Below are positions 1-64,000 of a stretch of 64,000 nt of DNA, piece by piece; position 1 is the first letter of the stretch, and each line of letters opens with the position of its first letter. Source of the DNA: Lachnospiraceae bacterium NE2001 (GTDB lineage Bacteria > Bacillota > Clostridia > Lachnospirales > Lachnospiraceae); assembly GCA_900110635.1 (NCBI GenBank), contig FOEK01000003.1, forward strand, positions 124,001 to 188,000, in the 5' to 3' direction. The notes beneath the pieces were generated by a model. That model had not been told where the DNA came from. It made no database searches and saw nothing but the letters and a program-made list of their open reading frames with translations. The position numbers and the translations under genes were made by a program.

Positions 1-21
1 TGTTTCCCTGACACTTAGAGA

Positions 22-57
22 TAAAAGTGCATTTCCAGGATAGGAGATGCACTTTTA
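22..57. terminator. stem-loop, probable end of an upstream gene
   Basis: An 11-bp perfect stem (22-32 with 47-57, TAAAAGTGCAT/ATGCACTTTTA) closes a 14-base loop and ends in an A/T-rich run. It probably terminates a gene lying before the window. On the + strand the T run forms part of the stem, so it is not a textbook intrinsic terminator. Confidence 0.5.
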
Positions 58-144
58 AAATATAAAGAAATATGCTACAATAATATGACCTATGTGCTTA
101 TTCTTTGTTCATGCAGATATGAACAGATATTTTGGGGAGAATAG

Positions 145-1539
145 ATGAAGAAGCAACTGAAGCAGTGTCTCAATCTTATAGTACTGCTGTTCAAGTTAAT
201 TGTATATTTCCTGGTATTCTGGATATTCTACCGACTGTTTGCCATTGAGAACTGGCAGCTCCTTGGTGTATCCAGAACTTCTGCCGTTACAACTATCAGT
301 TACCTGATATCCGGGTATCTGTTTCTTAGTATTTACGGCAGCTACGATATCGGCAAGCGTAAGAGCCGTCCGATCATTATATCCCTGTGTCTTGCATCGG
401 TTATGACGGACATTGTGGCGTACATCATGCTCTGCGTCATGAACACAAATGAAAACAACAACCAGACCTTTACCCTGGAGCAGCCGTGGCTCCTGATCAT
501 CGTGTTCATCCTGCAGGCCATAGTGATCGAGCTCTGTGTTTACGGCGGCAACTGGATATATTTCAAGATCTACGATCCTGAGCGCTGTCTCATCGTAACC
601 TCCTCTCAGAGATCCCTGAACGAGATCAGCAGGAGCGTGCGAAAGTACAGACTGCAGTACAAGATCTGCCGCAATATGAATTATAAAAATGAGAATCTAC
701 GCGACACCATACAGAAGTATGACACAATCTTCGTATATGACGTGCCTATCAAGGAACGTACTCAGATAGTTGAGTTCTGTTATCAGAATATGAAGAACGT
801 TTACATCAATCCTGAGATGGCGGACGTAGTTGAGAGAACCTCGAATCATGTGATGCTGGATGATGTATCCCTCTTCGAGCTGACCTCACTAGGACTTAGG
901 GCTGAGCAGAAGGCGCTCAAGAGATTCTTCGACATTGTTATATCAGCACTGGCGCTGCTTATCACTTCTCCGATAGTGCTGGTGGCTGCAATTGCTATCA
1001 AGCTGGACGACGGTGGTTCCATCTTCTTCAAGCAGAACCGTGCAACCAGAGGCGGTAAGATATTCTCTGTATACAAGCTTCGTACCATGAAGGAAAATGT
1101 AGACAATTACCTCTCAGTTGTTGATGATGACAGGATCACAAAGGTTGGAAACATACTGAGACGTTTCAGAATAGATGAGATACCTCAGTTCATAAATGTT
1201 ATAAAGGGCGATATGTCGGTGGTTGGTCCTCGACCAGAGATGCTGGCGAATATATTTAACTATACCAACGATCTGCCTGAATTTGAGTACAGACTCCGAG
1301 TTAAGGCGGGCATCACAGGCTACGCCCAGATAGCAGGAAAGTACAACACCTCGCCGAAGGATAAGCTGGTGCTTGACCTGATGTATATCGAGGAGTATTC
1401 AATGTGGCTGGATATTAAAATGATATTCCAGACATTGATAGTTATATTTAAGAAGGACTCGACTGAAGCTTTCGCGAGTGAAGCCGAGGCAAAGTATGAG
1501 CATTACTATGAGTCGTTATATCCGGGGGAATTAGAATGA
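145..1539 (+). CDS. undecaprenyl-phosphate sugar-phosphate transferase (WcaJ/exopolysaccharide initiating type)
   Basis: The product is a 464-residue polyprenyl-phosphate hexose-1-phosphate transferase, expected to start repeat-unit synthesis of a surface polysaccharide by loading a sugar phosphate onto undecaprenyl phosphate at the inner membrane face. Four hydrophobic helices fill residues 8-135, followed by a cytoplasmic linker. The bacterial sugar transferase domain (about 255-450) starts with the re-entrant segment KRFFDIVISALALLI and carries YKLRTM, DEIPQFINVIKGDMSVVGPRP and a C-terminal GITGYAQI block. The full-length N-terminal membrane domain marks the long WcaJ-like form rather than the short PglC form. 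A GGGGAG ribosome site lies 7 bases before the ATG. Its stop overlaps the next gene by 4 bases, so it heads a glycosyltransferase operon. The sugar substrate cannot be read from the sequence. Confidence 0.9.
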   Translation: MKKQLKQCLNLIVLLFKLIVYFLVFWIFYRLFAIENWQLLGVSRTSAVTTISYLISGYLFLSIYGSYDIGKRKSRPIIISLCLASVMTDIVAYIMLCVMNTNENNNQTFTLEQPWLLIIVFILQAIVIELCVYGGNWIYFKIYDPERCLIVTSSQRSLNEISRSVRKYRLQYKICRNMNYKNENLRDTIQKYDTIFVYDVPIKERTQIVEFCYQNMKNVYINPEMADVVERTSNHVMLDDVSLFELTSLGLRAEQKALKRFFDIVISALALLITSPIVLVAAIAIKLDDGGSIFFKQNRATRGGKIFSVYKLRTMKENVDNYLSVVDDDRITKVGNILRRFRIDEIPQFINVIKGDMSVVGPRPEMLANIFNYTNDLPEFEYRLRVKAGITGYAQIAGKYNTSPKDKLVLDLMYIEEYSMWLDIKMIFQTLIVIFKKDSTEAFASEAEAKYEHYYESLYPGELE

Positions 1540-2549
1540 CGATGAATGATAACAAGATAGATATTCTATGTGCCACCTACAATGGTGAGAGATTTGTTGA
1601 TAAGCAGATAAAGTCGCTGGTGACCCAGTCCCGTGACCTGATGCAGAAGGATGGCTATGATATAAGGCTTATCATCAGAGACGACGGATCCACAGATAAG
1701 ACTATGGATATAGTCAGAAAACGACTGGATTATTACAAGGCCAAAAGGGAGAATCCTATAGAGATAAAGATATTGGATGATAATTACCATACGGGTTCTC
1801 CAACAGATAGTTTTATAAAGCTGTTAAATGTATCGACTGGCGATTACATCCTGTTCTCGGATCAGGACGATATGTGGTACCGCGGTAAGACTGATGAAAC
1901 ATTTGCTTTGATGAGGAATTATGAGGCAAAGTATGGCAAGGATACGCCAATCCTTGTGCACACAGATCTTGCACTTATGAACGAAGAGGGGCGCAAGATC
2001 GCGGATTCTTTCTTCGACTATCAGAAGCTTCCTCGTGAGGAGGGTGTAAGAGATAGTATCAGTTCGCTACTAATTCAGAACACAGTGACAGGTTGCACAG
2101 TGATGATGAACCGTGCGGCAGTGGAACTGCTGAAGGAGGCGCCTGCCTCTGAAATGCTTCTTATGTATGACCATTTTGCTGCTATACTCGTTGCAGCAAC
2201 GGGCAAGATAGCATTTCTAGATAAGCCGCTTATCAGATACAGGCAGCACAGTGGAAATGCGGTTGGTGCCCATCAGGCAGGAAGTGTTTCCGAATATAAA
2301 TCCAGATTTAATCTGGGACGCGACAAGTTCCTGAAGGATATGGACCTGAGCTACAGACAGGCTGGCTACATCCTGAAACGTTATGAGGATAGGATCCGGG
2401 AGGCCAGCGGACAGAAAACTGTGGATATGATGCGTGAGTATTCAGAGCTTATAATGGCTGGAAAGCGCGAGAAACTGGAGTTCTTCCAGAAATACGGCGT
2501 CTACAAGAATGGCGCTATCAAAAAACTGGTACAGATGATTTGGTGTTAA
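1536..2549 (+). CDS. family 2 glycosyltransferase (rhamnosyltransferase-like)
   Basis: A 337-residue GT-A fold transferase. Residues 8-120 show the GT2 hallmarks ILCATYNGERFVDKQI, IRDDGSTDKT and the metal-binding FSDQDDMWY. The family moves a nucleotide-activated sugar onto the growing lipid-linked chain at the cytoplasmic membrane face. The pattern matches transferases annotated as alpha-L-Rha or alpha-1,3-rhamnosyltransferase, but specificity is not provable here. It overlaps the sugar-phosphate transferase by ATGA and is followed after 3 bases by another GT2, so translation is probably coupled. An ATG two codons in (MNDNKIDILC) is an alternative start. Confidence 0.88.
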   Translation: MTMNDNKIDILCATYNGERFVDKQIKSLVTQSRDLMQKDGYDIRLIIRDDGSTDKTMDIVRKRLDYYKAKRENPIEIKILDDNYHTGSPTDSFIKLLNVSTGDYILFSDQDDMWYRGKTDETFALMRNYEAKYGKDTPILVHTDLALMNEEGRKIADSFFDYQKLPREEGVRDSISSLLIQNTVTGCTVMMNRAAVELLKEAPASEMLLMYDHFAAILVAATGKIAFLDKPLIRYRQHSGNAVGAHQAGSVSEYKSRFNLGRDKFLKDMDLSYRQAGYILKRYEDRIREASGQKTVDMMREYSELIMAGKREKLEFFQKYGVYKNGAIKKLVQMIWC

Positions 2550-2552
2550 AAT

Positions 2553-3314
2553 ATGAACATTACCGGCAGTATCGTAACTTACAATAACATATCAACCATA
2601 GAACGCTGCATCAGCTCAGTCCTGGATGTAACAGCTGGCAGGGATTATACCTTCCGTCTTTACGTTTATGACAACGGCTCCAGCGACGGTACTCCCGAAC
2701 TGATAGAGTCAAAGTTCCCTGGTGTAAAGCTTATCAGGGATACTGCTAACAAAGGGTTTGGAGCGGGGCACAATGCCTGCATCAAGCGGGTTAAGAGTGA
2801 TTATCATTTTGTTATAAATCCGGATATCTATCTGGATGAGGATACGATCGGTGTCCTGGCAGCAGAGCTTGAGAGGGATGAAAGCATCGGGCTTATCACA
2901 CCGAGGATTATGAACAATGACGGAACTGAACAGTTCCTGCCGAAGTATTGTCCGACGGTGAGATACGTGTTTGTCAGCAAGATACCAGGTTTCAAATATC
3001 TTCGAAGAAGATATACTCGTCAGGAGGAGGGACTGGATGAACCTACAGAGATAGAGTTCTGTACGGGGTGCTTCTTTGGGGCGAGGACCTCGTACCTGAA
3101 AAAGATGAAGGGATTCAGTAACAGGTATTTTATGTATTGCGAGGATTCGGATCTTTCAAGACGTGTGAGGACTCAGGGGAAGAAGATTATCTTCTATCCT
3201 GAGGTTAAGGCTTATCATAACTGGCAGAGGGACAATACGGGGAATCTTCGTGGGATTTATCGATTTACCAAATCACTTCTTGTATTTTTTAAGAAGTGGG
3301 GATTTGCCTGGTAG
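2553..3314 (+). CDS. family 2 glycosyltransferase
   Basis: A 253-residue GT2 enzyme, last gene of the three-gene polysaccharide cluster. Motifs: GSIVTYNNISTIERCI at the N terminus, VYDNGSSDGTPEL for nucleotide-sugar binding, a degenerate DxD as INPDIYLDED, and the acceptor-side block RYFMYCEDSDLSRRVR with a conserved ED near residue 205. The length fits the short rhamnosyl/N-acetylglucosaminyl-type family without extra membrane segments. It starts 3 bases after the previous stop. It is followed by a strong hairpin, so the operon probably ends here. The sugar transferred is unknown. Confidence 0.87.
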   Translation: MNITGSIVTYNNISTIERCISSVLDVTAGRDYTFRLYVYDNGSSDGTPELIESKFPGVKLIRDTANKGFGAGHNACIKRVKSDYHFVINPDIYLDEDTIGVLAAELERDESIGLITPRIMNNDGTEQFLPKYCPTVRYVFVSKIPGFKYLRRRYTRQEEGLDEPTEIEFCTGCFFGARTSYLKKMKGFSNRYFMYCEDSDLSRRVRTQGKKIIFYPEVKAYHNWQRDNTGNLRGIYRFTKSLLVFFKKWGFAW

Positions 3315-3327
3315 GATTATTGCCGCG

Positions 3328-3363
3328 GCAAGCAGGATTACTCGAACAAGTAATCCTGCTTGC
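3328..3363. terminator. 15-bp stem-loop after the glycosyltransferase operon
   Basis: A perfect 15-bp stem (3328-3342 with 3349-3363, core AGCAGGATTACT) encloses the loop CGAACA. No uridine tract follows, so it may act as an RNA 3' end, a bidirectional block or a decayed palindromic repeat. The position, 14 bases after the stop of the last glycosyltransferase, favours a transcript end. Confidence 0.6.
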
Positions 3364-3405
3364 TCGCGAGGGAGTAAGTTTATATTCCTTTTTTAGGAAA
3401 AAAAT

Positions 3406-4059
3406 ATGGATATAAGGAAATTAATAAAAGTTAATATAATTAACATCGTTGTTTTGGGACTTGTCTTTTTGTTCAAGTTTGTGACGGGACTTCTGTTCAA
3501 TGATCACAACAATGATGAGTCATCGATGTATATGCTGTCAAATGTTCTCACAGTTGTTCTCCTTCTGGGATGGGCTGGATATACCGTTTATTCCAATATG
3601 TCTGTCGTTAAGGAGGAACAGGATGAGGAGAAGAAGCGTCTGGCTGGTATGAGAACCAGGGTTCTCAGGGCTGGTAATCAGAAGTTTTTCGTGAAGGAAC
3701 GTGCGCATCTTGTGAATATGTGGGACAGTATGATGTCCCGTGAGAAGTACTTTCTCAGCGATGATCGAGATGAGAGGGTGCGAGAACTCTACTTGCTGAC
3801 CAGAAACCAGATGATGAGATATATCACTGATTCTTGTGAATATCTGGAGTCTTTTGATTACATTTCAGGAAAGGACTCGGGGTATCTAAGAGAAATGTGT
3901 GCAGAATCACAGACCATGCTGGATAAGTTTAACAGAATGGTTGAACTGTCCGTTTCGGTGGATGATGAAGTAATGGCTTACGACACCAGAGAGATGGACG
4001 ATATGATTGAAGCACTTGAGGAACTGAAACGTTCCGGCAAGCACAAATTAGGAGGTTAA
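3406..4059 (+). CDS. hypothetical protein with two N-terminal membrane helices
   Basis: A 217-residue protein I do not recognise. Two hydrophobic helices (about residues 9-30 and 44-64) are followed by a charged cytoplasmic domain of about 150 residues that is mostly helical, with many Met, Glu and Arg and heptad-like spacing in the last 60 residues. The gene is separated by 8 bases from the substrate-binding/VWA fusion downstream, and an AGGAGG before that gene lies at its 3' end. The two are therefore likely co-expressed and may work together at the membrane. There is no catalytic motif. Confidence 0.75.
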   Translation: MDIRKLIKVNIINIVVLGLVFLFKFVTGLLFNDHNNDESSMYMLSNVLTVVLLLGWAGYTVYSNMSVVKEEQDEEKKRLAGMRTRVLRAGNQKFFVKERAHLVNMWDSMMSREKYFLSDDRDERVRELYLLTRNQMMRYITDSCEYLESFDYISGKDSGYLREMCAESQTMLDKFNRMVELSVSVDDEVMAYDTREMDDMIEALEELKRSGKHKLGG

Positions 4060-4067
4060 GTATTATT

Positions 4068-5675
4068 ATGAAAAAAAGTAACGCTGCTGTAGTTATTGGT
4101 ATTATCTTTTCGGTTATTATCGTATTGATGATTGCCTTTTTTGCGATATTTAAGGGTTCAGCAGGTGGAAAGACAACCGAGTCTATGCTGAAGCACATCA
4201 AGGTGACGAAGGCTGATCCGGTGAAGGCCCCTATATCACTGGATGACAACACGCTTTATGACGAGCTGCCTGAGATCACAAAGTATCCTGTAGCAGTTCA
4301 GGGTAAAGGTCAGCTGGATGTTGAGATCTTTACTTCTGGTGAGAAGGCTGGAAAGGATAACGACAGCTGGCTTATAGATGTTGCTGAGAAGTTTAATAAG
4401 CAGGGAAATGAAGTAAATGGACAGTCGGTTTCAATGACAGTTCGTTCTGTTCCATCAGGAACCGCGGCTGACTATATCATTTCAGGAAAATATTTACCTG
4501 ACATCTACACGCCAAGTAACACTCTGTTTGGTGAGTATGCAATCGTAAATGGCGGAAATCTTGAGCTTTACGCTGACAGGATGGTTGGAAATACAGCTGG
4601 TATTCTTGTTAAGAAGGGCGCATATACTGATTTTAATTCTGTTATAACTGCCGTTCAGAACGGACAGCTGAATATGGGATACACGAATCCACAGACAAGT
4701 GCAACAGGTCTTAACCTTCTGCTTACACTTTTGAAGGACGGACAGGAGAACTTTACTAAGTTCAACCAGAACATTCCTTATGTTGCATATACTACCCAGC
4801 AGATGAGAGACAGCGCTTCAAATGGTAAGCTGGATGCTATGCTCACAGAGTACCAGACTTATATAAATGATAACAATCTTAAGAGCGTATATGATTTTAT
4901 TCCATTTGGTATGAGACACGATAATCCTGCATATATCTGCGACAAGGCTGGAAAGACTGATGACGAGCTTGAGGCTATAGATATGGTTATCGATTACTGC
5001 CTCAGCGATGAGATGCAGAAGATAGCAACTAACAAGGGCTTCAATGCAAATGATGATTACACTTCTGATCTTGCATTTACGGGTGCAGAGGTTTCTCAGG
5101 GTCTTGAAAGCTACAAGGTTTATAAGGACAACGGTAAGGATATCATTGCTGTATTCGTTGCAGACTGCAGTGGAAGTATGTACGGCGATCCTATCAATCA
5201 GCTGAAGGAGTCCCTGTCAAATGGTATGCAGTACATTAACGAGAATAACTATGTTGGTCTCGTAAGCTATAGCGACGACGTTCAGATAGAGGTTCCGATC
5301 GCAAAGTTCGATATGAACCAGAAGGCATATTTCCAGGGCGGTATCAACTCCCTTACAGCTAACGGTTCAACAGCCAGCTATGATGCTGTAGTTGTTGCTA
5401 TGAATATGATAGAGGAAGCTAAGAAGGATCATCCGGATGCAAAGGTAATGATCTTCCTTCTCAGTGATGGCTACCAGAACGTTGGTTATGGTATGAGCAC
5501 CATAGAACCAGCCCTCAAGGAGTCCCAGATTCCTGTTTACACGATCAGCTACACATCAGAGGCGGATACAGACGCTATGCGCAAGCTGTCAGAGATAAAC
5601 GAGGCTGCGACGATCAACGCCGACAGCGAGGACATCGTCTACAAGCTCAAGTCCCTCTTCAACTCACAGATGTAA
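4068..5675 (+). CDS. membrane-anchored substrate-binding-like plus von Willebrand factor A (VWA) protein
   Basis: A 535-residue surface protein. An N-terminal hydrophobic helix (about 5-27) anchors it outside the cell. Residues about 75-340 resemble a type-2 solute-binding fold (periplasmic-binding, SBP_bac_11-like), with segments such as SGTAADYIISGKYLPDIY and MGYTNPQTSATG. Residues about 355-530 form a VWA domain with a complete metal-ion adhesion site: DCSGSM (DxSxS), a Thr in LTANGSTASYDAV and the Asp of LLSDGYQN. An intact MIDAS suggests metal-dependent ligand or protein binding. The gene follows the two-helix protein after 8 bases. The partner or ligand is unknown. Confidence 0.82.
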   Translation: MKKSNAAVVIGIIFSVIIVLMIAFFAIFKGSAGGKTTESMLKHIKVTKADPVKAPISLDDNTLYDELPEITKYPVAVQGKGQLDVEIFTSGEKAGKDNDSWLIDVAEKFNKQGNEVNGQSVSMTVRSVPSGTAADYIISGKYLPDIYTPSNTLFGEYAIVNGGNLELYADRMVGNTAGILVKKGAYTDFNSVITAVQNGQLNMGYTNPQTSATGLNLLLTLLKDGQENFTKFNQNIPYVAYTTQQMRDSASNGKLDAMLTEYQTYINDNNLKSVYDFIPFGMRHDNPAYICDKAGKTDDELEAIDMVIDYCLSDEMQKIATNKGFNANDDYTSDLAFTGAEVSQGLESYKVYKDNGKDIIAVFVADCSGSMYGDPINQLKESLSNGMQYINENNYVGLVSYSDDVQIEVPIAKFDMNQKAYFQGGINSLTANGSTASYDAVVVAMNMIEEAKKDHPDAKVMIFLLSDGYQNVGYGMSTIEPALKESQIPVYTISYTSEADTDAMRKLSEINEAATINADSEDIVYKLKSLFNSQM

Positions 5676-5688
5676 TGTGCGAGTGGGC

Positions 5689-5740
5689 ATGTGCAATGGG
5701 GACAGCCCCCATTGCACATAGGTCTGTCCCTTATGCACAT
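5689..5740 (+). repeat. REP-like palindromic element, copy A
   Basis: A 52-base element made of a 13-bp perfect hairpin (5689-5701 with 5707-5719, ATGTGCAATGGGG/CCCCATTGCACAT, loop ACAGC) followed by AGGTCTGTCCCTTATGCACA. The reverse complement of 20731-20782 matches nearly base for base, so this is one element present twice in opposite orientation. GGGGACAGTCCCC-type sequences of this sort are known near REP-associated (Y1/IS200-like) transposases, though none is in this window. It sits 14 bases after the VWA gene and may also end its transcript. Confidence 0.75.
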
Positions 5741-5856
5741 TTTGAAACATGATTTATAGGACGTGGCGAATGGCTCTATGCTATTTTCCACGTCTTATGT
5801 TATATTAGATAAAAGTAACTGTTGAACAGTTTCAAAAAGATTGACAGGGGAGTGAA

Positions 5857-6930
5857 ATGAAAAAGAAAAGGTGTTTTTATGTTTTTATGGGGGCGATGCT
5901 GATGTTTAGTTTGTTTTCGGGCTGTGGAAAGAAAATCCACGTAGATGAAGTGTTAAATGAGAACACGACAAATGTGAATGATGGGGACGATGTGATCTGC
6001 GGCGGAACGACTACCAGCCAGGATCCTGATGCACCGAAGGAGATAGCCTCGAAGGATATAGCTTCGATGGACGTGTCATTTTATACGGAAGTAAGATGGG
6101 ACAAAGAGGAAAATCACGATTTTACCTTCGTGATCAGTGAAGAGGATGGTGAGCTTATTGTCAGCGAGCCGAATATTGGAATGAGGGAGGTGGCGGACGA
6201 GGAGCTTCTCTCTAAGTTACAGGGTGTTATAGATGACGAGAAGCTTGTCAATCGGAACGGTCTTTATGACGTGACAGCAGGGCTTCCGCCTGAATATCAG
6301 GAGCGTTCCTTTACTGTTACTTATGCGTCTGGGGAGAAACTGCATTTTACAGAAAATAATAACCCTCAGGAGGGCTGGTCGGCCAAGTTTTACGATATCT
6401 TCATGGAGTGGTTCGCGTCGAAGGGCGACGACAGGCTTTATCCTGAAAAAGAGACCTCGAAGGTCCAGAGATTAAGCCTTAAATATGACGGCGAGGAGAC
6501 GGGCTATTACTTTGTTGAAATGTCTGTGAAGGACGAGGATGCAGAAGGCGGCAAGAAGTATATGCTTAGTAGAAGCGTGTATAGCACGCAGGATACTAGC
6601 GATGAGGAGTTTGAATATGCGCCTTTCCCAGATGACTATTATGACAGACTGACGGAGATTTTTGATAAGTACAACGTGGTCATCAAGTACGATTTCAGTA
6701 CGTGGGGCTATTCGAGTAACGGCCTGAATGGCCATAACGAGGGATATTTTGGCTGGGCATCTAGTACCGATGCAGATGAAATGGATTCGGATGGCCTCTT
6801 CGTTGATATATACGTAGAGTATGAGAGTGGAAAGATACTCAACATCGAGACCCGAAAGCAAAGCGAGATCGAAGCAATGAAGCCTTTCCTGGATGAGATG
6901 GTGGAGTACTTCAATTCTCTTTATGAGTAA
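5857..6930 (+). CDS. hypothetical lipoprotein
   Basis: A 357-residue secreted lipoprotein. A basic start (MKKKRC) and a hydrophobic stretch lead to the lipobox LFSGC at about residue 23, after which the mature chain is acidic with a Thr/Asn/Asp-rich linker (about 25-60). The rest is a mix of predicted beta strands without a family I can name. GGGGAG lies 7 bases before the ATG. It stands alone, bounded by a repeat upstream and the DUF3795 gene 95 bases downstream. Confidence 0.78.
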   Translation: MKKKRCFYVFMGAMLMFSLFSGCGKKIHVDEVLNENTTNVNDGDDVICGGTTTSQDPDAPKEIASKDIASMDVSFYTEVRWDKEENHDFTFVISEEDGELIVSEPNIGMREVADEELLSKLQGVIDDEKLVNRNGLYDVTAGLPPEYQERSFTVTYASGEKLHFTENNNPQEGWSAKFYDIFMEWFASKGDDRLYPEKETSKVQRLSLKYDGEETGYYFVEMSVKDEDAEGGKKYMLSRSVYSTQDTSDEEFEYAPFPDDYYDRLTEIFDKYNVVIKYDFSTWGYSSNGLNGHNEGYFGWASSTDADEMDSDGLFVDIYVEYESGKILNIETRKQSEIEAMKPFLDEMVEYFNSLYE

Positions 6931-7025
6931 AGCGGTAATATAAATTATGAAATATAAGCAGTAATACATATTATGAAATACAAGTAGTAAGAATTGCGAT
7001 TTTTATGCAACAAAGGAGTTATAAA

Positions 7026-7454
7026 ATGGAACTTTCAAAATGTGGTATGAGATGTGATCTATGTCTGGTTTATCGTCCAAATGTTGAAAAAGAGGATAGA
7101 CGTGCTGAGGTAGTTAAAGTCTTCAAGAAGATCTTCGATGAATTTGATGGTGATCCGAATGTTATTATTTGTGACGGCTGTTGTAGTGATAAGGACTGCC
7201 CGCTACTCCTGGAGCCTGATTGTAAAGCAAGGAAGTGTGTAGATGAAAAGGGTATTCCACATTGCGGATATTGTGATGATTTTCCTTGTGACATATTCCC
7301 GGCTGAACCATCTGACGAAGAATTAAAACAGAAAATAGATGTGGAGCATCTGTGGACCTGGGAAGAAAATGACCTTCTGAAAGCATATCAGTGCAAGAAG
7401 AATATGGAAGAGTTTCGAAAGAACAGGGCGAAGGCTTCAGAGGATAAAGATTAA
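7026..7454 (+). CDS. DUF3795 cysteine-rich protein
   Basis: A 142-residue cytoplasmic protein of the DUF3795 type. The N terminus LSKCGMRCDLC is the family hallmark, and more cysteine pairs follow (ICDGCCSDKDCP, CKARKCV, HCGYCDDFPCD), which suggests metal or Fe-S binding. The function of the family is unknown. I place the start at 7026 rather than at the in-frame ATG at 7005, because AAGGAGT lies inside that extension at ideal distance from 7026. The stop is one base before the next gene, so the two are co-transcribed. Confidence 0.85.
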   Translation: MELSKCGMRCDLCLVYRPNVEKEDRRAEVVKVFKKIFDEFDGDPNVIICDGCCSDKDCPLLLEPDCKARKCVDEKGIPHCGYCDDFPCDIFPAEPSDEELKQKIDVEHLWTWEENDLLKAYQCKKNMEEFRKNRAKASEDKD

Positions 7455-7455
7455 T

Positions 7456-8514
7456 ATGAAAAAAAGAAGTATATTGGCGGTTGCTGCCATATTTATTGTA
7501 GCATTGATCCTTATAGCGGCAGGGGGACTATTGTTCCTTAGAAATAAATATGGCACAGTTTTTTATTTTGGAAGGTATAAAGCATCATACGAAACAGTAA
7601 GACGTGGAAATGATATTCTTGGGTTTATGGAGATTCCAGCGACATATAATAATTTCACGATTCCGCAAGGAAATATTTATGATCTGATAGAACTGGACTA
7701 TGCAACAGATGCACAGGGAAATCAGATTATACATTATACATACACGAAGGAAATGGCTGGTGATATATACACAAGACTTAAAAATCTAGAAGCTGAATAT
7801 GGCGAAGCTTATCCTAATCTGACATATAAAAAAACAGAGAAGGCAACATTTGGAGCCAATACGGGATACCTGCTAACGCTAAAAGAAGGCGAAAAATCGT
7901 TATACATTTTTGTTTTCGAAGATGATAATGATCACGTTCAGTATCTTGCGTTTGATGGAAAGGACAGTGATGTATATAGGCTTGTATTTCAGAACTATTC
8001 CTTTGATCCAACGGGCGCTGAAATATTAGAAGCTTCAAGATTTAATGATCCGGACATACTAACAATTGGAAATGATGATCTGGGTTATCTAAGCATTGAG
8101 TATCTTACTGATCTACAAGAGACAAAGGACTATACACCTATCTTAGACCAAGAATATGAAACTGCCCTTTTTTATGATAATGGGGAAGAAGGTACATATT
8201 CTGTGGCAATGATTAGATACGATGGTCTGACCGAAACTGTGTCAGATATAGCGTCGGACATATCGAGTAAGGCATTCCAGAAAATAGAAGCTGACGGGGC
8301 TACTAAGTCAAATGCCGTAAGCGAGAATGAGGTTGAAATAGTTGATTCTTTCCTGGGAGAAATAGAGTGTAAGAAGGTCTCTGTAAAAACCTGGTTATTA
8401 AACTATGATTATTATGTTTATCAGGAGACGGATAAAACTTTTGTTGTTGAAGTGACGTATAGTCCAATCCATGTTAATACAGCAAGCAAGATGGCGGAAT
8501 CGTATTATAAATAA
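7456..8514 (+). CDS. hypothetical membrane-anchored protein
   Basis: A 352-residue protein with an N-terminal signal anchor (about residues 6-28, rich in Ala, Ile and Leu) and a large extracytoplasmic part without cysteines forming a lipobox. The exterior looks like two related halves of alpha/beta character (about 60-190 and 205-350), each with a VVEVT/YSF-type strand ending. I cannot name a family. It follows the DUF3795 gene by one base. Confidence 0.75.
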   Translation: MKKRSILAVAAIFIVALILIAAGGLLFLRNKYGTVFYFGRYKASYETVRRGNDILGFMEIPATYNNFTIPQGNIYDLIELDYATDAQGNQIIHYTYTKEMAGDIYTRLKNLEAEYGEAYPNLTYKKTEKATFGANTGYLLTLKEGEKSLYIFVFEDDNDHVQYLAFDGKDSDVYRLVFQNYSFDPTGAEILEASRFNDPDILTIGNDDLGYLSIEYLTDLQETKDYTPILDQEYETALFYDNGEEGTYSVAMIRYDGLTETVSDIASDISSKAFQKIEADGATKSNAVSENEVEIVDSFLGEIECKKVSVKTWLLNYDYYVYQETDKTFVVEVTYSPIHVNTASKMAESYYK

Positions 8515-8523
8515 CATCTTTTC

Positions 8524-8569
8524 TTGATAATATACATAATTATGTTATAATAATGTATATAATTATGTA
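8524..8569 (+). promoter_or_regulatory. toxin-antitoxin promoter within an inverted-repeat operator
   Basis: A -35 box TTGATA (8524-8529) and a consensus -10 TATAAT (8546-8551) are 16 bases apart. An 11-bp inverted repeat, TACATAATTAT (8533-8543) and ATAATTATGTA (8559-8569), brackets the -10 box. This is the layout expected for autorepression by an antitoxin or toxin-antitoxin complex. The GAGGTG ribosome site begins 2 bases after the right arm. Confidence 0.7.
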
Positions 8570-8582
8570 AGAGGTGATTAAT

Positions 8583-8846
8583 ATGCCACAGATTATTCCT
8601 ATTACAGAACTACGTAATACTTCAGAAATATTAGAAAGATGTCATTCAACATCAGAACCTATTTTTATTACTAAAAACGGTTTTGGGGATCTTGTTATTA
8701 TGAGTATGGAAACATATGATTCAATTATGGAGACCTTAGTTGTTGATAAGGCTATTTTAGCTTCTGAACAAAGATTAAGCAAAGGAGAAAAGCCTATAGG
8801 TGCAAGAGAAGCATTCAAGAGGCTAGATAATAAATATGGTTTATGA
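8583..8846 (+). CDS. type II antitoxin, Phd/YefM family
   Basis: An 87-residue antitoxin. The N terminus IIPITELRNTSEILERC is the DNA-binding Phd/YefM fold, followed by PIFITKNGFGDLVIMSMETYD, the conserved strand-turn-helix of the family. The C-terminal tail (about 60-87) is the likely toxin-wrapping segment. It should repress its own promoter at the inverted repeat just upstream and neutralise the partner toxin. I take ATG 8583 as the start, because the GTG at 8574 lies inside the ribosome-binding site GAGGTG. It overlaps the toxin gene by 11 bases. Confidence 0.88.
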   Translation: MPQIIPITELRNTSEILERCHSTSEPIFITKNGFGDLVIMSMETYDSIMETLVVDKAILASEQRLSKGEKPIGAREAFKRLDNKYGL

Positions 8847-9144
8847 TAAATACGATGTTATCTTATCGCCTTTAGCTTATGAGGATTTAGATAATATATA
8901 TAATGGGGTACTTCAGGTATCACAGGACTTAGATACTGCGAAAGAATATCTTGCAGCGCTAAAAGAAAAGATTTTGGGGTTAGAAGATAATCCGCAGATT
9001 CATCCAATTAGAAAATATGGTATTTTTGCAAACAAGGGATACAGATATACTGATTATAAAAAATATACAATTATCTTTAAAATCTTAGATGATACAAAAG
9101 AAGTTCTGGTTATAACTATTTGTTTAACCTCCGCTGATGTTTAA
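8836..9144 (+). CDS. type II toxin, RelE/ParE superfamily
   Basis: A 102-residue toxin. The segment VILSPLAYEDLDNIYNGV, then the helix pair around YLAALKEKILGLEDNP and the strands KGYRYTDYKKYTIIF and EVLVITI, follow the RelE/ParE fold. RelE-like members cut mRNA in the ribosome and ParE-like members poison gyrase; the sequence does not decide between them. It overlaps the antitoxin by 11 bases, so translation is coupled, and it is followed by a good terminator. The pair borders the accessory island. Confidence 0.87.
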   Translation: MVYDKYDVILSPLAYEDLDNIYNGVLQVSQDLDTAKEYLAALKEKILGLEDNPQIHPIRKYGIFANKGYRYTDYKKYTIIFKILDDTKEVLVITICLTSADV

Positions 9145-9159
9145 CTTTTGTTAGTGTGA

Positions 9160-9185
9160 GACGAGCAACGGCTCGTCTTTTTTTT
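9160..9185 (+). terminator. intrinsic terminator of the toxin-antitoxin operon
   Basis: A 7-bp GC-rich stem GACGAGC/GCTCGTC (9160-9166, 9171-9177) with loop AACG is followed by eight T residues. It lies 15 bases after the toxin stop and also separates it from the convergent HTH gene. Confidence 0.9.
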
Positions 9186-9192
9186 GTTTGTA

Positions 9193-9444
9193 TTAATCAA
9201 TATTATTTGTTGGTTCATAATGAATTATATCAGCCGGAGCGCATTCGAGTACAAAACATATCCGGGCAAGTACATCTGCATCTATCTTCTCGACATTTCC
9301 GTTATACCATTTGTCAATAACTTCAAATCTGGCATTTATAGCTCTGGCCAAGGCGTTTCGGGATATCTTCTGCTTATCCATTACATTCTTTAATGTGATT
9401 CTTACCTTTCCATAATCATTGATAGATATAACCTTATTCTTCAT
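9193..9444 (-). CDS. XRE-type helix-turn-helix regulator
   Basis: An 83-residue DNA-binding protein of the Cro/C1 (HTH_26-like) type. The helix-turn-helix runs through VRITLKNVMDKQKISRNALARAI and continues with a scaffold helix ending in LARICFVLECAPADIIHY, the usual end of this domain. There is no effector domain. It is transcribed away from the SPFH-led island, and the shared region holds an 11-bp direct repeat and a palindrome over a promoter, so it is the obvious candidate regulator of the island. Confidence 0.85.
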   Translation of the reverse strand: MKNKVISINDYGKVRITLKNVMDKQKISRNALARAINARFEVIDKWYNGNVEKIDADVLARICFVLECAPADIIHYEPTNNID

Positions 9445-9499
9445 AGACTAATCTCCAGATACATATATACAAAATACTGTTTTGAATTGCTAGTTCATA

Positions 9500-9560
9500 T
9501 ACTATATAAAAAGCTACACATTGACTAATACCTTGTTAAGAGTTACTATATAAATAGTAA
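9500..9560 (+). promoter_or_regulatory. promoter and putative operator between the HTH gene and the SPFH-led island
   Basis: TTGACT (9521-9526) and TACTAT (9544-9549) are spaced by 17 bases and point towards the SPFH gene. The -10 box lies in the imperfect palindrome TTACTA-TATAAA-TAGTAA (9543-9560). The 11-mer TACTATATAAA occurs at 9500-9510 and again at 9544-9554, 44 bases apart (about four helical turns), as expected for two sites of one regulator. Confidence 0.55.
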
Positions 9561-9607
9561 TTTTCTGGGATTTTTTGTTGAAAATATATGAAAAATGGAG
9601 AAAAGGT

Positions 9608-10963
9608 ATGAATAAACAGGAAAAGAGAGAAGGGGTTATTAGCGTTATAAAATACGAGGGGCCAAACAATGTTTTCGCCTGGAAACATCCAATCGAAGAT
9701 TTTAATACAGGTTCTCAGCTTATCGTCCACGAGTCGCAGGAAGCGGTATTTTATAAAGATGGAAAAGCACTGGATCTTTTTGGTTCAGGCAGATATACAT
9801 TAGAAACCAACAACATCCCAATAATGAGGGAGTCTTTTAAGTTGCCTTCGAATGCTGAGACTATGTTCCATGCAGAGGTATACTTCGTTAATCTCACAAC
9901 CCAAATGGGAATCAAATGGGGCACTGATTCGAAGGTGCGTCTCTTTGATCCTGCGTCAGGTCTTCATATAGAGATAGGAGCTTGCGGTAGCTTCAATCTT
10001 CGTGTAACCAATTCCAGAAAGTTTCTTGTAAAAGTGGTCGGAACCACACAGGGATTTACTCAGAATGAAGTGTTAAATGGCGATGCAGTTGGTTTCACAA
10101 CTGGTGCTTTCAAATCTCTCATAATGAATAGAGTTAAGTCGAATCTTGCACGAATCATAAAAGAACAGAACATAAATATATTGGAAGTCGATGAGCATTT
10201 GGACGAACTATCAGTAGCAATGCGTGACTCCATCAACGAGAACCTGGAAGATTACGGAATGATTATGCCAGAGTTCTTCATCACGGTTATTCAGACTCCT
10301 GATGATGATCCAAACTTCCGCAGATTGAAGCAACAGTTCGCGGACAAAACTCTTAAGGTTCGCGAAGAAGAGGTACGTCAGGCTGAGGCAGAAGCTGCTC
10401 AGAAGAGAAAGATAGTTGAAGCTCAGACAGCAGCTCAGCTCAAGATGGTTGGTGCACAAGGCGATGCAGAGGCACTCAAGATAAAGGCGCAAGCTGAGGC
10501 TGAAGCATATAAGATGCAGGCATTCGCAGAGGCTGCAGAAATGCAGGCAAAGGGCTACACCTATCAGCAGGAAACTGCTCGTCAGGTTGGGTTAGAGGCT
10601 ATGCAAAATGGTATTACTGGAAATGGAACTGGCGGCGGTAGCGGAATTGGCGATTTGGCTGGTCTTGGCGTAACGTTGGGCGCTATGGGCGGCGTTATGA
10701 ATATGACCAGAGAAGCAATGAATCCTATAATGGAGGGTTCGACTCAGGTAGGAGCTGGCTTCGGTGCTGTTGTATCAGGTCAGGTAAATGATGGATGGAT
10801 CTGTCCGAACTGCGGAGCCAAAGGTCTTACCAGTAGATTCTGTCCAGATTGTGGAACTCCACAACCTGTTAAGGATAATGGTTGGACCTGTCCAAGTTGT
10901 GGAACCTCTGGAATAAAGAGTAAGTTCTGCCCAGACTGCGGAACAAAGAAACCTGAAGAGTAG
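9608..10963 (+). CDS. SPFH/band-7 protein with two C-terminal zinc ribbons (YdjI-like)
   Basis: A 451-residue membrane-scaffold type protein. An SPFH (stomatin/prohibitin/flotillin) domain spans about 25-235, an Ala/Glu/Gln-rich coiled coil about 240-330, a Gly-rich link about 335-385, and two zinc ribbons follow: CPNCGAKGLTSRFCPDCG and CPSCGTSGIKSKFCPDCG. The architecture equals Bacillus YdjI-type proteins linked to phage-shock/membrane-stress complexes. No membrane helix is visible, so membrane contact would be peripheral. I choose ATG 9608, preceded by GGAGAAAAGG, over the upstream TTG 9575. It starts a co-directional series with gaps of 10 to 60 bases. Confidence 0.88.
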   Translation: MNKQEKREGVISVIKYEGPNNVFAWKHPIEDFNTGSQLIVHESQEAVFYKDGKALDLFGSGRYTLETNNIPIMRESFKLPSNAETMFHAEVYFVNLTTQMGIKWGTDSKVRLFDPASGLHIEIGACGSFNLRVTNSRKFLVKVVGTTQGFTQNEVLNGDAVGFTTGAFKSLIMNRVKSNLARIIKEQNINILEVDEHLDELSVAMRDSINENLEDYGMIMPEFFITVIQTPDDDPNFRRLKQQFADKTLKVREEEVRQAEAEAAQKRKIVEAQTAAQLKMVGAQGDAEALKIKAQAEAEAYKMQAFAEAAEMQAKGYTYQQETARQVGLEAMQNGITGNGTGGGSGIGDLAGLGVTLGAMGGVMNMTREAMNPIMEGSTQVGAGFGAVVSGQVNDGWICPNCGAKGLTSRFCPDCGTPQPVKDNGWTCPSCGTSGIKSKFCPDCGTKKPEE

Positions 10964-10974
10964 GAGGATGCGTT

Positions 10975-11676
10975 ATGAACGGTAAAAGTAAAAATGTAGT
11001 CGTTATAACCTATGCAGTTATTACTGTTATATTCGTAGTTGCATTCTTTGTTGTTCCATTTGAAAGAAATGCTACTGCTTGGTCAGCATTTGCTTTCGGA
11101 TGTGTTTCACTGATAGCAGGTGCTATCATAACATTTCTCTCTTTTGATAAGGGAGACAGTCTCAAGTCAAAGATATACGGATTCCCGATTTTTAGACTCG
11201 GCTATTACTACACAATAGTACAGATGATCCTTTCAATAGGTTTCATCATATCTGCTTGGTTTGTTGACATTCCTTCCTGGGTTGTGATTATATTTGGTCT
11301 CGCGCTTCTTGGAGTGACAGTGATTGGCGTAGCTCAGCTAGATAACGTACGTGATATAGTTGAACGTCAGGATACCAAAGTAAAAGCGAACACAGAGATG
11401 ATGGAATCACTTCGCCGAGATGTTGATTCTCTGGTCCGCAAATGCACCGATGAAAAGGTCAAGAAAGAACTGGAGAAGCTTGCGGAAGAATTCAAGTACA
11501 GCGACCCAGTTTCGTCCAATGAAACGCACGAAATTGAAAGTGAGATAAAAGCGAAAATAGATAATATACGCAGTATATTTGATTCTAACAAAGAAATAGA
11601 TGAGAAAGAGTTGGGTGTTTTGAATCAAATGATAAAGGATAGAAATGATATATGTAAGAACTTAAAATATCAATAA
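10975..11676 (+). CDS. four-helix membrane protein with cytoplasmic coiled coil
   Basis: A 233-residue unrecognised protein. Four hydrophobic helices (about residues 8-28, 37-56, 74-96 and 100-120) are followed by a charged cytoplasmic tail (about 125-233) with heptad-like Leu/Val spacing, for example MMESLRRDVDSLVRKC. It begins 12 bases after the SPFH gene with AGGAGG before the start, so it is almost surely in the same operon and may be the membrane partner of the SPFH protein. Confidence 0.8.
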   Translation: MNGKSKNVVVITYAVITVIFVVAFFVVPFERNATAWSAFAFGCVSLIAGAIITFLSFDKGDSLKSKIYGFPIFRLGYYYTIVQMILSIGFIISAWFVDIPSWVVIIFGLALLGVTVIGVAQLDNVRDIVERQDTKVKANTEMMESLRRDVDSLVRKCTDEKVKKELEKLAEEFKYSDPVSSNETHEIESEIKAKIDNIRSIFDSNKEIDEKELGVLNQMIKDRNDICKNLKYQ

Positions 11677-11692
11677 TTCTAAGGAGATGGCG

Positions 11693-12907
11693 ATGAAACG
11701 ATTGGCTTGTGAGATGTGCGGCAGCAATGATCTGGTTAAGCAGGATGGTGTTTTTGTTTGTCAAAACTGCGGGACGAAGTACTCTGTTGAAGAAGCTAAG
11801 AAACTAATGATAGAAGGGCCGGTAGAGGTTGAAGGAAAAGTTGAAGTTACAGGTACAGTAAAAATAGATTCAGAAGATAAACTTCAAAATCTTTACCAAA
11901 TCGCAAGACGTGCAAAAGAAGAAGATAATGCGGAAAATGCAGCCAATTACTATGAGAAGGTTTTGGAATATGATCCCAATAGTTGGGAGGCTTCTTTCTA
12001 TGTTGTTTATTTTAAAGCAAAACAACAAAAAGTTATGAATATTAAAATGGCAGCAAAAAGTGTGACTAACTGCTTGGATAGCGTGTTAAAGCTATTGAAA
12101 CAACAAGTGGAAAATGAATTAGATTTAGGACAAGCTATTAAAGAAATCTCCGATAAGTGTATTTTTTTATGCGATTTACTGATAACGGCATCCAGATCTA
12201 ATTTCTATGAGAACGATCTCAAGACTCATTGTACCAATGTTGAAGCTAGCAGAGATATTCTTTATAAATTAGGGAATTTAATAGATTCCAATTTTGATTT
12301 AGGCGTATTTTCAGAAGAATCCGTCAGCTTATGGAAGAAGGGAATAGAAATTCATAATAGCATTTTACCTTATCTTTCGGAAAAGAACAGTAATCAATAT
12401 GTGATTGAAATATATGCAAAGAAAATAGGTAAATATGATGAAGAATACTATAAAAAATATAGTAATTCTCAGAATATAGTTAGCCTTACTAAAGAACGAG
12501 AAAACCTAAAAAATAAGAAAGAATCTTTAGTAAAACAAAGAAATAATCTAAATGAGAAGATTACATCTTTGGAAGAAGATGTAAGAAGCGGTACCTTTGT
12601 TGTGAGAATAATTGCAGGAATATGCATGTTAATAGTTGGTTTTATATTCGCATCTCTGGGGTATCCTGGACTTAATTTCTTTGGGGTGTCAGTACTATGT
12701 ATTGGTATTGGGGTAATTAGCTATGCTATTTCCAAAATGGTTAAAAGAAAACAACTGAATGAAGAAATTTCTTCTGAAAATGTAAAACTTGAAAAACTAG
12801 ATGCTGATATAAAACAAATAAAATCAAGAATTAAAGAAGTAGAAGACTCGATAAAGGATAATAAAATTAATCAATACATATCTGGAGATATGAACAAAAA
12901 GATATAG
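11693..12907 (+). CDS. zinc-ribbon, helical-repeat and coiled-coil membrane protein
   Basis: A 404-residue protein of unknown function. An N-terminal zinc ribbon (CEMCGSNDLV, then CQNCGTKYS) is followed by the EEAKKLMIEG segment common after such ribbons, a TPR-like stretch (about 60-100), a long helical region, and a C-terminal pair of hydrophobic helices (about 300-345) framed by coiled coils on both sides. ATG 11693 is preferred because AAGGAG sits 6 bases before it; ATG 11687 touches the ribosome site. Base use becomes clearly AT-rich from about 11.9 kb onwards, unlike the two genes before it. Confidence 0.78.
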   Translation: MKRLACEMCGSNDLVKQDGVFVCQNCGTKYSVEEAKKLMIEGPVEVEGKVEVTGTVKIDSEDKLQNLYQIARRAKEEDNAENAANYYEKVLEYDPNSWEASFYVVYFKAKQQKVMNIKMAAKSVTNCLDSVLKLLKQQVENELDLGQAIKEISDKCIFLCDLLITASRSNFYENDLKTHCTNVEASRDILYKLGNLIDSNFDLGVFSEESVSLWKKGIEIHNSILPYLSEKNSNQYVIEIYAKKIGKYDEEYYKKYSNSQNIVSLTKERENLKNKKESLVKQRNNLNEKITSLEEDVRSGTFVVRIIAGICMLIVGFIFASLGYPGLNFFGVSVLCIGIGVISYAISKMVKRKQLNEEISSENVKLEKLDADIKQIKSRIKEVEDSIKDNKINQYISGDMNKKI

Positions 12908-12968
12908 TTTCTTAAAATGTGCAAGTTCTTATATTGTCGAAAGATATTCAAAAAAAGGATTATGAATA

Positions 12969-13961
12969 ATGAATGTAAATGGAAATAAGGATATATTTGT
13001 TTATAGAGGGGAGAGTAAAGATTATTCTACAGAAACAACTGGAATAATGAAGGCATTTACCCCTTCAATATATAGAGGAATGCCATTGGATTCAGATACA
13101 GTGAAAAAGGTTAACGAAGAAATATTAGGTAATTATAGACACTTCAAAGATATTCTTTCTGTTTTTCGTAGAATTGAGGACCAAGAAGATCATCCTAATG
13201 TTACTGCAAAGAATCGTATGAAGAGATTAGCAATAATGCAGCATTATGGAATGAAATCCCCCTTGTTGGATGTTACAGTGAATAAAAATGTTGCTCTGTA
13301 TTTTGCGTGTTGTGGAAATTTTGATAAAACAGGATATGTTTATTCTTTTATTGAAAAAGACCTAAAAGGAATGGAAACAGATACTGTTCGTAGAAGAATG
13401 GAAGTAATATGGGGGGATGCTATTAATCTAGATTCAACAAATATGGTTATTAATAGAAGCTATGTTATAGATTATGTGAATGTTTTTTCGACAAGTTTCG
13501 ATAATATAAGATATAAGAGGCAAGAAGGTAGATTTTTATTACATCATTTTAAAGAAGAAGATGGATATCTTATTCCTGTTCTACCGGATTATAAGCAGTG
13601 GGATGATGCTATAGATTCAAAAGATAAAATTACGAATCTTATTATGCTGGCATTAAAACATAAAATAACAAGAGTTTATTTGTTCCCTGATACTGATATT
13701 AGTATTAGGCTTTATATGGAATACCATCATAATAGTATTAAAGATAACATAAAACTTTTTTTAGAAGAAGATGATTATAAACTTGAAGGTTGGGAAGCAT
13801 TAGTGAAATTACTATCTCAAACAGAAGATGGCTACTATCTGTTGAAAACTGATATGAATGACTATTATTCATATTTGAAAAAACATATAAAAGGGGAAAA
13901 TGAAATAAACAAGATTTTATACGATTTAAGGGATGTGGTGATAGATTATGGCTGTGATTAA
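12969..13961 (+). CDS. FRG-domain protein
   Basis: A 330-residue protein with an FRG domain, named after a conserved Phe/Tyr-Arg-Gly motif, here FVYRGESKDY near residue 10. Further family signatures are MQHYGMKSPLLDVT and VALYFACCG at about 86-115, and the strand block VYSFIEKD. The domain is found in accessory and abortive-infection-like contexts, but its biochemical activity is not established. The C-terminal third (about 225-330) is helical and unassigned. The gene overlaps the TIR gene by 14 bases, so the two are translated together and may be partners. Confidence 0.85.
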   Translation: MNVNGNKDIFVYRGESKDYSTETTGIMKAFTPSIYRGMPLDSDTVKKVNEEILGNYRHFKDILSVFRRIEDQEDHPNVTAKNRMKRLAIMQHYGMKSPLLDVTVNKNVALYFACCGNFDKTGYVYSFIEKDLKGMETDTVRRRMEVIWGDAINLDSTNMVINRSYVIDYVNVFSTSFDNIRYKRQEGRFLLHHFKEEDGYLIPVLPDYKQWDDAIDSKDKITNLIMLALKHKITRVYLFPDTDISIRLYMEYHHNSIKDNIKLFLEEDDYKLEGWEALVKLLSQTEDGYYLLKTDMNDYYSYLKKHIKGENEINKILYDLRDVVIDYGCD

Positions 13962-15876
13962 GTGCAAGATGTGTGGCGGAGAACTAAAGATTCTCCCTGA
14001 TTCAACCATATGCGAATGTGAATACTGTGGCAGTAAACAGACCATACCAAATACAGACGATGAGAAACGCCTTAAACTATATGAACGGGCAAATAAGCTA
14101 CGCTTCGAAAATGAATTTGATAAAGCTGCAGGGGTTTATGAGTCTATAGTTTCAGAATATCAAGATGAAGCGGAAGCATACTGGGGCTTAGTTCTTTGTA
14201 AATATGGTATTGAGTATGTAGATGATCCTAAGACAGGAAAGAAGATACCTACTTGTCATAGGTCTTCTTTTGATAGCGTAATGGATGACGGCAACTTTGA
14301 TTTAGTTATGGAAAACTCTGATACAGTTGCTCGTGGTATTTATAGAGAAGAAGCAAAGCAGATTGAAGAATTACGTAAAGGTATCGTTGAGGTGTCTTCA
14401 AAAGAAGAACCTTACGATATCTTTATTTGTTATAAAGAGACAGCTGATGATGGACAGAGAACTATTGATAGTGTTATTGCACAGGATGTCTATCAAGAAC
14501 TGACTGATAAAGGATATCGTGTATTCTTTTCCAGAATTACACTTGAAGATAAACTGGGGCAAGAATACGAACCTTACATCTTTGCTGCCCTCAACTCCGC
14601 AAAGATAATGCTGGCATTTGGTACTTGCTATGATTATTACAATGCAGTCTGGGTAAAAAATGAATGGAGCAGATTTTTGCAGTTGATGGAGGCGGGGCAA
14701 AAGAAGACGCTAATTCCTTGTTTTAAAGACATCGATGCCTATGATATGCCGAAAGAATTTGCTCGACTTCAGGCTCAGGATATGGGCAAGGTTGGTGCTA
14801 TGCAGGATCTTATTCGTGGCATTGATAAGATATTTGGCAGAGATAAAAATGATGTTATTCAAGATTCAAGTGTTGACTTACATAACTTTCAAAATTCAAC
14901 AGATGAGAAAGTCTCATCAGTAGGAGTAGGTGGGCCAAATAGTCCTTCAATAGACTCGTTGATAAAACGAGCTCAAGGTTTTGTAAAAGATCACGAATGG
15001 AAGAAAGCATATGAGTATTCAGAAAGGATTTTAGATATTGATCCTGAAAACGGGAGCGCATATTTGGTTGAACTATTATGTAAGTTTGAAGAGACATATA
15101 TAATGTTTTTGCCGGATAAAGCATTTATAAGCAGTGCATATGATAAAGCATATAGATATGGGGATGAATCCACGAAAGAAGAATTAGCTCGTTATAAACT
15201 GGAATATCAGCAAAGAAAAGCTAAGAGAAAAGAGGAAATAATAGAAAGAAAGAAGAAGGAAGAAGAAGAAAATCTAAAAAAGCTTGAAGATATTAAATCA
15301 TTAATGGCATCAGCAAATAACGTAGGGAATTATCAAAGTGTGATTAGTCAATTAAAGAATATGAGGGGCTTTGGTGATTCTTCAAAATTGATAAAGGAAT
15401 GCGAAGAAAAAATTCAAGAATTAGAAAAAAAGAATAAAGAAGATGAAATGATACGTATTTTAGAGGAGAGAAAGGCTATTCTTGAATCAGGTTATAAATA
15501 TAGAGTTTTAGGTTTCGTCTCAAGTTTTGTAATTGCATGTATTTCGTTTCTTTTTCTGTATTTCTATATTACTAGTTTAAATGGAATATGTATGGCTTTC
15601 TTTGTGGTATTTTTGATTATTGCAATAAGCATTGTATGGGCCGAATTGGAAACAAAAAAGGAATTAGGTTATGTAAATAATTCATTAAGAGAATATAAAA
15701 CAGGATATGAGGAAAAACAAATAGATAATAAATTTTCACAAACTGATAAAAAAAAGGATTATTTTTTGGCGGTTGGGATAGTTTTCGCAGCTTTTGTAAT
15801 TATGTTTATTGTTAAAAAAATAATTAATCCGGATATTACATTGTGGGAGCTTATAAAGTCGTTTTTTTTTCATTAA
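13948..15876 (+). CDS. zinc-ribbon/TIR-domain/membrane protein (paralogue 1)
   Basis: A 642-residue protein. Order: zinc ribbon (CKMCGGELKI and CECEYCGS, residues 5-28), a TPR-like stretch (40-85), a conserved linker with CHRSSFDSVMDD, a TIR domain (about 148-290) with PYDIFICYKE, FFSRITLEDKLGQEYEP and WVKNEWSRFL, a TPR pair, a coiled coil (about 410-505), two membrane helices (about 515-565) and a third near the C terminus. Bacterial TIR domains often cleave NAD or make signalling nucleotides; the Glu of EYEPYI is the candidate catalytic residue. Whether it is enzymatic or scaffolding is unknown. It is nearly identical to the gene at 17016 over the first 190 codons. Confidence 0.88.
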   Translation: MAVIKCKMCGGELKILPDSTICECEYCGSKQTIPNTDDEKRLKLYERANKLRFENEFDKAAGVYESIVSEYQDEAEAYWGLVLCKYGIEYVDDPKTGKKIPTCHRSSFDSVMDDGNFDLVMENSDTVARGIYREEAKQIEELRKGIVEVSSKEEPYDIFICYKETADDGQRTIDSVIAQDVYQELTDKGYRVFFSRITLEDKLGQEYEPYIFAALNSAKIMLAFGTCYDYYNAVWVKNEWSRFLQLMEAGQKKTLIPCFKDIDAYDMPKEFARLQAQDMGKVGAMQDLIRGIDKIFGRDKNDVIQDSSVDLHNFQNSTDEKVSSVGVGGPNSPSIDSLIKRAQGFVKDHEWKKAYEYSERILDIDPENGSAYLVELLCKFEETYIMFLPDKAFISSAYDKAYRYGDESTKEELARYKLEYQQRKAKRKEEIIERKKKEEEENLKKLEDIKSLMASANNVGNYQSVISQLKNMRGFGDSSKLIKECEEKIQELEKKNKEDEMIRILEERKAILESGYKYRVLGFVSSFVIACISFLFLYFYITSLNGICMAFFVVFLIIAISIVWAELETKKELGYVNNSLREYKTGYEEKQIDNKFSQTDKKKDYFLAVGIVFAAFVIMFIVKKIINPDITLWELIKSFFFH

Positions 15877-16198
15877 TCTGAGGTTCGTATGATGGTGATA
15901 ATATGTACTGTATTTAGAAGCGGCTAAGAAACTAATGGATTATTGTATTGGTTTTTCTTTGAGTTCGTTTGTTGTGAGTGTAGGAGTTATTTTATGCATT
16001 GCAGCGAGTGGTTTTTATACATTAACTAATAAGAATAATAATTCGGTTAATGAAATAGACAAGTAAGTTGACTGTTATGTGTTGTTAATCTAGGTAATGA
16101 AATTTTAAATATAAATGAATGAAAAAAATGTGAGTTTAATTAGCCAATATCTCATATGAGATTAGAAAACAAATCATAATTATTGAGGAGCATTATTT
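15877..16198 (+). other. AT-rich gap in the island
   Basis: A 322-base stretch between the TIR and DUF2971 genes. It contains the 43-codon small ORF listed separately. Its 5' part holds GAAGCGGCTAAGAAACTAATG, nearly the same as the coding sequence for EAKKLM in the zinc-ribbon gene around 11.8 kb, so part of it may be a decayed zinc-ribbon gene. No clear terminator is visible. The promoter for the DUF2971 gene is not obvious. Confidence 0.5.
15935..16066 (+). CDS. possible 43-residue single-helix membrane peptide or gene remnant
   Basis: An ORF starting at ATG 15935 and ending in TAA encodes one hydrophobic helix (GFSLSSFVVSVGVILCI) followed by a polar tail ending NSVNEIDK. No ribosome site is visible. 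The preceding in-frame codons read LEAAKK before LM, echoing the EEAKKLM segment after the zinc ribbon at 11.8 kb. It is therefore either a tiny membrane protein or the leftover of a zinc-ribbon membrane gene. Confidence 0.3.
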   Translation: MDYCIGFSLSSFVVSVGVILCIAASGFYTLTNKNNNSVNEIDK

Positions 16199-16957
16199 AT
16201 GAGTACAGAACTATTTAATCATATTGATACATCAGATCGCTTACACCATTATTTGAAGATAAAAGGCGAAAATCATAATTACTATAAATTCTATACAAAT
16301 GAAACGATAGTTAAATCAATACTTGATTCTAGTTCGATTTATTTGTCAAAAGGCGAAAGATGGAATGATATTCAGGATAGAGTGAATTTTAATCCGGACG
16401 ATGATAGAGTTGTTAGGTTTGGATTATGCATGTCGTTTGCTAAATCTGAAAGTGTTGCCATGTGGATGCTGTATGGTAGAAATGATGGCTACATGATTGA
16501 CTTTAGAAAAGACATAATAAAACAATGCCTTAAGAGTACTCGAATTGAATGTGGGAGAATCAGAGAATCAAACTTTCAGAGTATTATTTCTCTTCATAAG
16601 TCAAAATTTTCTATCGAAGTAGTTGATGTGATATATTATAGCGAATCAGATGATAAAGAATCATTCTACATTAAGAGGTCGGATGAGGTTGTTCAAAATT
16701 GTAAACCAGAAATAATTAATGAAATTCGTTATTGCAAGAAAACGTTGCCCTGGCAGTATGAATGTGAATGTAGATTAATTGTTACAATAACCAAGTCTGT
16801 TGATGATATTGGTAGATGTGATACTGTTAAGATTGCATTTAATGAATCGAGCTTAAATGAACTTAAAAAAAGAATATATCATTCTCCAAATCATAAGGAG
16901 GATTTTTCTTTTGAAAAGAGTAAATTGAATGGGAAAATAGAATGGAATATAGAGTAA
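16199..16957 (+). CDS. DUF2971 protein
   Basis: A 252-residue protein of the DUF2971 type. Markers are YYKFYTNETIVKSILDSSSI, the WNDIQDR block (counterpart of the usual NDP..E), FGLCMSFAKSESVAMWMLY followed by GYMIDF, and the C-terminal PWQYECECRLI. The activity of the family is unknown; members recur in accessory regions beside immunity and toxin genes. It sits between the two TIR paralogues with AT-rich codon use like theirs. GAGGAG stands 8 bases before the start. Confidence 0.82.
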   Translation: MSTELFNHIDTSDRLHHYLKIKGENHNYYKFYTNETIVKSILDSSSIYLSKGERWNDIQDRVNFNPDDDRVVRFGLCMSFAKSESVAMWMLYGRNDGYMIDFRKDIIKQCLKSTRIECGRIRESNFQSIISLHKSKFSIEVVDVIYYSESDDKESFYIKRSDEVVQNCKPEIINEIRYCKKTLPWQYECECRLIVTITKSVDDIGRCDTVKIAFNESSLNELKKRIYHSPNHKEDFSFEKSKLNGKIEWNIE

Positions 16958-17015
16958 TAGGTTTGCTTGATCAGTGATTTTTTGAGATTGGATTTATTAA
17001 TTGGAGAAAAGATAT

Positions 17016-19571
17016 ATGGCTATAATTAAGTGCAAGATGTGTGGCGGAGAACTAAAGATTCTACCTGATTCAACTATATGTGAATGTGAGTACTGCGGTA
17101 GTAAACAGACCATTCCAAACACAGACGATGAGAAACGTCTCAAACTATATGAGCGTGCAAATAAGCTTCGCTTTGAAAATGAATTTGATAAGGCTGCAGG
17201 AGTTTATGAGTCGATTGTTGCAGAATATCAAGATGAAGCAGAAGCATACTGGGGACTCGTCCTTTGTAAATATGGTATTGAGTATGTAGATGATCCTAAG
17301 ACAGGAAAGAAGATACCTACTTGTCATAGGTCTTCTTTTGATAGCGTAATGGATGATAGCAACTTTGATCTGGTTATGGAGAACTCTGACACGGTTGCTC
17401 GAGGTATTTATAGAGAAGAAGCAAAGCAGATTGAAGAATTACGTAAAGGTATCGTTGAGGTGTCTTCGAAGGAAGAACCTTACGATATCTTTATTTGTTA
17501 TAAAGAGACAGCTGATGATGGGCAGAGAACTATTGATAGCGTTATTGCACAGGATGTATTTGATAAACTGATAGAAAAGGATTATAAGGTTTTCTTTTCT
17601 AGAATTACCTTAGAGGATAAGTTGGGGCAGGAATATGAACCATATATTTTTGCTGCGCTTAATTCCGCAAAAGTAATGCTGGCGTTTGGAACATCATATG
17701 ATTATTATAATGCGGTATGGGTGAAAAATGAGTGGAGTAGATTCTTGCAACTTATAGAAACGGGACAGAAAAAAACATTAATTCCATGTTATAAGAATAT
17801 AGATGCATATGATATGCCAAAGGAATTTGCTCATCTTCAAGGCCAAGATATGGGAAAGGTTGGAGCAATTCAAGATTTATTACGTGGAATAGACAAAATA
17901 TTTGATAGGGATAGGTTAACAACTAATAAAGAGAATGAAGCAAAAAAAGAATCTAATAGTAATTCGTTATATAAAAGGGGGATGATTTTTTTAGAGGAAT
18001 CAAAATGGGAGGATGCTGGAAAATATTTTAATTTAGCACTTGATATGGATCCGGAGTGCGCTGAAGCATATTTGGGTTTGCTTTTGACTCATCATAGAAT
18101 TCTTAAATTAGAGGATTACATTGATGAGTTGATTGGCAAAATTACTTATGTAAATGTAGAAACACTAATTGCTTGTGATAGAGAAGAAGAACGAATAAAT
18201 TCTTTTGCTAAGGACAATTGTGTAAATGGTTTTCTAGACGAAAGACAAATAATTGACCAATTTGAATATGATTTAAAATATGAGTCAAGTTTGAATGGAA
18301 TAATTGAGAAAGAAAATATATTTGATACTAATGATGAGTGGAAAAGAATTGAAAGGTTTGCTGACTCAGATCTGCTTGGGGAAATAAAGAAACAAAAAGA
18401 AAGATATGAAAAAGCTGTTTTATCAGCTGCGGATATTGAAAAAAATAAGGATGCTGAAAAAATAGCAACTATTAAGAATGAATATAGTGCTTTTATAGAG
18501 AATAAAGAAAAACAGATAATTGAGCAAAAAGAAACAGCTTCGAACTTACGAGAAGCTCGATATAAAGATTTATGTGATAAGTTTTCTGCTGCAAATAATG
18601 AATCTGATTATAAAAGATTGAAGGAGGATTTTTCAAAGCTATTTGGATATAAAGAATCAAAAAAGTATATAGATGAGTGTTCTAGAAAAATAAAAGAAAT
18701 AGAAGTTGAACGAAGGGATCAGGAATTAAATAAAATTGAAGAGAATAGAAGAATAAACGAAAAGAAGAAAAAAACAACTAGAATGATCATTATTGGAATA
18801 ACTGCTATATTGTTGGTTGTGCTTACAATTTCAGGCGTTACATCATATATTAGGTCAAGTAAAGAACAACAACGCCAGATAGAAGAAGCGAATAATCTTA
18901 TGGAAAATGGAGATTATTTAAAAGCTATTGATGCTTATTATAATATTGATAATTATGATAGATCCAATGATATCGATAAGTGTATTGAGGGACATATTAA
19001 TAACATAAAAGATGATATAAAGAATAAAAATTATGATGAGGCTTTAGCTCAATATAAAGATTTGTGTGAATATGAAGAAAAATATACTGGCATAAAATAT
19101 GATATTGATAGTTATTCGACGGTTATAGATATATGTAAGCTTATTGAAGAAATAAAAAACATCGATGATGGCGAAGAGCACAACATTGCGAATATACTTC
19201 AGGAAGTAAGTGAATATTCATCAGAATATGATATCAGTGATTTGATAGATAATTCAACTTTTGATTATGTAAAATCGTTAGATGGAGAATGGAAGTGTAC
19301 AAAATCATGGAATACAAATAAAAATGAAGAATATTTGACGGGTGAATATTTATCTGATAAAGGGTTTAGTATTAAAGATGGTTTTATTAAACAGAGTGAT
19401 TTTGACTGGGATATAACTTATGTTAATGGGAAGTATTATAAAGTATACTTAACTGGCACGGATGGTGATGTTATATCTGCGGACGAAATAATTAATTATA
19501 GTGGTGATGGAGATAATACATTTGACGTAATGCAGATAAATGGGATAAGCTTTTCTTACACAAAAAAATAA
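17016..19571 (+). CDS. zinc-ribbon/TIR-domain/membrane protein with exported C-terminal domain (paralogue 2)
   Basis: An 851-residue relative of the gene at 13948. Zinc ribbon, TPR-like and linker segments and the TIR domain (about 148-290, again with LEDKLGQEYEPYIF) match paralogue 1. After that it diverges: TPR, a long coiled coil (about 440-580), one membrane helix (about 590-612) and an extracytoplasmic part with TPR-like NNLMENGDYLKAIDAYY and a C-terminal beta-rich domain beginning LDGEWKCTKSW. The TIR domain would be cytoplasmic and the end outside, so it could pass a signal across the membrane. ATG 17016 follows GGAGAAAAG; the TTG at 17001 precedes that site. Confidence 0.86.
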   Translation: MAIIKCKMCGGELKILPDSTICECEYCGSKQTIPNTDDEKRLKLYERANKLRFENEFDKAAGVYESIVAEYQDEAEAYWGLVLCKYGIEYVDDPKTGKKIPTCHRSSFDSVMDDSNFDLVMENSDTVARGIYREEAKQIEELRKGIVEVSSKEEPYDIFICYKETADDGQRTIDSVIAQDVFDKLIEKDYKVFFSRITLEDKLGQEYEPYIFAALNSAKVMLAFGTSYDYYNAVWVKNEWSRFLQLIETGQKKTLIPCYKNIDAYDMPKEFAHLQGQDMGKVGAIQDLLRGIDKIFDRDRLTTNKENEAKKESNSNSLYKRGMIFLEESKWEDAGKYFNLALDMDPECAEAYLGLLLTHHRILKLEDYIDELIGKITYVNVETLIACDREEERINSFAKDNCVNGFLDERQIIDQFEYDLKYESSLNGIIEKENIFDTNDEWKRIERFADSDLLGEIKKQKERYEKAVLSAADIEKNKDAEKIATIKNEYSAFIENKEKQIIEQKETASNLREARYKDLCDKFSAANNESDYKRLKEDFSKLFGYKESKKYIDECSRKIKEIEVERRDQELNKIEENRRINEKKKKTTRMIIIGITAILLVVLTISGVTSYIRSSKEQQRQIEEANNLMENGDYLKAIDAYYNIDNYDRSNDIDKCIEGHINNIKDDIKNKNYDEALAQYKDLCEYEEKYTGIKYDIDSYSTVIDICKLIEEIKNIDDGEEHNIANILQEVSEYSSEYDISDLIDNSTFDYVKSLDGEWKCTKSWNTNKNEEYLTGEYLSDKGFSIKDGFIKQSDFDWDITYVNGKYYKVYLTGTDGDVISADEIINYSGDGDNTFDVMQINGISFSYTKK

Positions 19572-19948
19572 GCTGTTTTTAAGATTTTACATGTAATATT
19601 GTGACATTTACAAATAATGACAAAAAGTATATTTCTAAGAGTCTGGTTGACAAATACAATAATGGTGTAAGAGAAACGAGTCCCTATAACTATGTTGTTT
19701 GATTTTTGAACAAAGTATATGGGCTGTGTTGAATATCAGTACAAAGCATATGTACAGTGAAATAAATGTCTGGGATTATTTGAGACTAGTCTTGAGTTCT
19801 CTGCTCATTGTAATGAAAACACAATGGATTTGAACATAGTTCTTTTTTTGAAAATCCTACAGGTACAAATATGGCCTATGATATATCCGCTGCTATTATA
19901 GAACCTTATAAGAATAATGATCATCAGTGTTATCATATCATTGATAAA
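19572..19948 (+). other. AT-rich gap with a possible gene remnant
   Basis: No intact gene. From about 19850 to 19966 an open frame without its own start reads ENPTGTNMAYDISAAIIEP and ends in YKNL before a stop. It looks protein-like and could be the tail of a decayed gene, but I cannot name the family. The rest shows no stem-loop or promoter I would defend. Confidence 0.35.
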
Positions 19949-20017
19949 AGTTATAAAAACTTATAAAAAGATATAAAAGTTATAAAAACTTATAAAAAGA
20001 TATAAAAGTTATAAAAG
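19949..20017 (+). repeat. iteron array upstream of the broken AAA ATPase gene
   Basis: Two exact tandem copies of a 29-bp unit (19949-19977, 19978-20006) and a partial third (20007-20017). Each unit holds two nearly identical 10-mers, TTATAAAAAC and TTATAAAAAG, then a 9-mer ATATAAAAG. Spacing of 10 bases equals one helical turn. The array ends 8 bases before the ATPase start. It matches in period and pattern the array at 33799-33917. Confidence 0.85.
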
Positions 20018-20025
20018 AGGTGGAT

Positions 20026-20717
20026 ATGTCAAATCCCTTTACATTATCGTTTGGAAAAGAACCAACAGAGTTTATATCGAGATTAACTCAGACCAATGAA
20101 ATAATAGATGACTTTAATTCTGAGGATCCGGTTAGTCAGGTTTATATGATTATTGGGGTTAGAGGCTCTGGTAAGACGGTTATACTGACGAAGATAAAGA
20201 AGATGATTTACAAAATCAAGATGGTCTTACATTTCTTTTTAGGGCACCAAAGGTTGTAATGGCACCTCTTAGTGTTGGAGCTATATCGAAGACGTATGAT
20301 AGAGTTTTTGCAAGCGGAACCGAGAGAACAAAAGAACTTGCTGATTTAACCATGGGATATCCGTATGCTTTTCAGGTGTTGGGTTATCTTTATTGGAATC
20401 AAAAAGATAATCCTGATATGGAAAATATTATTCAGCAATATGATCAATATTTAGAAGAATATGTGTATGCCAAGATATGGAGTGAACTCTCTGCTAAAGA
20501 TAAGGCGATAGTCGGTGGGGTTATAGAAGAGTTGGAAGAAACTGATTCTACTCTAGTTAAGAACTCATCTTTACGTGAAAGACTAGGATTATCATCTGGG
20601 GAGTTTTCAGTTTATCGCGAAAGACTTATTAGAAAAGGTTTGATCGATACTTCAAATTATGGATATATATCATTTAAGCTTCCACGTTTTAAAGAAATAG
20701 CTAAGTATTGGATATAA
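20026..20717 (+). pseudogene. AAA ATPase gene inactivated by an internal deletion
   Basis: The start (SNPFTLSFGKEPTEF, then the Walker A GVRGSGKTVIL) and the end (from about 20206, reading QNQDGLTFLFRAPKVV, then ELADLTMGYPYAFQVLGYLY and the winged-helix tail) align with the two ends of the intact ATPase at 32749-33783. About 145 codons between them, including Walker B, are missing, and the two halves are in different frames. The join lies near 20196-20206. GAGGTGG precedes ATG 20026. The 3' piece is open from 20259 to 20717 but lacks any ATPase motif. Confidence 0.85.
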
Positions 20718-20730
20718 AGATACCATTTAA

Positions 20731-20782
20731 ATGTGCAAAAGGGACAGACCTATGTGCAATGGGGACTGTCCCTATTGCACAT
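20731..20782 (-). repeat. REP-like palindromic element, copy B (inverted relative to copy A)
   Basis: A 52-base element whose reverse complement matches 5689-5740 with only a few changes. Its hairpin half is ATGTGCAATGGGGA (from 20752) paired with TCCCTATTGCACAT, followed by TTTTTT. It therefore can also serve as a terminator in the + direction after the ATPase remnant. Confidence 0.75.
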
Positions 20783-20858
20783 TTTTTATACTATAAGTTA
20801 AATGACACAAAATCGTTGAAGTGTTATGATATGGGAAACTATTATAGGAGGCTTTTCG

Positions 20859-21605
20859 ATGATTTTCATGACTGGCGATACCCATGGCGATATCAAACGC
20901 TTGAATAGGCAGTCCTTCTTTGAACAGAAGGAGATGACTAAGGATGATTATGTGATCATCCTTGGGGATTTTGGTATGGTCTGGGACTGGCAGGGTGAGT
21001 CTCATTTTGAGAAGTATTGGCTGGACTGGCTTGATGAGAAGCCTTTTACCACGCTGTTTATCGATGGGAATCATGAGAATCATGACAGGCTTGATGCCAT
21101 GGATGTAGACGAATGGCACGGTGGAAAGGTGCATAAGGTGAGACCTTCTGTGCTGCATCTGATGAGAGGTCAGGTTTTCGATATAGAAGGGCTGAAGGTA
21201 TTTACATTTGGCGGTGCACAGTCCCACGATATCAGGGATGGTATCCTGGAGCCTGGAGATCCCAGGATTAAGAGGTGGAACAGGAACTATAATAAACTCT
21301 TTAGGGTAAGGGGTGAAAGCTGGTGGGCCAGAGAACTTCCTTCTGAAGAGGAGATGGAAGAAGGCAGGCGGAATCTTGAGAAGGTTAATTGGAAGGTGGA
21401 CTGGGTTTTGACACACTGTACTTCGTCAAGTACGACAGCTCTTATCAGTCTTGGAGACTATGGTCAGGATATCCTTACTGAGTATCTTCAGGAGATACGG
21501 GAAAAACTGACATTTAGACGTTGGTTCTTTGGACATCATCATATGGACAAGCAGATCAATACCGAGGAGATTTGTCTCTATGAGCAGATCGTTCGAGTTA
21601 ATTAA
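20859..21605 (+). CDS. calcineurin-like metallophosphoesterase
   Basis: A 248-residue cytoplasmic phosphoesterase. The five metal-site motifs are all present: GDTHGD at residue 6, GDFGM, GNHEN, an isolated THC (VLTHCTSSS) and GHHHMD near the C terminus. The family hydrolyses phosphomonoesters or diesters with two metal ions; the substrate here is unknown. ATG 20859 is chosen because AGGAGG stands 9 bases before it, inside the longer ORF that begins at 20826. It is a single-gene unit with its own terminator. Confidence 0.88.
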   Translation: MIFMTGDTHGDIKRLNRQSFFEQKEMTKDDYVIILGDFGMVWDWQGESHFEKYWLDWLDEKPFTTLFIDGNHENHDRLDAMDVDEWHGGKVHKVRPSVLHLMRGQVFDIEGLKVFTFGGAQSHDIRDGILEPGDPRIKRWNRNYNKLFRVRGESWWARELPSEEEMEEGRRNLEKVNWKVDWVLTHCTSSSTTALISLGDYGQDILTEYLQEIREKLTFRRWFFGHHHMDKQINTEEICLYEQIVRVN

Positions 21606-21634
21606 TGACGAGCCTTTGATGCTCGTCATTTTTT
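21604..21634 (+). terminator. intrinsic terminator of the phosphoesterase gene
   Basis: A 10-bp stem AATGACGAGC/GCTCGTCATT (21604-21613, 21621-21630) with a 7-base loop runs into a T tract. It overlaps the last base of the phosphoesterase stop codon. Confidence 0.9.
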
Positions 21635-21715
21635 ATAATCCGCGGTGGATGAAAGTTTGAGAATATAGTATGATAGAATTGGTTACACGTAAGTGAAGGG
21701 AAAGGAGGCTTTATG

Positions 21716-23560
21716 ATGAAGAACATAGCAGCTGTCGTTTCTGGTATGGACGAGGAATATCCATATCATATCATAAATGGTATAAATGATTTTGCCAGGG
21801 AACATGACATAAATGTCTCTTATTTTGCTGCATTTGGCGGGATAATTGATAGTAAGGATTTCGACCTTGGCGAGTTTAGTATATATGAGCTTCCGGATTT
21901 CTCAACATTTGATGGAGCTCTTCTGCTTACCAATACATTCGCAAATGAAGTTGTTAGGAATCTGATCATCGAAAGAGTAAAGAAGGCGGGGATTCCTACG
22001 GTTATTTTTGAATGCGGTGATTATGAAGAATTCTATGATGTATATATCAATAATTACTCAGTTATGAAGAAACTGGTGGAGCATTTAATATCTGTTCATG
22101 GAGCGAAGGTTTTTAACTTTATCTCTGGGCCGGCAAGTAATCCAGAGGCAAATGCCCGGCTTCAGGCTTTCCGCGATGCACTGAAGGAACATGATATAGA
22201 GTTTGATAATAGAAGATTTTTCGATGGTAAGTTCAGAAGCTATGACGGAATTAAAGCAATAGAGGACTTTGTTGAGTCGGGACTTGAGCTTCCTGATGCA
22301 TTTGTCTGCGCAAATGATAGTATGGCGCTGGCGGCAATGAGTAAGCTTCAGCGAATGGGTTACAAGGTGCCTGATGACGTTATTGTTACTGGATTTGATA
22401 ACACATTTAATGCTCAGAATTCGTATCCGACACTGACAACGGTGAAGCGTCCGGTTTATGATTCGGGTCATAAGGCTTGTCAGGTTCTTTATAATCTGAT
22501 GAATGGCGATGATCAGCCGAAGAGTATTCCACTGGAGGCTGAGCCAGTGTTTTGCCAAAGCTGTGGGTGCGACAACCATGACTTTGAAGATCCGAAGGAA
22601 TTTAAGCGTGATGTGTATCAGCGTCTGGAGCGAACCTACACCAGTGTGCATATGCTTAACCGGTTGATTGCGGGACTTGCAGGCTCTAAGAACGTGGCTG
22701 AATGTGTGGAGTCTATATCCCAGATTGTAAGGACTCTGGAAATGGAACAGTTCGGTCTCTGTCTTATCGAGGACTGGGAGAATACGTATCATACAGTATC
22801 TCTTGCAGATAGGGACGCAGCTTATCCTGAATATATGACCGCGCCTCTTATCTGGGACAGGGGAAGAAGAATGACAATGGATCGCTTCCCGAGCAGTCAG
22901 CTGCATCCGATACCATTTGAAACCGGAGGTAATATCAGCTATTTCCTTCCGCTTCATTTTTCAGAGAGAATTCTGGGTTATCTGATTGTTACCAACAACG
23001 ATTTCCCGATATACAGTTTGTTGTGTCATACACTGACTATGAGCATTGGAAATGCAATCGAAAATGTTTCAAAGCTCAATGTTCTTGATCCTCTTTGCAA
23101 GATAACCAATCGTAACGGTTTCACAAGAACATCAGAGGAACTCTTTAAGGAGTGCATTTCTAAGAATAATACACTGATGGTGAGCTTCATAGATCTGGAT
23201 GGCTTGAAGGCTATTAATGATACTTATGGTCATAAGGAAGGCGATTTTGCTATCCAGCATGTAGCCGAGGCGCTCAGTAAATGCTGCAGGGGAAATACAG
23301 ATATTTGCGCCCGTTTTGGAGGAGATGAGTTTGTGGTGTTATGTTCGGATGTATCGGAGGGCTTTGATAAGGACTTTGAAGCCAGACTGGACAGAAGGAT
23401 AGCTGACATAAATGAGAGCATTGACAAGCCTTACCAGATATCGATAAGTCACGGAAGTGTGGTCGCAACACCTAAGCCTGGAGATAAGCTTTTAGACATC
23501 ATTCAGGAGGCTGATGGCATAATGTACGCCGCCAAGAGAGAAAAGAAAAAGTTTATATGA
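21716..23560 (+). CDS. GGDEF protein with LacI-type ligand-binding domain and GAF-like middle
   Basis: A 614-residue protein without signal peptide or membrane helix. Residues 1-290 have the periplasmic-binding fold of LacI/GalR regulators (FVCANDSMALAAMSKLQRMG, DVIVTGFDNT, the TLTTVKRPVYDSG block) but no DNA-binding head. A GAF-like segment spans about 310-440 and a GGDEF domain about 445-614, with DPLCKITNRNGF and ARFGGDEFVVLC. The intact GGDEF suggests c-di-GMP synthesis controlled by a cytoplasmic small ligand, perhaps a sugar. The usual RxxD inhibitory site five residues before GGDEF is replaced by GNTD. AAAGGAGG favours ATG 21716 over 21713. Confidence 0.85.
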   Translation: MKNIAAVVSGMDEEYPYHIINGINDFAREHDINVSYFAAFGGIIDSKDFDLGEFSIYELPDFSTFDGALLLTNTFANEVVRNLIIERVKKAGIPTVIFECGDYEEFYDVYINNYSVMKKLVEHLISVHGAKVFNFISGPASNPEANARLQAFRDALKEHDIEFDNRRFFDGKFRSYDGIKAIEDFVESGLELPDAFVCANDSMALAAMSKLQRMGYKVPDDVIVTGFDNTFNAQNSYPTLTTVKRPVYDSGHKACQVLYNLMNGDDQPKSIPLEAEPVFCQSCGCDNHDFEDPKEFKRDVYQRLERTYTSVHMLNRLIAGLAGSKNVAECVESISQIVRTLEMEQFGLCLIEDWENTYHTVSLADRDAAYPEYMTAPLIWDRGRRMTMDRFPSSQLHPIPFETGGNISYFLPLHFSERILGYLIVTNNDFPIYSLLCHTLTMSIGNAIENVSKLNVLDPLCKITNRNGFTRTSEELFKECISKNNTLMVSFIDLDGLKAINDTYGHKEGDFAIQHVAEALSKCCRGNTDICARFGGDEFVVLCSDVSEGFDKDFEARLDRRIADINESIDKPYQISISHGSVVATPKPGDKLLDIIQEADGIMYAAKREKKKFI

Positions 23561-23628
23561 CAAAGCAGTTTGCATGTGCTAAACTATTAAAATGGTTATT
23601 TTAAGAATAAAGAAAAGAGGAATAAGCT

Positions 23629-25083
23629 ATGAGTTATGATAAGTATGTAAGTCCACTTTCAGAAAGATATGCCAGCAAGGATATGCAATACATCTTCTCA
23701 CCTGACAAGAAGTTCAAGACCTGGAGAAAGCTCTGGATCGCTCTTGCTGAGACAGAGAAGGAATTGAATCTTCTTGGTGAGGATGGTCAGCCACGTATCA
23801 CTCAGGAGATGATCGATGAGCTGAAGGCAAATGCTGAAGATATAGATTACGAGTACGCTAAGGCTGAGGAGGCAAAGGTGCGTCACGATGTTATGGCTCA
23901 CGTTCATACCTATGGTGCAAAGTGCCCTAAGGCTGCAGGCATCATCCACCTTGGCGCAACAAGCTGCTACGTTGGCGATAACACTGATGTAATTATTATG
24001 ACAGAGGGTCTTAAGCTTGTACGTAAGAAGCTTCTCAATGTACTTAATGAGCTGTCAAAGTTCGCTATGGAGTACAAGGATCTTCCTACTATTGCATTTA
24101 CACATTTCCAGCCAGCACAGCCAACAACTGTTGGTAAGCGTGCAACTCTCTGGATGAACGAGTTCTTTATGGATCTTCAGGATGTTGAGTACATGATCTC
24201 ACAGCAGAAGCTCCTTGGTTCAAAGGGTACAACAGGTACACAGGCTTCATTCCTTGAGCTCTTCAACGGTGACCACGACAAGGTTAAGAAGTTAGATAAA
24301 ATGATAGCTGAGAAGATGGGCTTCGACGATGTATACCCAGTATCAGGCCAGACATATTCACGTAAGGTTGATTCACGTGTCCTGAACGTACTTTCTGGTA
24401 TTGCTCAGTCGGCTCATAAGTTTTCAAATGATATCCGCCTCCTTCAGCATTTAAAGCAGATCGAGGAGCCATTTGAGAAGAACCAGATCGGTTCATCAGC
24501 TATGGCATATAAGAGAAATCCTATGAGAAGTGAGCGTATCGCTTCACTTGCTAACTACGTTATCTGCGACGCACTGAACCCAGCAATTGTTGCTTCAACT
24601 CAGTGGTTCGAGAGAACACTTGATGATTCTGCTAACAAGAGAATCTCTGTTCCAGAGGCATTCCTTGCGGTAGATGGAATCCTTGATCTCTGCCTTAACG
24701 TAGTAGATGGACTTGTTGTTTACGACAAGGTTATTGAGAAGAAGTTCATGGAAGAGATTCCATTTATGGCTACAGAGAATATCATGATGGACGCTACTAA
24801 GGCTGGTGGCGACAGACAGGAGCTTCATGAGAAGATCCGTCAGTACTCTATGCAGGCAGGCGCTAATGTAAAGAAAGAGGGTAAGGAGAACAACCTCCTC
24901 GACCTCATCGCTGCAGATCCTGCATTTGGCAAGACTCTGGATGAGCTGAAGGAGCTGATGAAGCCTTCACTCTATGTTGGCCGTGCACCACAGCAGACAG
25001 AAGAGTACATAAGTGAAGTGATTCAGCCAGTACTTGATGCAAACAAAGCAGAGCTCGGTTTAACTGCAGAGATAAACGTGTGA
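23629..25083 (+). CDS. purB: adenylosuccinate lyase
   Basis: A 484-residue fumarase/aspartase-superfamily lyase that cleaves SAICAR to AICAR and adenylosuccinate to AMP in purine synthesis. The superfamily signature GSSAMAYKRNPMRSERI lies at about 288-304, with HLGATSCYVGDNTD at about 103 and the flexible loop lysine region between. The size fits the longer lyase type common in Clostridia rather than the 430-residue Bacillus type. AGAGGAAT precedes the ATG. The partner purA is at 30.0 kb, so the AMP branch genes are near but not together. A structured element follows immediately. Confidence 0.95.
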   Translation: MSYDKYVSPLSERYASKDMQYIFSPDKKFKTWRKLWIALAETEKELNLLGEDGQPRITQEMIDELKANAEDIDYEYAKAEEAKVRHDVMAHVHTYGAKCPKAAGIIHLGATSCYVGDNTDVIIMTEGLKLVRKKLLNVLNELSKFAMEYKDLPTIAFTHFQPAQPTTVGKRATLWMNEFFMDLQDVEYMISQQKLLGSKGTTGTQASFLELFNGDHDKVKKLDKMIAEKMGFDDVYPVSGQTYSRKVDSRVLNVLSGIAQSAHKFSNDIRLLQHLKQIEEPFEKNQIGSSAMAYKRNPMRSERIASLANYVICDALNPAIVASTQWFERTLDDSANKRISVPEAFLAVDGILDLCLNVVDGLVVYDKVIEKKFMEEIPFMATENIMMDATKAGGDRQELHEKIRQYSMQAGANVKKEGKENNLLDLIAADPAFGKTLDELKELMKPSLYVGRAPQQTEEYISEVIQPVLDANKAELGLTAEINV

Positions 25084-25091
25084 TTAATGAT

Positions 25092-25227
25092 GTTCATGCA
25101 GATTTATATGATAAGCACCGTGAAAGCTGGCTTTCTAAGGTGCTTCATCAGATAAATCTATATGAGGCGAAGCCTCATCATTGCTGAACAGGAGTTGCGA
25201 AGCAACGGGTTCAGCAATTGCTTGAAC
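25092..25227 (+). ncRNA. multi-hairpin repeat element, copy 1 (structured RNA or palindromic mobile element)
   Basis: A 136-base element between purB and rmlD. The outer stem GTTCATGC/GCTTGAAC (25092-25099, 25220-25227) encloses three arms: arm 1 AGATTTAT/ATAAATCT (25100-25107, 25152-25159) continuing to CACC/GGTG over an inner GAAAGC-GCTTTC-like hairpin; arm 2 ATGAGGC-GAA-GCCTCAT (25162-25178); arm 3 ATTGCTGAAC/GTTCAGCAAT (25180-25189, 25209-25218) with inner GTTGC-GAA-GCAAC. Copy 2 at 32579-32732 keeps the fold with different stem bases. The type is uncertain. Confidence 0.6.
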
Positions 25228-25246
25228 AATAAAGGAGAATAAAACT

Positions 25247-26161
25247 ATGAAGTTTTTTGTGACAGGTGTTTGTGGTCAGCTTGGCCACGATGTTATGAAT
25301 GATCTGGCAGCTCGTGGATACGAGGGTGTGGGAAGTGATATCCAGCCCGAGTACAGCGGTGCAGCTGATGGCACAGCAGTTACGACTATGCCTTATGTTC
25401 AGCTTGATATTACAGACAGGGATGCGGTTATTGCGAAAATCAAGGAAGTAAATCCTGATGTTATCATTCACTGTGCAGCCTGGACTGCGGTTGATGCGGC
25501 AGAGGATGAGGAGAACCAGCCTAAGGTTCGTGCTATAAATGTGGACGGCACTCAGAACATTGCTGACGTAGCAAAGGAACTGGGCTGCAAGATGATCTAC
25601 ATTTCTACTGACTATGTATTTAATGGTCAGGGCGAGGAGCCTTGGCAGCCAGATTGCAAGGACTACGCTCCACTCTGCGTATATGGACAGACTAAGCTGG
25701 ACGGTGAGCTTGCAGTTGCTAGTACACTGGAGAAATATTTCATAGTACGAATTGCCTGGGTATTCGGAGTTAACGGCAAGAACTTCATCAAGACTATGCT
25801 GAACGTTGGAAAGACTCATGACAGAGTTACGGTTGTTTCTGATCAGATCGGAACACCTACATATACATTTGACCTTGCTCGTCTTCTTGTGGATATGGCT
25901 GAGACTGAGAAGTATGGCTATTATCACGCAACTAACGAGGGCGGATTCATCTCCTGGTATGATTTCACCAAGGAGATATATAAGCAGGCAGGCTACACCA
26001 CAGAGGTTGCTCCTGTTACAACTGCTGAGTACGGTATTTCAAAAGCAGCGAGGCCATTTAACTCAAGACTTGATAAGTCAAAGCTTGTTGAAATGGGATT
26101 CCAGCCATTACCTACATGGCAGGATGCACTTAGTCGTTACCTGAAGGAAATCGAGTATTAA
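25247..26161 (+). CDS. rfbD: dTDP-4-dehydrorhamnose reductase family protein
   Basis: A 304-residue short-chain reductase/extended family enzyme that reduces dTDP-4-keto-L-rhamnose to dTDP-L-rhamnose, a sugar donor for cell-surface polysaccharides. The nucleotide-binding start FVTGVCGQLGHDV, the DITD motif, YISTDYVFNGQ, the YGQTKLDGE catalytic Tyr-Lys pair and RIAWVFGVNG are all typical. The other rml genes are not next to it, so the assignment to the rhamnose branch is by family rather than context; the glycosyltransferases at 1.5-3.3 kb are possible users of the product. AAAGGAG lies 9 bases before the ATG. Confidence 0.87.
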   Translation: MKFFVTGVCGQLGHDVMNDLAARGYEGVGSDIQPEYSGAADGTAVTTMPYVQLDITDRDAVIAKIKEVNPDVIIHCAAWTAVDAAEDEENQPKVRAINVDGTQNIADVAKELGCKMIYISTDYVFNGQGEEPWQPDCKDYAPLCVYGQTKLDGELAVASTLEKYFIVRIAWVFGVNGKNFIKTMLNVGKTHDRVTVVSDQIGTPTYTFDLARLLVDMAETEKYGYYHATNEGGFISWYDFTKEIYKQAGYTTEVAPVTTAEYGISKAARPFNSRLDKSKLVEMGFQPLPTWQDALSRYLKEIEY

Positions 26162-26331
26162 ATTAGTGCTTGGGTGTTTTCTTTTTATGTAATTACTGTT
26201 ATAATCTTAAGGAATGTGCGTAGCTCATGGATTAGAAGGATTTTGGGGCTATGGAGCTATGCATCGGATAATATGAAGGTTTGAAGGTTATGGTTCAGAC
26301 CGAAAGTCTAGAGAAAAGGGGAGATATTACT

Positions 26332-28140
26332 ATGGACGGAAACAATATGAATCCTATGGGCCCAGATCCTAATATGTTCGGGGGACAGCAGCCACAGCAG
26401 TTTGGTCAGCCACAGGGTGGCCAGAATCCATACGGCCAGCCACAGCAAGGCCAGAATCCATACGGCCAGCCACAGCAGTATGGCCAGCCACAGGCACCGC
26501 AGGGTGGACAATATGGGCAGCCACAGCAAGGCCAGAATCCATATGGGCAGCCACAGCAGTATGGTCAGCCGCAGGCACCGCAAGGTGGACAGTACGGTCA
26601 GCCACAGGCACCGCAAGGTGGACAGTATGGTCAGCCACAGGCACCGCAGGGTGGACAGAATCCATATGGTCAGCAGGGCGGACAGTTCGGCCAGCCACAG
26701 GCACCGCAGGGTGGACAAAATCCATATGGTCAGCAGGGCGGACAGTATGGCGGTCAGCCATCAGCACAGCCGGGAATGGTTTATAATGATACATCTGCTT
26801 CAAATGCATACACTCAGCCACAGCCAGGCTTTGGCGGTCCTGGATCAGGTGGACCTAAGCCTCCAAAGAGTGGTGGAGGTAATAAGACAGGCCTCATTAT
26901 AGGAATCGCTGCTGGAGCAGTTGTACTTATTGGTATTATAGTTGCTGCAATCCTTATTCTTGGTGGAAAGAACATCAAGGGCGCTGAACAGGCTTCTTTG
27001 GGATTCGTTCAAGCATATAGCGAGTTAGATTTTGAAAAGATGCTGGAATATGTTCCAGAAGAGATAGCAAGCTCAGATGATTATGAGTTTAACGAAGAAG
27101 ATTCTGAGGAAATGGCAGAGCTTCTTGAATCATTTGGTTTTGAGCTTAAGGATCCTGAGATTGTTGAGTCTGAGAGACTTGATCCAAAGGCTACAGCTAA
27201 GGAGATGAACGACAAGTTCGATACTGAGTTTAAGTTTAAGAATGCTGCAAGAGTTGTTATTGATGCAACAATGAGCATTACCTTCTTTGACGAAACAAGC
27301 GAGGATGACGTTGAGTTCGAGTTCACCTGTGGAAAGATAGGTGGAAAATGGTATATCATCGATCTTGAGGATAACTCTGATGAGGTATTCGAAGAGGAGG
27401 AAGAGGATCTCGAGGGCAATATTGACACTGACGACGATGACGATGATGATGACGATTTAGAGACTGCTACAATCGATGAGGATGAGGAAGGCGATCCAAG
27501 CGCAAATGGCGAAGATGATTCCGATAGTGAAGACGGCGAATATGAGGATATCTCAAGCATAGCTGAGATCATTGATATGTCTACAGCACCAAGTCACGTG
27601 GTTGATGCTCCAGCAGGAGTTTCAGATGATTACAAGGATATGTGCTTCTCCTTCGAAGGAACTGTATATACAATGCCATTTTCACTTAAAGAGCTCAGCT
27701 CTGACTGGGTATTAAATGAGAGCTACTTCTACAAGGAAGATGAAGAGCTTGAACCTGGTGATGAATCTTCTTCAAATCAGCATGAAAATGAGAACTACGA
27801 TGAGTGGTTTGATCTGTATCTTGCAACCTGTAATCCTACAGAAGAGACTATTGCTTATGAGGATTCATACGTAAAAGAGTTTGATGCTGACATTGATTAC
27901 TGTGATACAGATAACTATCCAGAACTGATCCTTTCAAAGGGTATCACCTGGGGTTCATCACTTCAGGATATCTATGATGCTTATGGCGATGCCAACAGCG
28001 TATATATGGGATATGACAACTCTTATGTATATCTCTATTACTATATTGATGAATATGGCTTCGATGAGCTGACACTTGAGGTCAGCTTCGAGAAAGGTCT
28101 TACCAGAGTAGAGTACAGCAACTGGAACTGGGATAAATAA
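26332..28140 (+). CDS. Gln/Pro/Gly-rich acidic membrane protein
   Basis: A 602-residue protein. Residues about 20-150 are repeats of PQQGQNPYGQ and QAPQGGQYGQ (DNA repeats at 26395-26765), then one membrane helix (about 188-210, GLIIGIAAGAVVLIGII), then an acidic outer part with a run of nine Asp (DDDDDDDDD) and Glu-rich stretches, and a C-terminal domain of beta-strand character (about 425-602). Such Q/P/G/Y-rich cytoplasmic tails may be disordered and multivalent. AAGGGGAG favours ATG 26332 over the TTG at 26281. The function is not recognised. Confidence 0.75.
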   Translation: MDGNNMNPMGPDPNMFGGQQPQQFGQPQGGQNPYGQPQQGQNPYGQPQQYGQPQAPQGGQYGQPQQGQNPYGQPQQYGQPQAPQGGQYGQPQAPQGGQYGQPQAPQGGQNPYGQQGGQFGQPQAPQGGQNPYGQQGGQYGGQPSAQPGMVYNDTSASNAYTQPQPGFGGPGSGGPKPPKSGGGNKTGLIIGIAAGAVVLIGIIVAAILILGGKNIKGAEQASLGFVQAYSELDFEKMLEYVPEEIASSDDYEFNEEDSEEMAELLESFGFELKDPEIVESERLDPKATAKEMNDKFDTEFKFKNAARVVIDATMSITFFDETSEDDVEFEFTCGKIGGKWYIIDLEDNSDEVFEEEEEDLEGNIDTDDDDDDDDDLETATIDEDEEGDPSANGEDDSDSEDGEYEDISSIAEIIDMSTAPSHVVDAPAGVSDDYKDMCFSFEGTVYTMPFSLKELSSDWVLNESYFYKEDEELEPGDESSSNQHENENYDEWFDLYLATCNPTEETIAYEDSYVKEFDADIDYCDTDNYPELILSKGITWGSSLQDIYDAYGDANSVYMGYDNSYVYLYYYIDEYGFDELTLEVSFEKGLTRVEYSNWNWDK

Positions 28141-28154
28141 GAAGTATGTAAGTT

Positions 28155-28186
28155 TCACGGGGGATGCCTTGGGGTATCCCCCGTGA
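28155..28186 (+). terminator. GC-rich hairpin after the acidic membrane protein gene
   Basis: TCACGGGGGAT (28155-28165) pairs with ATCCCCCGTGA (28176-28186) around a 10-base loop. No T tract follows. The 11-mer TCACGGGGGAT also occurs at 41179-41189, within another palindromic element. The next gene starts 22 bases further on, so read-through control is possible. Confidence 0.6.
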
Positions 28187-28207
28187 TGGTTATTTGGAGA
28201 AAATGTT

Positions 28208-29920
28208 ATGGCTGATATATTGGAGTATTTGGATTGGCGCGGGGATATTACCTTTGACGTGGATCCATTTAATGATGTAGACAATTTAATACTTGCTCAG
28301 ATGTCGTACACGGATCTTGAGGGCGTGATGACCCAGGATGAGGAACTATCAATTGAGGACGTGGCAGGGATTTATTTTAATATTCATTCTGAAGAGGAGA
28401 TAACGGCCAGAGATACATTTTATAAGCTTGCTCCACTGGTGCTTAAGAAGGCCTCGGAATCAAAACGTTTTAAGGGGACCACCATCGGACGTTATATCAA
28501 TATGATCAGCTCCGATCGTGAGGAACAGTACTCGGCTGTGACATATCGCCTTCCGGATGGCGTGTGCTATGTGGCTTTTCGCGGCACCGACAACACCATC
28601 GTTGGATGGAAGGAGGATTTCAATCTGACTTTTATGAATGAGACTGCGGGCCAGCGGCGGGCGGTGGAATATGTAAATTATTATTTTGCAGATACTGAAG
28701 AGCGGCTGATACTGGGTGGTCATTCTAAGGGAGGCAACTTCGCGGTCTATGCGGGGGCCTTCTGCGATGAGTATGTTCAGGAGCGGATCGATGCCGTATA
28801 TTCAAACGACGGACCTGGCTTCAGGGACGAGATTCTGGAGAAGGATGGCTACAAGCGTATCCTTCCGAGGGTTGTAAGCATTTTACCTGAAGACTCAATT
28901 GTGGGAGTGCTTCTGTCAAATGATTACGAGAATCATATTGTGAAGAGCTCTGCCAAGGGCATAAACCAGCACGATCCAATGACCTGGCAGGTATATGGAA
29001 ATGCATTCGTGGAGGAGGAGCATCGAAGCGAGGGCAGTCGTCTTATTGATAAGACCATGATGAAATGGCTCGCCACCATGAATGATGATGACCGGGCTGC
29101 ATTTGTTGATTCTCTGTTTTCATCCATTGAATCCACTGGTGTAACTACTCTTCGGGATGTGAGTGACGGTGGTCTTAAGACTATTGCGGATATAATGAAG
29201 TCTCTCAAGAATATGGCGCCTGAAAGACAGCAGGAATTCTCCGCCAGTGTGAAGCGCCTTCTGAAAATAGGAAGTGAGCTTGCAGTGAAGGATGTGAAGA
29301 GCAAGGCGCGACTTCCAAAGATAGAGCGAACGGTGGACAGAAAGTCTGAGCTCCGAAAGACTATGAAGGATATTCGTAATGGACTGACTGAGGAACAGAT
29401 TAAGGAATATTCACACAGTATATGCGAGACAATCCGTGGCCTCCGCTCTTATACAGAAGCAGATATGGTTCTGGCTTATATGAGCACAGGCAGTGAGGTG
29501 CGTTTGCAGGAACTGATAAATGCAGCGCGGGAGGAAGGAAAGCGAGTATACATCCCTAAGGTAATGAACAAAAAGGAAATGCGTTTCTATCTCTATGATG
29601 GGAAGTTTACAAAGGGTAGCTTCGGAATTCGTGAGCCAAAGCATACCAGCGATATGAAGATGTATGATCCGGAACTGGAGCATCTTCTGAGTGAGAATCG
29701 CCGCACGCTTGTGGTAATGCCTGCGCTGGCCTTTGATATCGAAAAGAACCGGCTGGGATATGGCGGCGGGTACTATGACCGCTTCTTTGAAAAGGTGGAG
29801 GATTATCCGGTAACATTTATCGCTGCAGGCTTCGACTGCCAGATAGTCGATAGTGTTCCGACTGATGCTAATGACAGAAGGCCGGAGATGATAATCACTG
29901 AAAATCGAATAATCACCTAG
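28208..29920 (+). CDS. fusion of Mbeg1-like (DUF2974) hydrolase and 5-formyltetrahydrofolate cyclo-ligase
   Basis: A 570-residue two-part protein. Residues 1-350 are of the DUF2974/Mbeg1-like alpha/beta-hydrolase type, starting ADILEYLDWRGDITF and DVDNLILAQMSY, with the nucleophile elbow GGHSKGGNFAVYAGAF. Residues about 375-570 are a 5-formyl-THF cyclo-ligase (ATP-dependent formation of 5,10-methenyl-THF) with RKTMKDIRNGL, PALAFDIEKNRLGYGGGYYDRFF and IAAGFDCQIVDSVP. Each domain normally occurs alone. The reading frame is open throughout with no break in codon use. A role linking folate repair to a lipase-like activity is not obvious. GGAG precedes the ATG by 9 bases. Confidence 0.87.
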   Translation: MADILEYLDWRGDITFDVDPFNDVDNLILAQMSYTDLEGVMTQDEELSIEDVAGIYFNIHSEEEITARDTFYKLAPLVLKKASESKRFKGTTIGRYINMISSDREEQYSAVTYRLPDGVCYVAFRGTDNTIVGWKEDFNLTFMNETAGQRRAVEYVNYYFADTEERLILGGHSKGGNFAVYAGAFCDEYVQERIDAVYSNDGPGFRDEILEKDGYKRILPRVVSILPEDSIVGVLLSNDYENHIVKSSAKGINQHDPMTWQVYGNAFVEEEHRSEGSRLIDKTMMKWLATMNDDDRAAFVDSLFSSIESTGVTTLRDVSDGGLKTIADIMKSLKNMAPERQQEFSASVKRLLKIGSELAVKDVKSKARLPKIERTVDRKSELRKTMKDIRNGLTEEQIKEYSHSICETIRGLRSYTEADMVLAYMSTGSEVRLQELINAAREEGKRVYIPKVMNKKEMRFYLYDGKFTKGSFGIREPKHTSDMKMYDPELEHLLSENRRTLVVMPALAFDIEKNRLGYGGGYYDRFFEKVEDYPVTFIAAGFDCQIVDSVPTDANDRRPEMIITENRIIT

Positions 29921-30037
29921 TAATATGAACACATTGTAAATTCGAGTATAAAACGCTTTTATTCTTATAAGCAATGTGTTAGAATAGCAAATTGCGGGGT
30001 TTTGCCCCCATTAATAAATAAAGTAGGAGGCGTATTA

Positions 30038-31315
30038 ATGGTTACTGCAGTAGTAGGTGCAAACTGGGGAGATGAAGGAAAAGGAAAGATTACTGACATG
30101 CTGGCTGAGAAGGCTGACATCGTCATCAGATTTCAGGGAGGAGCAAATGCTGGTCATACAATCATAAATGATTATGGCCGTTTCGCACTTCATACACTTC
30201 CTTCAGGTGTGTTCTATGATCATACAACAAGCATCATCGGAAATGGTGTAGCACTTGATATTCCAAAGCTTTTTAAAGAGATTAAATCTATCGAGGAGGG
30301 CGGTGTTCCAACACCAAAGATCCTCGTGTCAGATAGAGCACAGATGGTAATGCCATATCACGTACTTCTTGATTCATACGAAGAGGAGAGACTTGCTGGT
30401 GCATCCTTTGGATCAACAAAGTCGGGTATTGCTCCATTTTACTCAGATAAATATGCAAAGATCGGATTCCAGGTTTCAGAGCTTTTCGAGGATGAGACAA
30501 CACTTAAGGAGAAGATTGAGCGAGTAATCGCGCAGAAGAATGTTCTCCTCGAGCATCTCTATCACAAGCCACTCCTTACTGTTGACGAAGTATACGCTAC
30601 ACTTATGGAATATAAAGAAATCGTTGCTCCATATGTATGCGATGTTTCAGCATTTCTCTACAATGCAATGAAGGAAGGCAAGAACGTTCTGCTTGAGGGA
30701 CAGCTTGGTTCAATGAAGGACCCAGATCACGGAATATATCCTATGGTAACCTCTTCATCAACACTTGCTGGTTACGGCGCAATCGGTGCAGGTATCCCTC
30801 CATATGAGATAAAGAGAGTTGTAACAGTCTGCAAGGCATACTCAAGTGCCGTAGGGGCAGGCGAGTTCGTAAGTGAGATCTTCGGCGAGGAGGCAGATCT
30901 TCTTAGAACTCACGGTGGTGATAAGGGTGAGTTCGGTGCTACAACAGGTCGTCCACGTCGTATGGGCTGGTTCGACTGTGTTGCTTCAAAGTACGGCTGC
31001 CGTCTCCAGGGTACAACAGATGTTGCATTTACAGTTCTTGATGCACTTGGCTACCTTGATGAGATTCCTGTATGCGTTGGCTATGAGATCGACGGTGAAG
31101 TTACAACAGACTTCCCTGTAACAACAAAGCTTAAGAAGGCTAAGCCAGTTAACAAGGTTCTTCCAGGTTGGAAGTGCGATATCCGCGGCATCACAAAGTA
31201 TGAGGATCTTCCTGAGAACTGCCGCAACTACATCGAGTTTATCGAGAAAGAGATTGGCTTCCCAATCACTATGGTTTCTAACGGCCCAGGTCGTCACGAG
31301 ATCATCTACCGTTAA
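30038..31315 (+). CDS. purA: adenylosuccinate synthetase
   Basis: A 425-residue GTP-dependent ligase joining IMP and aspartate to adenylosuccinate. The start VVGANWGDEGKGKITD is the GTP/IMP loop, with Asn in place of the usual Gln before WGDEGKGK. Further signatures are QGGANAGHTI, EGQLGSMKDPDHGIYPMVTSS and the TTGRPRRMGWFD block. The segment normally reading GIGPAY is GIAPFY here. ATG 30038 is chosen from TAGGAGG eight bases before it; the upstream frame to 30002 is not translated. A terminator follows the stop. Confidence 0.95.
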   Translation: MVTAVVGANWGDEGKGKITDMLAEKADIVIRFQGGANAGHTIINDYGRFALHTLPSGVFYDHTTSIIGNGVALDIPKLFKEIKSIEEGGVPTPKILVSDRAQMVMPYHVLLDSYEEERLAGASFGSTKSGIAPFYSDKYAKIGFQVSELFEDETTLKEKIERVIAQKNVLLEHLYHKPLLTVDEVYATLMEYKEIVAPYVCDVSAFLYNAMKEGKNVLLEGQLGSMKDPDHGIYPMVTSSSTLAGYGAIGAGIPPYEIKRVVTVCKAYSSAVGAGEFVSEIFGEEADLLRTHGGDKGEFGATTGRPRRMGWFDCVASKYGCRLQGTTDVAFTVLDALGYLDEIPVCVGYEIDGEVTTDFPVTTKLKKAKPVNKVLPGWKCDIRGITKYEDLPENCRNYIEFIEKEIGFPITMVSNGPGRHEIIYR

Positions 31316-31339
31316 TCAGATTAAAATGTAATAATCAGC

Positions 31340-31376
31340 TGGCATCCCTTTCGGTGAAAAAGGGGTGCCAACTTTT
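31340..31376 (+). terminator. intrinsic terminator of purA
   Basis: TGGCATCCCTTT (31340-31351) pairs with AAAGGGGTGCCA (31359-31370), allowing a G-T pair, and ACTTTTTATTTT follows. Confidence 0.88.
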
Positions 31377-31507
31377 TATTTTAGGTGTTATAATGCACAG
31401 GTAGTTTAATGAGCTATAGATATTTCTGTAAGGAAAAGGAAGGCGTGCAATATGAAATGTGACTGATAGTTGGCACATTTAATTAATCATATAAGAAGGA
31501 GAAGAGT

Positions 31508-32575
31508 ATGCATCAGTTCAAATTACCATATCATTTAATAGTAGACGACGGAATCTTCGGGAGAATACCTGCTGTTATGGAGGATGTTCTTCCGGGTATC
31601 GACCAGAAGAAGACGATTATAGTGACTGAAGAAAATCTGAAGGGAATCTTCGGAGGTCTCATAGAGGGAATCGAGAAGAGCTTTCCGAACAGCGAGCTCT
31701 ATCTGATTCAGTCAGCAAGCTACGACAATGCTGTAGCTCTTGCTAAATATATCACAATGAATGATATCCAGACGGTTATCGGCTTTGGCGGCGGCACCGT
31801 TCTTGATCTCGCAAAGTTTGCTGCATTTGTCAGTAAGGCAAAGCTGATCTCACTTCCAACAACTATTAGTAACGACAGCCTTGCTTCGCCAGTTGCAGTT
31901 CTTGGTACCGAGGGTAAGGCTCGTAAGACCTTTAAATGTACCATTCCACACGCGATTCTTGTAGATGCGTCTGTAATAATGAGTGCGCCTGAGAGACAGT
32001 TGCTGGCTGGAATCGGTGACACCGTCAGCAAATATACTGCCCTGAATGATTGGAAGATTGCGCACATCGCTGGCAAGGACTATGTTGACGACTTTGCATA
32101 TATGATATCCAAGATGGCATTTAACTCCATCGCTTATAACGATATGAAGGAACTGAAGAGTGTGGACTTCATCAAGCGTCTTACACAGGCTCTTGTAATG
32201 GGCGGACTTGCCATGGAGATTGCGGGAACATCTCGTCCAAGCAGTGGATCTGAGCATCTGTTCTGCCACGCTCTTGAAGAGAACTTTGCGGATCAGGTAA
32301 ATGTACCTCACGGTATTGCGGTTGCTATGGGAAGCTATGGTGCCTGCAAGTTCCAGGAACGAAACATTGCGAAGATTACCCGTATAATCAGGGAGTATGA
32401 CATCCCTGTTGTTCCATCCAGCTGGAATATCACTGAAGAAATCTTTGTTGGTGCTTGGCAGAGTGCGGCTGCAACAAGAGCAGACCGCTACACAATCCTG
32501 AACGAAACCGACCTCTCTACCGAGCGCCTTTCAAAGCTCTACTACGAGATGGAAGATGTGTTTGCAAACATGTGA
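31508..32575 (+). CDS. glycerol-1-phosphate dehydrogenase-like (AraM/EgsA family)
   Basis: A 355-residue metal-dependent dehydrogenase of the glycerol/G1P dehydrogenase family, which interconverts dihydroxyacetone phosphate and glycerol-1-phosphate with NAD(P)H. Signatures: GFGGGTVLDLAKF for the cofactor, SLPTTISNDSLASPVAVL for phosphate recognition, then metal ligands Asp in AGIGDTVSKY, His in GSEHLFCHAL and His in VPHGIAVAMG. The bacterial members (AraM in Bacillus) make heptaprenylglyceryl phosphate precursors. The gene stands alone with GAAGGAG before the ATG. The repeat element follows after 3 bases. Confidence 0.85.
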   Translation: MHQFKLPYHLIVDDGIFGRIPAVMEDVLPGIDQKKTIIVTEENLKGIFGGLIEGIEKSFPNSELYLIQSASYDNAVALAKYITMNDIQTVIGFGGGTVLDLAKFAAFVSKAKLISLPTTISNDSLASPVAVLGTEGKARKTFKCTIPHAILVDASVIMSAPERQLLAGIGDTVSKYTALNDWKIAHIAGKDYVDDFAYMISKMAFNSIAYNDMKELKSVDFIKRLTQALVMGGLAMEIAGTSRPSSGSEHLFCHALEENFADQVNVPHGIAVAMGSYGACKFQERNIAKITRIIREYDIPVVPSSWNITEEIFVGAWQSAAATRADRYTILNETDLSTERLSKLYYEMEDVFANM

Positions 32576-32578
32576 CCA

Positions 32579-32732
32579 ATGAGTTCATGCAGATAAAAAC
32601 GATAACAGCCACCGTGAAAGCTCGCTTTCAAAGGTGGCTGTTATTGTTTTTATCTATATGAGGCGAAGCCTCATCATTGCTGAACAGGAGTTTGACGAAG
32701 TCAAACGGGTTCAGCAATTGGCATGAACTCAT
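32579..32732 (+). ncRNA. multi-hairpin repeat element, copy 2 (structured RNA or palindromic mobile element)
   Basis: A 154-base copy of the element at 25092. The outer stem is 12 bp (ATGAGTTCATGC 32579-32590 with GCATGAACTCAT 32721-32732). Arm 1 is a long stem AGATAAAAAC...GCCACC / GGTGGC...GTTTTTATCT (32591-32613, 32633-32655). Arm 2 is identical to copy 1 (ATGAGGC-GAA-GCCTCAT, 32658-32674). Arm 3 keeps ATTGCTGAAC/GTTCAGCAAT (32676-32685, 32709-32718), but its inner stem is GTTTGAC-GAA-GTCAAAC. It lies between two convergent genes. Confidence 0.6.
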
Positions 32733-32748
32733 ACAAAAGTTTAGTATA

Positions 32749-33783
32749 TTATTGATATTTTCTAACCACTTCATAGAATCGTGGCAATGACAGGGATAGA
32801 TAACCATATTCTGGCGATGTAACTAATCCTTTCTTTACAAGTCTCTCTTTATATCTTGAAAATGAGGAGTTGTTTATTCTGGTTTTATCACATATGGCTT
32901 TAACACTGGTCTTATCTTCATCAATTGCGAGGATAATATCCCTATCTCTTTTTGAACAAGAGGACCATATTTTTTTGTAAACGAAGTCATCTAACATGCT
33001 GTCCAGTAATTGAAGGATTTCCTCGAGGGATTTTTTATCTTTGTGCTCCCAGTAGAGTGCTCCGAGTGCCTGAAAAGCAAAAGCATATCCTTTGGTGATG
33101 TACGCCAGTTCTTTAGCGTTTTCTTCGTCAGTTTTAAATATCTCTTTATATTTATTAATAATCTGAAGCATGCTAAGTGGTTCCAGAGTAATCTTTGGTG
33201 AACGGAGTAGAAATGTAAGTGCTGGGTCATTCTGTATTTTATCTATATTTTCATATAGACCAGTCATAAGCAAGTAGAGCGGATAGTCCTCTCTGATGAG
33301 AATCTGAAATTCACTGGCAAAAGCACGCATGTTTTGGTCGTGTAGTACTTCGTCGATAGTTATAAGAACTTTCTTTTTCTTCTTTTTTGCGACATCCAGA
33401 ATACTCTTTATTATGCTTATATTGTCGCGAAGATTATCATTTCCATTTGTTCCAATGCCTACGCCGGCAAAAGAAATACTAAATCCTTTGCTAAAGAAGT
33501 TTGGTATGGTTTCACATTCATCGTTTAGTCTTTTTGCAAAATCTTCTAATAGATCTACTGTTGAGTTCAGATTAACGACAATCCATTCTTTTTCTTTTTT
33601 TAAACTGTTAGCGATAGAGGTCATGAGGACAGTTTTTCCGCTTCCTCGGATTCCTTCAATCATATATGTCTGGCTAAGAGAGCCACTGGAAAAGGTTTCT
33701 AATATTTTATTTGTATTATCATGTCGAATAATAAAGCTGTCAGGCTGTTTGCCGAATGTAAGCGTAAAAGGATTATTTGCCAT
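32749..33783 (-). CDS. AAA ATPase with C-terminal winged helix (Orc1/Cdc6-like layout)
   Basis: A 344-residue ATPase. It has an N-terminal NPFTLTFGKQPDSFI segment, Walker A GIRGSGKTVLM (about 45-55), Walker B VLITIDEV (about 140-147), a sensor-like YLLMTGLYE, a helical lid with KGYAFAFQALGALYW and a C-terminal winged helix that ends in YGYLSLSLPRFYEVVRKY. The layout resembles archaeal-type ATPases of the STAND/Orc1 group that bind DNA; the role is unknown. ATG 33783 follows GGAGGT. Upstream lies an array of four 22-bp repeats with the pattern seen before the broken copy at 20026, so the protein may bind its own array. Confidence 0.85.
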   Translation of the reverse strand: MANNPFTLTFGKQPDSFIIRHDNTNKILETFSSGSLSQTYMIEGIRGSGKTVLMTSIANSLKKEKEWIVVNLNSTVDLLEDFAKRLNDECETIPNFFSKGFSISFAGVGIGTNGNDNLRDNISIIKSILDVAKKKKKKVLITIDEVLHDQNMRAFASEFQILIREDYPLYLLMTGLYENIDKIQNDPALTFLLRSPKITLEPLSMLQIINKYKEIFKTDEENAKELAYITKGYAFAFQALGALYWEHKDKKSLEEILQLLDSMLDDFVYKKIWSSCSKRDRDIILAIDEDKTSVKAICDKTRINNSSFSRYKERLVKKGLVTSPEYGYLSLSLPRFYEVVRKYQ

Positions 33784-33798
33784 AAGTAATACCTCCAT

Positions 33799-33917
33799 TT
33801 ATCACAACTTATCACAAGTTGTATAATTTATCACATCTTATCACAACTTATCACAAGTTGCAAATTTTATCACAACTTATCACAAGTTGTAAAATTTATC
33901 ACAACTTATCACAAGTT
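33799..33917 (-). repeat. iteron array upstream of the intact AAA ATPase gene
   Basis: Four exact 22-bp copies at 33799-33820, 33838-33859, 33867-33888 and 33896-33917, with start-to-start distances of 39, 29 and 29. Each has two 10-mers, TTATCACAAC and TTATCACAAG, then TT. One extra TTATCACATC fills the 39-base gap, which equals 29 plus 10. Compared with the array at 19949, the 20-mers differ only by C in place of A at four positions. Confidence 0.9.
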
Positions 33918-34005
33918 CGGTGGGTATTTTTGAACGACAAGTTCAATGACAGCAAGCAAATATAGTGTTATTCTTATGCTAAGAAAAGAATTGTATAGTT
34001 GTTAA

Positions 34006-34263
34006 GTGAGATATAAACTTGCCTTTCTTCGTCAGGAAGAATTGGAAAGGAGCGTGGATGATATGTGGGATATACATGAATACTGGTATGAAGAAGGTGA
34101 AGAGAAAGGTCGAGAGGAAGGTCGAGAGGAAGGTCGAGAAGAAGGTTGTGATGAAACACTTGAGGCCTTTGATTTGATAGCAAAGGGAGTAAATACAATA
34201 AAGGGATTAATAGAAAATGGAATTTCCCAGAAGGTGGCTGAGAAAGTTATTGCCAGATCCTAG
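34006..34263 (+). pseudogene. C-terminal fragment resembling Rpn/PD-(D/E)XK transposase-like nuclease
   Basis: An 85-codon frame starting at GTG 34006 encodes a polar tail with three tandem GREE-type units (GREEGREEGREEG) followed by a short helical end (IAKGVNTIKGLIENGIS). This mimics the C terminus of Rpn-family nucleases of Clostridia, but the nuclease domain is absent upstream. No ribosome site is visible before 34006; ATG 34060 is an internal alternative. It is most likely a remnant. Confidence 0.5.
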
Positions 34264-34440
34264 AACTGGATTGGAAGGGTTGACTGTTTACATATTGTAA
34301 TCGGTTGACCTTTTCTTTTTTGATGGTTAAGGAGAGTATTATTTGGTATAATCAATCAGTACAGCAATAATTAAGCATTTGTGATGGGTGCTGATGTAAT
34401 AGTTAAGGTCTCAAGTATGATATCTGGGAAGGGGGATATT

Positions 34441-36909
34441 ATGTCAGAGATACAAGAATTAGAAGCAAAACTCGTGCAGAGTCAGAAAAAACTGAATGAT
34501 CTGCAGTATGAGGTGAATGCTATACATATGGAGCTCCTCAAGTTGAAGGATGAGGAGAAAGCGGCTGGACGAGTGGTGGAGGAACAGCAGCGTCAGGAGA
34601 GTGTTCAGACTGAACAGGCGCCTCGTCAGTATGTATCTCCATATAGACAGCAACAGGTTCAACCAGTACAGCCTGGTGTACAGCAACAGGTTCAACCAGT
34701 ACAGCCTGGTGTACAGCCACAAATTCAACCAGCACAGCAAGGTGTGCAGCCACAGCCAGCACAGCAGGGCCGTCCGGATGCACAGCCGATAGTTCAGCCT
34801 TCTGTGCAGCAGACTCAGGTGCCAGCTTATCAGCCTCAGCCAAAGTACTGGGAGAGTCAGATGCCTGGCTACAAGGGCCCAAAGACTGTGCCATATTGGG
34901 GGGCGAAAGCTGCCAATGGTATAAATGCTCCAGCTGATAATGTAAAGCCACCTCGTGACACAGAGTGGCTGGTGGGGATTCGTGGTATGGGAATCGTGGC
35001 TTCGATTCTCGTCTTCATAAGCTTCATTCTTTTTGCCATGTACTTGATTCCTGGTCTTACGGACGAAATCAAGATGGCGCTAATGTTTATCATAAGCTCA
35101 GGTCTCACAGCGGTAGGCCTCTTCTTCTGGCTGAGAAAGAAGGAGAGTCTGTTCTTTCTGTCTTTGGGTGCCTGCGGAATTGGCGCGCTTTATATATCGC
35201 TATTTGTAAGTAATATATATTTTCATAAGATTGATCAGATACCGCTCTATATACTGCTTCTGATCTGGGCAGCGGGAGTTCTGTATCTTTCAAGAATTAA
35301 GCCTTTACTATTTGAAATCATTGGTCTTTCCGGAATAGTTATCTCTGTTTTTCTTGGCACTATATTCTGTGTTAAGGATAATGACAGTCTGCTCCTTGGT
35401 ATTCTCGCTATCTATCTTGTAGTGGGAGTTATGGCATTTATGATGCTTAAACTAAGGGATAACGTGAGTCTTGTTATCTCCAGCGTGGCAGCCTGCCTTG
35501 GCAATTTGATCATCCTTGTTGGTGCATTTGACCTGAATGATGATCCGGCGTTCCCATGTATAGTTCTGGTTCTGTTTTCCATGACGCTTATCGTTCTGGA
35601 TCTGATCCTGATAGATGAAGACAGATATGAATATCTGCCGATTTTTGGTGCGATAAATACTCTCGTTCTGGAGTTTGCCATTAAGGCGGCTATCCCGGAT
35701 AAGGATTTCTCTACAATCCTGGTACTTATTATCTCCGTAATTCTTTATATTGGAGTTGAAATGTATCACAAGATGGAGCTTACGAGCAGAGCACCTCTTG
35801 GCAAAGGTAAGAGTGTCGGAGTTGTCGTGTGGGAAGCCTTTCTGCTTCTGATGTGTACTGCGTGCGTTATTGGACACGAAAGTCTGGGTGAATACGTTGG
35901 CGCGTTTGTGCTGCTTGTTCCACTAATTTTGTATGGCTTTATTGCTGATGATAATCAGTCGAAGATAAGTGCCCTAGTGATGTATGTCTTTGTTGCTTTT
36001 GATTTTGCACTCAATCCTTGGGCTGGACTGACATACGTAATTGTTGCATTCGGACTCTTCATTTTAATGATGGTATTTAACAAGAATCAGTATAACGACC
36101 TGCTGAAGCTTCTGTTCTATATAGTGTTCTTTATCGGTCTGCACGCTTGGGTTGTGGCGGTAACTGAGCAAGAAGAATGGGACGAGTGGATCGTGGCCTC
36201 AATACTTCTCTTTGTTGCTGGTGCCATCAATTTTGCTGCAGCGAAGACTATGTTTGGCAGGAACTGGCTGACGGGAGATGAAGAAAAGGCGGTTAAGGTT
36301 ACATCATACATAATAAATGCTTTTCTTATGCTTGAGTCCGTCATCCTTATGTATGACGTGGAAAGCGAGGGGCTGAGGGTCTTTGTAGTGCTTACTGCGA
36401 TTCTGCTCTTCGTGATCAATTCCTGGAATCTTCTTAAGTCTGAGAATAATCTGATGATCATCTATGTAGGCGTTAAGTTTACTGTTTTGCTGATGTGCAT
36501 ACTGGACGCTTTTGGAGTAGTGAATTATGTGATTAGCATTTCAGTATTTGTACTAGCAACGCTGCTGATACTTCTAGGCTTTAAGCTGAAGGTGAAGAGC
36601 CTGAGAATATATGGGCTTGTGACCACTATGATCTTTGCGGTTAAGCTGGTGATGGTGGACATCAAGTACGACAACGTGCTGGGAAATGCCCTCAGCTTCT
36701 TCATAAGCGGACTTATATGCTTCGGCATCAGTGCTCTTTACAGCATTGCCGACAAGAAGCTGGCGAGAGATGATGCATCTAAAACGGCACAGAAGAATAT
36801 TAACTGGGATGAATACAACTACGGCAATCAGGGGAATATGAATCCGGTGCAGGCAAATCCAGAAATGAATAGTGCACCAGATTCTCAGAATAGTGGAAAT
36901 GCTTTCTGA
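34441..36909 (+). CDS. DUF2339-type polytopic membrane protein
   Basis: An 822-residue protein. Residues 1-40 form a coiled coil (MSEIQELEAKLVQSQKKLND), about 45-145 a Gln/Pro-rich spacer with repeats of QPVQPGVQ, and about 165-800 some 20 or more hydrophobic helices, then a polar tail rich in Asn. The block WLVGIRGMGIVASILVFISF at the start of the membrane part is typical of DUF2339. The function of the family is unknown. GGGAAGGGGG supports ATG 34441 over the upstream GTG 34381. The gene stands alone. Confidence 0.82.
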   Translation: MSEIQELEAKLVQSQKKLNDLQYEVNAIHMELLKLKDEEKAAGRVVEEQQRQESVQTEQAPRQYVSPYRQQQVQPVQPGVQQQVQPVQPGVQPQIQPAQQGVQPQPAQQGRPDAQPIVQPSVQQTQVPAYQPQPKYWESQMPGYKGPKTVPYWGAKAANGINAPADNVKPPRDTEWLVGIRGMGIVASILVFISFILFAMYLIPGLTDEIKMALMFIISSGLTAVGLFFWLRKKESLFFLSLGACGIGALYISLFVSNIYFHKIDQIPLYILLLIWAAGVLYLSRIKPLLFEIIGLSGIVISVFLGTIFCVKDNDSLLLGILAIYLVVGVMAFMMLKLRDNVSLVISSVAACLGNLIILVGAFDLNDDPAFPCIVLVLFSMTLIVLDLILIDEDRYEYLPIFGAINTLVLEFAIKAAIPDKDFSTILVLIISVILYIGVEMYHKMELTSRAPLGKGKSVGVVVWEAFLLLMCTACVIGHESLGEYVGAFVLLVPLILYGFIADDNQSKISALVMYVFVAFDFALNPWAGLTYVIVAFGLFILMMVFNKNQYNDLLKLLFYIVFFIGLHAWVVAVTEQEEWDEWIVASILLFVAGAINFAAAKTMFGRNWLTGDEEKAVKVTSYIINAFLMLESVILMYDVESEGLRVFVVLTAILLFVINSWNLLKSENNLMIIYVGVKFTVLLMCILDAFGVVNYVISISVFVLATLLILLGFKLKVKSLRIYGLVTTMIFAVKLVMVDIKYDNVLGNALSFFISGLICFGISALYSIADKKLARDDASKTAQKNINWDEYNYGNQGNMNPVQANPEMNSAPDSQNSGNAF

Positions 36910-36970
36910 TATTTGATATAATTAAAATGTTAGGGTTGTTAATACTATAAATAACCAGGAGGATGAGGCT

Positions 36971-37468
36971 TTGCCAAATCTTGTTAAAATTGGTTACGAT
37001 GAAAGAATCGTAGACCTGATATATGAATATGGATCAGATATTCTCGAAAGCGAGAAGTTCCAGAGAGAGAAGGATTATATCCAGCACGGAACTACAACCA
37101 CCTATGCTCATTCGCTCTGTGTAGCTTATATGAGCGTATGGCTGGCAGTGAGAAATCGTCATGAGGTGGATATGAGAAGTGTCGTAAGAGGAGCACTTCT
37201 TCACGACTATTTCCTCTATGACTGGCACGAGAAGAATGCGTATCACAATCTTCACGGCTATACTCATGCGAAACGTGCTATGGAGAATGCCCGCCGGGAT
37301 TTCAATATCAGTTTAAAAGAGTCGGAGATTATTTACTGTCATATGTTCCCACTGAATCTTACCCGTGTACCCAAATCTCGCGAAGCAAGACTTGTGTGTA
37401 TAGCCGATAAGATGGTGGCAGGCAGCGAGACTCTCCTCATCATGAAATATAGCGCTGCCATGGCGTAG
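36971..37468 (+). CDS. HD-domain phosphohydrolase, TTG start
   Basis: A 165-residue small HD hydrolase. The HD pair is in RGALLHDYFLYDW, with an upstream His in TYAHSLCVAYM and a downstream HxxxxxLHGYTHAKRA segment, matching the metal-binding HD fold used on nucleotides or phosphoesters. The start is TTG at 36971: AGGAGG ends 8 bases before it and no ATG or GTG in frame lies nearby. It is 10 bases before the citrate synthase gene and probably shares its transcript. Confidence 0.85.
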   Translation: MPNLVKIGYDERIVDLIYEYGSDILESEKFQREKDYIQHGTTTTYAHSLCVAYMSVWLAVRNRHEVDMRSVVRGALLHDYFLYDWHEKNAYHNLHGYTHAKRAMENARRDFNISLKESEIIYCHMFPLNLTRVPKSREARLVCIADKMVAGSETLLIMKYSAAMA

Positions 37469-37478
37469 GAGTAATAAG

Positions 37479-38843
37479 ATGTCAGAGGTTACAGCAAGCA
37501 CTGCATCCAGAGAGATTCAGAGACTCTCAAAGATGTGTGTAGAAAACAATCATATAGAGCAGTCGCTTTACGATAAGTATCAGGTGAAGCGTGGACTCCG
37601 CGAGCCGAGTGGCAAGGGTGTCCTCACTGGACTCACTGAGATATCTACGGTTATCGGTTCTAAGGAGATTGACGGAGTTCTGACTCCAACTGAAGGAGAG
37701 CTTCGTTATAGAGGAATCGATGTGGGTGACTTGGTTGAGGGCTTTACAAATGGTCACAGGTTCGGATATGAGGAGATAGTTTATCTCCTGCTGTTCGGCG
37801 TGCTTCCAAACCAGACTGAACTCGATAGGTTCAACCAGCTGATGGGCGTGAACAGGAAGCTTCCTCCTGATTTTGTTGAGGATGTGATTCTGAAGAATCC
37901 TAACAAGGATGTAATGAATGCTATGTCCCAGGCGGTTCTCGCGTTAAATGCTTACGACAAGCGTTCAGATGATACAGATATACCGAATGTGCTTCGTCAG
38001 AGTATAAGTCTTATCGCGACTATGCCTATGATCGCAGCATATTCCTATCTTTCTTATCGTCACTATATGCTGAGGCGCGGACTTTATCTGCACAATCCGA
38101 AGCCAGAGCTTTCTACAGCAGAAAATCTTCTCAGAATGCTGAGACAGGATAAAAAGTATGACGAGGCAGAGGCAAAGCTTCTGGATATGGCACTTGTGCT
38201 TCATGCTGAGCATGGTGGTGGTAATAATTCCACATTTACAACTCACGTAGTTACATCCTCAGGAACAGACACATATTCTTCCATAGCTGCGTCCCTTTGT
38301 TCCCTCAAGGGTCCTAAGCACGGTGGCGCCAACATCAAGGCTATGAAGATGTTCCAGGATATAAAGGCAAATGTTAAAGATTGGTACGATGATGATGAGA
38401 TAAAGGCTTATCTTTTCCGCATTCTGGAAAAAGATGCATTTGACCACTCTGGTCTTATTTATGGAATGGGCCACGCTGTTTATTCGTTGTCTGATCCGAG
38501 AGCGAAGATTCTTAAGAAATATACATTGGAGCTTGCTGAGAAGAAGGGCAGGGAGAGTGAGGCTCATCTCTACAAGACAGTTGAGGAGCTGGCGCCAAAG
38601 GTTATTGCTGAGAAGCGTAAGATATACAAGGGTGTATGTACAAATATTGATTTCTACAGTGGATTTGCCTACGATATGATGGGTATTCCGGAGGAGTTTA
38701 TCACGCCGCTCTTTGCCATAGCGCGTATTGCGGGCTGGAGCGCACACCGTATTGAAGAGTTGATCTGTGACAGCAAGATCATCCGTCCGGCTTACAAGTC
38801 CGTGGCTGAGGATCTGCCATACACACCAATTACTGACAGATAA
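37479..38843 (+). CDS. gltA: citrate synthase
   Basis: A 454-residue citrate synthase, condensing acetyl-CoA with oxaloacetate. Active-site residues are visible: His in HAEHGGGNNSTF, His in MGHAVYSLSDPRA and Asp in IDFYSGFAYDMMGIP. The signature GPKHGGANIKAMKM lies between them. It converges with the isocitrate dehydrogenase gene, pointing to a partial oxidative TCA branch that supplies 2-oxoglutarate for glutamate synthesis. The name gltA/citZ is by function; 2-methylcitrate synthase activity cannot be excluded. Start ATG 37479 is preceded by GGAGTAA. Confidence 0.93.
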   Translation: MSEVTASTASREIQRLSKMCVENNHIEQSLYDKYQVKRGLREPSGKGVLTGLTEISTVIGSKEIDGVLTPTEGELRYRGIDVGDLVEGFTNGHRFGYEEIVYLLLFGVLPNQTELDRFNQLMGVNRKLPPDFVEDVILKNPNKDVMNAMSQAVLALNAYDKRSDDTDIPNVLRQSISLIATMPMIAAYSYLSYRHYMLRRGLYLHNPKPELSTAENLLRMLRQDKKYDEAEAKLLDMALVLHAEHGGGNNSTFTTHVVTSSGTDTYSSIAASLCSLKGPKHGGANIKAMKMFQDIKANVKDWYDDDEIKAYLFRILEKDAFDHSGLIYGMGHAVYSLSDPRAKILKKYTLELAEKKGRESEAHLYKTVEELAPKVIAEKRKIYKGVCTNIDFYSGFAYDMMGIPEEFITPLFAIARIAGWSAHRIEELICDSKIIRPAYKSVAEDLPYTPITDR

Positions 38844-38883
38844 TAGTGGGCTGTACTCATAACATTTAATACAAATATAAAAG

Positions 38884-38909
38884 AAACACTGAGATGCTTC
38901 TCAGTGTTT
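38884..38909. terminator. bidirectional terminator between gltA and icd
   Basis: An 11-bp stem AAACACTGAGA/TCTCAGTGTTT (38884-38894, 38899-38909) with loop TGCT stands between two convergent stops. T-rich runs flank it on both strands. Confidence 0.88.
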
Positions 38910-38933
38910 CTTGTTTTATATAAGCCTAATTAT

Positions 38934-40139
38934 TTACAGTGATTCAAGTGTTGTGCGGATAGCCTTGATGAAGTCCTGAGTGTTAAGTGTTGTAACGTTC
39001 TCAAGCTCTGTGATAAGGGCTAAGTCCTTAGTCATTGTTCCACTTTCGATTGTAGAAAGTGTTGCCTTCTCAAGCTTATCTGCAAATGCCATAAGCTCAG
39101 CGTTTCCGTCAAGCTCGCCGCGCTTTCTAAGTGCGCCTGTCCAAGCGAAGATTGTAGCAACTGGGTTTGTTGATGTCTCCTCACCCTTAAGGTGCTTGTA
39201 GTAATGTCTCTGAACAGTACCGTGAGCAGCTTCGTATTCGTAAACACCCTTAGGTGATACAAGTACTGAAGTCATCATAGCAAGTGAACCAAATGCAGAT
39301 GAAAGCATATCACTCATTACGTCACCGTCGTAGTTCTTGCAAGCCCAGATGAATCCACCCTTTGACTTCATTACGCGGGCAACTGCATCGTCAATAAGTG
39401 TGTAGAAGTACTCGATACCAGCAGCATCAAACTTCTCTTTATATTCAGCATCGAATATCTCTTGGAAGATATCCTTAAATGTATGATCGTATTTCTTTGA
39501 AATGGTATCCTTTGTAGCAAACCATATAGACTGCTTTGTATCAAGTGCGTATGTGAAGCAACTTCTTGCAAAGCTTTCAATAGATGGGCAGAGGTTATGC
39601 ATACCCTGAACAACTCCTGGTCCATCAAACTCGTGAACAAGTACTGACTCAGTTGTTCCGTCTGCAGCTGTGTAAACCAGCTCAACCTTACCTGCTCCTG
39701 GGATTTTCATTTCACTTGCCTTATATACATCACCGTAAGCATGTCTTGCGATCGTGATAGGCTGTTCCCAGTTTCTTACACAAGGGGTGATTCCTTTAAC
39801 CTGGATAGGTGCTCTGAATACTGTACCATCAAGGATTGCTCTGATAGTTCCGTTAGGGCTCTTCCACATTTCTTTAAGGTTATACTCTTCAACTCTTGCA
39901 GCGTTAGGAGTGATGGTCGCGCACTTTACTGCAACCTTATACTTCTCTGTTGCGTAAGCTGAGTCCTTTGTTACCTGATCATCAGTCTCGTTGCGGTGCT
40001 CGAGTCCCAGATCGTAGTACTCAGTGTTAAGCTCAATAAATGGGTTCAGGAGCTCGTCCTTGATGAGCTGCCAGAGGATTCTGGTCATCTCGTCTCCATC
40101 CATTTCGACTAGTGGGGTAGTCATTTTAATCTTTTCCAT
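38934..40139 (-). CDS. icd: isocitrate dehydrogenase (NADP type)
   Basis: A 401-residue enzyme of the eukaryote-like (type II) isocitrate dehydrogenase subfamily, converting isocitrate to 2-oxoglutarate and CO2. Motifs: [33 protein letters not shown] for substrate binding, [19 protein letters not shown] with the metal-binding aspartates, and [14 protein letters not shown], which marks NADP-type cofactor binding. It faces citrate synthase tail to tail. GGAGGAAAAAA precedes the ATG. A REP-like inverted repeat lies 24 bases upstream. Confidence 0.94.
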
Positions 40140-40162
40140 CTTTTTTCCTCCTACAAGATATG

Positions 40163-40242
40163 CAAGACAGGGGACGGTTCTCTGTCTTAGTTAATTTATA
40201 TTACGTTTAATTATTTAAGACAGAGAACCGTCCCCTGTCTTG
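40163..40242. repeat. REP-like inverted repeat with 27-bp perfect arms
   Basis: The arms 40163-40189 and 40216-40242 are perfect reverse complements of 27 bases with core GGGGACGGTTCTCTGTC, around a 26-base A/T-rich centre. The right arm extends over the last codons and stop of the HAD phosphatase gene. It is the GGGGACGGTTCTC type found near REP-associated transposases. Confidence 0.85.
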
Positions 40243-41039
40243 TCAAGTTCTTCGAGAAGCTTCAGCAGCACTTCGGTCTCTCCGTTTTCTTTAAGAGGCG
40301 GTGCAATATGCTTTGCCGCAGCCTTTACCTCGTCTCTGGCGCTTCCGATAGCATAGCTTTCCTCGGCAGCCTCCAACAGACCCAGGTCATTTAAATTATC
40401 GCCAAATGCCATAGTCTCCTCCCTGGTTATACCCAGCTGCTTTTGAAGAGATCTTAGGGAGCTTCCTTTGTCGGCAGTAAGTCCAGTTACGTCCATCCAC
40501 ATGATTCCAGCGCTGGCAATCTTGAAATGGTTCTTCCATTTGTCGGTGAACCATTCGTTAACGATGGCCTCGGCGTTGTCTTTATGGTATATGGACATTT
40601 TTACTATGTCCTCGGTTATATGAGTCTCAAAGTCACCCACTACCTCAATATTGAAGCGGTAGGAGTCGCGCATCCAGTAAAACATTTCACTTTTGTCCTC
40701 ACAGTATGCGGTGTCGAGACCACTCAGCATTATATCACAATCCTTGAGCTTCTTTACGTCTGAAACCATCTGAAATAGAAGATTTCGGTCGATGACGTGC
40801 ATGTCGTAAACCTTCTTGGTGTTACGAACAACAGTTCCGCCTTCGGTAATATAGTAGATGTCCTCACTGACCGGCGCAAAGAGACGGGCCATGCTGGCGA
40901 ACTGTCTGCCGCTGGCACCTACGAATGTTATGCCGTGAGCCTTAAGTCTCTTAATAACGTCAAATATTCTCTTGTCGATTTCGGAGGTGCCATCTGGAAC
41001 CAGAGTTCCATCAATGTCACTGGCAATTAATTTGATCAT
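40215..41039 (-). CDS. HAD-IIB family phosphatase (Cof-like)
   Basis: A 274-residue cytoplasmic HAD phosphatase. Motif I is IASDIDGTLVPDG, motif II is VGASGR, and motif III/IV is KGSSLRSLQ followed by MAFGDNLNDLGLLE. The C2 cap between about 85 and 190 places it in the IIB (Cof/YbiV) group, which act on sugar phosphates or related metabolites. The last residues [10 protein letters not shown] and the stop are encoded by the REP-like arm, so the natural C terminus may have been replaced. The HAD and icd genes run in the same direction with the repeat between. Confidence 0.88.
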   Translation of the reverse strand: MIKLIASDIDGTLVPDGTSEIDKRIFDVIKRLKAHGITFVGASGRQFASMARLFAPVSEDIYYITEGGTVVRNTKKVYDMHVIDRNLLFQMVSDVKKLKDCDIMLSGLDTAYCEDKSEMFYWMRDSYRFNIEVVGDFETHITEDIVKMSIYHKDNAEAIVNEWFTDKWKNHFKIASAGIMWMDVTGLTADKGSSLRSLQKQLGITREETMAFGDNLNDLGLLEAAEESYAIGSARDEVKAAAKHIAPPLKENGETEVLLKLLEELDKTGDGSLS

Positions 41040-41172
41040 CTGAGAACCTCATATTTCTTCATAAAAAAATCATATATCAAGTACTATAAACTAATGTAAA
41101 AATCAGTGACTATTGTACTAAACCCCCCTCGTATATGCAACCAATATTTATTTCTCCCTCAAATTGTGCTAT

Positions 41173-41232
41173 TATTGTCACGGGGGATCGACGGATGGGG
41201 ACGGTTCTCAATTGGTGATTTCCCGTGACAAT
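41173..41232. repeat. palindromic element with GGGGACGGTTCTC core
   Basis: An 11-bp inverted pair ATTGTCACGGG (41173-41183) and CCCGTGACAAT (41222-41232) frames GGGGACGGTTCTCAATTG. It is related to the 40163 element by its core and to the 28155 hairpin by the 11-mer TCACGGGGGAT. It lies within the leader of the membrane-protein gene at 41252. Confidence 0.65.
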
Positions 41233-41251
41233 TGTTGTGGAAGGTAGATAG

Positions 41252-41728
41252 ATGTATAAGTATCACGTGAAGAAAAGAGGCAGGACCAGGTTTACGTTCA
41301 GATTTCTGGGCTTTGTTATAATACTGATTTCGGTGTTGCAGGTGGTTCTGTTCATTATGGGCTACGGCCGCTCCTACAAGATAGGTAATATTATTGCATT
41401 TATCCTGATGCTCTACGGCATCTATATATTTGTTAATTCATTCAGGGCAAATGCTTATGATATGGACTTTGAGTTTAATGATGAGAACTTTGTGGTTCAT
41501 ACCAAGTGGGGAGTTCGGACCCACAAATACGGGGATGTGGATGATATCTCCCACGTTATTCCGGAAAATGAAAACATTTACAGCCTGCTTCATATAACAG
41601 TTGATAAGAAGAATTACGTGATACCATTTTCCTATAAAAAAGAGGTGGCAGACACGATATATACCTACGTGAACGACAGAGTGATAGCAGAAAAACTAAG
41701 CGAAGACATAGAGGGTGATAAAAAGTGA
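41252..41728 (+). CDS. hypothetical small membrane protein
   Basis: A 158-residue protein with two hydrophobic helices (about 20-40 and 47-67) and a cytoplasmic or surface domain of about 85 residues with alternating beta strands (DFEFNDENFVVHTKWGVR, then LLHITVDKKNYVIPF), similar to bacterial PH-like or YcxB-like domains. I do not claim a family. The stop overlaps the biotin ligase start by 3 bases, so the two are co-translated. Confidence 0.75.
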   Translation: MYKYHVKKRGRTRFTFRFLGFVIILISVLQVVLFIMGYGRSYKIGNIIAFILMLYGIYIFVNSFRANAYDMDFEFNDENFVVHTKWGVRTHKYGDVDDISHVIPENENIYSLLHITVDKKNYVIPFSYKKEVADTIYTYVNDRVIAEKLSEDIEGDKK

Positions 41729-42579
41729 AAGAAACAACCAGACGAAAGATGGAGTCTATGGAGGAGTTTCTTGGAGTAAAGGTTCATCTATATGAGAAAA
41801 CTGACTCCACCAATAAAAGAGCAAAAGAGTATGCAAAAGAGTTGATTGCCAATAAGAATACGAGCAGGATAAATGATATCTTTGTGGCGGATCAACAGAC
41901 CGAAGGAAGAGGGAGACTGGGACGTAACTGGCAGTCGCCGCCTGAGACGGGCATCTGGATGTCACTGCTGACTAATCCAAATGTACCTGCTGAGAGCATA
42001 TCTTCCGTTACGCTGCTTGCAGCTATGGCTATAGCCCGCGGTGTAAAGTTTTATTCGCTGAAACGTTCTATTTTCAATATAGATGCTAAGATAAAATGGC
42101 CTAACGATATTATAATAAATGGCAAGAAGATATGTGGTATCCTGAGTGAGCTTGTGACAGATCCTGACACAGGCATGAACTACGTGATCTGTGGAATTGG
42201 TGTAAATGTTAATACCAGGAGCTTTGAAGGTGTTGGCATTGAGTATGCATCGTCGCTCTACAAGGAATCAGGTGTAACCTGGGATAGAGAAGAACTGGCA
42301 TACGGTATCATTTACAATATAAAAGAGCTGATGCGAAGCTTTGAACTGGAGAAGGCCCTTGGCTTTATGATCGAGGACTATAATAGAGTGCTGGTAAATA
42401 TGGATCAGGAGGTAATACTGTCATCGGTTAATCCTGAGATTCAGTCTGGCCTTGAACCCAGGTACATTGCAAGAGGTATCGACAAAACCGGTGCCCTTCT
42501 TGTGGAAAACTCGAAAGGCGAGATAATACCAATCACTAGCGGAGAGGTTTCGGTCCGAGGTCTTTACGGCTACACATAA
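41725..42579 (+). CDS. birA: biotin--[acetyl-CoA-carboxylase] ligase, short form without DNA-binding domain
   Basis: A 284-residue biotin protein ligase that activates biotin with ATP and attaches it to carboxylase carrier domains. Motifs: DSTNKRAKEYA, the biotin/AMP loop ADQQTEGRGRLGRNWQSP, KWPNDIIINGKKICGILSE and a C-terminal SH3-like end (TSGEVSVRGLYGY). The N-terminal winged helix of repressor-type BirA is absent, so it should not regulate biotin genes. The start is GTG 41725, overlapping the previous stop. Confidence 0.93.
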   Translation: MKETTRRKMESMEEFLGVKVHLYEKTDSTNKRAKEYAKELIANKNTSRINDIFVADQQTEGRGRLGRNWQSPPETGIWMSLLTNPNVPAESISSVTLLAAMAIARGVKFYSLKRSIFNIDAKIKWPNDIIINGKKICGILSELVTDPDTGMNYVICGIGVNVNTRSFEGVGIEYASSLYKESGVTWDREELAYGIIYNIKELMRSFELEKALGFMIEDYNRVLVNMDQEVILSSVNPEIQSGLEPRYIARGIDKTGALLVENSKGEIIPITSGEVSVRGLYGYT

Positions 42580-42590
42580 ACTACAAGATT

Positions 42591-42618
42591 ACACCGCTTG
42601 ATGACAGCGGTGTTTTTT
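42591..42618 (+). terminator. intrinsic terminator of birA
   Basis: An 8-bp stem ACACCGCT/AGCGGTGT (42591-42598, 42606-42613) is followed by TTTTT. The -35 box of the amylase promoter lies in its loop. Confidence 0.9.
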
Positions 42619-42650
42619 GTTATAATGATTATTTAGTTTAACGCGTTAAA
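42598..42650 (+). promoter_or_regulatory. alpha-amylase promoter with LacI-type operator
   Basis: TTGATG (42598-42603) and TATAAT (42621-42626) are 17 bases apart. Eleven bases later comes the perfect 14-bp palindrome TTTAACGCGTTAAA (42637-42650), with the central CG usual for LacI/GalR-family operators. It would cover the transcription start, so a sugar-responsive repressor probably blocks the gene. The regulator is not in this window. Confidence 0.65.
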
Positions 42651-42699
42651 GTTATCAAGTGTATAAATACCGAAGTATTAAATGTATATGGAGGCGGAT

Positions 42700-44160
42700 A
42701 TGATAGATAATGGAATCATGATGCAGGCATTTGAGTGGTATATGAAGAGCGAGCCAGCTCTGTGGACCACGTTGAAGAAGGATGCAGAGAAGCTAAGCAA
42801 GGTTGGTGTTACATCAATGTGGCTGCCGCCTGCATACAAGGGAGCGAGAGGTGCAGATGATACTGGTTATGGTGTCTATGATCTCTATGATCTGGGTGAG
42901 TTTAACCAGAAGGGTTCAGTCAGGACCAAGTATGGAACTAAGAAGGAGTACCTGGATGCTATAGCTGAGCTCCAGAAATATGGTATAAATGTTTACGCTG
43001 ATCTCGTACTGAATCATAAGATTGGTGCTGATGCGGTTGAAAAGGTTAACGCCAGTGAATTTAACGAGGTAAACAGATATCAGATGGTTGGTGAAAATAA
43101 GACCATTGGAGCCTGGACCAAGTTCACTTTCCCTGGAAGAAAAAATAAGTATTCGGACTTCAAATGGAATTGGACACATTTTGATGGAATTGACTGGGAT
43201 CAGGAACACGCTAAGAGAGCTATCTTCAAGTTTGAAGGTAAGGAGTGGGATAAGGGTGTAGACGATCAGTTTGATAACTTTGATTATCTGATCGGTGCTG
43301 ACATCGATTTTGATAACCGTGAGGTTTTTGAAGAGCTGGTAAAATGGGCCACCTGGTATGTAGATATCACAGGAATAGATGGTTTCAGGCTCGATGCAGT
43401 AAAGCATATACCTGCTTCATTTTACAGAGATTTCTTATATACGGTGAGAGAGAAGACAGAGAAGGAGCTTTTCGCTGTTGGCGAATATTGGAACGGCGAT
43501 GTGTCAAAGCTCAGCAAGTATCTTGAGGATATTAAGTCAGAGGCTTCACTCTTTGATGTGCCGCTTCATTATAATCTGTATCACGCTTCAAAGGCGGGTG
43601 GTGCATACGACCTCAGGACTATCCTGAATAATACAATGATGAGTTCAAATCCTATGAAGGCAGTGACCTTTGTAGATAATCACGATACTCAGCCTGGTCA
43701 GCCGCTGGAAAGCTTCGTTGAGGACTGGTTCAAGCCTATGGCTTATGCACTGATCCTTCTGAGGCGCGAGGGCTATCCTTGTGTATTCTATGGAGATTAC
43801 AAGGGCATACCTCACAGCAAGGTGAAGTCTAAGAAGCAGATGCTGGACAAGCTTATGAAGCTTCGTAAGGAGAAGGCTTACGGTGAGCAGCACGATTACT
43901 TTGATCATCCTAACTGCATTGGCTGGACCAGAGAAGGTGATGCTGATCATAAGGATTCCGGTCTTGCTGTAGTGATTTCTGATGGAGAGGGCGGCACTAA
44001 GAGAATGTACGTCGGAAGACATTTTGCTGGTGCACACTTCTCAGATGTAATGGGAAATGCTAAGTATAACATTAAGATAGATGAGTACGGATGTGGCGAG
44101 TTCTACGTTAACAGAGGCGCTGTATCTGTCTGGGTTCGCAAGGAACCATCGTCCAGATAA
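42700..44160 (+). CDS. intracellular GH13 alpha-amylase
   Basis: A 486-residue glycoside hydrolase family 13 (subfamily 5-like) enzyme cutting alpha-1,4-glucans. There is no signal peptide, so it should act on imported maltodextrins or glycogen. Conserved regions: DLVLNHKIGADA; GIDGFRLDAVKHI with the Asp nucleophile; FAVGEYWNGD with the Glu acid/base; FVDNHDTQPG with the third Asp. The B domain is of the calcium-binding bacterial type. GGAGGCGG before ATG 42700 decides the start over the upstream in-frame ATG 42682. Expression is probably under a LacI-type operator upstream. Confidence 0.93.
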   Translation: MIDNGIMMQAFEWYMKSEPALWTTLKKDAEKLSKVGVTSMWLPPAYKGARGADDTGYGVYDLYDLGEFNQKGSVRTKYGTKKEYLDAIAELQKYGINVYADLVLNHKIGADAVEKVNASEFNEVNRYQMVGENKTIGAWTKFTFPGRKNKYSDFKWNWTHFDGIDWDQEHAKRAIFKFEGKEWDKGVDDQFDNFDYLIGADIDFDNREVFEELVKWATWYVDITGIDGFRLDAVKHIPASFYRDFLYTVREKTEKELFAVGEYWNGDVSKLSKYLEDIKSEASLFDVPLHYNLYHASKAGGAYDLRTILNNTMMSSNPMKAVTFVDNHDTQPGQPLESFVEDWFKPMAYALILLRREGYPCVFYGDYKGIPHSKVKSKKQMLDKLMKLRKEKAYGEQHDYFDHPNCIGWTREGDADHKDSGLAVVISDGEGGTKRMYVGRHFAGAHFSDVMGNAKYNIKIDEYGCGEFYVNRGAVSVWVRKEPSSR

Positions 44161-44219
44161 ATAGATTACTAATTGAGAACGGTGCAGAAGGTGTCACATT
44201 TCGTAGAAAGGGTTAAAGT

Positions 44220-44522
44220 ATGGGTAAGACCGTAAGAACAGATGCAGTTGATGATCTCTTTGAGGCAATAATGACCTTGAAGGATCGCGAGGAGTTCTAC
44301 AGCTTTTTTGAGGATATATGTACAACCAACGAGATTCTCTCCATTGCAGAGCGTTTCGAGGTTGCCAAGCTTCTCTATCAGAACAACACATATATAGAGA
44401 TTGCCAAGAAAACAGGCGCTTCAACTGCTACAATTAGTAGAGTGAACCGCTTCCTTAATAGTGGAAATGGAAGCTGTGATTTCATATTTGACAGAATGGG
44501 AATAGAAAAGAAGAAGGGGTGA
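44220..44522 (+). CDS. TrpR-like YerC/YecD family DNA-binding protein
   Basis: A 100-residue regulator of the YerC/YecD family with the TrpR fold. The helix-turn-helix is KTGASTATISRVNRFLN, preceded by EILSIAERFEVAKLLYQ, which matches the Trp repressor core. It lacks an obvious tryptophan-dependent regulatory partner, and the family's target genes are not established. It begins 60 bases after the amylase gene and ends 8 bases before the CorC-type gene. Confidence 0.9.
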   Translation: MGKTVRTDAVDDLFEAIMTLKDREEFYSFFEDICTTNEILSIAERFEVAKLLYQNNTYIEIAKKTGASTATISRVNRFLNSGNGSCDFIFDRMGIEKKKG

Positions 44523-44530
44523 TGGACTAA

Positions 44531-45865
44531 GTGGACCCGAGTGATATATTGGAACTCAGTTTACTAGTTATTTTACTTATATTATCAGGCTTTTTTTCAT
44601 CGGCCGAAACTGCGCTTACAACGGTAAGCATCAATAAACTTAAAACTGTAATAGATGAAGGTGGAAGAAGAGCAAAGAGGGCTGCTCTTGTTATTAAAAT
44701 GAGAGAGAATTCCTCGAAGCTGCTGTCGACCATCCTGATCGGTAACAATGTAGTAAATATATCGGCGTCAGCACTGGCGACTGTTCTCAGTACCAAGTTT
44801 TTTGGCAGTCAGTTCGTTGGTATCGTAACAGGTGTGCTTACACTTTTTGTGCTGATCTTTGGAGAGATAACTCCTAAGACACTGGCCACACTGAATAACC
44901 TGCCAATGTCGCTGGCATTTTCCAGACCAATCTATATATTGATGGTGATACTCACACCACTTATATGGATATTAAATGTTATCTGCCGTGGCATCTTTTT
45001 CATACTCAGGGTGGATCCTGACAAGAATCCGGACCAGATGACTGAGAGTGAACTGCTGAAGATTGTAGATGTCAGTTCTGAAGAGGGTGTAATCGAGACC
45101 TCTGAAAAAGAGATGATCAACAACGTGGTGGACTTTGGAGATGCTGTAGCTAAGGATATAATGATACCCCGTGCCGATATGGTGGCAATAGATATAAACA
45201 GTTCCTATGATGAGATAATGGAGCTGATCGCAGAGGAAAACTATTCCAGATTTCCTGTATATGAAGAGTCAAAGGACCATATTATCGGAATCCTCAACGT
45301 CAAGGACCTGGTGCTTTCAAATATTAAAAATGAAAATGATATTTCACTAAAAGACATAATGAGAGAAGTGGCCTATGTCTATGAGTATCAGCGTACAGCT
45401 CAGATATTTGCGGATATGAAGGGCGCGTCTGTGACCATGTGTATCGTTCTGGATGAGTATGGTATCGCCGCAGGTCTTATAACTATGGAGGACCTGGTGG
45501 AGGAAATCGTTGGTGAGATCCGTGACGAATATGACGATGACGAGGATGAGTTCATCAAGGAAATAGGTGAGGGACATTTTGATATCGACGGCTCTGTGAA
45601 GCTGGATGATATAAATGATGCGATAGGCACAAATCTTGAGTCGGAGAACTATGATTCTCTGGGCGGACTTATGATAGAACTTCTGGACAGACTGCCTGAA
45701 GAGGGCGAAGAGGCTGTGATAGGCGATATCAGGCTGGTCTGCAGCAGTGTGGAAAAGAACCGAGTTGAAAGAGTAGAACTTTTTGGAGAAGGCTATGGCA
45801 AAAATAGACCAAGAAATGAACATAGAGAGGGAGAAGGAGCTGGAGCTGAAGAAAGAGATTCGTGA
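44531..45865 (+). CDS. CNNM/CorC-type membrane protein with CBS pair
   Basis: A 444-residue HlyC/CorC family protein. A CNNM (DUF21) domain with four hydrophobic helices fills about 1-175, including STILIGNNVVNISASALATV. A CBS pair follows at about 200-325 (DIMIPRADMVAIDI, YSRFPVYEESKDHIIGIL, VVLDEYG-like IVLDEYGIAAG), and a CorC_HlyC C-terminal domain at about 345-430. The family is linked to magnesium/cobalt or sodium transport. The start is GTG 44531. The 3' end overlaps the next gene by 71 bases. Confidence 0.88.
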   Translation: MDPSDILELSLLVILLILSGFFSSAETALTTVSINKLKTVIDEGGRRAKRAALVIKMRENSSKLLSTILIGNNVVNISASALATVLSTKFFGSQFVGIVTGVLTLFVLIFGEITPKTLATLNNLPMSLAFSRPIYILMVILTPLIWILNVICRGIFFILRVDPDKNPDQMTESELLKIVDVSSEEGVIETSEKEMINNVVDFGDAVAKDIMIPRADMVAIDINSSYDEIMELIAEENYSRFPVYEESKDHIIGILNVKDLVLSNIKNENDISLKDIMREVAYVYEYQRTAQIFADMKGASVTMCIVLDEYGIAAGLITMEDLVEEIVGEIRDEYDDDEDEFIKEIGEGHFDIDGSVKLDDINDAIGTNLESENYDSLGGLMIELLDRLPEEGEEAVIGDIRLVCSSVEKNRVERVELFGEGYGKNRPRNEHREGEGAGAEERDS

Positions 45866-46388
45866 TAAGCTGCTCCTGGACTTCATCGTCCCTGAAGAGA
45901 TTCCCAACGAGGAAATGTTTATGGAGCAGGTGACAACCTTTATGGAAGAACACCTGAAGGCCAATCTTCGCAACGAGGAAGAGAAGACTCTTACAAAGGC
46001 GATGATCAATAACTACACCAAGAACAAGCTTATGCCACCGCCTGTAAAGAAGAGATATTCCCGTGAGCATCTGATATTCCTGATCTACATATATTATATG
46101 AAAAATGTAATGAGCATCAGTGATATACAGAAGATGATGGAGCCTCTTATGTCTGAGGACATGACCGATGAGAAACTCTATGATATCTACAAAAAGACCT
46201 TCGAGATGGAGAAGGCCGAGTATTTCAACATTGAGGACAGCGTTATTGAGGCGGCCCACATAACTGACAAGCGACTTCCAAAGTCGGAGGATGAGCGTCT
46301 AAATAAGATGCTTTATATCTTTATGCTGGGCTATGATGTTTACAGCAAGAAGCGTCTCATTGAAAAACTTATTGACGAACTCGACTGA
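45795..46388 (+). CDS. hypothetical helical protein
   Basis: A 197-residue protein that begins inside the CorC-type gene in another frame. It is rich in Glu, Lys and Met, with mostly helical segments and no membrane helix. The central part (KKRYSREHLIFLIYIYYM and KNVMSISDIQKMMEPL) looks like the DUF1836-type fold of Firmicutes, which is predicted to be HTH-like; I am not certain. GGAGAAGG before ATG 45795 decides the start. The overlap of 71 bases suggests translational coupling. Confidence 0.72.
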   Translation: MAKIDQEMNIEREKELELKKEIRDKLLLDFIVPEEIPNEEMFMEQVTTFMEEHLKANLRNEEEKTLTKAMINNYTKNKLMPPPVKKRYSREHLIFLIYIYYMKNVMSISDIQKMMEPLMSEDMTDEKLYDIYKKTFEMEKAEYFNIEDSVIEAAHITDKRLPKSEDERLNKMLYIFMLGYDVYSKKRLIEKLIDELD

Positions 46389-46396
46389 TTTGTTAT

Positions 46397-46420
46397 AGAG
46401 TATCGCTTGCGATACTCTAC
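46397..46420. promoter_or_regulatory. perfect hairpin before the ABC-F gene
   Basis: TAGAGTATCGC (46397-46407) pairs with GCGATACTCTA (46410-46420) around two bases. The ribosome site AAAGGAG follows 4 bases later. No T tract follows, so a role in RNA stability or in exposing the ribosome site is likelier than termination. Confidence 0.55.
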
Positions 46421-46435
46421 TTAAAGGAGAAAATT

Positions 46436-48064
46436 ATGATAAGTGCAAACAACATATCACTAAGATTTGGTAAGAAAGCCCTGTTCGAAGAAGTTAACAT
46501 TACCTTTTCCCCAGGTAACTGTTACGGTCTTATAGGAGCAAATGGAGCCGGCAAATCTACATTTCTTAAGATTCTGTCTGGTGAACTTGAGTCTACAACT
46601 GGTGACGTAACCATGGATCCAGGCGAGAGGCTTTCAGTGCTGGAGCAGGACCACTTCAAATATGACGAGTATTCAGTAATGGATACTGTCATTATGGGAA
46701 ATAAGCGACTTTATGACATAATGAAGGAAAAGGATGCCATCTACGCTAAGGAAGACTTCACAGACGCGGACGGTGAAAGAGCAGCAGAGCTGGAGACAGA
46801 ATTTGCTGAAATGGATGGCTGGAACGCAGAGGTTGATGCTGCAACCCTTCTTAATGGTCTCGGTGTTGAGACAGAATATCACTATATGACTATGGGAGAT
46901 CTGGAGGATAGCCTTAAGGTCAAGGTACTTCTTGCAAAAGCTCTCTTTGGTAATCCAGACGTACTTCTCCTCGACGAGCCTACAAACCACCTGGATATGG
47001 ATGCTATTCTCTGGCTCGAGGAGTTCCTTATAAACTTTGAAAATACAGTAATTGTTGTCAGCCACGATAGATACTTCCTTAACAAGGTCTGCACACATAC
47101 AGCAGATCTCGACTATGGAAAGATCCAGATTTACGCTGGTAACTACGACTTCTGGTATGAGTCAAGCCAGCTGATGATTCGTCAGATGAAGGAAGCAAAC
47201 AAGAAGAAGGAAGAGCAGATCAAGGAACTTAAAGAGTTCATCGCTCGTTTCTCTGCAAATGCTTCAAAGTCAAAACAGGCAACATCACGTAAGAAGGCAC
47301 TTGAGAAGATCGAACTTGAGGAGATCAAGCCATCAAGCCGTAAATATCCATTTATCGACTTCAGACCTAACCGTGAGATCGGAAATGAGGTTCTTACAGT
47401 TTCACATCTTTCTAAGACAGTTGACGGAGTTAAGCTCCTTGACGATGTATCATTTACAGTAGGAAGAGAAGATAAGATAGCATTTGTAGGTCCTAAGACA
47501 CAGGCTACAACTATGCTTTTCAAGATACTTGCTGGCGAAGAAGAGCCAGATGAGGGAGAATACAAATGGGGTGTTACCACATCTCAGGGTTACTTCCCTA
47601 AGGACAACACTAAAGAATTTGACAACGATCTTGTGATCGTTGACTGGCTTACACAGTTCTCAGAAGAGAAGGATGCTACATATGTACGTGGATTCCTTGG
47701 AAGAATGCTCTTCAGAGGCGAGGATGGAATCAAGAAGGTTAAGGTTCTTTCCGGAGGTGAGAAGGTTAGATGTCTTCTTTCCAAGCTGATGATCATGGGA
47801 ACAAACGTTCTCATCCTTGATGAGCCTACAAATCACCTGGATATGGAAGCAATCACTTCCCTCAACAATGGACTGATCAAGTTCCCAGGCGTTGTACTCT
47901 TTGCCTGCCAGGATCACCAGTTCATCCAGACTACTGCAAACCGTATTATGGAACTTACAGACACAGGCCTTATCGACAAGCAGTGTACATACGACGAATA
48001 CCTGGAGAACGACGAGCTTGCTCGTAAACGTCAGGTTATGAACTACGATACATCAAACGACTAA
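46436..48064 (+). CDS. ABC-F family ATPase (YbiT/YkpA-like)
   Basis: A 542-residue soluble ABC-F protein with two nucleotide-binding domains, a family that acts on ribosomes. Domain 1 has Walker A GANGAGKSTF and Walker B VLLLDEPTNHLD; its signature is degenerate (MGDLEDSLKVKV). The linker (about 240-315) is charged and helical. Domain 2 has a degenerate Walker A (VGPKTQATTML), a good signature LSGGEKVRC and Walker B VLILDEPTNHLD. One composite ATP site therefore looks intact and the other poor. There are no resistance-specific extensions, so a housekeeping translation role is likely. Confidence 0.88.
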   Translation: MISANNISLRFGKKALFEEVNITFSPGNCYGLIGANGAGKSTFLKILSGELESTTGDVTMDPGERLSVLEQDHFKYDEYSVMDTVIMGNKRLYDIMKEKDAIYAKEDFTDADGERAAELETEFAEMDGWNAEVDAATLLNGLGVETEYHYMTMGDLEDSLKVKVLLAKALFGNPDVLLLDEPTNHLDMDAILWLEEFLINFENTVIVVSHDRYFLNKVCTHTADLDYGKIQIYAGNYDFWYESSQLMIRQMKEANKKKEEQIKELKEFIARFSANASKSKQATSRKKALEKIELEEIKPSSRKYPFIDFRPNREIGNEVLTVSHLSKTVDGVKLLDDVSFTVGREDKIAFVGPKTQATTMLFKILAGEEEPDEGEYKWGVTTSQGYFPKDNTKEFDNDLVIVDWLTQFSEEKDATYVRGFLGRMLFRGEDGIKKVKVLSGGEKVRCLLSKLMIMGTNVLILDEPTNHLDMEAITSLNNGLIKFPGVVLFACQDHQFIQTTANRIMELTDTGLIDKQCTYDEYLENDELARKRQVMNYDTSND

Positions 48065-48072
48065 AATAAAAA

Positions 48073-48105
48073 GTGCAGCGGGGACAGTCCCCACTGCACA
48101 TTTTG
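48073..48105 (+). terminator. REP-like hairpin after the ABC-F gene
   Basis: GTGCAG(C)GGGGA pairs with TCCCC(A)CTGCAC (48073-48084, 48088-48099), with one mismatch, followed by ATTTTG. The core GGGGACAGTCCCC is shared with the elements at 5689 and 20731, so a repeat half serves as terminator. Confidence 0.75.
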
Positions 48106-48149
48106 TTTTCTGTATAAACGTATAAACACAAACTTATTAATATCACTTT

Positions 48150-48390
48150 GTAAAGACTATAGCGAAGTGCGATATGTGCTCACGAGACCATTGCAGGTCT
48201 CGGCGCTTAGCGATTCAGACACCGACGCAGGAGGTGGCTGAGAGCTTAGCGAACGGAGCGAAGCGGAGTGACCGCTAGGGTTACCTGCATTGAGCGGAAG
48301 CGATGTCGAGTGAGTGCATACTCGCACAAGCGATGTCGAGTGAGTGCATACTCGCACAAGCGATGTCGAGTGAGTGCATACTCGCACAAG
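48150..48390. repeat. complex palindromic repeat with three exact 30-bp tandem units
   Basis: The stretch between the ABC-F gene and the convergent gene at 48416. The 5' part holds hairpins such as GAGACC-ATTGCA-GGTCTC and CTTAGCG paired with CGCTAGG. The 3' part is a 30-base unit, CGATGTCGAGTGAGTGCATA plus CTCGCACAAG, present three times without change at 48301-48330, 48331-48360 and 48361-48390. There are no spacers, so it is not a CRISPR array. No ORF here looks real. Confidence 0.8.
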
Positions 48391-48415
48391 CTAGACAAGT
48401 TTACGAATATAAAAA

Positions 48416-49183
48416 CTATGGGAATAGGTAGTTCAGGAAGTCCTGCACACGGTCGTGATTTCCCTGTTCATCACCTGGGAATCCAATGTATACATCGTCA
48501 TATCCCAGATTCAGGTCCTTGATAAACTGCAGATCCGATACATCAATAGCCATTTCAACATCTTTTCCATCCATACCCTTTAGAACCACAATGCGATCCT
48601 TCACCTTTGCGTAGGTCTCGGCATCAAGATACTTGTCCAGCGGATAGAAGATATCCAGCGCTGCGCATCCATCAGCCCCATCCTTATCTGTGAAGATAAC
48701 ATCATAGTAGTTCGAAGTTGCCATAGTGGCAAAGTTGATATATATCTGACTGTTGCCGTTTCCTTCATAGCCCTGGGCATATTCCTTACCTGAAATGACA
48801 ACGTTTGTATCACCTTTTATCTGGCAGCCTTTGTATTTTCCAATATCTTTAGCGTAATTTTCCATAGTATCCAGATTAAACTCCAGCTGATTGCCGCAGT
48901 TTATTACTACATAAGATATGGTAAGAGGTCTGGTGTTATTATAAATGGTACGTCCCAGCCAGGCACCGAAGATGATAAATACGGTTGCGATAATGAGCAC
49001 TTCTTTATAGTAATATAGAAGATACTTGAACTTTTCACCTTTGGACATGCCCTCCATTGTCTCACGAAGCTTCTCTTTCTTATACTTCCTTCGGTCCTTT
49101 CGGGAGAGAGATTTCATCTCAAGACGGTCATCTTGATTCTTTTCTACAGGCTTTTCTTCAAGCTCAGGTGTCATATGACGCAT
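48416..49183 (-). CDS. hypothetical membrane protein
   Basis: A 255-residue protein. A charged cytoplasmic N terminus (about 1-62, rich in Lys, Arg and Glu) is followed by one hydrophobic helix (about 64-84, VLIIATVFIIFGAWLG) and an outer domain of about 165 residues with alternating strands and conserved-looking Tyr and Asp, ending FLNYLF. The shape resembles part of a substrate-binding fold (FTDKDGADGCAALDIFYPLDKYL), but I do not claim a family. It is single-copy and separated from its neighbours. Confidence 0.75.
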   Translation of the reverse strand: MRHMTPELEEKPVEKNQDDRLEMKSLSRKDRRKYKKEKLRETMEGMSKGEKFKYLLYYYKEVLIIATVFIIFGAWLGRTIYNNTRPLTISYVVINCGNQLEFNLDTMENYAKDIGKYKGCQIKGDTNVVISGKEYAQGYEGNGNSQIYINFATMATSNYYDVIFTDKDGADGCAALDIFYPLDKYLDAETYAKVKDRIVVLKGMDGKDVEMAIDVSDLQFIKDLNLGYDDVYIGFPGDEQGNHDRVQDFLNYLFP

Positions 49184-49597
49184 AATAGTAGTCTCCTTGG
49201 AAAAATATCAAAAATATGTTTTTTGGTACATTTTACCAATAATTGATAATATTACCATATATTATGAAAATATGACAATTCTTTTTCGAAATGATGACAA
49301 TTCAATAACGATTGGTTAATATGTACAAATTGTAGTAAAAAAATAAAAAAAAGTACTTGCATTATTGTCAAACTTGCCATATAATGCATTTTGTCACTGG
49401 GGAGAAACAGTGACAATGTCGAAAACTTGTTAATTTTGACTATATGCAAAGTTAACAAAAGCCAAATTGATACTGAGTATGATAAACATTTTTCTGAATT
49501 GGCTTTAGGAATCTCGGATTCCTGATTATAAGGATGTTAAGTGGGAGTTGTATAAGGTATCTGGACACACACAAATACAAAAAAGGAGGGTTTTTTT
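49184..49597 (+). promoter_or_regulatory. long leader and promoter of the sugar ABC importer
   Basis: A 414-base gene-free stretch. TTGCAT (49357-49362) and TATAAT (49380-49385) are 17 bases apart and drive the binding-protein gene. Just after the start site is a 9-bp hairpin TTGTCACTG/CAGTGACAA (49391-49399, 49408-49416). TGACAAT or its complement occurs at 49273-49279, 49295-49301, 49364-49370 and 49411-49417, so a regulator may bind here. The remaining leader of about 200 bases shows no other clear fold. AAAGGAGGG lies before the GTG start. Confidence 0.6.
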
Positions 49598-51070
49598 GTG
49601 AAAAAGTTCAAAAAGGCAATGGCACTTTCACTTGCACTCGCTATGGGTCTTTCACTTGTAGCTTGTGGCGGAAGTACTGAAGAGACAACAGAGGCAACAG
49701 AGGCAGAGACAACAGAGGCAGCTACAGAGGCAGCTGACGACACTACAGAGGCAGCTGATGACACAACAGAGGCAGCTGACGAAACAACAGAGGCAGCTGA
49801 GGCTGATCTTTCATCAGACGGTAAGGTTCTTAACATCCAGTGCTGGAATGATGAGTTCGCTAACAGACTTAAGGATCACTATCCAGGTTATGAAGCAAAC
49901 GATCCAGACGATGCTACAGCAGGTGGTAAGATTGGCGACATCGAAGTTAAGTTCACAGTAACTCCTTCAGATGACAACGCTTATCAGAACAACCTTGATG
50001 CAGTTCTTCCAGAGAACGGCGATGCAGCTGATGATGATAAGGTAGACCTTTTCCTCGTTGAGGCTGACTATGCACTTAAGTATGTAAACACAGATCTTAC
50101 AATGCCAGTTGCAGATCTTGGTATCGATGTTGATAGCGAGCTTGCTAATCAGTATCAGTATACAAAGGATATCGTAACAGACGCTGATGGAAACCTTAAG
50201 GGTGTTTCATGGCAGGGATGTCCTGGTGTACTTATCTACAACAGAGAAGCAGCTAAGGAAGTTCTTGGTTCTGACGATCCTGATACAGTTCAGGATGCTG
50301 TTAAGGATTGGGATACATTCAATGCAACAGCTAAGACAATGAACGATGCTGGTTACAAGATCACAGCAACAGCTAACGACACATATCGTGTATTCTCTAA
50401 CAACGTTTCAACTCCTTGGGTAGTTGATGGTAAGATTCAGGTTGATGACAACATCAAGGCTTGGGTTGATATGTCTAAGGAGCAGGTAGATGCTGGTTAT
50501 ACAACAACTTCTGATCTTTGGTCAGATGACTGGTCAAAGGGATTCTATCCAGATGGTAAGGTATTCGCTTACTTTGGACCAGCTTGGTTAATTAACTTCT
50601 GTATGAACGCAGATGATCCTGAGTCACTTGCAGGACAGGGTCTCTGGGGTGCTACAACAGGTCCTCAGGGCTTCTACTGGGGCGGTACATGGATCTGTGC
50701 AGCTAACGGAACAGATAACCCAGCACTTGTTGCTGATATCATCAGAAAGCTTACAACAGACGAGTCAGTTATGACAGAGATCGTTAAGCAGGATAGTGAC
50801 TTCGTTAACAACAAGCCAGCTATGGAAGCAGCAGCTACAGATGATAGCTATGCATTCGATGTACTTGGCGGACAGAATCCACTTGGTATGTTCTGTGAGG
50901 GAGCTGACAAGATCGACCTTTCTAACCTTTCAGAGTATGATCAGGGATGTAACGAGTCATTCCAGGCAGCTATGAAGGATTACTTCGAGGGTAACACAGG
51001 TTCTTATGAAGAGGCACTTGATGCATTCTACACATCTGTAACAGAGAAGTATCCAGAGCTTTCATACTAA
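49598..51070 (+). CDS. sugar ABC importer substrate-binding lipoprotein
   Basis: A 490-residue extracellular lipoprotein of the family 1-type carbohydrate-binding proteins. The start is GTG (MKKFKKAMALSLALAMGLSL), with lipobox LVACG at about residue 23. A Thr/Glu/Ala-rich linker of repeated TTEAA units (about 27-68) separates the lipid anchor from the binding domain, whose segments NIQCWNDEFANRLKDHYPGY, SWQGCPGVLIYNREAAKEVL and YFGPAWLINF fit the family. Two permease genes follow. No ATPase is nearby, so a shared MsiK-like ATPase elsewhere is expected. The sugar is unknown. Confidence 0.9.
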   Translation: MKKFKKAMALSLALAMGLSLVACGGSTEETTEATEAETTEAATEAADDTTEAADDTTEAADETTEAAEADLSSDGKVLNIQCWNDEFANRLKDHYPGYEANDPDDATAGGKIGDIEVKFTVTPSDDNAYQNNLDAVLPENGDAADDDKVDLFLVEADYALKYVNTDLTMPVADLGIDVDSELANQYQYTKDIVTDADGNLKGVSWQGCPGVLIYNREAAKEVLGSDDPDTVQDAVKDWDTFNATAKTMNDAGYKITATANDTYRVFSNNVSTPWVVDGKIQVDDNIKAWVDMSKEQVDAGYTTTSDLWSDDWSKGFYPDGKVFAYFGPAWLINFCMNADDPESLAGQGLWGATTGPQGFYWGGTWICAANGTDNPALVADIIRKLTTDESVMTEIVKQDSDFVNNKPAMEAAATDDSYAFDVLGGQNPLGMFCEGADKIDLSNLSEYDQGCNESFQAAMKDYFEGNTGSYEEALDAFYTSVTEKYPELSY

Positions 51071-51121
51071 GATTCATTCTAAGCTATTGCTTATAAGGTT
51101 TATAACCTAATCTAAATATTA

Positions 51122-51160
51122 TAGCGTGCCTGCTTGGCATTATCCCAAGAGGCACGCTTT
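51122..51160 (+). promoter_or_regulatory. stem-loop between binding-protein and permease genes
   Basis: AGCGTGCCT...CTTGG pairs with CCAAG...AGGCACGCT around a short loop, followed by TTAATT. Such intergenic stems commonly reduce downstream expression or protect the 3' end, making the binding protein more abundant than the permeases. No strong new promoter is visible before 51222. Confidence 0.6.
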
Positions 51161-51221
51161 AATTAACTTTTTTATACTTTTATACACTATCAAATCAAAA
51201 AGGTATAGCGGAGGTAGCAGA

Positions 51222-52136
51222 ATGAATAATAAGAAAAATGGAAACGTTGTACGCTATAACCGTTGGGGCTATTTTTTCCTGATTCCTTTTGTTGTAGTAT
51301 TCATAATATTCCAGCTTATTCCACTGGTATCTACTATTTACAACAGTTTCTTTGAACATTACTTCAAAAATGGTCTTACAGAAGTAGGACCAACATTTAT
51401 TGGACTTGAAAATTACAAGTCACTCTTCACAGGTAGTGACGTGTTTAAGTTTTTTGCTAATACAATGATCATGTGGATTATGGGCTTCATACCACAGATT
51501 CTTGTAGCACTTCTTCTGGCTGCTTGGTTCTCAGATCCATCACTTCGTCTGAAGGGTCGTCCATTCTTCCAGTCAGTTATATATCTTCCAAACCTGATCA
51601 TGGCATCTGCATTTGCAATGTTATTCTTTACATTGTTCTCAGATTCCGGTCCTATCAATTCAATGCTTCAGAATATGGGAATTCTTAGTGAACCATATAA
51701 GTTCCTCTCACACACATCCAGTGCGAGATGGCTTGTTGCGTTTATGAACTTCCTTATGTGGTTTGGAAATACAACAATTCTGCTTCTTGCAGGTATGCTT
51801 GGTATAGATACTTCTCTGTACGAGGCTGCTGAGGTTGACGGTGCTACCGCAACTCAGATATTCTTTAGGATAACACTTCCAATCTTAAGACCTATCCTTG
51901 TGTATGTTATGATCACATCACTTATCGGTGGTCTTCAGATGTTCGACGTACCTCAGATTCTTACAAATGGTGAAGGTTCGCCAGTTAGAACTACTATGAC
52001 ACTTATTATGTTCCTTAATAAGCACCTTTATAGTAAGAACTATGGTATGGGTGGTGCCCTTTCAGTAATACTGTTCATTATCACTGGTATCTTAAGTCTT
52101 ATAGTATTTAAGTTTAACAGCCAGGGCGATAAGTAA
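51222..52136 (+). CDS. sugar ABC importer permease, MalF-like
   Basis: A 304-residue permease with six hydrophobic helices. The EAA loop EAAEVDGATATQIFFRITLP (about 203-222) is the ATPase-contact motif of this family. An N-terminal NRWGYFFLIPFVVVFIIFQ starts helix 1. ATG 51222 is preceded by GCGGAGGT; the upstream frame to 51126 lies in the intergenic stem. The second permease follows after 11 bases. Confidence 0.92.
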   Translation: MNNKKNGNVVRYNRWGYFFLIPFVVVFIIFQLIPLVSTIYNSFFEHYFKNGLTEVGPTFIGLENYKSLFTGSDVFKFFANTMIMWIMGFIPQILVALLLAAWFSDPSLRLKGRPFFQSVIYLPNLIMASAFAMLFFTLFSDSGPINSMLQNMGILSEPYKFLSHTSSARWLVAFMNFLMWFGNTTILLLAGMLGIDTSLYEAAEVDGATATQIFFRITLPILRPILVYVMITSLIGGLQMFDVPQILTNGEGSPVRTTMTLIMFLNKHLYSKNYGMGGALSVILFIITGILSLIVFKFNSQGDK

Positions 52137-52147
52137 AGGAGGGTCAC

Positions 52148-53005
52148 ATGGAAGATAATAGAAATCAAGGTATGAGTATTCATGCCAGACGTATAGTTGC
52201 ATATGTAGTCCTTATATTAGTAACAATTATGTGTCTGTTCTGGTTCTATGTACTTTTCGTAAATGCTACAAGATCTAAGTCAGACCTTAATAAGGGATTT
52301 ACTATGATTCCTGGAACTAACCTGGGTAAGAATCTTTACAATCTGTTCCACAATAGTAACCTCCCAATTGTTAGAGGACTTCTTAACAGTTTGATCGTAT
52401 CTCTTTGTACTGCAGGACTTAGTACATACTTCTCAACTATGACAGCATTTGCTATCCATGCTTATGACTTCAAGCTTAAGAAGTTTATGTTCACATTTAT
52501 CCTTGCAATTATGATGATTCCTACACAGGTTACTGCTCTTGGATTCCTGAACTTACTTCGTAAGATTAATCTTATGGATTCATTTATACCACTTATCGTG
52601 CCAGCTATTGCTGCACCTGCGGTATTCTTCTATATGAAGCAGTATATGGAGGCCAACATACCTCTGGATCTTATGGAATCAGCTCGAATAGATGGCGCGG
52701 GAGAGTTCCTGATATTTAACAGGATTGCCTTCCCACTGATGAAGCCAGCTATCGCTGTACAGGCTATCTTCTCATTCGTTACAAGCTGGAATAACTACTT
52801 CACTCCAGCACTTGTACTTAAGTCAGATAACAAGAAGACACTGCCTATCCTTATAGCTATGCTTCGTTCAGCAGACTTCCTGAAGTTCGATATGGGCCAG
52901 GTTTATATGTTCATTGCTATGTCTATCTTACCAGTTATCGTCGTATATATCTTTATGGCTAAGAACATCGTTGCAGGTATGACAGTCGGAGCCGTTAAGG
53001 GTTAA
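52148..53005 (+). CDS. sugar ABC importer permease, MalG-like
   Basis: A 285-residue permease with six hydrophobic helices. The EAA-type loop ESARIDGAGEFLIFNRIAFP lies at about 177-196. It forms the heterodimer with the MalF-like permease upstream. AAAGGAGGG is placed 6 bases before the ATG. The operon ends at the terminator at 53034. Confidence 0.92.
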   Translation: MEDNRNQGMSIHARRIVAYVVLILVTIMCLFWFYVLFVNATRSKSDLNKGFTMIPGTNLGKNLYNLFHNSNLPIVRGLLNSLIVSLCTAGLSTYFSTMTAFAIHAYDFKLKKFMFTFILAIMMIPTQVTALGFLNLLRKINLMDSFIPLIVPAIAAPAVFFYMKQYMEANIPLDLMESARIDGAGEFLIFNRIAFPLMKPAIAVQAIFSFVTSWNNYFTPALVLKSDNKKTLPILIAMLRSADFLKFDMGQVYMFIAMSILPVIVVYIFMAKNIVAGMTVGAVKG

Positions 53006-53033
53006 GCTGTAAATAAATCGATATGATTTTTTT

Positions 53034-53066
53034 AGAGGATTCGCAAATTGCGAGTCCTCTTTTTTG
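53034..53066 (+). terminator. intrinsic terminator of the ABC importer operon
   Basis: AGAGGATTCGC pairs with GCGAGTCCTCT, allowing one A-G mismatch, around AAATT (53034-53060), and TTTTTG follows. Confidence 0.88.
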
Positions 53067-53153
53067 TTGTGTTGCGCTTTTGTTGCTCTCTAAACTGTAT
53101 AATAGCAAAAGATGCTAATTGATAGATATTTCGGTATAGAGGAGGATATAAAT

Positions 53154-55604
53154 ATGCCAAATTATAAAAACTGGACAGAACAGGATGAGAAAAATGCAAC
53201 AGAGGGGTTTGATCTAGAAAGAAAAAGCGAATCTGATATTGCAGAACTTAGTTTTAAAGAATTTAGAGATATGATGATTGAAGTTGGTTGGGATAGAGAT
53301 AGACAGACAACTCAGTTCATGTATTCTGTTTTTGAGCTATATAATGATGATCCGCTTGCGCTGGGTGATTTTGCCGGCAAATCTGCAGGTTCTTTTGACG
53401 ATATGATTTCAAATGTAAATGAAATCATTGAGCAGGCGGAAAGTGAAAATCGAAATGAACAGAACGAAAAGGCTTATAATGAAGTTAAGAAATGGCCAGA
53501 ATATATAAATGATTTAAAGAAGGCTGACGAGGCAGAGCGAAGTGCTCGTATTGAAGAGGAAAATCGCAAGAAACAGGAAGAAGAACAGCTGAAGAAGGAA
53601 GAAGAGGAACGCAAGAGACAGGAAGAAGAACGTCTGGAGAAGGAAGAAGAGGAACGTAAGAAGCAGGAAGAGGCGGATCGAAAGAAGGAAGCAGAAGATC
53701 GCAAAAAGCAGGAAGAACAGAAGAAACAGGAAGAGGATCCTGAGATAGAAGCTCGTCGACGTGAAATCGAGGAGATGTTTGAACGCGCAAGAATACAGGA
53801 AGAACAAGAAAAGAAAGCGAAAAAGATTGCTGAAGAAACAGAGAAAAATAAGGTCGACAACATGATTGCAACTATTGAAAGAAATCAGTGGCTGCAGAGA
53901 AAAATTCTGGTGGGGGCTTACGAAAGGGGTGCAAAGAGTAAGGGCGTAGTTGAAGAACTAATGTATCGAGAAAACGACCTTAGAGAAAGTGTAATTAGCA
54001 AGAATTTCATTTATTCAGGTAATCTGGATGATTATGAACCGAAGGACTGGACTAAAGAAGAACTCGATATAATCGAAAAAGGTATAATCAATACTGTAGA
54101 AAGAGATGAGGCGTTCAAGGAACAGAAGCGTAAGGAAGAGCTTGAGGCACAGAGGCTTATAGATGAAGAGAAGAAACTCCCTCGTATGTCTCAGGCGGAT
54201 ATTGATAATCTGCGCCGAGAAGTGACTAGAATCTCAGAAAAAGGAATTGATCTTAATGAGTATATTCAAAGTCAGGCGTATAAGGATTACGCTGAAAATA
54301 ATGGATTTGATTCAAACGTTGAATGGTCTCCTCTTGATATAGCTATTACCAGTACATATGGACCGAAGGCTACAAATGAACTTAAAAAACTTAATAAGAA
54401 ACAATATGAAGATGCTTTGAAGCATCTTAAGGCTGTTGAAAAGATATATGATGATCATGAGAAGGAGCAGAAGTTTAGTGGGGCCGATATGGATTCCTTT
54501 GCTATGGCCAGATGGCTTGGGGGTCAAGGCTATAAAAATATGCTGAACTTATATGGTGATAAAAAAGTTGGCGATCGTTCTATGGTTGCTTATTTTGATG
54601 ATGCGCTAAAGAATGCGGTTCAGGCCAGAGATAAGGCGAAAGGCTTTGATACAAAGTATATAGAGGAGGCACAGAAACTATATACTGAGAATAAGGAAAG
54701 ATTTGATAATATATTAAGTACGATGTCAACTATGAGCGGTAATTCGGTTGCAGGACCAGAGGTTCTTCAGCAGTGTAAGAAGGAATTGACTGAACTGAAT
54801 GCTGACAAGGGTATGATGAAAAAACTAAATCAGTTCTGTCATCTTCTCTATAAGACTAAGCAGAATGATGAAGAGGTTTGTCAGTTAGGAACAGATAAAA
54901 AGCCTCTCTTTGTTGAACCTTATACAAAGGGTACTAACCTAACAAATGGTGCGACAAAAGCAAAGGAACTAGATATCCTTGATACCTGCTATAATTCGCT
55001 CTTAAAACCAGCTAAAAAGGCCGCAAGAAATTCTGATGAATATAACAATATACTTAAGTCGGTACTGGATCTTGAAAAGATTGTGAAAAAGGCAGATGAT
55101 CCCCAAAAGATAGAGGCTGAATATGCTAAAGGAATAAAGAAAACTCTGGAGTTGATTAACAAATATCGTCTGCATAAAGCGGCTGATGGAATTAAGCAGG
55201 ATGTTACACTGCAAAAGCTTGCAGCTGTAGAGAGGGTAGATAAGTTCCTTCAGACAAGGTATAAAAATATTACTACTAATGAGTATTTAGACGCTGGAAA
55301 GAGTGTGCAGGAAAAATATAAGGTTGAGGTTCCTGAACAATATGAAAATGGCGATGCGTATGTTACTGCTCTGGCAATAAAAAAGATAAAGAATATAGAA
55401 AATCATCCGTTGGATTATACTGAACATCTTGAGAAGGAAGTGGGAAAGAAGGGTCTTGATAATCTTGGCCTTAGCAGTAAAGAAAAGAAACAGCTGAGTG
55501 CTCTTACGGGACGTCTGGTACCAGAAGATGAAACTAAAAAGAAAACAACTTCTAATAATACGGAAAAGAAAACTGGAAAAGTTGTAGATCCGTTGAAAAA
55601 ATAA
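53154..55604 (+). CDS. large cytoplasmic coiled-coil protein
   Basis: An 816-residue protein without signal peptide or membrane helix that I do not recognise. Residues about 1-120 are mixed, with DIAELSFKEFRDMMIEVG. Residues about 125-255 are a highly charged coiled coil of KKQEEE and ERKRQEEE type. The remainder is helical with long Lys/Glu segments, ending in a Lys/Thr-rich tail. No enzyme motif is visible. GAGGAGG favours ATG 53154 over the in-frame start at 53112. Between a sugar importer and YesL its role is unclear. Confidence 0.8.
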   Translation: MPNYKNWTEQDEKNATEGFDLERKSESDIAELSFKEFRDMMIEVGWDRDRQTTQFMYSVFELYNDDPLALGDFAGKSAGSFDDMISNVNEIIEQAESENRNEQNEKAYNEVKKWPEYINDLKKADEAERSARIEEENRKKQEEEQLKKEEEERKRQEEERLEKEEEERKKQEEADRKKEAEDRKKQEEQKKQEEDPEIEARRREIEEMFERARIQEEQEKKAKKIAEETEKNKVDNMIATIERNQWLQRKILVGAYERGAKSKGVVEELMYRENDLRESVISKNFIYSGNLDDYEPKDWTKEELDIIEKGIINTVERDEAFKEQKRKEELEAQRLIDEEKKLPRMSQADIDNLRREVTRISEKGIDLNEYIQSQAYKDYAENNGFDSNVEWSPLDIAITSTYGPKATNELKKLNKKQYEDALKHLKAVEKIYDDHEKEQKFSGADMDSFAMARWLGGQGYKNMLNLYGDKKVGDRSMVAYFDDALKNAVQARDKAKGFDTKYIEEAQKLYTENKERFDNILSTMSTMSGNSVAGPEVLQQCKKELTELNADKGMMKKLNQFCHLLYKTKQNDEEVCQLGTDKKPLFVEPYTKGTNLTNGATKAKELDILDTCYNSLLKPAKKAARNSDEYNNILKSVLDLEKIVKKADDPQKIEAEYAKGIKKTLELINKYRLHKAADGIKQDVTLQKLAAVERVDKFLQTRYKNITTNEYLDAGKSVQEKYKVEVPEQYENGDAYVTALAIKKIKNIENHPLDYTEHLEKEVGKKGLDNLGLSSKEKKQLSALTGRLVPEDETKKKTTSNNTEKKTGKVVDPLKK

Positions 55605-55698
55605 ACTATATAGTCTTCGGGCAAGTGGTTTGCATTATATGAATAAATAAAGTATAATATGATTCATTGTCTATTAAGAAAAGACTAGGAGTTTATTC

Positions 55699-56574
55699 AT
55701 GTCCAAGAACAAAGAAAATAAGAATAATAAAGATAAAAACATTGCTGAGAAGATAGCTGACGCGGAGAATGCTGTAGAGAAGGGGGCAGAAGCTAAGGGT
55801 GCTCAGGAGATTCAGAAGGAGTCTACTGAACCAGTGAGTACTATAGAAGAGGATGATGAGCCAGCTGTACCCCTTTCTCGTGGTCAGAAGTTCTTCCGTT
55901 TGTTTGATAAATTTGGTGATCTTTTTGTACTCAATATATATTTCTTTGTTACTTGTATTCCGTTAATTACCATTGGTGCAGCGTTTACGGCTTTATATTC
56001 AGTAACTAACAAGATGGTAAATGATAAAGAAGGCGGAATCAGAGATGAGTATTTTAAGGCGTTTAAAGCTAATCTGAAGCAGGGTATAGCTATATGGATA
56101 ATCGATCTTATCGTTATTTATGCTATGTATCTTCAGTATGCATATATTGTGCTGAATGATAATCAGGCTGTAAGGTATCTGTATGTCATATTGGGCTTTG
56201 AATTTGTTGTATTTGCATTTGCATTTCCACTTCAGTGGCCTATGGTGGCAAGATATGAGAATACGGTATGGGCTCTGATCAGAAATTCCTTTATTTTTGC
56301 ACTGACAAATCTGGGTACCTGGTTCAAGATGTTCTACATCTGGCTGTTCCCTGTTGTTCTTTATTTATTGAATATGAAGATTTTCGTTTATACCTGGTTC
56401 CTGTGGGCGCTTATACTTACATCCGTTTTTGCGTATACGTGCTCTATGTTCCTTGTGAAGTTCTATGAGAAGCTGGAAAATCCTGAAAAGGTGGAAGAAC
56501 AGGAGCAGGAAATGAAGAAAATGAAACAGATGAATAAGGATATGCAAAAGAAAAAGAAATCGGCTAAAAAATAA
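55699..56574 (+). CDS. YesL-type (DUF624) membrane protein
   Basis: A 291-residue protein. A charged cytoplasmic N terminus (about 1-70) precedes the DUF624 signature LFVLNIYFFVTCIPLITIGA, with about five hydrophobic helices in total, then a Glu/Met/Lys-rich C-terminal coiled coil (EQEQEMKKMKQMNKDM). DUF624 proteins are often encoded with family 1 sugar importers, as near here, but their activity is unknown. The long N-terminal extension and coiled-coil tail are not typical of the 200-residue YesL. Confidence 0.85.
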   Translation: MSKNKENKNNKDKNIAEKIADAENAVEKGAEAKGAQEIQKESTEPVSTIEEDDEPAVPLSRGQKFFRLFDKFGDLFVLNIYFFVTCIPLITIGAAFTALYSVTNKMVNDKEGGIRDEYFKAFKANLKQGIAIWIIDLIVIYAMYLQYAYIVLNDNQAVRYLYVILGFEFVVFAFAFPLQWPMVARYENTVWALIRNSFIFALTNLGTWFKMFYIWLFPVVLYLLNMKIFVYTWFLWALILTSVFAYTCSMFLVKFYEKLENPEKVEEQEQEMKKMKQMNKDMQKKKKSAKK

Positions 56575-56608
56575 TAAAATATATGATTAACTCAAATAAA
56601 AAAGAGGG

Positions 56609-56652
56609 AAACCGTTCATTTTGTTGAATAATACAAATGGACGGTTTTTTTA
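56609..56652 (+). terminator. intrinsic terminator of the yesL-like gene
   Basis: AAACCGTTCATTTTG (56609-56623) pairs with CAAATGGACGGTTT (56634-56647), with one bulge and a G-T pair, and TTTT follows. The next gene starts 14 bases after it. Confidence 0.85.
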
Positions 56653-56665
56653 TGGGGGTTGTATC

Positions 56666-57664
56666 ATGTTGATTCGTGAAATGTATGAACAGGAGGAGCA
56701 TCAAAGGCTCAGTCAATTTGCGTCCTTTAGTGATGAGTCCAAGGGAAGACAGACTCCCGAGGAAGAGAGTGATATGCGAACTGTTTATCAGAGGGATAGA
56801 GATCGTATCATTCATTCGAAATCATTTAGGCGTCTAAAACACAAAACTCAGGTATTTCTGGCTCCGTATGGAGATCATTACAGAACCAGACTCACACATA
56901 CCCTTGAGGTTTCCCAGATTGCAAGAACTATAGCAAAGGCCCTCAGATGTAATGAGGAGCTGACAGAGGCCATAGCGCTTTCCCACGATATTGGCCATAC
57001 CCCTTTCGGCCATGTTGGTGAGAGGGCTCTCACTGACGTGAGTGGAAAAACATTTCAGCATAATGAGCATGGAGTTCGCGTGGTTGAATGTCTCGAGAAG
57101 AATGGAGAGGGACTCAACTTGACATGGGAGGTCAGAGATGGAATATTAAACCATAAGACCAGTCTCAGTCCAGCTACACTTGAGGGAGATATTGTCAGAT
57201 TGTCTGACAAGATTGCGTATATCAGCCACGATATAGATGATGGTATCAGAGCGGGAGTTCTTTCTGAGGATACACTGCCGCAGAGTACCACCAATATTCT
57301 GGGGCATTCCACACGAGACAGGCTTGATATGATGATTCACAATGTTGTCGATAATTCGGCAGAGTCGCCAAGAGCCAAGATGTCAGAGGATTGCTGGAAT
57401 GCACTTATGGAGCTAAGACAGTATATGTTTGAAATGCTCTATACCAATCCTGTGGTTAAAAAAGAGGAGACCAAGGCTTATGAGATAATCAAGATCCTAT
57501 ACGAGAGGTTCATGGAGAGTCCAGAGCTGGTTCCTGATGAATTTAAAAAGGAAGGTCTGGAGCTGTCGACGGCTGTTACAGATTATATTGCCTGTATGAC
57601 AGATAATTACGCAGTTGAGCAGTTTCAGAATATTTATATACCTCAAAGCTGGATGAGTTACTAA
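56666..57664 (+). CDS. dgt: deoxyguanosinetriphosphate triphosphohydrolase-like protein
   Basis: A 332-residue HD-domain dNTPase. The N-terminal segment RDRIIHSKSFRRLKHKTQVF, the metal-binding TRLTHTLEVSQIARTIA and SHDIGHTPFGHVGE, and the C-terminal SDKIAYISHDIDDG are conserved dGTPase-like features. The family hydrolyses dNTPs to nucleoside and triphosphate. It heads the dgt-dnaG-rpoD-trmK series common in Clostridia. ATG 56666, with GGGGG 7 bases before it, is chosen over TTG 56621, which lies inside the upstream terminator. Confidence 0.9.
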   Translation: MLIREMYEQEEHQRLSQFASFSDESKGRQTPEEESDMRTVYQRDRDRIIHSKSFRRLKHKTQVFLAPYGDHYRTRLTHTLEVSQIARTIAKALRCNEELTEAIALSHDIGHTPFGHVGERALTDVSGKTFQHNEHGVRVVECLEKNGEGLNLTWEVRDGILNHKTSLSPATLEGDIVRLSDKIAYISHDIDDGIRAGVLSEDTLPQSTTNILGHSTRDRLDMMIHNVVDNSAESPRAKMSEDCWNALMELRQYMFEMLYTNPVVKKEETKAYEIIKILYERFMESPELVPDEFKKEGLELSTAVTDYIACMTDNYAVEQFQNIYIPQSWMSY

Positions 57665-57679
57665 AAATCGAGGTGTAAG

Positions 57680-59488
57680 ATGTATATTTCAAAAGAATTA
57701 AAAGATGAGATTGTTTCGAAGAATGACATAGTGGATGTCATCTCTGAACATGTATCGCTAAAGAGGTCTGGCTCGGACTATGTGTGCTGCTGCCCATTCC
57801 ACAATGAGAAAACTCCTTCATTTCACGTGAGCCGTGAGAGACAGCGGTATAAGTGCTTTGGTTGTCTTACAGGTGGCGGAGTTATAACATTTTTAATGAA
57901 ATACGAAAATATGACCTTTCCAGAGGCTGTGAAGAGCCTTGCTGATCGTGCAGGAGTCGATATGCCAGAGCGTGAGCTTACGGCTGAGGAGAAACAACGG
58001 ATCTCAAGGCGCGAGAAGCTATACGAGATCAACCTAGCAGCGGCGGGATATTTTCACTATATTCTAAAGTCGCCCCGTGGCAAGGTAGGTTATGACTACT
58101 TTAAGGAAAGAGGCTTTACCGATGAAACAATTCAGAATTTCGGGCTGGGATTTGCGGATGTTTATCGGGATGATCTTTACAAGTATTTAAAGTCAAAGGG
58201 CTACAGCAATGAGCTTATGAGAGATGCGGGACTCGTAAAGTTTGATGAGAAGTACGGGCCATCTGATATGTTCTGGAACAGGGTGATCGTTCCTATTACA
58301 GATATGGGCAACAACGTAGTGGCATTTGGCGGACGAGTTCTTGGAGATGCAAAGCCTAAGTATCTGAATACGAAGGAGACTGATGTATTCAACAAGAGTC
58401 GCAATCTCTTTGCTATGAGTACTGCAAAGAATAAATGTCGACGGGGCATTATTCTCTGCGAGGGCTATATGGATGTCATAGCCATGCATCAGGCGGGCTT
58501 TGAGAACTCCACGGCGTCCCTGGGAACAGCATTTACTGATGGTCAGGCCGGTATAATCAAGAAGTACACTACAGATGTGTATCTTGCATACGACAGCGAT
58601 GCGGCTGGTACCAATGCCGCTATGAAGGCTATCAGCATTCTCCGGAAGTATGATATGTCCCAGAAGGTTATTGACTTGAGGCCACACAAGGACCCGGATG
58701 AGTTCATAAAAGCTGAAGGCAGAGAAGCATTTGAAGATAGAATTAAAAATGCTATGAATGGCCGACTCTTCGAGATTAACTATATATCTAGAAGCTACAA
58801 TATGGATGATCCAGAAGAGAAGACGAAGTTTATGAAGGCGGCCGGAAAGCTTCTTGCAGGTATAGATGATAAGGTTGAGAGAACCAATTATATAGAGAAG
58901 GTTGCAACCCAGTATTATCTAGATAAAGAGGTTCTGAGAGGTATAGTTTCGGAGATAGGACTTGCAGGACTGGGACAGCGTAATCTGGCTGATACAATAA
59001 TAGAAGATGTGCCGGAGGTAATAGATAACCGGGCACGTCGGGAGGCTAGATCCGGTGTCGAAGAGAGCCAGGGCAAGGAGAATCCTTATGAGGAGAAGGA
59101 AATGTATCTCCTTACGATTCTGGCTAATAACGAGGAGCTTATTGGAAAACTTGACGGTGTCGTGAATGAGGAGGATTTCACTGAGGGGATTACCAGTGAA
59201 GTGGCAAAGCTTCTTTATGAACAGTACAGAAGTACGGGGAGAACGGATACGGCCACCATCATCAGTGATTTTGAAGACCTGGAGTCACAGGAGAAGGTAA
59301 GCAGGATACTCACATCTGATTTTGATTTTGATACCACTCCATCAGCTATGGAGAAGATACTTAATGATCTTATTATCAAGGTGAAAACCAATAATATAGA
59401 TAAGAAACTTAAATCCGGCTCTGGAACGAACCGTATACAACTGGCTCAGGAGAAGGAAAAGATAAAAAAACTAAGAATTAAGTTATAG
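57680..59488 (+). CDS. dnaG: DNA primase
   Basis: A 602-residue primase making RNA primers at the replication fork. The CHC2 zinc finger is [13 protein letters not shown] and YKCFGC (residues 37-62). The RNA polymerase core holds [17 protein letters not shown], and the Toprim motif is [16 protein letters not shown] with [13 protein letters not shown]-terminal DnaB-interaction domain follows at about 450-600. It begins 15 bases after dgt with GAGGTG before the ATG, and rpoD follows 13 bases later. Confidence 0.96.
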
Positions 59489-59501
59489 AGAGGAAAAGAT
59501 T

Positions 59502-61541
59502 ATGGCAACAAAGAAGACAGCAGAAAAGGCGGCTACAGAAAAGATAGCAGAAAAGGAAGTTAAGGAGACAGCAAAGAAGACTACTGCGAAGAAGGAAACG
59601 GCAGAAAAACAAGAAACTGTAGATAAGAAGGAAACCACAGCAAAGAAGACTGCGGCAAAGAAAGAGACAAAGGCTAAGGCTATCTCACAGAAAGCTATAA
59701 AAGATATGATTAAGTCTCTAAATACTAGTTCAGAAAAGAATATGCTCGTTTTAAGTGAAGATGATTTAGTGAACTATATGGTAAAGAATAAGTATTCTTT
59801 GAAGGAGTTCAGATCTGCTGTTAATGATTACTTTGCCGAGGTAGATTCAGATGTATCTATAAGCTTTATAGGCGTGAATGGAGAGGCTGATCACCAAGAA
59901 AATGGCAGCTGGGATTCAGATACATTTTATTATGATTTTGATAATCCAGTCAGCATTGATGGTAAAAACTATGTAAGAGCAACTTCATATATTCGAGGAG
60001 TTCTGGTATCTCTGCTTAAAGGATTATGTGACAAAGCAAAGAAAAAGAATGTTGTTAGTATGACAGAGTATCGTGATGCTATACTGGACTATTTTGATCA
60101 GGATGAGGATTTCTTAAAGCTTTTTGAAAAGAAAGAGTTCAACGGCTTTGCAGACTGTTTCTGGGATGTATATAGAGATATGTATTTCGATGGCGACTAT
60201 AAGAAGTCTACTACTGATGAGCCGCCAGTTGTTGAAGAGTATCATGAGACTGATATAAAGGACTATTTTAACGGAATAACTGCTGAGGTTTTGAAACAGT
60301 GCGATAATAAGGTGGAATTCGAAAACTGGGATGATCTGTATGAGATGTTCCGCGAAAGTGATCTTTGTCAGTCTGCACAGTTTGTTCTTGGAGACAAGGA
60401 TGAAGAAGAGGGAATAACTACTCAGGGACGAGCTCTATTTGAAGCAAGACTTAAGGAGCTTCTGGAAAATGCTAAAAAGCACGGAGGCACCATATATGAT
60501 GATGAAATAGTAAAGGCTACTAAGGATCTGGATCCTAAGGATATTCCAGACTACTGTGCAAAGGCGCTGGAGTTCTTTGAGTTAAATGGTGTCGAGGTCC
60601 TCAGTGTTGTAGACGATGAGCCGGATATCAGTGAGGAAGAGTTCCAGATGGAGCTGGCCGAGGAAGAGGAAATCGATCTGGAGAAGATCGATATGTCTGT
60701 TCCAGAGGGTATCAGTCTTGAGGATCCTGTAAGAATGTATCTTAAGGAAATCGGTAAGGTTTCTCTTCTTACAGCTGAGGAAGAGATAGAGCTTGCTCAG
60801 AGAATGGAAGAGGGCGATGAGATGGCAAAGAAGACACTTGCCGAGGCTAACCTCCGTCTTGTTGTCAGCATTGCCAAGAGATATGTTGGTAGAGGTATGC
60901 TCTTCCTTGATCTGATTCAGGAAGGAAATATGGGTCTTATCAAAGCTGTTGAGAAGTTCGATTACAGAAAGGGCTACAAGTTCTCAACATATGCAACATG
61001 GTGGATAAGACAGGCTATCACAAGAGCTATTGCTGATCAGGCAAGAACTATCAGAATTCCTGTTCATATGGTTGAGACCATCAACAAGCTTACAAGAGTT
61101 TCAAGACAGCTGCTTCAGGAGCTGGGGCGCGAGCCAAGTCCAGAAGAGATTGCTGAGGAGATGGAGATTCCTGTAGAGAGAGTTCGTGAGATTCAGAAGA
61201 TATCTCAGGAGCCAGTATCCCTTGAGACACCTATCGGTGAAGAGGAGGACAGCCACCTGGGAGACTTCCTTCCAGACGAGGATATACCTGCACCATCGGA
61301 GGCTGCTGCTTCAACTATTCTTAAGGAGCAGTTAAAGGAGGTGCTTGGTACACTTACAGATAGAGAGCAGAAGGTCCTTAGACTCAGATTTGGTCTTGAC
61401 GATGGAAGAGCCAGAACCCTTGAAGAGGTTGGTAAGGAGTTTAAGGTAACACGTGAGCGTATCAGACAGATAGAGGCAAAGGCTCTTAGAAAGCTGAGAC
61501 ATCCAAGCCGTTCACGTAAGCTTAGGGAGTTCCTTGAGTAA
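59502..61541 (+). CDS. rpoD: primary sigma factor RpoD/SigA with large N-terminal extension
   Basis: A 679-residue sigma-70. Residues about 1-65 are an Ala/Lys/Thr/Glu-rich tail with repeated KKETAAKK-like units. About 65-310 are an extra domain with no family known to me. About 316-370 are region 1.1-like ([20 protein letters not shown]), and about 405-679 regions 1.2-4 with [51 protein letters not shown] and the region 4.2 [22 protein letters not shown]. Bacillus SigA has about 371 residues. It is the fourth gene in the replication/transcription series; trmK overlaps its stop by one base. Confidence 0.95.
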
Positions 61542-62365
61542 TGGATATAGAGAAAAGAATATCTGAAAGAATGAAATGTATAGCCGGTATGGTCACCCCT
61601 GGAAAGCGGGTGGCCGATATCGGCTGTGATCATGCTTATACATCTATATATTTAATAGAAAAAAAACTGGCAGAAGCAGTTATAGCGATGGATGTGGCTG
61701 AGGGTCCGCTTAGTTCAGCAAAGTCAAATATTATAGCATTTCACTTGGAAGATAAGATAGAAACAAGACTATCAGATGGGATGAGTGCACTTTCTCCTGG
61801 AGAAACCCAGCTATCGATAATCGCTGGCATGGGAGGCCTCCTAATAATAGATATACTGAAGCGTGGTGAAGAAATCTGGAAGGAGGGGTATGAGTTTGTA
61901 CTGTCGCCCCAGTCAGAGCTTCCAGAGGTGAGACGCTTTCTTAGGGAGAATTGTCTACAGATCGTTGATGAACAAATGATGCTGGAGGATGGTAAATACT
62001 ATAATATCATTAAGGCTGTATATTGTTCGGATAACGACGTGTCAGATGCAGGTGATGAGTCGAAAGGGAATGCGTTGTTAGATGCAACAGCAGAGACGGG
62101 CTTTGACACTTTAAATATATTAAGCGAAAACATTAGGGATAATTATGGGGAAAAGCTTATCGAGAAGAAATCACCAGTCTTAAAACAGTATCTGGTAGAA
62201 AAACTTGAAAAGCTAAATGGAATCTACTGCCGACTCTCAAAGGAGTCAGGCGACAGAGTGGTGGACAGGATGGCCGAAGTATCTCTTGAATGCAGCGAGA
62301 TCGAAACAGTCCTGGAAATGTTGTCACGGGGACGTAACAGTTTTCCGAAAGGAGAAGGGGTATGA
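61541..62365 (+). CDS. trmK: tRNA (adenine-22-N1)-methyltransferase
   Basis: A 274-residue SAM-dependent methyltransferase of the TrmK family, which methylates A22 in tRNA. The SAM loop is VADIGCDHAYTSIYLIE (residues about 26-42), with AMDVAEGPLSSAK and the IIAGMGGLLIIDIL motif; the C-terminal coiled-coil pair is present. It starts on the last base of the rpoD stop (TAATG). The next gene begins 4 bases before its stop, so translation is coupled. Confidence 0.93.
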   Translation: MDIEKRISERMKCIAGMVTPGKRVADIGCDHAYTSIYLIEKKLAEAVIAMDVAEGPLSSAKSNIIAFHLEDKIETRLSDGMSALSPGETQLSIIAGMGGLLIIDILKRGEEIWKEGYEFVLSPQSELPEVRRFLRENCLQIVDEQMMLEDGKYYNIIKAVYCSDNDVSDAGDESKGNALLDATAETGFDTLNILSENIRDNYGEKLIEKKSPVLKQYLVEKLEKLNGIYCRLSKESGDRVVDRMAEVSLECSEIETVLEMLSRGRNSFPKGEGV

Positions 62366-63990
62366 CATTAGTAGAGCTATATAATGAAAGGCATGGGGAT
62401 AATAAGTATGAAGTTGTGGCGGCTATTGTAAATGGTCGTCTTAGAGAGCTTTCTAAGGAAGTAAACCCTGAGGATGAGGTGGAGTTTATTAATCTCAGCA
62501 CTCCTATAGGGTTTGACCTATATAAGAGAAGTCTTATCCTGCTGATGCTTAAGGCAGCGAAGGATGTTCTGGGTAAAATGGAAGGCGACTACCGCATAGA
62601 GGTTATGTATTCTCTCGGAAATGGTTTCTTCTGTAAGCTGATGGATACAGATATAGAACTGACAGAGGAGCTATTATCTGAAATCCGCGACCGGATGAAG
62701 GAACTGGTGGAGCAGGACCTTCCTATTGAGAAAAACAGCTGTTCTACATTTGACATGAAGGATGAGTTCTTAAGCCGTGATCTGCCTGGAAAGGCAAAGC
62801 TTCTTAAATACAGGAAGTCATCTAGGATTAATATATATTCCCTGGATGGATACAGGGATTATTACTATGGCTATATGGTGCCATCCACAGGTTATCTGTC
62901 GAAGTTTGATCTTGTGAGCTACGATGATGGTTTTATCGTTGTGATACCGCTTAAGTCTACTGGTGAGCTCCCTGAGAAGGATCCTGAGACAGGAACTTAT
63001 ACATTTCCCAATAAGCTTTACTCAGTTCTTAGAAAGACTGAGGATTGGGGCCACAGACTTGGCGTTGGTTATGTCGGCGATATAAATGATGCTATAGTAA
63101 ATGGTGGCGTCAGCAATATGATTCTCGTTCAGGAAGCACTGATGGAGAAGCAGATTGCAGATATAGCTAAGGAGATTATTGATGGGGATAAGAAGCTGGT
63201 GCTGATTGCCGGACCATCCTCTTCGGGAAAGACCACATTTTCCAACAGACTTAGTATTCAGCTCATGGCTTATGGTGTGCATCCGCATCCTATTGCTATG
63301 GATAATTTCTTTAAGGAAAGAAGCGAGACTCCTGTTGATGAAAATGGAGACTTTGATTTTGAGTGCCTTGAGGCAGTGGACTTAAATCTTCTGGAGACTA
63401 CCATGTCAAAGCTTCTTGAGGGCGAAGAGGTCCAAATGCCTACATTTGACTTTACTGTTGGAAAGAAGGTTTTTGACGGTTCAACCCTTAAGCTTGGTAA
63501 AAATGACGTCATAGTAATGGAAGGAATACATGCACTGAATCCTGAGTCCACAAGGACCCTTCCAAAGGATAGCTGCTACAAGATATATATCAGTGCTTTG
63601 ACCCAGCTGAATCTGGATGAGCACAACAGGATATCGACTACTGATACCAGACTGCTGAGAAGAATAGTCAGAGATGCGAGAACCAGGGGGCACTCGGCAA
63701 CAAAGACTATCAAGATGTGGCCATCTGTAAGACGTGGAGAAGAAAAATATATCTTCCCATTCCAGGAAGAGGCAGATACAATGTTCAATTCGGCAATTAT
63801 CTACGAGCTTCCTGCTATTAAGACCTTTGCAGAACCACTGCTTTACGGTGTTCCGGAGGATAGCGATGAATACTACGAAGCTAACCGGCTTCTAAAGTTT
63901 TTGGGGTATTTCCTGGGAATAGATGTGCAGAACGTTCCGCAGAATTCGCTGATGCGCGAGTTCATCGGTGGCGGCTGCTTCAAAGTGTGA
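62362..63990 (+). CDS. TGS-domain nucleoside/uridine kinase-like protein
   Basis: A 542-residue protein. The N-terminal part (about 1-60) is TGS-like, about 80-230 resembles a threonyl-tRNA synthetase editing-domain relative, and about 270-500 is a uridine kinase-like P-loop domain: IAGPSSSGKTTFSNRL, AMDNFFKERSETPVDENGDF and VIVMEGIHALNP. The family is annotated as nucleoside kinase, but its substrate is not well fixed. The trmK-linked Nif3-like gene usual in this series is replaced here by this kinase. The stop is 11 bases before the window end. Confidence 0.88.
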   Translation: MTLVELYNERHGDNKYEVVAAIVNGRLRELSKEVNPEDEVEFINLSTPIGFDLYKRSLILLMLKAAKDVLGKMEGDYRIEVMYSLGNGFFCKLMDTDIELTEELLSEIRDRMKELVEQDLPIEKNSCSTFDMKDEFLSRDLPGKAKLLKYRKSSRINIYSLDGYRDYYYGYMVPSTGYLSKFDLVSYDDGFIVVIPLKSTGELPEKDPETGTYTFPNKLYSVLRKTEDWGHRLGVGYVGDINDAIVNGGVSNMILVQEALMEKQIADIAKEIIDGDKKLVLIAGPSSSGKTTFSNRLSIQLMAYGVHPHPIAMDNFFKERSETPVDENGDFDFECLEAVDLNLLETTMSKLLEGEEVQMPTFDFTVGKKVFDGSTLKLGKNDVIVMEGIHALNPESTRTLPKDSCYKIYISALTQLNLDEHNRISTTDTRLLRRIVRDARTRGHSATKTIKMWPSVRRGEEKYIFPFQEEADTMFNSAIIYELPAIKTFAEPLLYGVPEDSDEYYEANRLLKFLGYFLGIDVQNVPQNSLMREFIGGGCFKV

Positions 63991-64000
63991 TAGTGTGTAG

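Follow-up and report, generated by a model that had tools for sequence, protein, structure and literature searches.

The two copies in the window, the whole stretch of 64,000 nucleotides of Lachnospiraceae bacterium NE2001 that was analysed, are members of a large, dispersed family of small non-coding multi-hairpin repeats found in rumen and gut Lachnospiraceae. They do not form a new class and belong to a divergent lineage near the Clostridiales-1 RNA (RF01699; founding paper Weinberg et al. 2010, PMC2864571). Most likely they represent a divergent sister lineage of this RNA. In the genus studied here RF01699 behaves as mobile DNA, and its recent copies look like jumping DNA. The explanation that covers the observations best combines three parts: descent as a divergent sister of RF01699, DNA mobility of the kind known from miniature inverted-repeat elements (MITEs) and a fold in mRNA. 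As a whole it is considered probable. In this report genomes are labelled G and element loci L, each with a three-digit number, and R1 denotes the covariance model derived from 18 full-length copies of the window lineage.

Copy 1 (positions 25080–25228) and copy 2 (32572–32732) both lie on the plus strand, and each forms an outer stem that encloses the arms A, B and C. The left end of copy 1, GTGATTAATG, contains the purB stop codon. Its outer stem is formed by the left strand TGTTCA-T-GC (25091–25099) and the right strand at 25220–25228. Arm A (25100–25159) is a long variable stem with a one-sided bulge and the tip GAAAG-CTGG-CTTTC, arm B (25162–25178) is the hairpin ATGAGGC-GAA-GCCTCAT and arm C (25180–25218) reads ATTGCTGAAC-AGGA-(GTTGC-GAA-GCAAC)-GG-GTTCAGCAAT. 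In copy 2 the left end, GTGACCAATG, was set by similarity to other copies and encloses the stop codon TGA at 32573–32575. The strands ATGAGTTCATGC (32579–32590) and GCATGAACTCAT (32721–32732) form the outer stem. Arm A (32591–32655) has a stem of 23 bp and the tip GAAAG-CTCG-CTTTC, arm B (32658–32674) is identical to that of copy 1 and arm C (32676–32718) contains GTTTGAC-GAA-GTCAAAC.

A preliminary description, made from the letters of the window, had placed two multi-hairpin copies at 25092–25227 and 32579–32732. Both are confirmed by RNA folding, with z-scores of -7.5 (copy 1) and -13.6 (copy 2) and none of 200 shuffles folding equally well; DNA parameters gave -8.6 and -14.1. In the fold, the outer stem of copy 2 extends to 32732, the end given in the description, and the stems it named are correct together with their compensatory paired changes. 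Its count of the GAA triloop, three per pair of copies, has to be revised: the triloop occurs twice in each copy (arms B and C) and four times in the pair. Copy 1 is flanked by purB and rmlD, copy 2 by a gene for an iron-type dehydrogenase and a convergent gene encoding an AAA domain. Both copies indeed follow the stop of a metabolic gene, as purB (TIGR00928) and the dehydrogenase (Pfam PF13685) were each assigned above the cut-off. R1 matches the window at 25084–25229 and 32575–32730. The only further matches are the reverse strands of these two copies (E 3e-7 and 0.017) and one at noise level (5730–5841, E 0.21).

The plan of the element is fixed and comprises the outer stem, the long arm A, the short arm B and arm C. 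Arm B (ATGAGGC-GNA-GCCTCAT) and the tip of arm A are nearly constant across the window lineage. The stem of arm A changes freely and is almost wholly different from copy to copy, with pairing kept and the tip of the G(CTNG)C type conserved. In an alignment of 31 copies, which was fitted to the structure and therefore leans towards it, 96.0% of the cells are paired, compared with 75.5% in shuffles, and 42 of the 47 base pairs have changed on both sides. Covariation reaches a score of 0.545, while shuffles give 0.152 and slid controls at most 0.098. Because the copies are related by descent, numbers counted across them do not represent independent events. The selection on the fold proposed from two copies is supported, as selection or upkeep, by 31 sequences.

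Hairpin loops of the classes cGNAg, gCNNGc, cGNNAg and cGNABg close 80 of the 137 perfect hairpins in 89 copies and 8 of 268 in the flanks. Loops of the class cGNAg are in general stable in DNA. Titles in the reference literature assign unusual stability in DNA to cGNNAg, cGNABg, cCNNGg, gCNNGc and d(GCGAAGC). The tip of arm A carries more unpaired bases on its 3' side in all 34 readable R1 copies (89 examined) and in all 55 readable RF01699 copies (79 examined). Such a tip is present in one of 89 flank controls.

BLAST within the own genome returned nine matches at six loci, and the full copies of the window lineage in this genome are only 78–84% alike. Matches were found in 18 of the 99 genomes searched, the own genome included; one of them (G074) looks like chance. 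The preliminary description had proposed a covariance model and a search of relatives. Within the genus R1 has hits in 43 of the 61 genomes (E 0.001), with 15 matches in the single genome G056; of 397 genomes sampled from the family Lachnospiraceae it matches 70 (E 1e-5). When 28 family loci were folded, the plan was visible by eye in 24 and unclear in two; the other two had been wrongly cut, with a contig start nearby. The exact arm B pattern occurs in eight stretches of the named genome collection, seven from Lachnospiraceae and one from a Eubacterium sp. (water buffalo). A search of phage records and of plasmids with a window copy gave no match, and neither core pattern matched viral contigs exactly. 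The RF01699 unit has two matches in the phage records (70–73% identity over 66–76% of the unit) and matches the Butyrivibrio fibrisolvens plasmid pNP243 over its full length (75%).

A probable relation to RF01699 was visible through the sister copies. At curated thresholds Rfam reports nothing in the window, and loose settings gave only matches far below threshold, mostly of microRNA or snoRNA type. The RF01699 model matched neither window copy, even at E up to 10. The sister copy L101 passes this model with 49.6 bits (Rfam threshold 48 bits), while L102 scores 42.4 bits, below the threshold, and L035, which is 98% like L101, has no RF01699 match. Among three sets of 20 sister loci, one, none and none reached the threshold. 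In the reverse direction, R1 matches L256, L353, L273 and L255 with E from 2e-8 to 1e-5, each over an RF01699 site. These four are the only ones of 60 RF01699 loci below E 1e-4; the other 56 have no such match. RF01699 itself scores above threshold in 46 of the 61 genus genomes, and all 14 control genomes are without such a hit. The cross-matches could result partly from strong palindromes without common descent. Common descent of the two lineages is likely rather than proven.

Mobility is best seen in the RF01699 relatives. Genome G008 contains five byte-identical RF01699 copies, each 168 nt long, and another copy that departs from them at one base. The flanks of these six copies differ; for two copies near a contig edge only 8–9 bases of the left flank are known. 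The left end, TGACATAAGTGTCAAAAGTC, occurs exactly 26 times in G008 and 21 times in G050, and the same pattern written backwards gave no occurrence in these two genomes, even with three mismatches, and two in G000. The full unit spans about 203 bp with the ends TGACATAAG and CCCACATCA, which by eye form an imperfect inverted repeat. Eight of the 11 RF01699 units with intact ends (both-ends pattern) are bounded by exact target duplications of 5–6 bp, compared with a mean of 0.9 and a maximum of 5 in 2000 trials with shuffled right flanks. For L333, an RF01699 copy of G049, the precise empty site with a single TTAATA is present in G012, and G034 has the unfilled site with a small deletion. The flank of the left end favours ATAWWA.

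Insertion at promoters was considered as well. In 18 of 56 RF01699 copies an exact TATAAT lies across or adjoins the left end region; the rate in shuffles is 4.3%. This proposal is weakened, as the TATAAT match gains one base from the element, the site is merely AT-rich and many copies lie at stops. A search by end patterns in G008, G050, G057 and G000 revealed no parent transposon that combines such ends with a transposase. Two open reading frames lie within the one pair of ends spaced about 2 kb apart, one without a Pfam match and one with DUF4097.

The check for target duplications suggested in the preliminary description turned out positive for the RF01699 relatives; at neither window copy is a duplication visible. 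Thirty purB loci were read: the own locus and that of G033 are filled, G016, G045 and G059 have shortened copies and 25 are without the element. The purB gene of G005 is 94% identical and has a different stop and no element, and its site does not match precisely. At the dehydrogenase, 16 of 30 fetched loci were readable. The own locus is filled, 14 are without the element and in G059 the site contains a copy whose arms are quite different. In G050 the element at the pgk-tpiA site (L017) is bordered by GATAA and GATAG. Eight unfilled relatives, of 15 fetched for this site, were examined; the flank matches overlap by 5–11 bases in six of these and leave a gap of 3–4 bases in two. The names pgk, tpiA, ychF and rplF are our presumptive assignments from translated ends. 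The overlap at L017 is suggestive of a target duplication in the window lineage. As this is the single suggestive case of mobility there, the interpretation in the preliminary description, RNA or mobile DNA, is supported in part and made more precise. The data speak for a combination of the two: the RF01699 relatives behave as mobile DNA, and the plus strand has the polarity that a fold working as a single strand would have. Most likely, a mobile palindromic element that preserves a fold on its plus strand underlies the window copies, which form an older and divergent lineage of it.

This polarity is apparent from the stems. Single mismatches in plus-strand stems, with G-U disallowed as a pair, comprise 38 G.T, 12 A.C and 74 others (p 3e-4). 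Folding favours the plus strand over its complement in 76 of the 89 window-like copies and in 70 of the 71 RF01699 copies. G-U pairs are scarce (3.3% on the plus strand, 1.9% on the minus strand). From the excess of G.T and the better fold, the constraint seems to rest on a single strand, be it RNA or single-stranded DNA.

The copies are also oriented with respect to their neighbours, where genes were taken as plain open reading frames of at least 70 codons. After merging of orthologues, the 58 window-like sites are flanked by genes in the arrangements ++ (30), -- (15), +- (7) and -+ (5), with one site lacking a visible right-hand gene; the bias of ++ over -- is weak (p 0.036). For RF01699 the corresponding numbers are 32 and 7 (p 7e-5) among 78 sites, of which five were too short, two lie within an open reading frame and ten have no gene on at least one side. 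The left end is at most 10 nt from the stop of a co-directional gene at 18 of 38 window-like and 25 of 42 RF01699 sites. With this orientation and the frequent position at stops, many copies would be present in mRNA. Judged from the orientation along the neighbouring genes, the plus-strand fold is probably read in mRNA.

Comparison of related copies indicates how the stems change. In the seven closest orthologous pairs (at least 85% element identity) there are 14 one-sided changes, five two-sided changes that keep the pair and one two-sided change that breaks it. One-sided changes prevail, so the arms are not corrected at once, and the idea of immediate correction was dropped. At wider distances two-sided changes are frequent: L002 and L104 differ by seven two-sided and two one-sided changes, and arm C is replaced as a whole. 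Between L081 and L086 three adjacent bases are altered and a perfect palindrome is lengthened, which is the footprint expected of template switching. According to a published study (PMC8794818), this process can create and maintain RNA hairpins.

Taken together, the wider family would move as DNA like a miniature inverted-repeat element. Insertion would take place beside AT-rich sites (ATAWWA) and generate a target duplication of 5–6 bp. The units seen carry no gene, so the transposase would have to be lent. After insertion the stems would mutate and yet stay paired, with one-sided changes first and two-sided changes at greater distance. The paired change could be caused by selection on the fold, by arm-to-arm copying at replication (template switching) or by both. 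The element, often located at a stop codon and mostly in the direction of the gene, would be co-transcribed into the mRNA, where the plus strand would form the outer stem with its three arms. Its most likely role there would be to mark or shield message ends and to provide sites for RNase III cutting, as similar repeats do elsewhere; RNase III cuts such repeats according to a MITE review (PMC10969869). In this scheme the duplication and the empty site are taken from RF01699 copies, and we infer the remaining steps, for the window lineage all of them. A further-reaching version is possible but doubtful: the plan would be inherited and not the sequence, in a mobile element whose stems are rewritten pairwise by arm-to-arm copying, and the architecture alone would be selected, as DNA hairpin, given the loop classes described as stable in DNA, and as mRNA structure within operons of the host.

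The element might instead be a stationary structured RNA with a regulatory or 3'-end function, inherited at fixed places, its likeness to RF01699 being due to convergence. The plus-strand polarity is in line with this, as are sites filled in several species (the 3' end of ychF accounts for seven of the 89 copies, purB for five, three of them shortened). Furthermore, the purB copies of G000 and G033 are one base apart and their flanks are 90% and 85% alike, as if the element were constrained. However, the element is absent from most purB and readable dehydrogenase loci, subfamilies are numerous within single genomes such as G056 and the copies adjoin very different genes. A stationary RNA is thus unlikely.

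The element might also be folded single-stranded DNA moved by a Y1 (HUH) transposase in the style of REP/REPIN and RAYT, with hairpins bearing one-sided bulges as the recognition sites. The one-sided bulges provide polarity, Y1 genes of about 250 aa are present in the genus, and the enrichment of the four loop classes in element hairpins would fit. Y1 elements are not known to leave a target duplication, unlike the RF01699 units with their 5–6 bp, and R1 has no match in 40 Y1 loci taken from those listed for the genus. Movement by Y1 is regarded as highly improbable. Even less credence is given to independent perfect palindromes that arise by template switching at replication and have neither mobility nor function. 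Palindromes do run into copy-unique flanks, for example in L092 and L094, and partial tandem copies of arms are present in L013 and L034. Conservation of the tip, the arm order and the arm B sequence across species contradicts template switching as the full explanation, as do the identical copies and target duplications of RF01699. It may contribute to stem change.

Rfam catalogues RF01699 as a probable non-coding RNA; in this genus its copies have the behaviour of mobile repeated DNA, target duplications included. No report of RF01699 as mobile DNA was found among titles and abstract openings of the open-access literature, which is no proof of novelty. Covariation is usually read as proof of RNA function, and the combination of very strong covariation with mobile relatives provides a good test of how far this inference reaches. 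The family is also a natural system in which compensatory changes can be watched emerging at insertions of differing age.

Among known systems RF01699 is the closest. Read from the folds, both lineages have an outer stem that encloses arms A, B and C in the same order, a long arm A whose G(CTTG)C-type tip has surplus bases towards 3', and an arm C with a GGAG/CG inner loop and a cGNAg hairpin. They share the genus, and one sister copy lies above the Rfam threshold. Arm B is long and interrupted in RF01699, whereas it is a short simple hairpin in the window lineage; the left ends are unlike (GTGATTAATGAGTTCATGC, not TGACATAAGTGTCA), and the window copies have no match to the Rfam model. The REP/REPIN elements with RAYT (PMC3733652, PMC3116915) are likewise folded extragenic palindromes with polarity; they consist of one or two hairpins, whereas three arms are present here; the 40 Y1 loci provide no link, and the relatives carry target duplications. 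With MITEs such as Correia elements, BOX, RUP and ERIC (reviewed in PMC10969869), the family shares small size, lack of genes, palindromic build, AT-rich intergenic sites and structured transcripts, and RF01699 units share inverted ends and target duplications. A parent insertion sequence was not found here, and the duplications are those seen at RF01699 units. A further difference from MITEs lies in the stems, which are nearly wholly unlike in sequence from copy to copy, with a constant plan.

The element copy behind purB occurs in two species (loci L001 and L014). Because the element itself is 99% identical between them and the flanks are 85–90% alike, the sequences hint at recent exchange or strong constraint.

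On the 3' side of ychF in the genome that contains the window (L013:734-1092, G000:C20), a copy is followed by three more arm C units in tandem, each about 69 bp in length and with spacers that are alike. In G044 (contig C15; L026 and L070), a long mosaic of nested hairpins follows the element copy and many of these hairpins have CGAAG loops. At L015, L031, L035, L067 and L101, the copy is located immediately after a T-box leader and before the next gene. The Rfam matches of these leaders are above threshold at L031 and L067 and under threshold at L015, L035 and L101.

At L293, L295, L303, L306, L310 and L314, isolated pieces of the unit of RF01699 (Clostridiales-1 RNA, a probable mobile relative of the window lineage), either its short left ends or mini-palindromes, are positioned directly upstream of genes. 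The sequence TGACATAAGTGTCA is an operator-like inverted repeat in its own right, with TATAAT frequently nearby. Four copies in genome G050 (L263, L264, G050:C2:85355 and G050:C12:78593) are about 311 bp long, as measured by the spacing of their end patterns, and carry additional hairpins at the right side. On the Butyrivibrio fibrisolvens megaplasmid pNP243 (L425), the RF01699 unit has a full-length relative with 75% identity, which lies in a stretch without annotated feature and is found at three places in the plasmid record.
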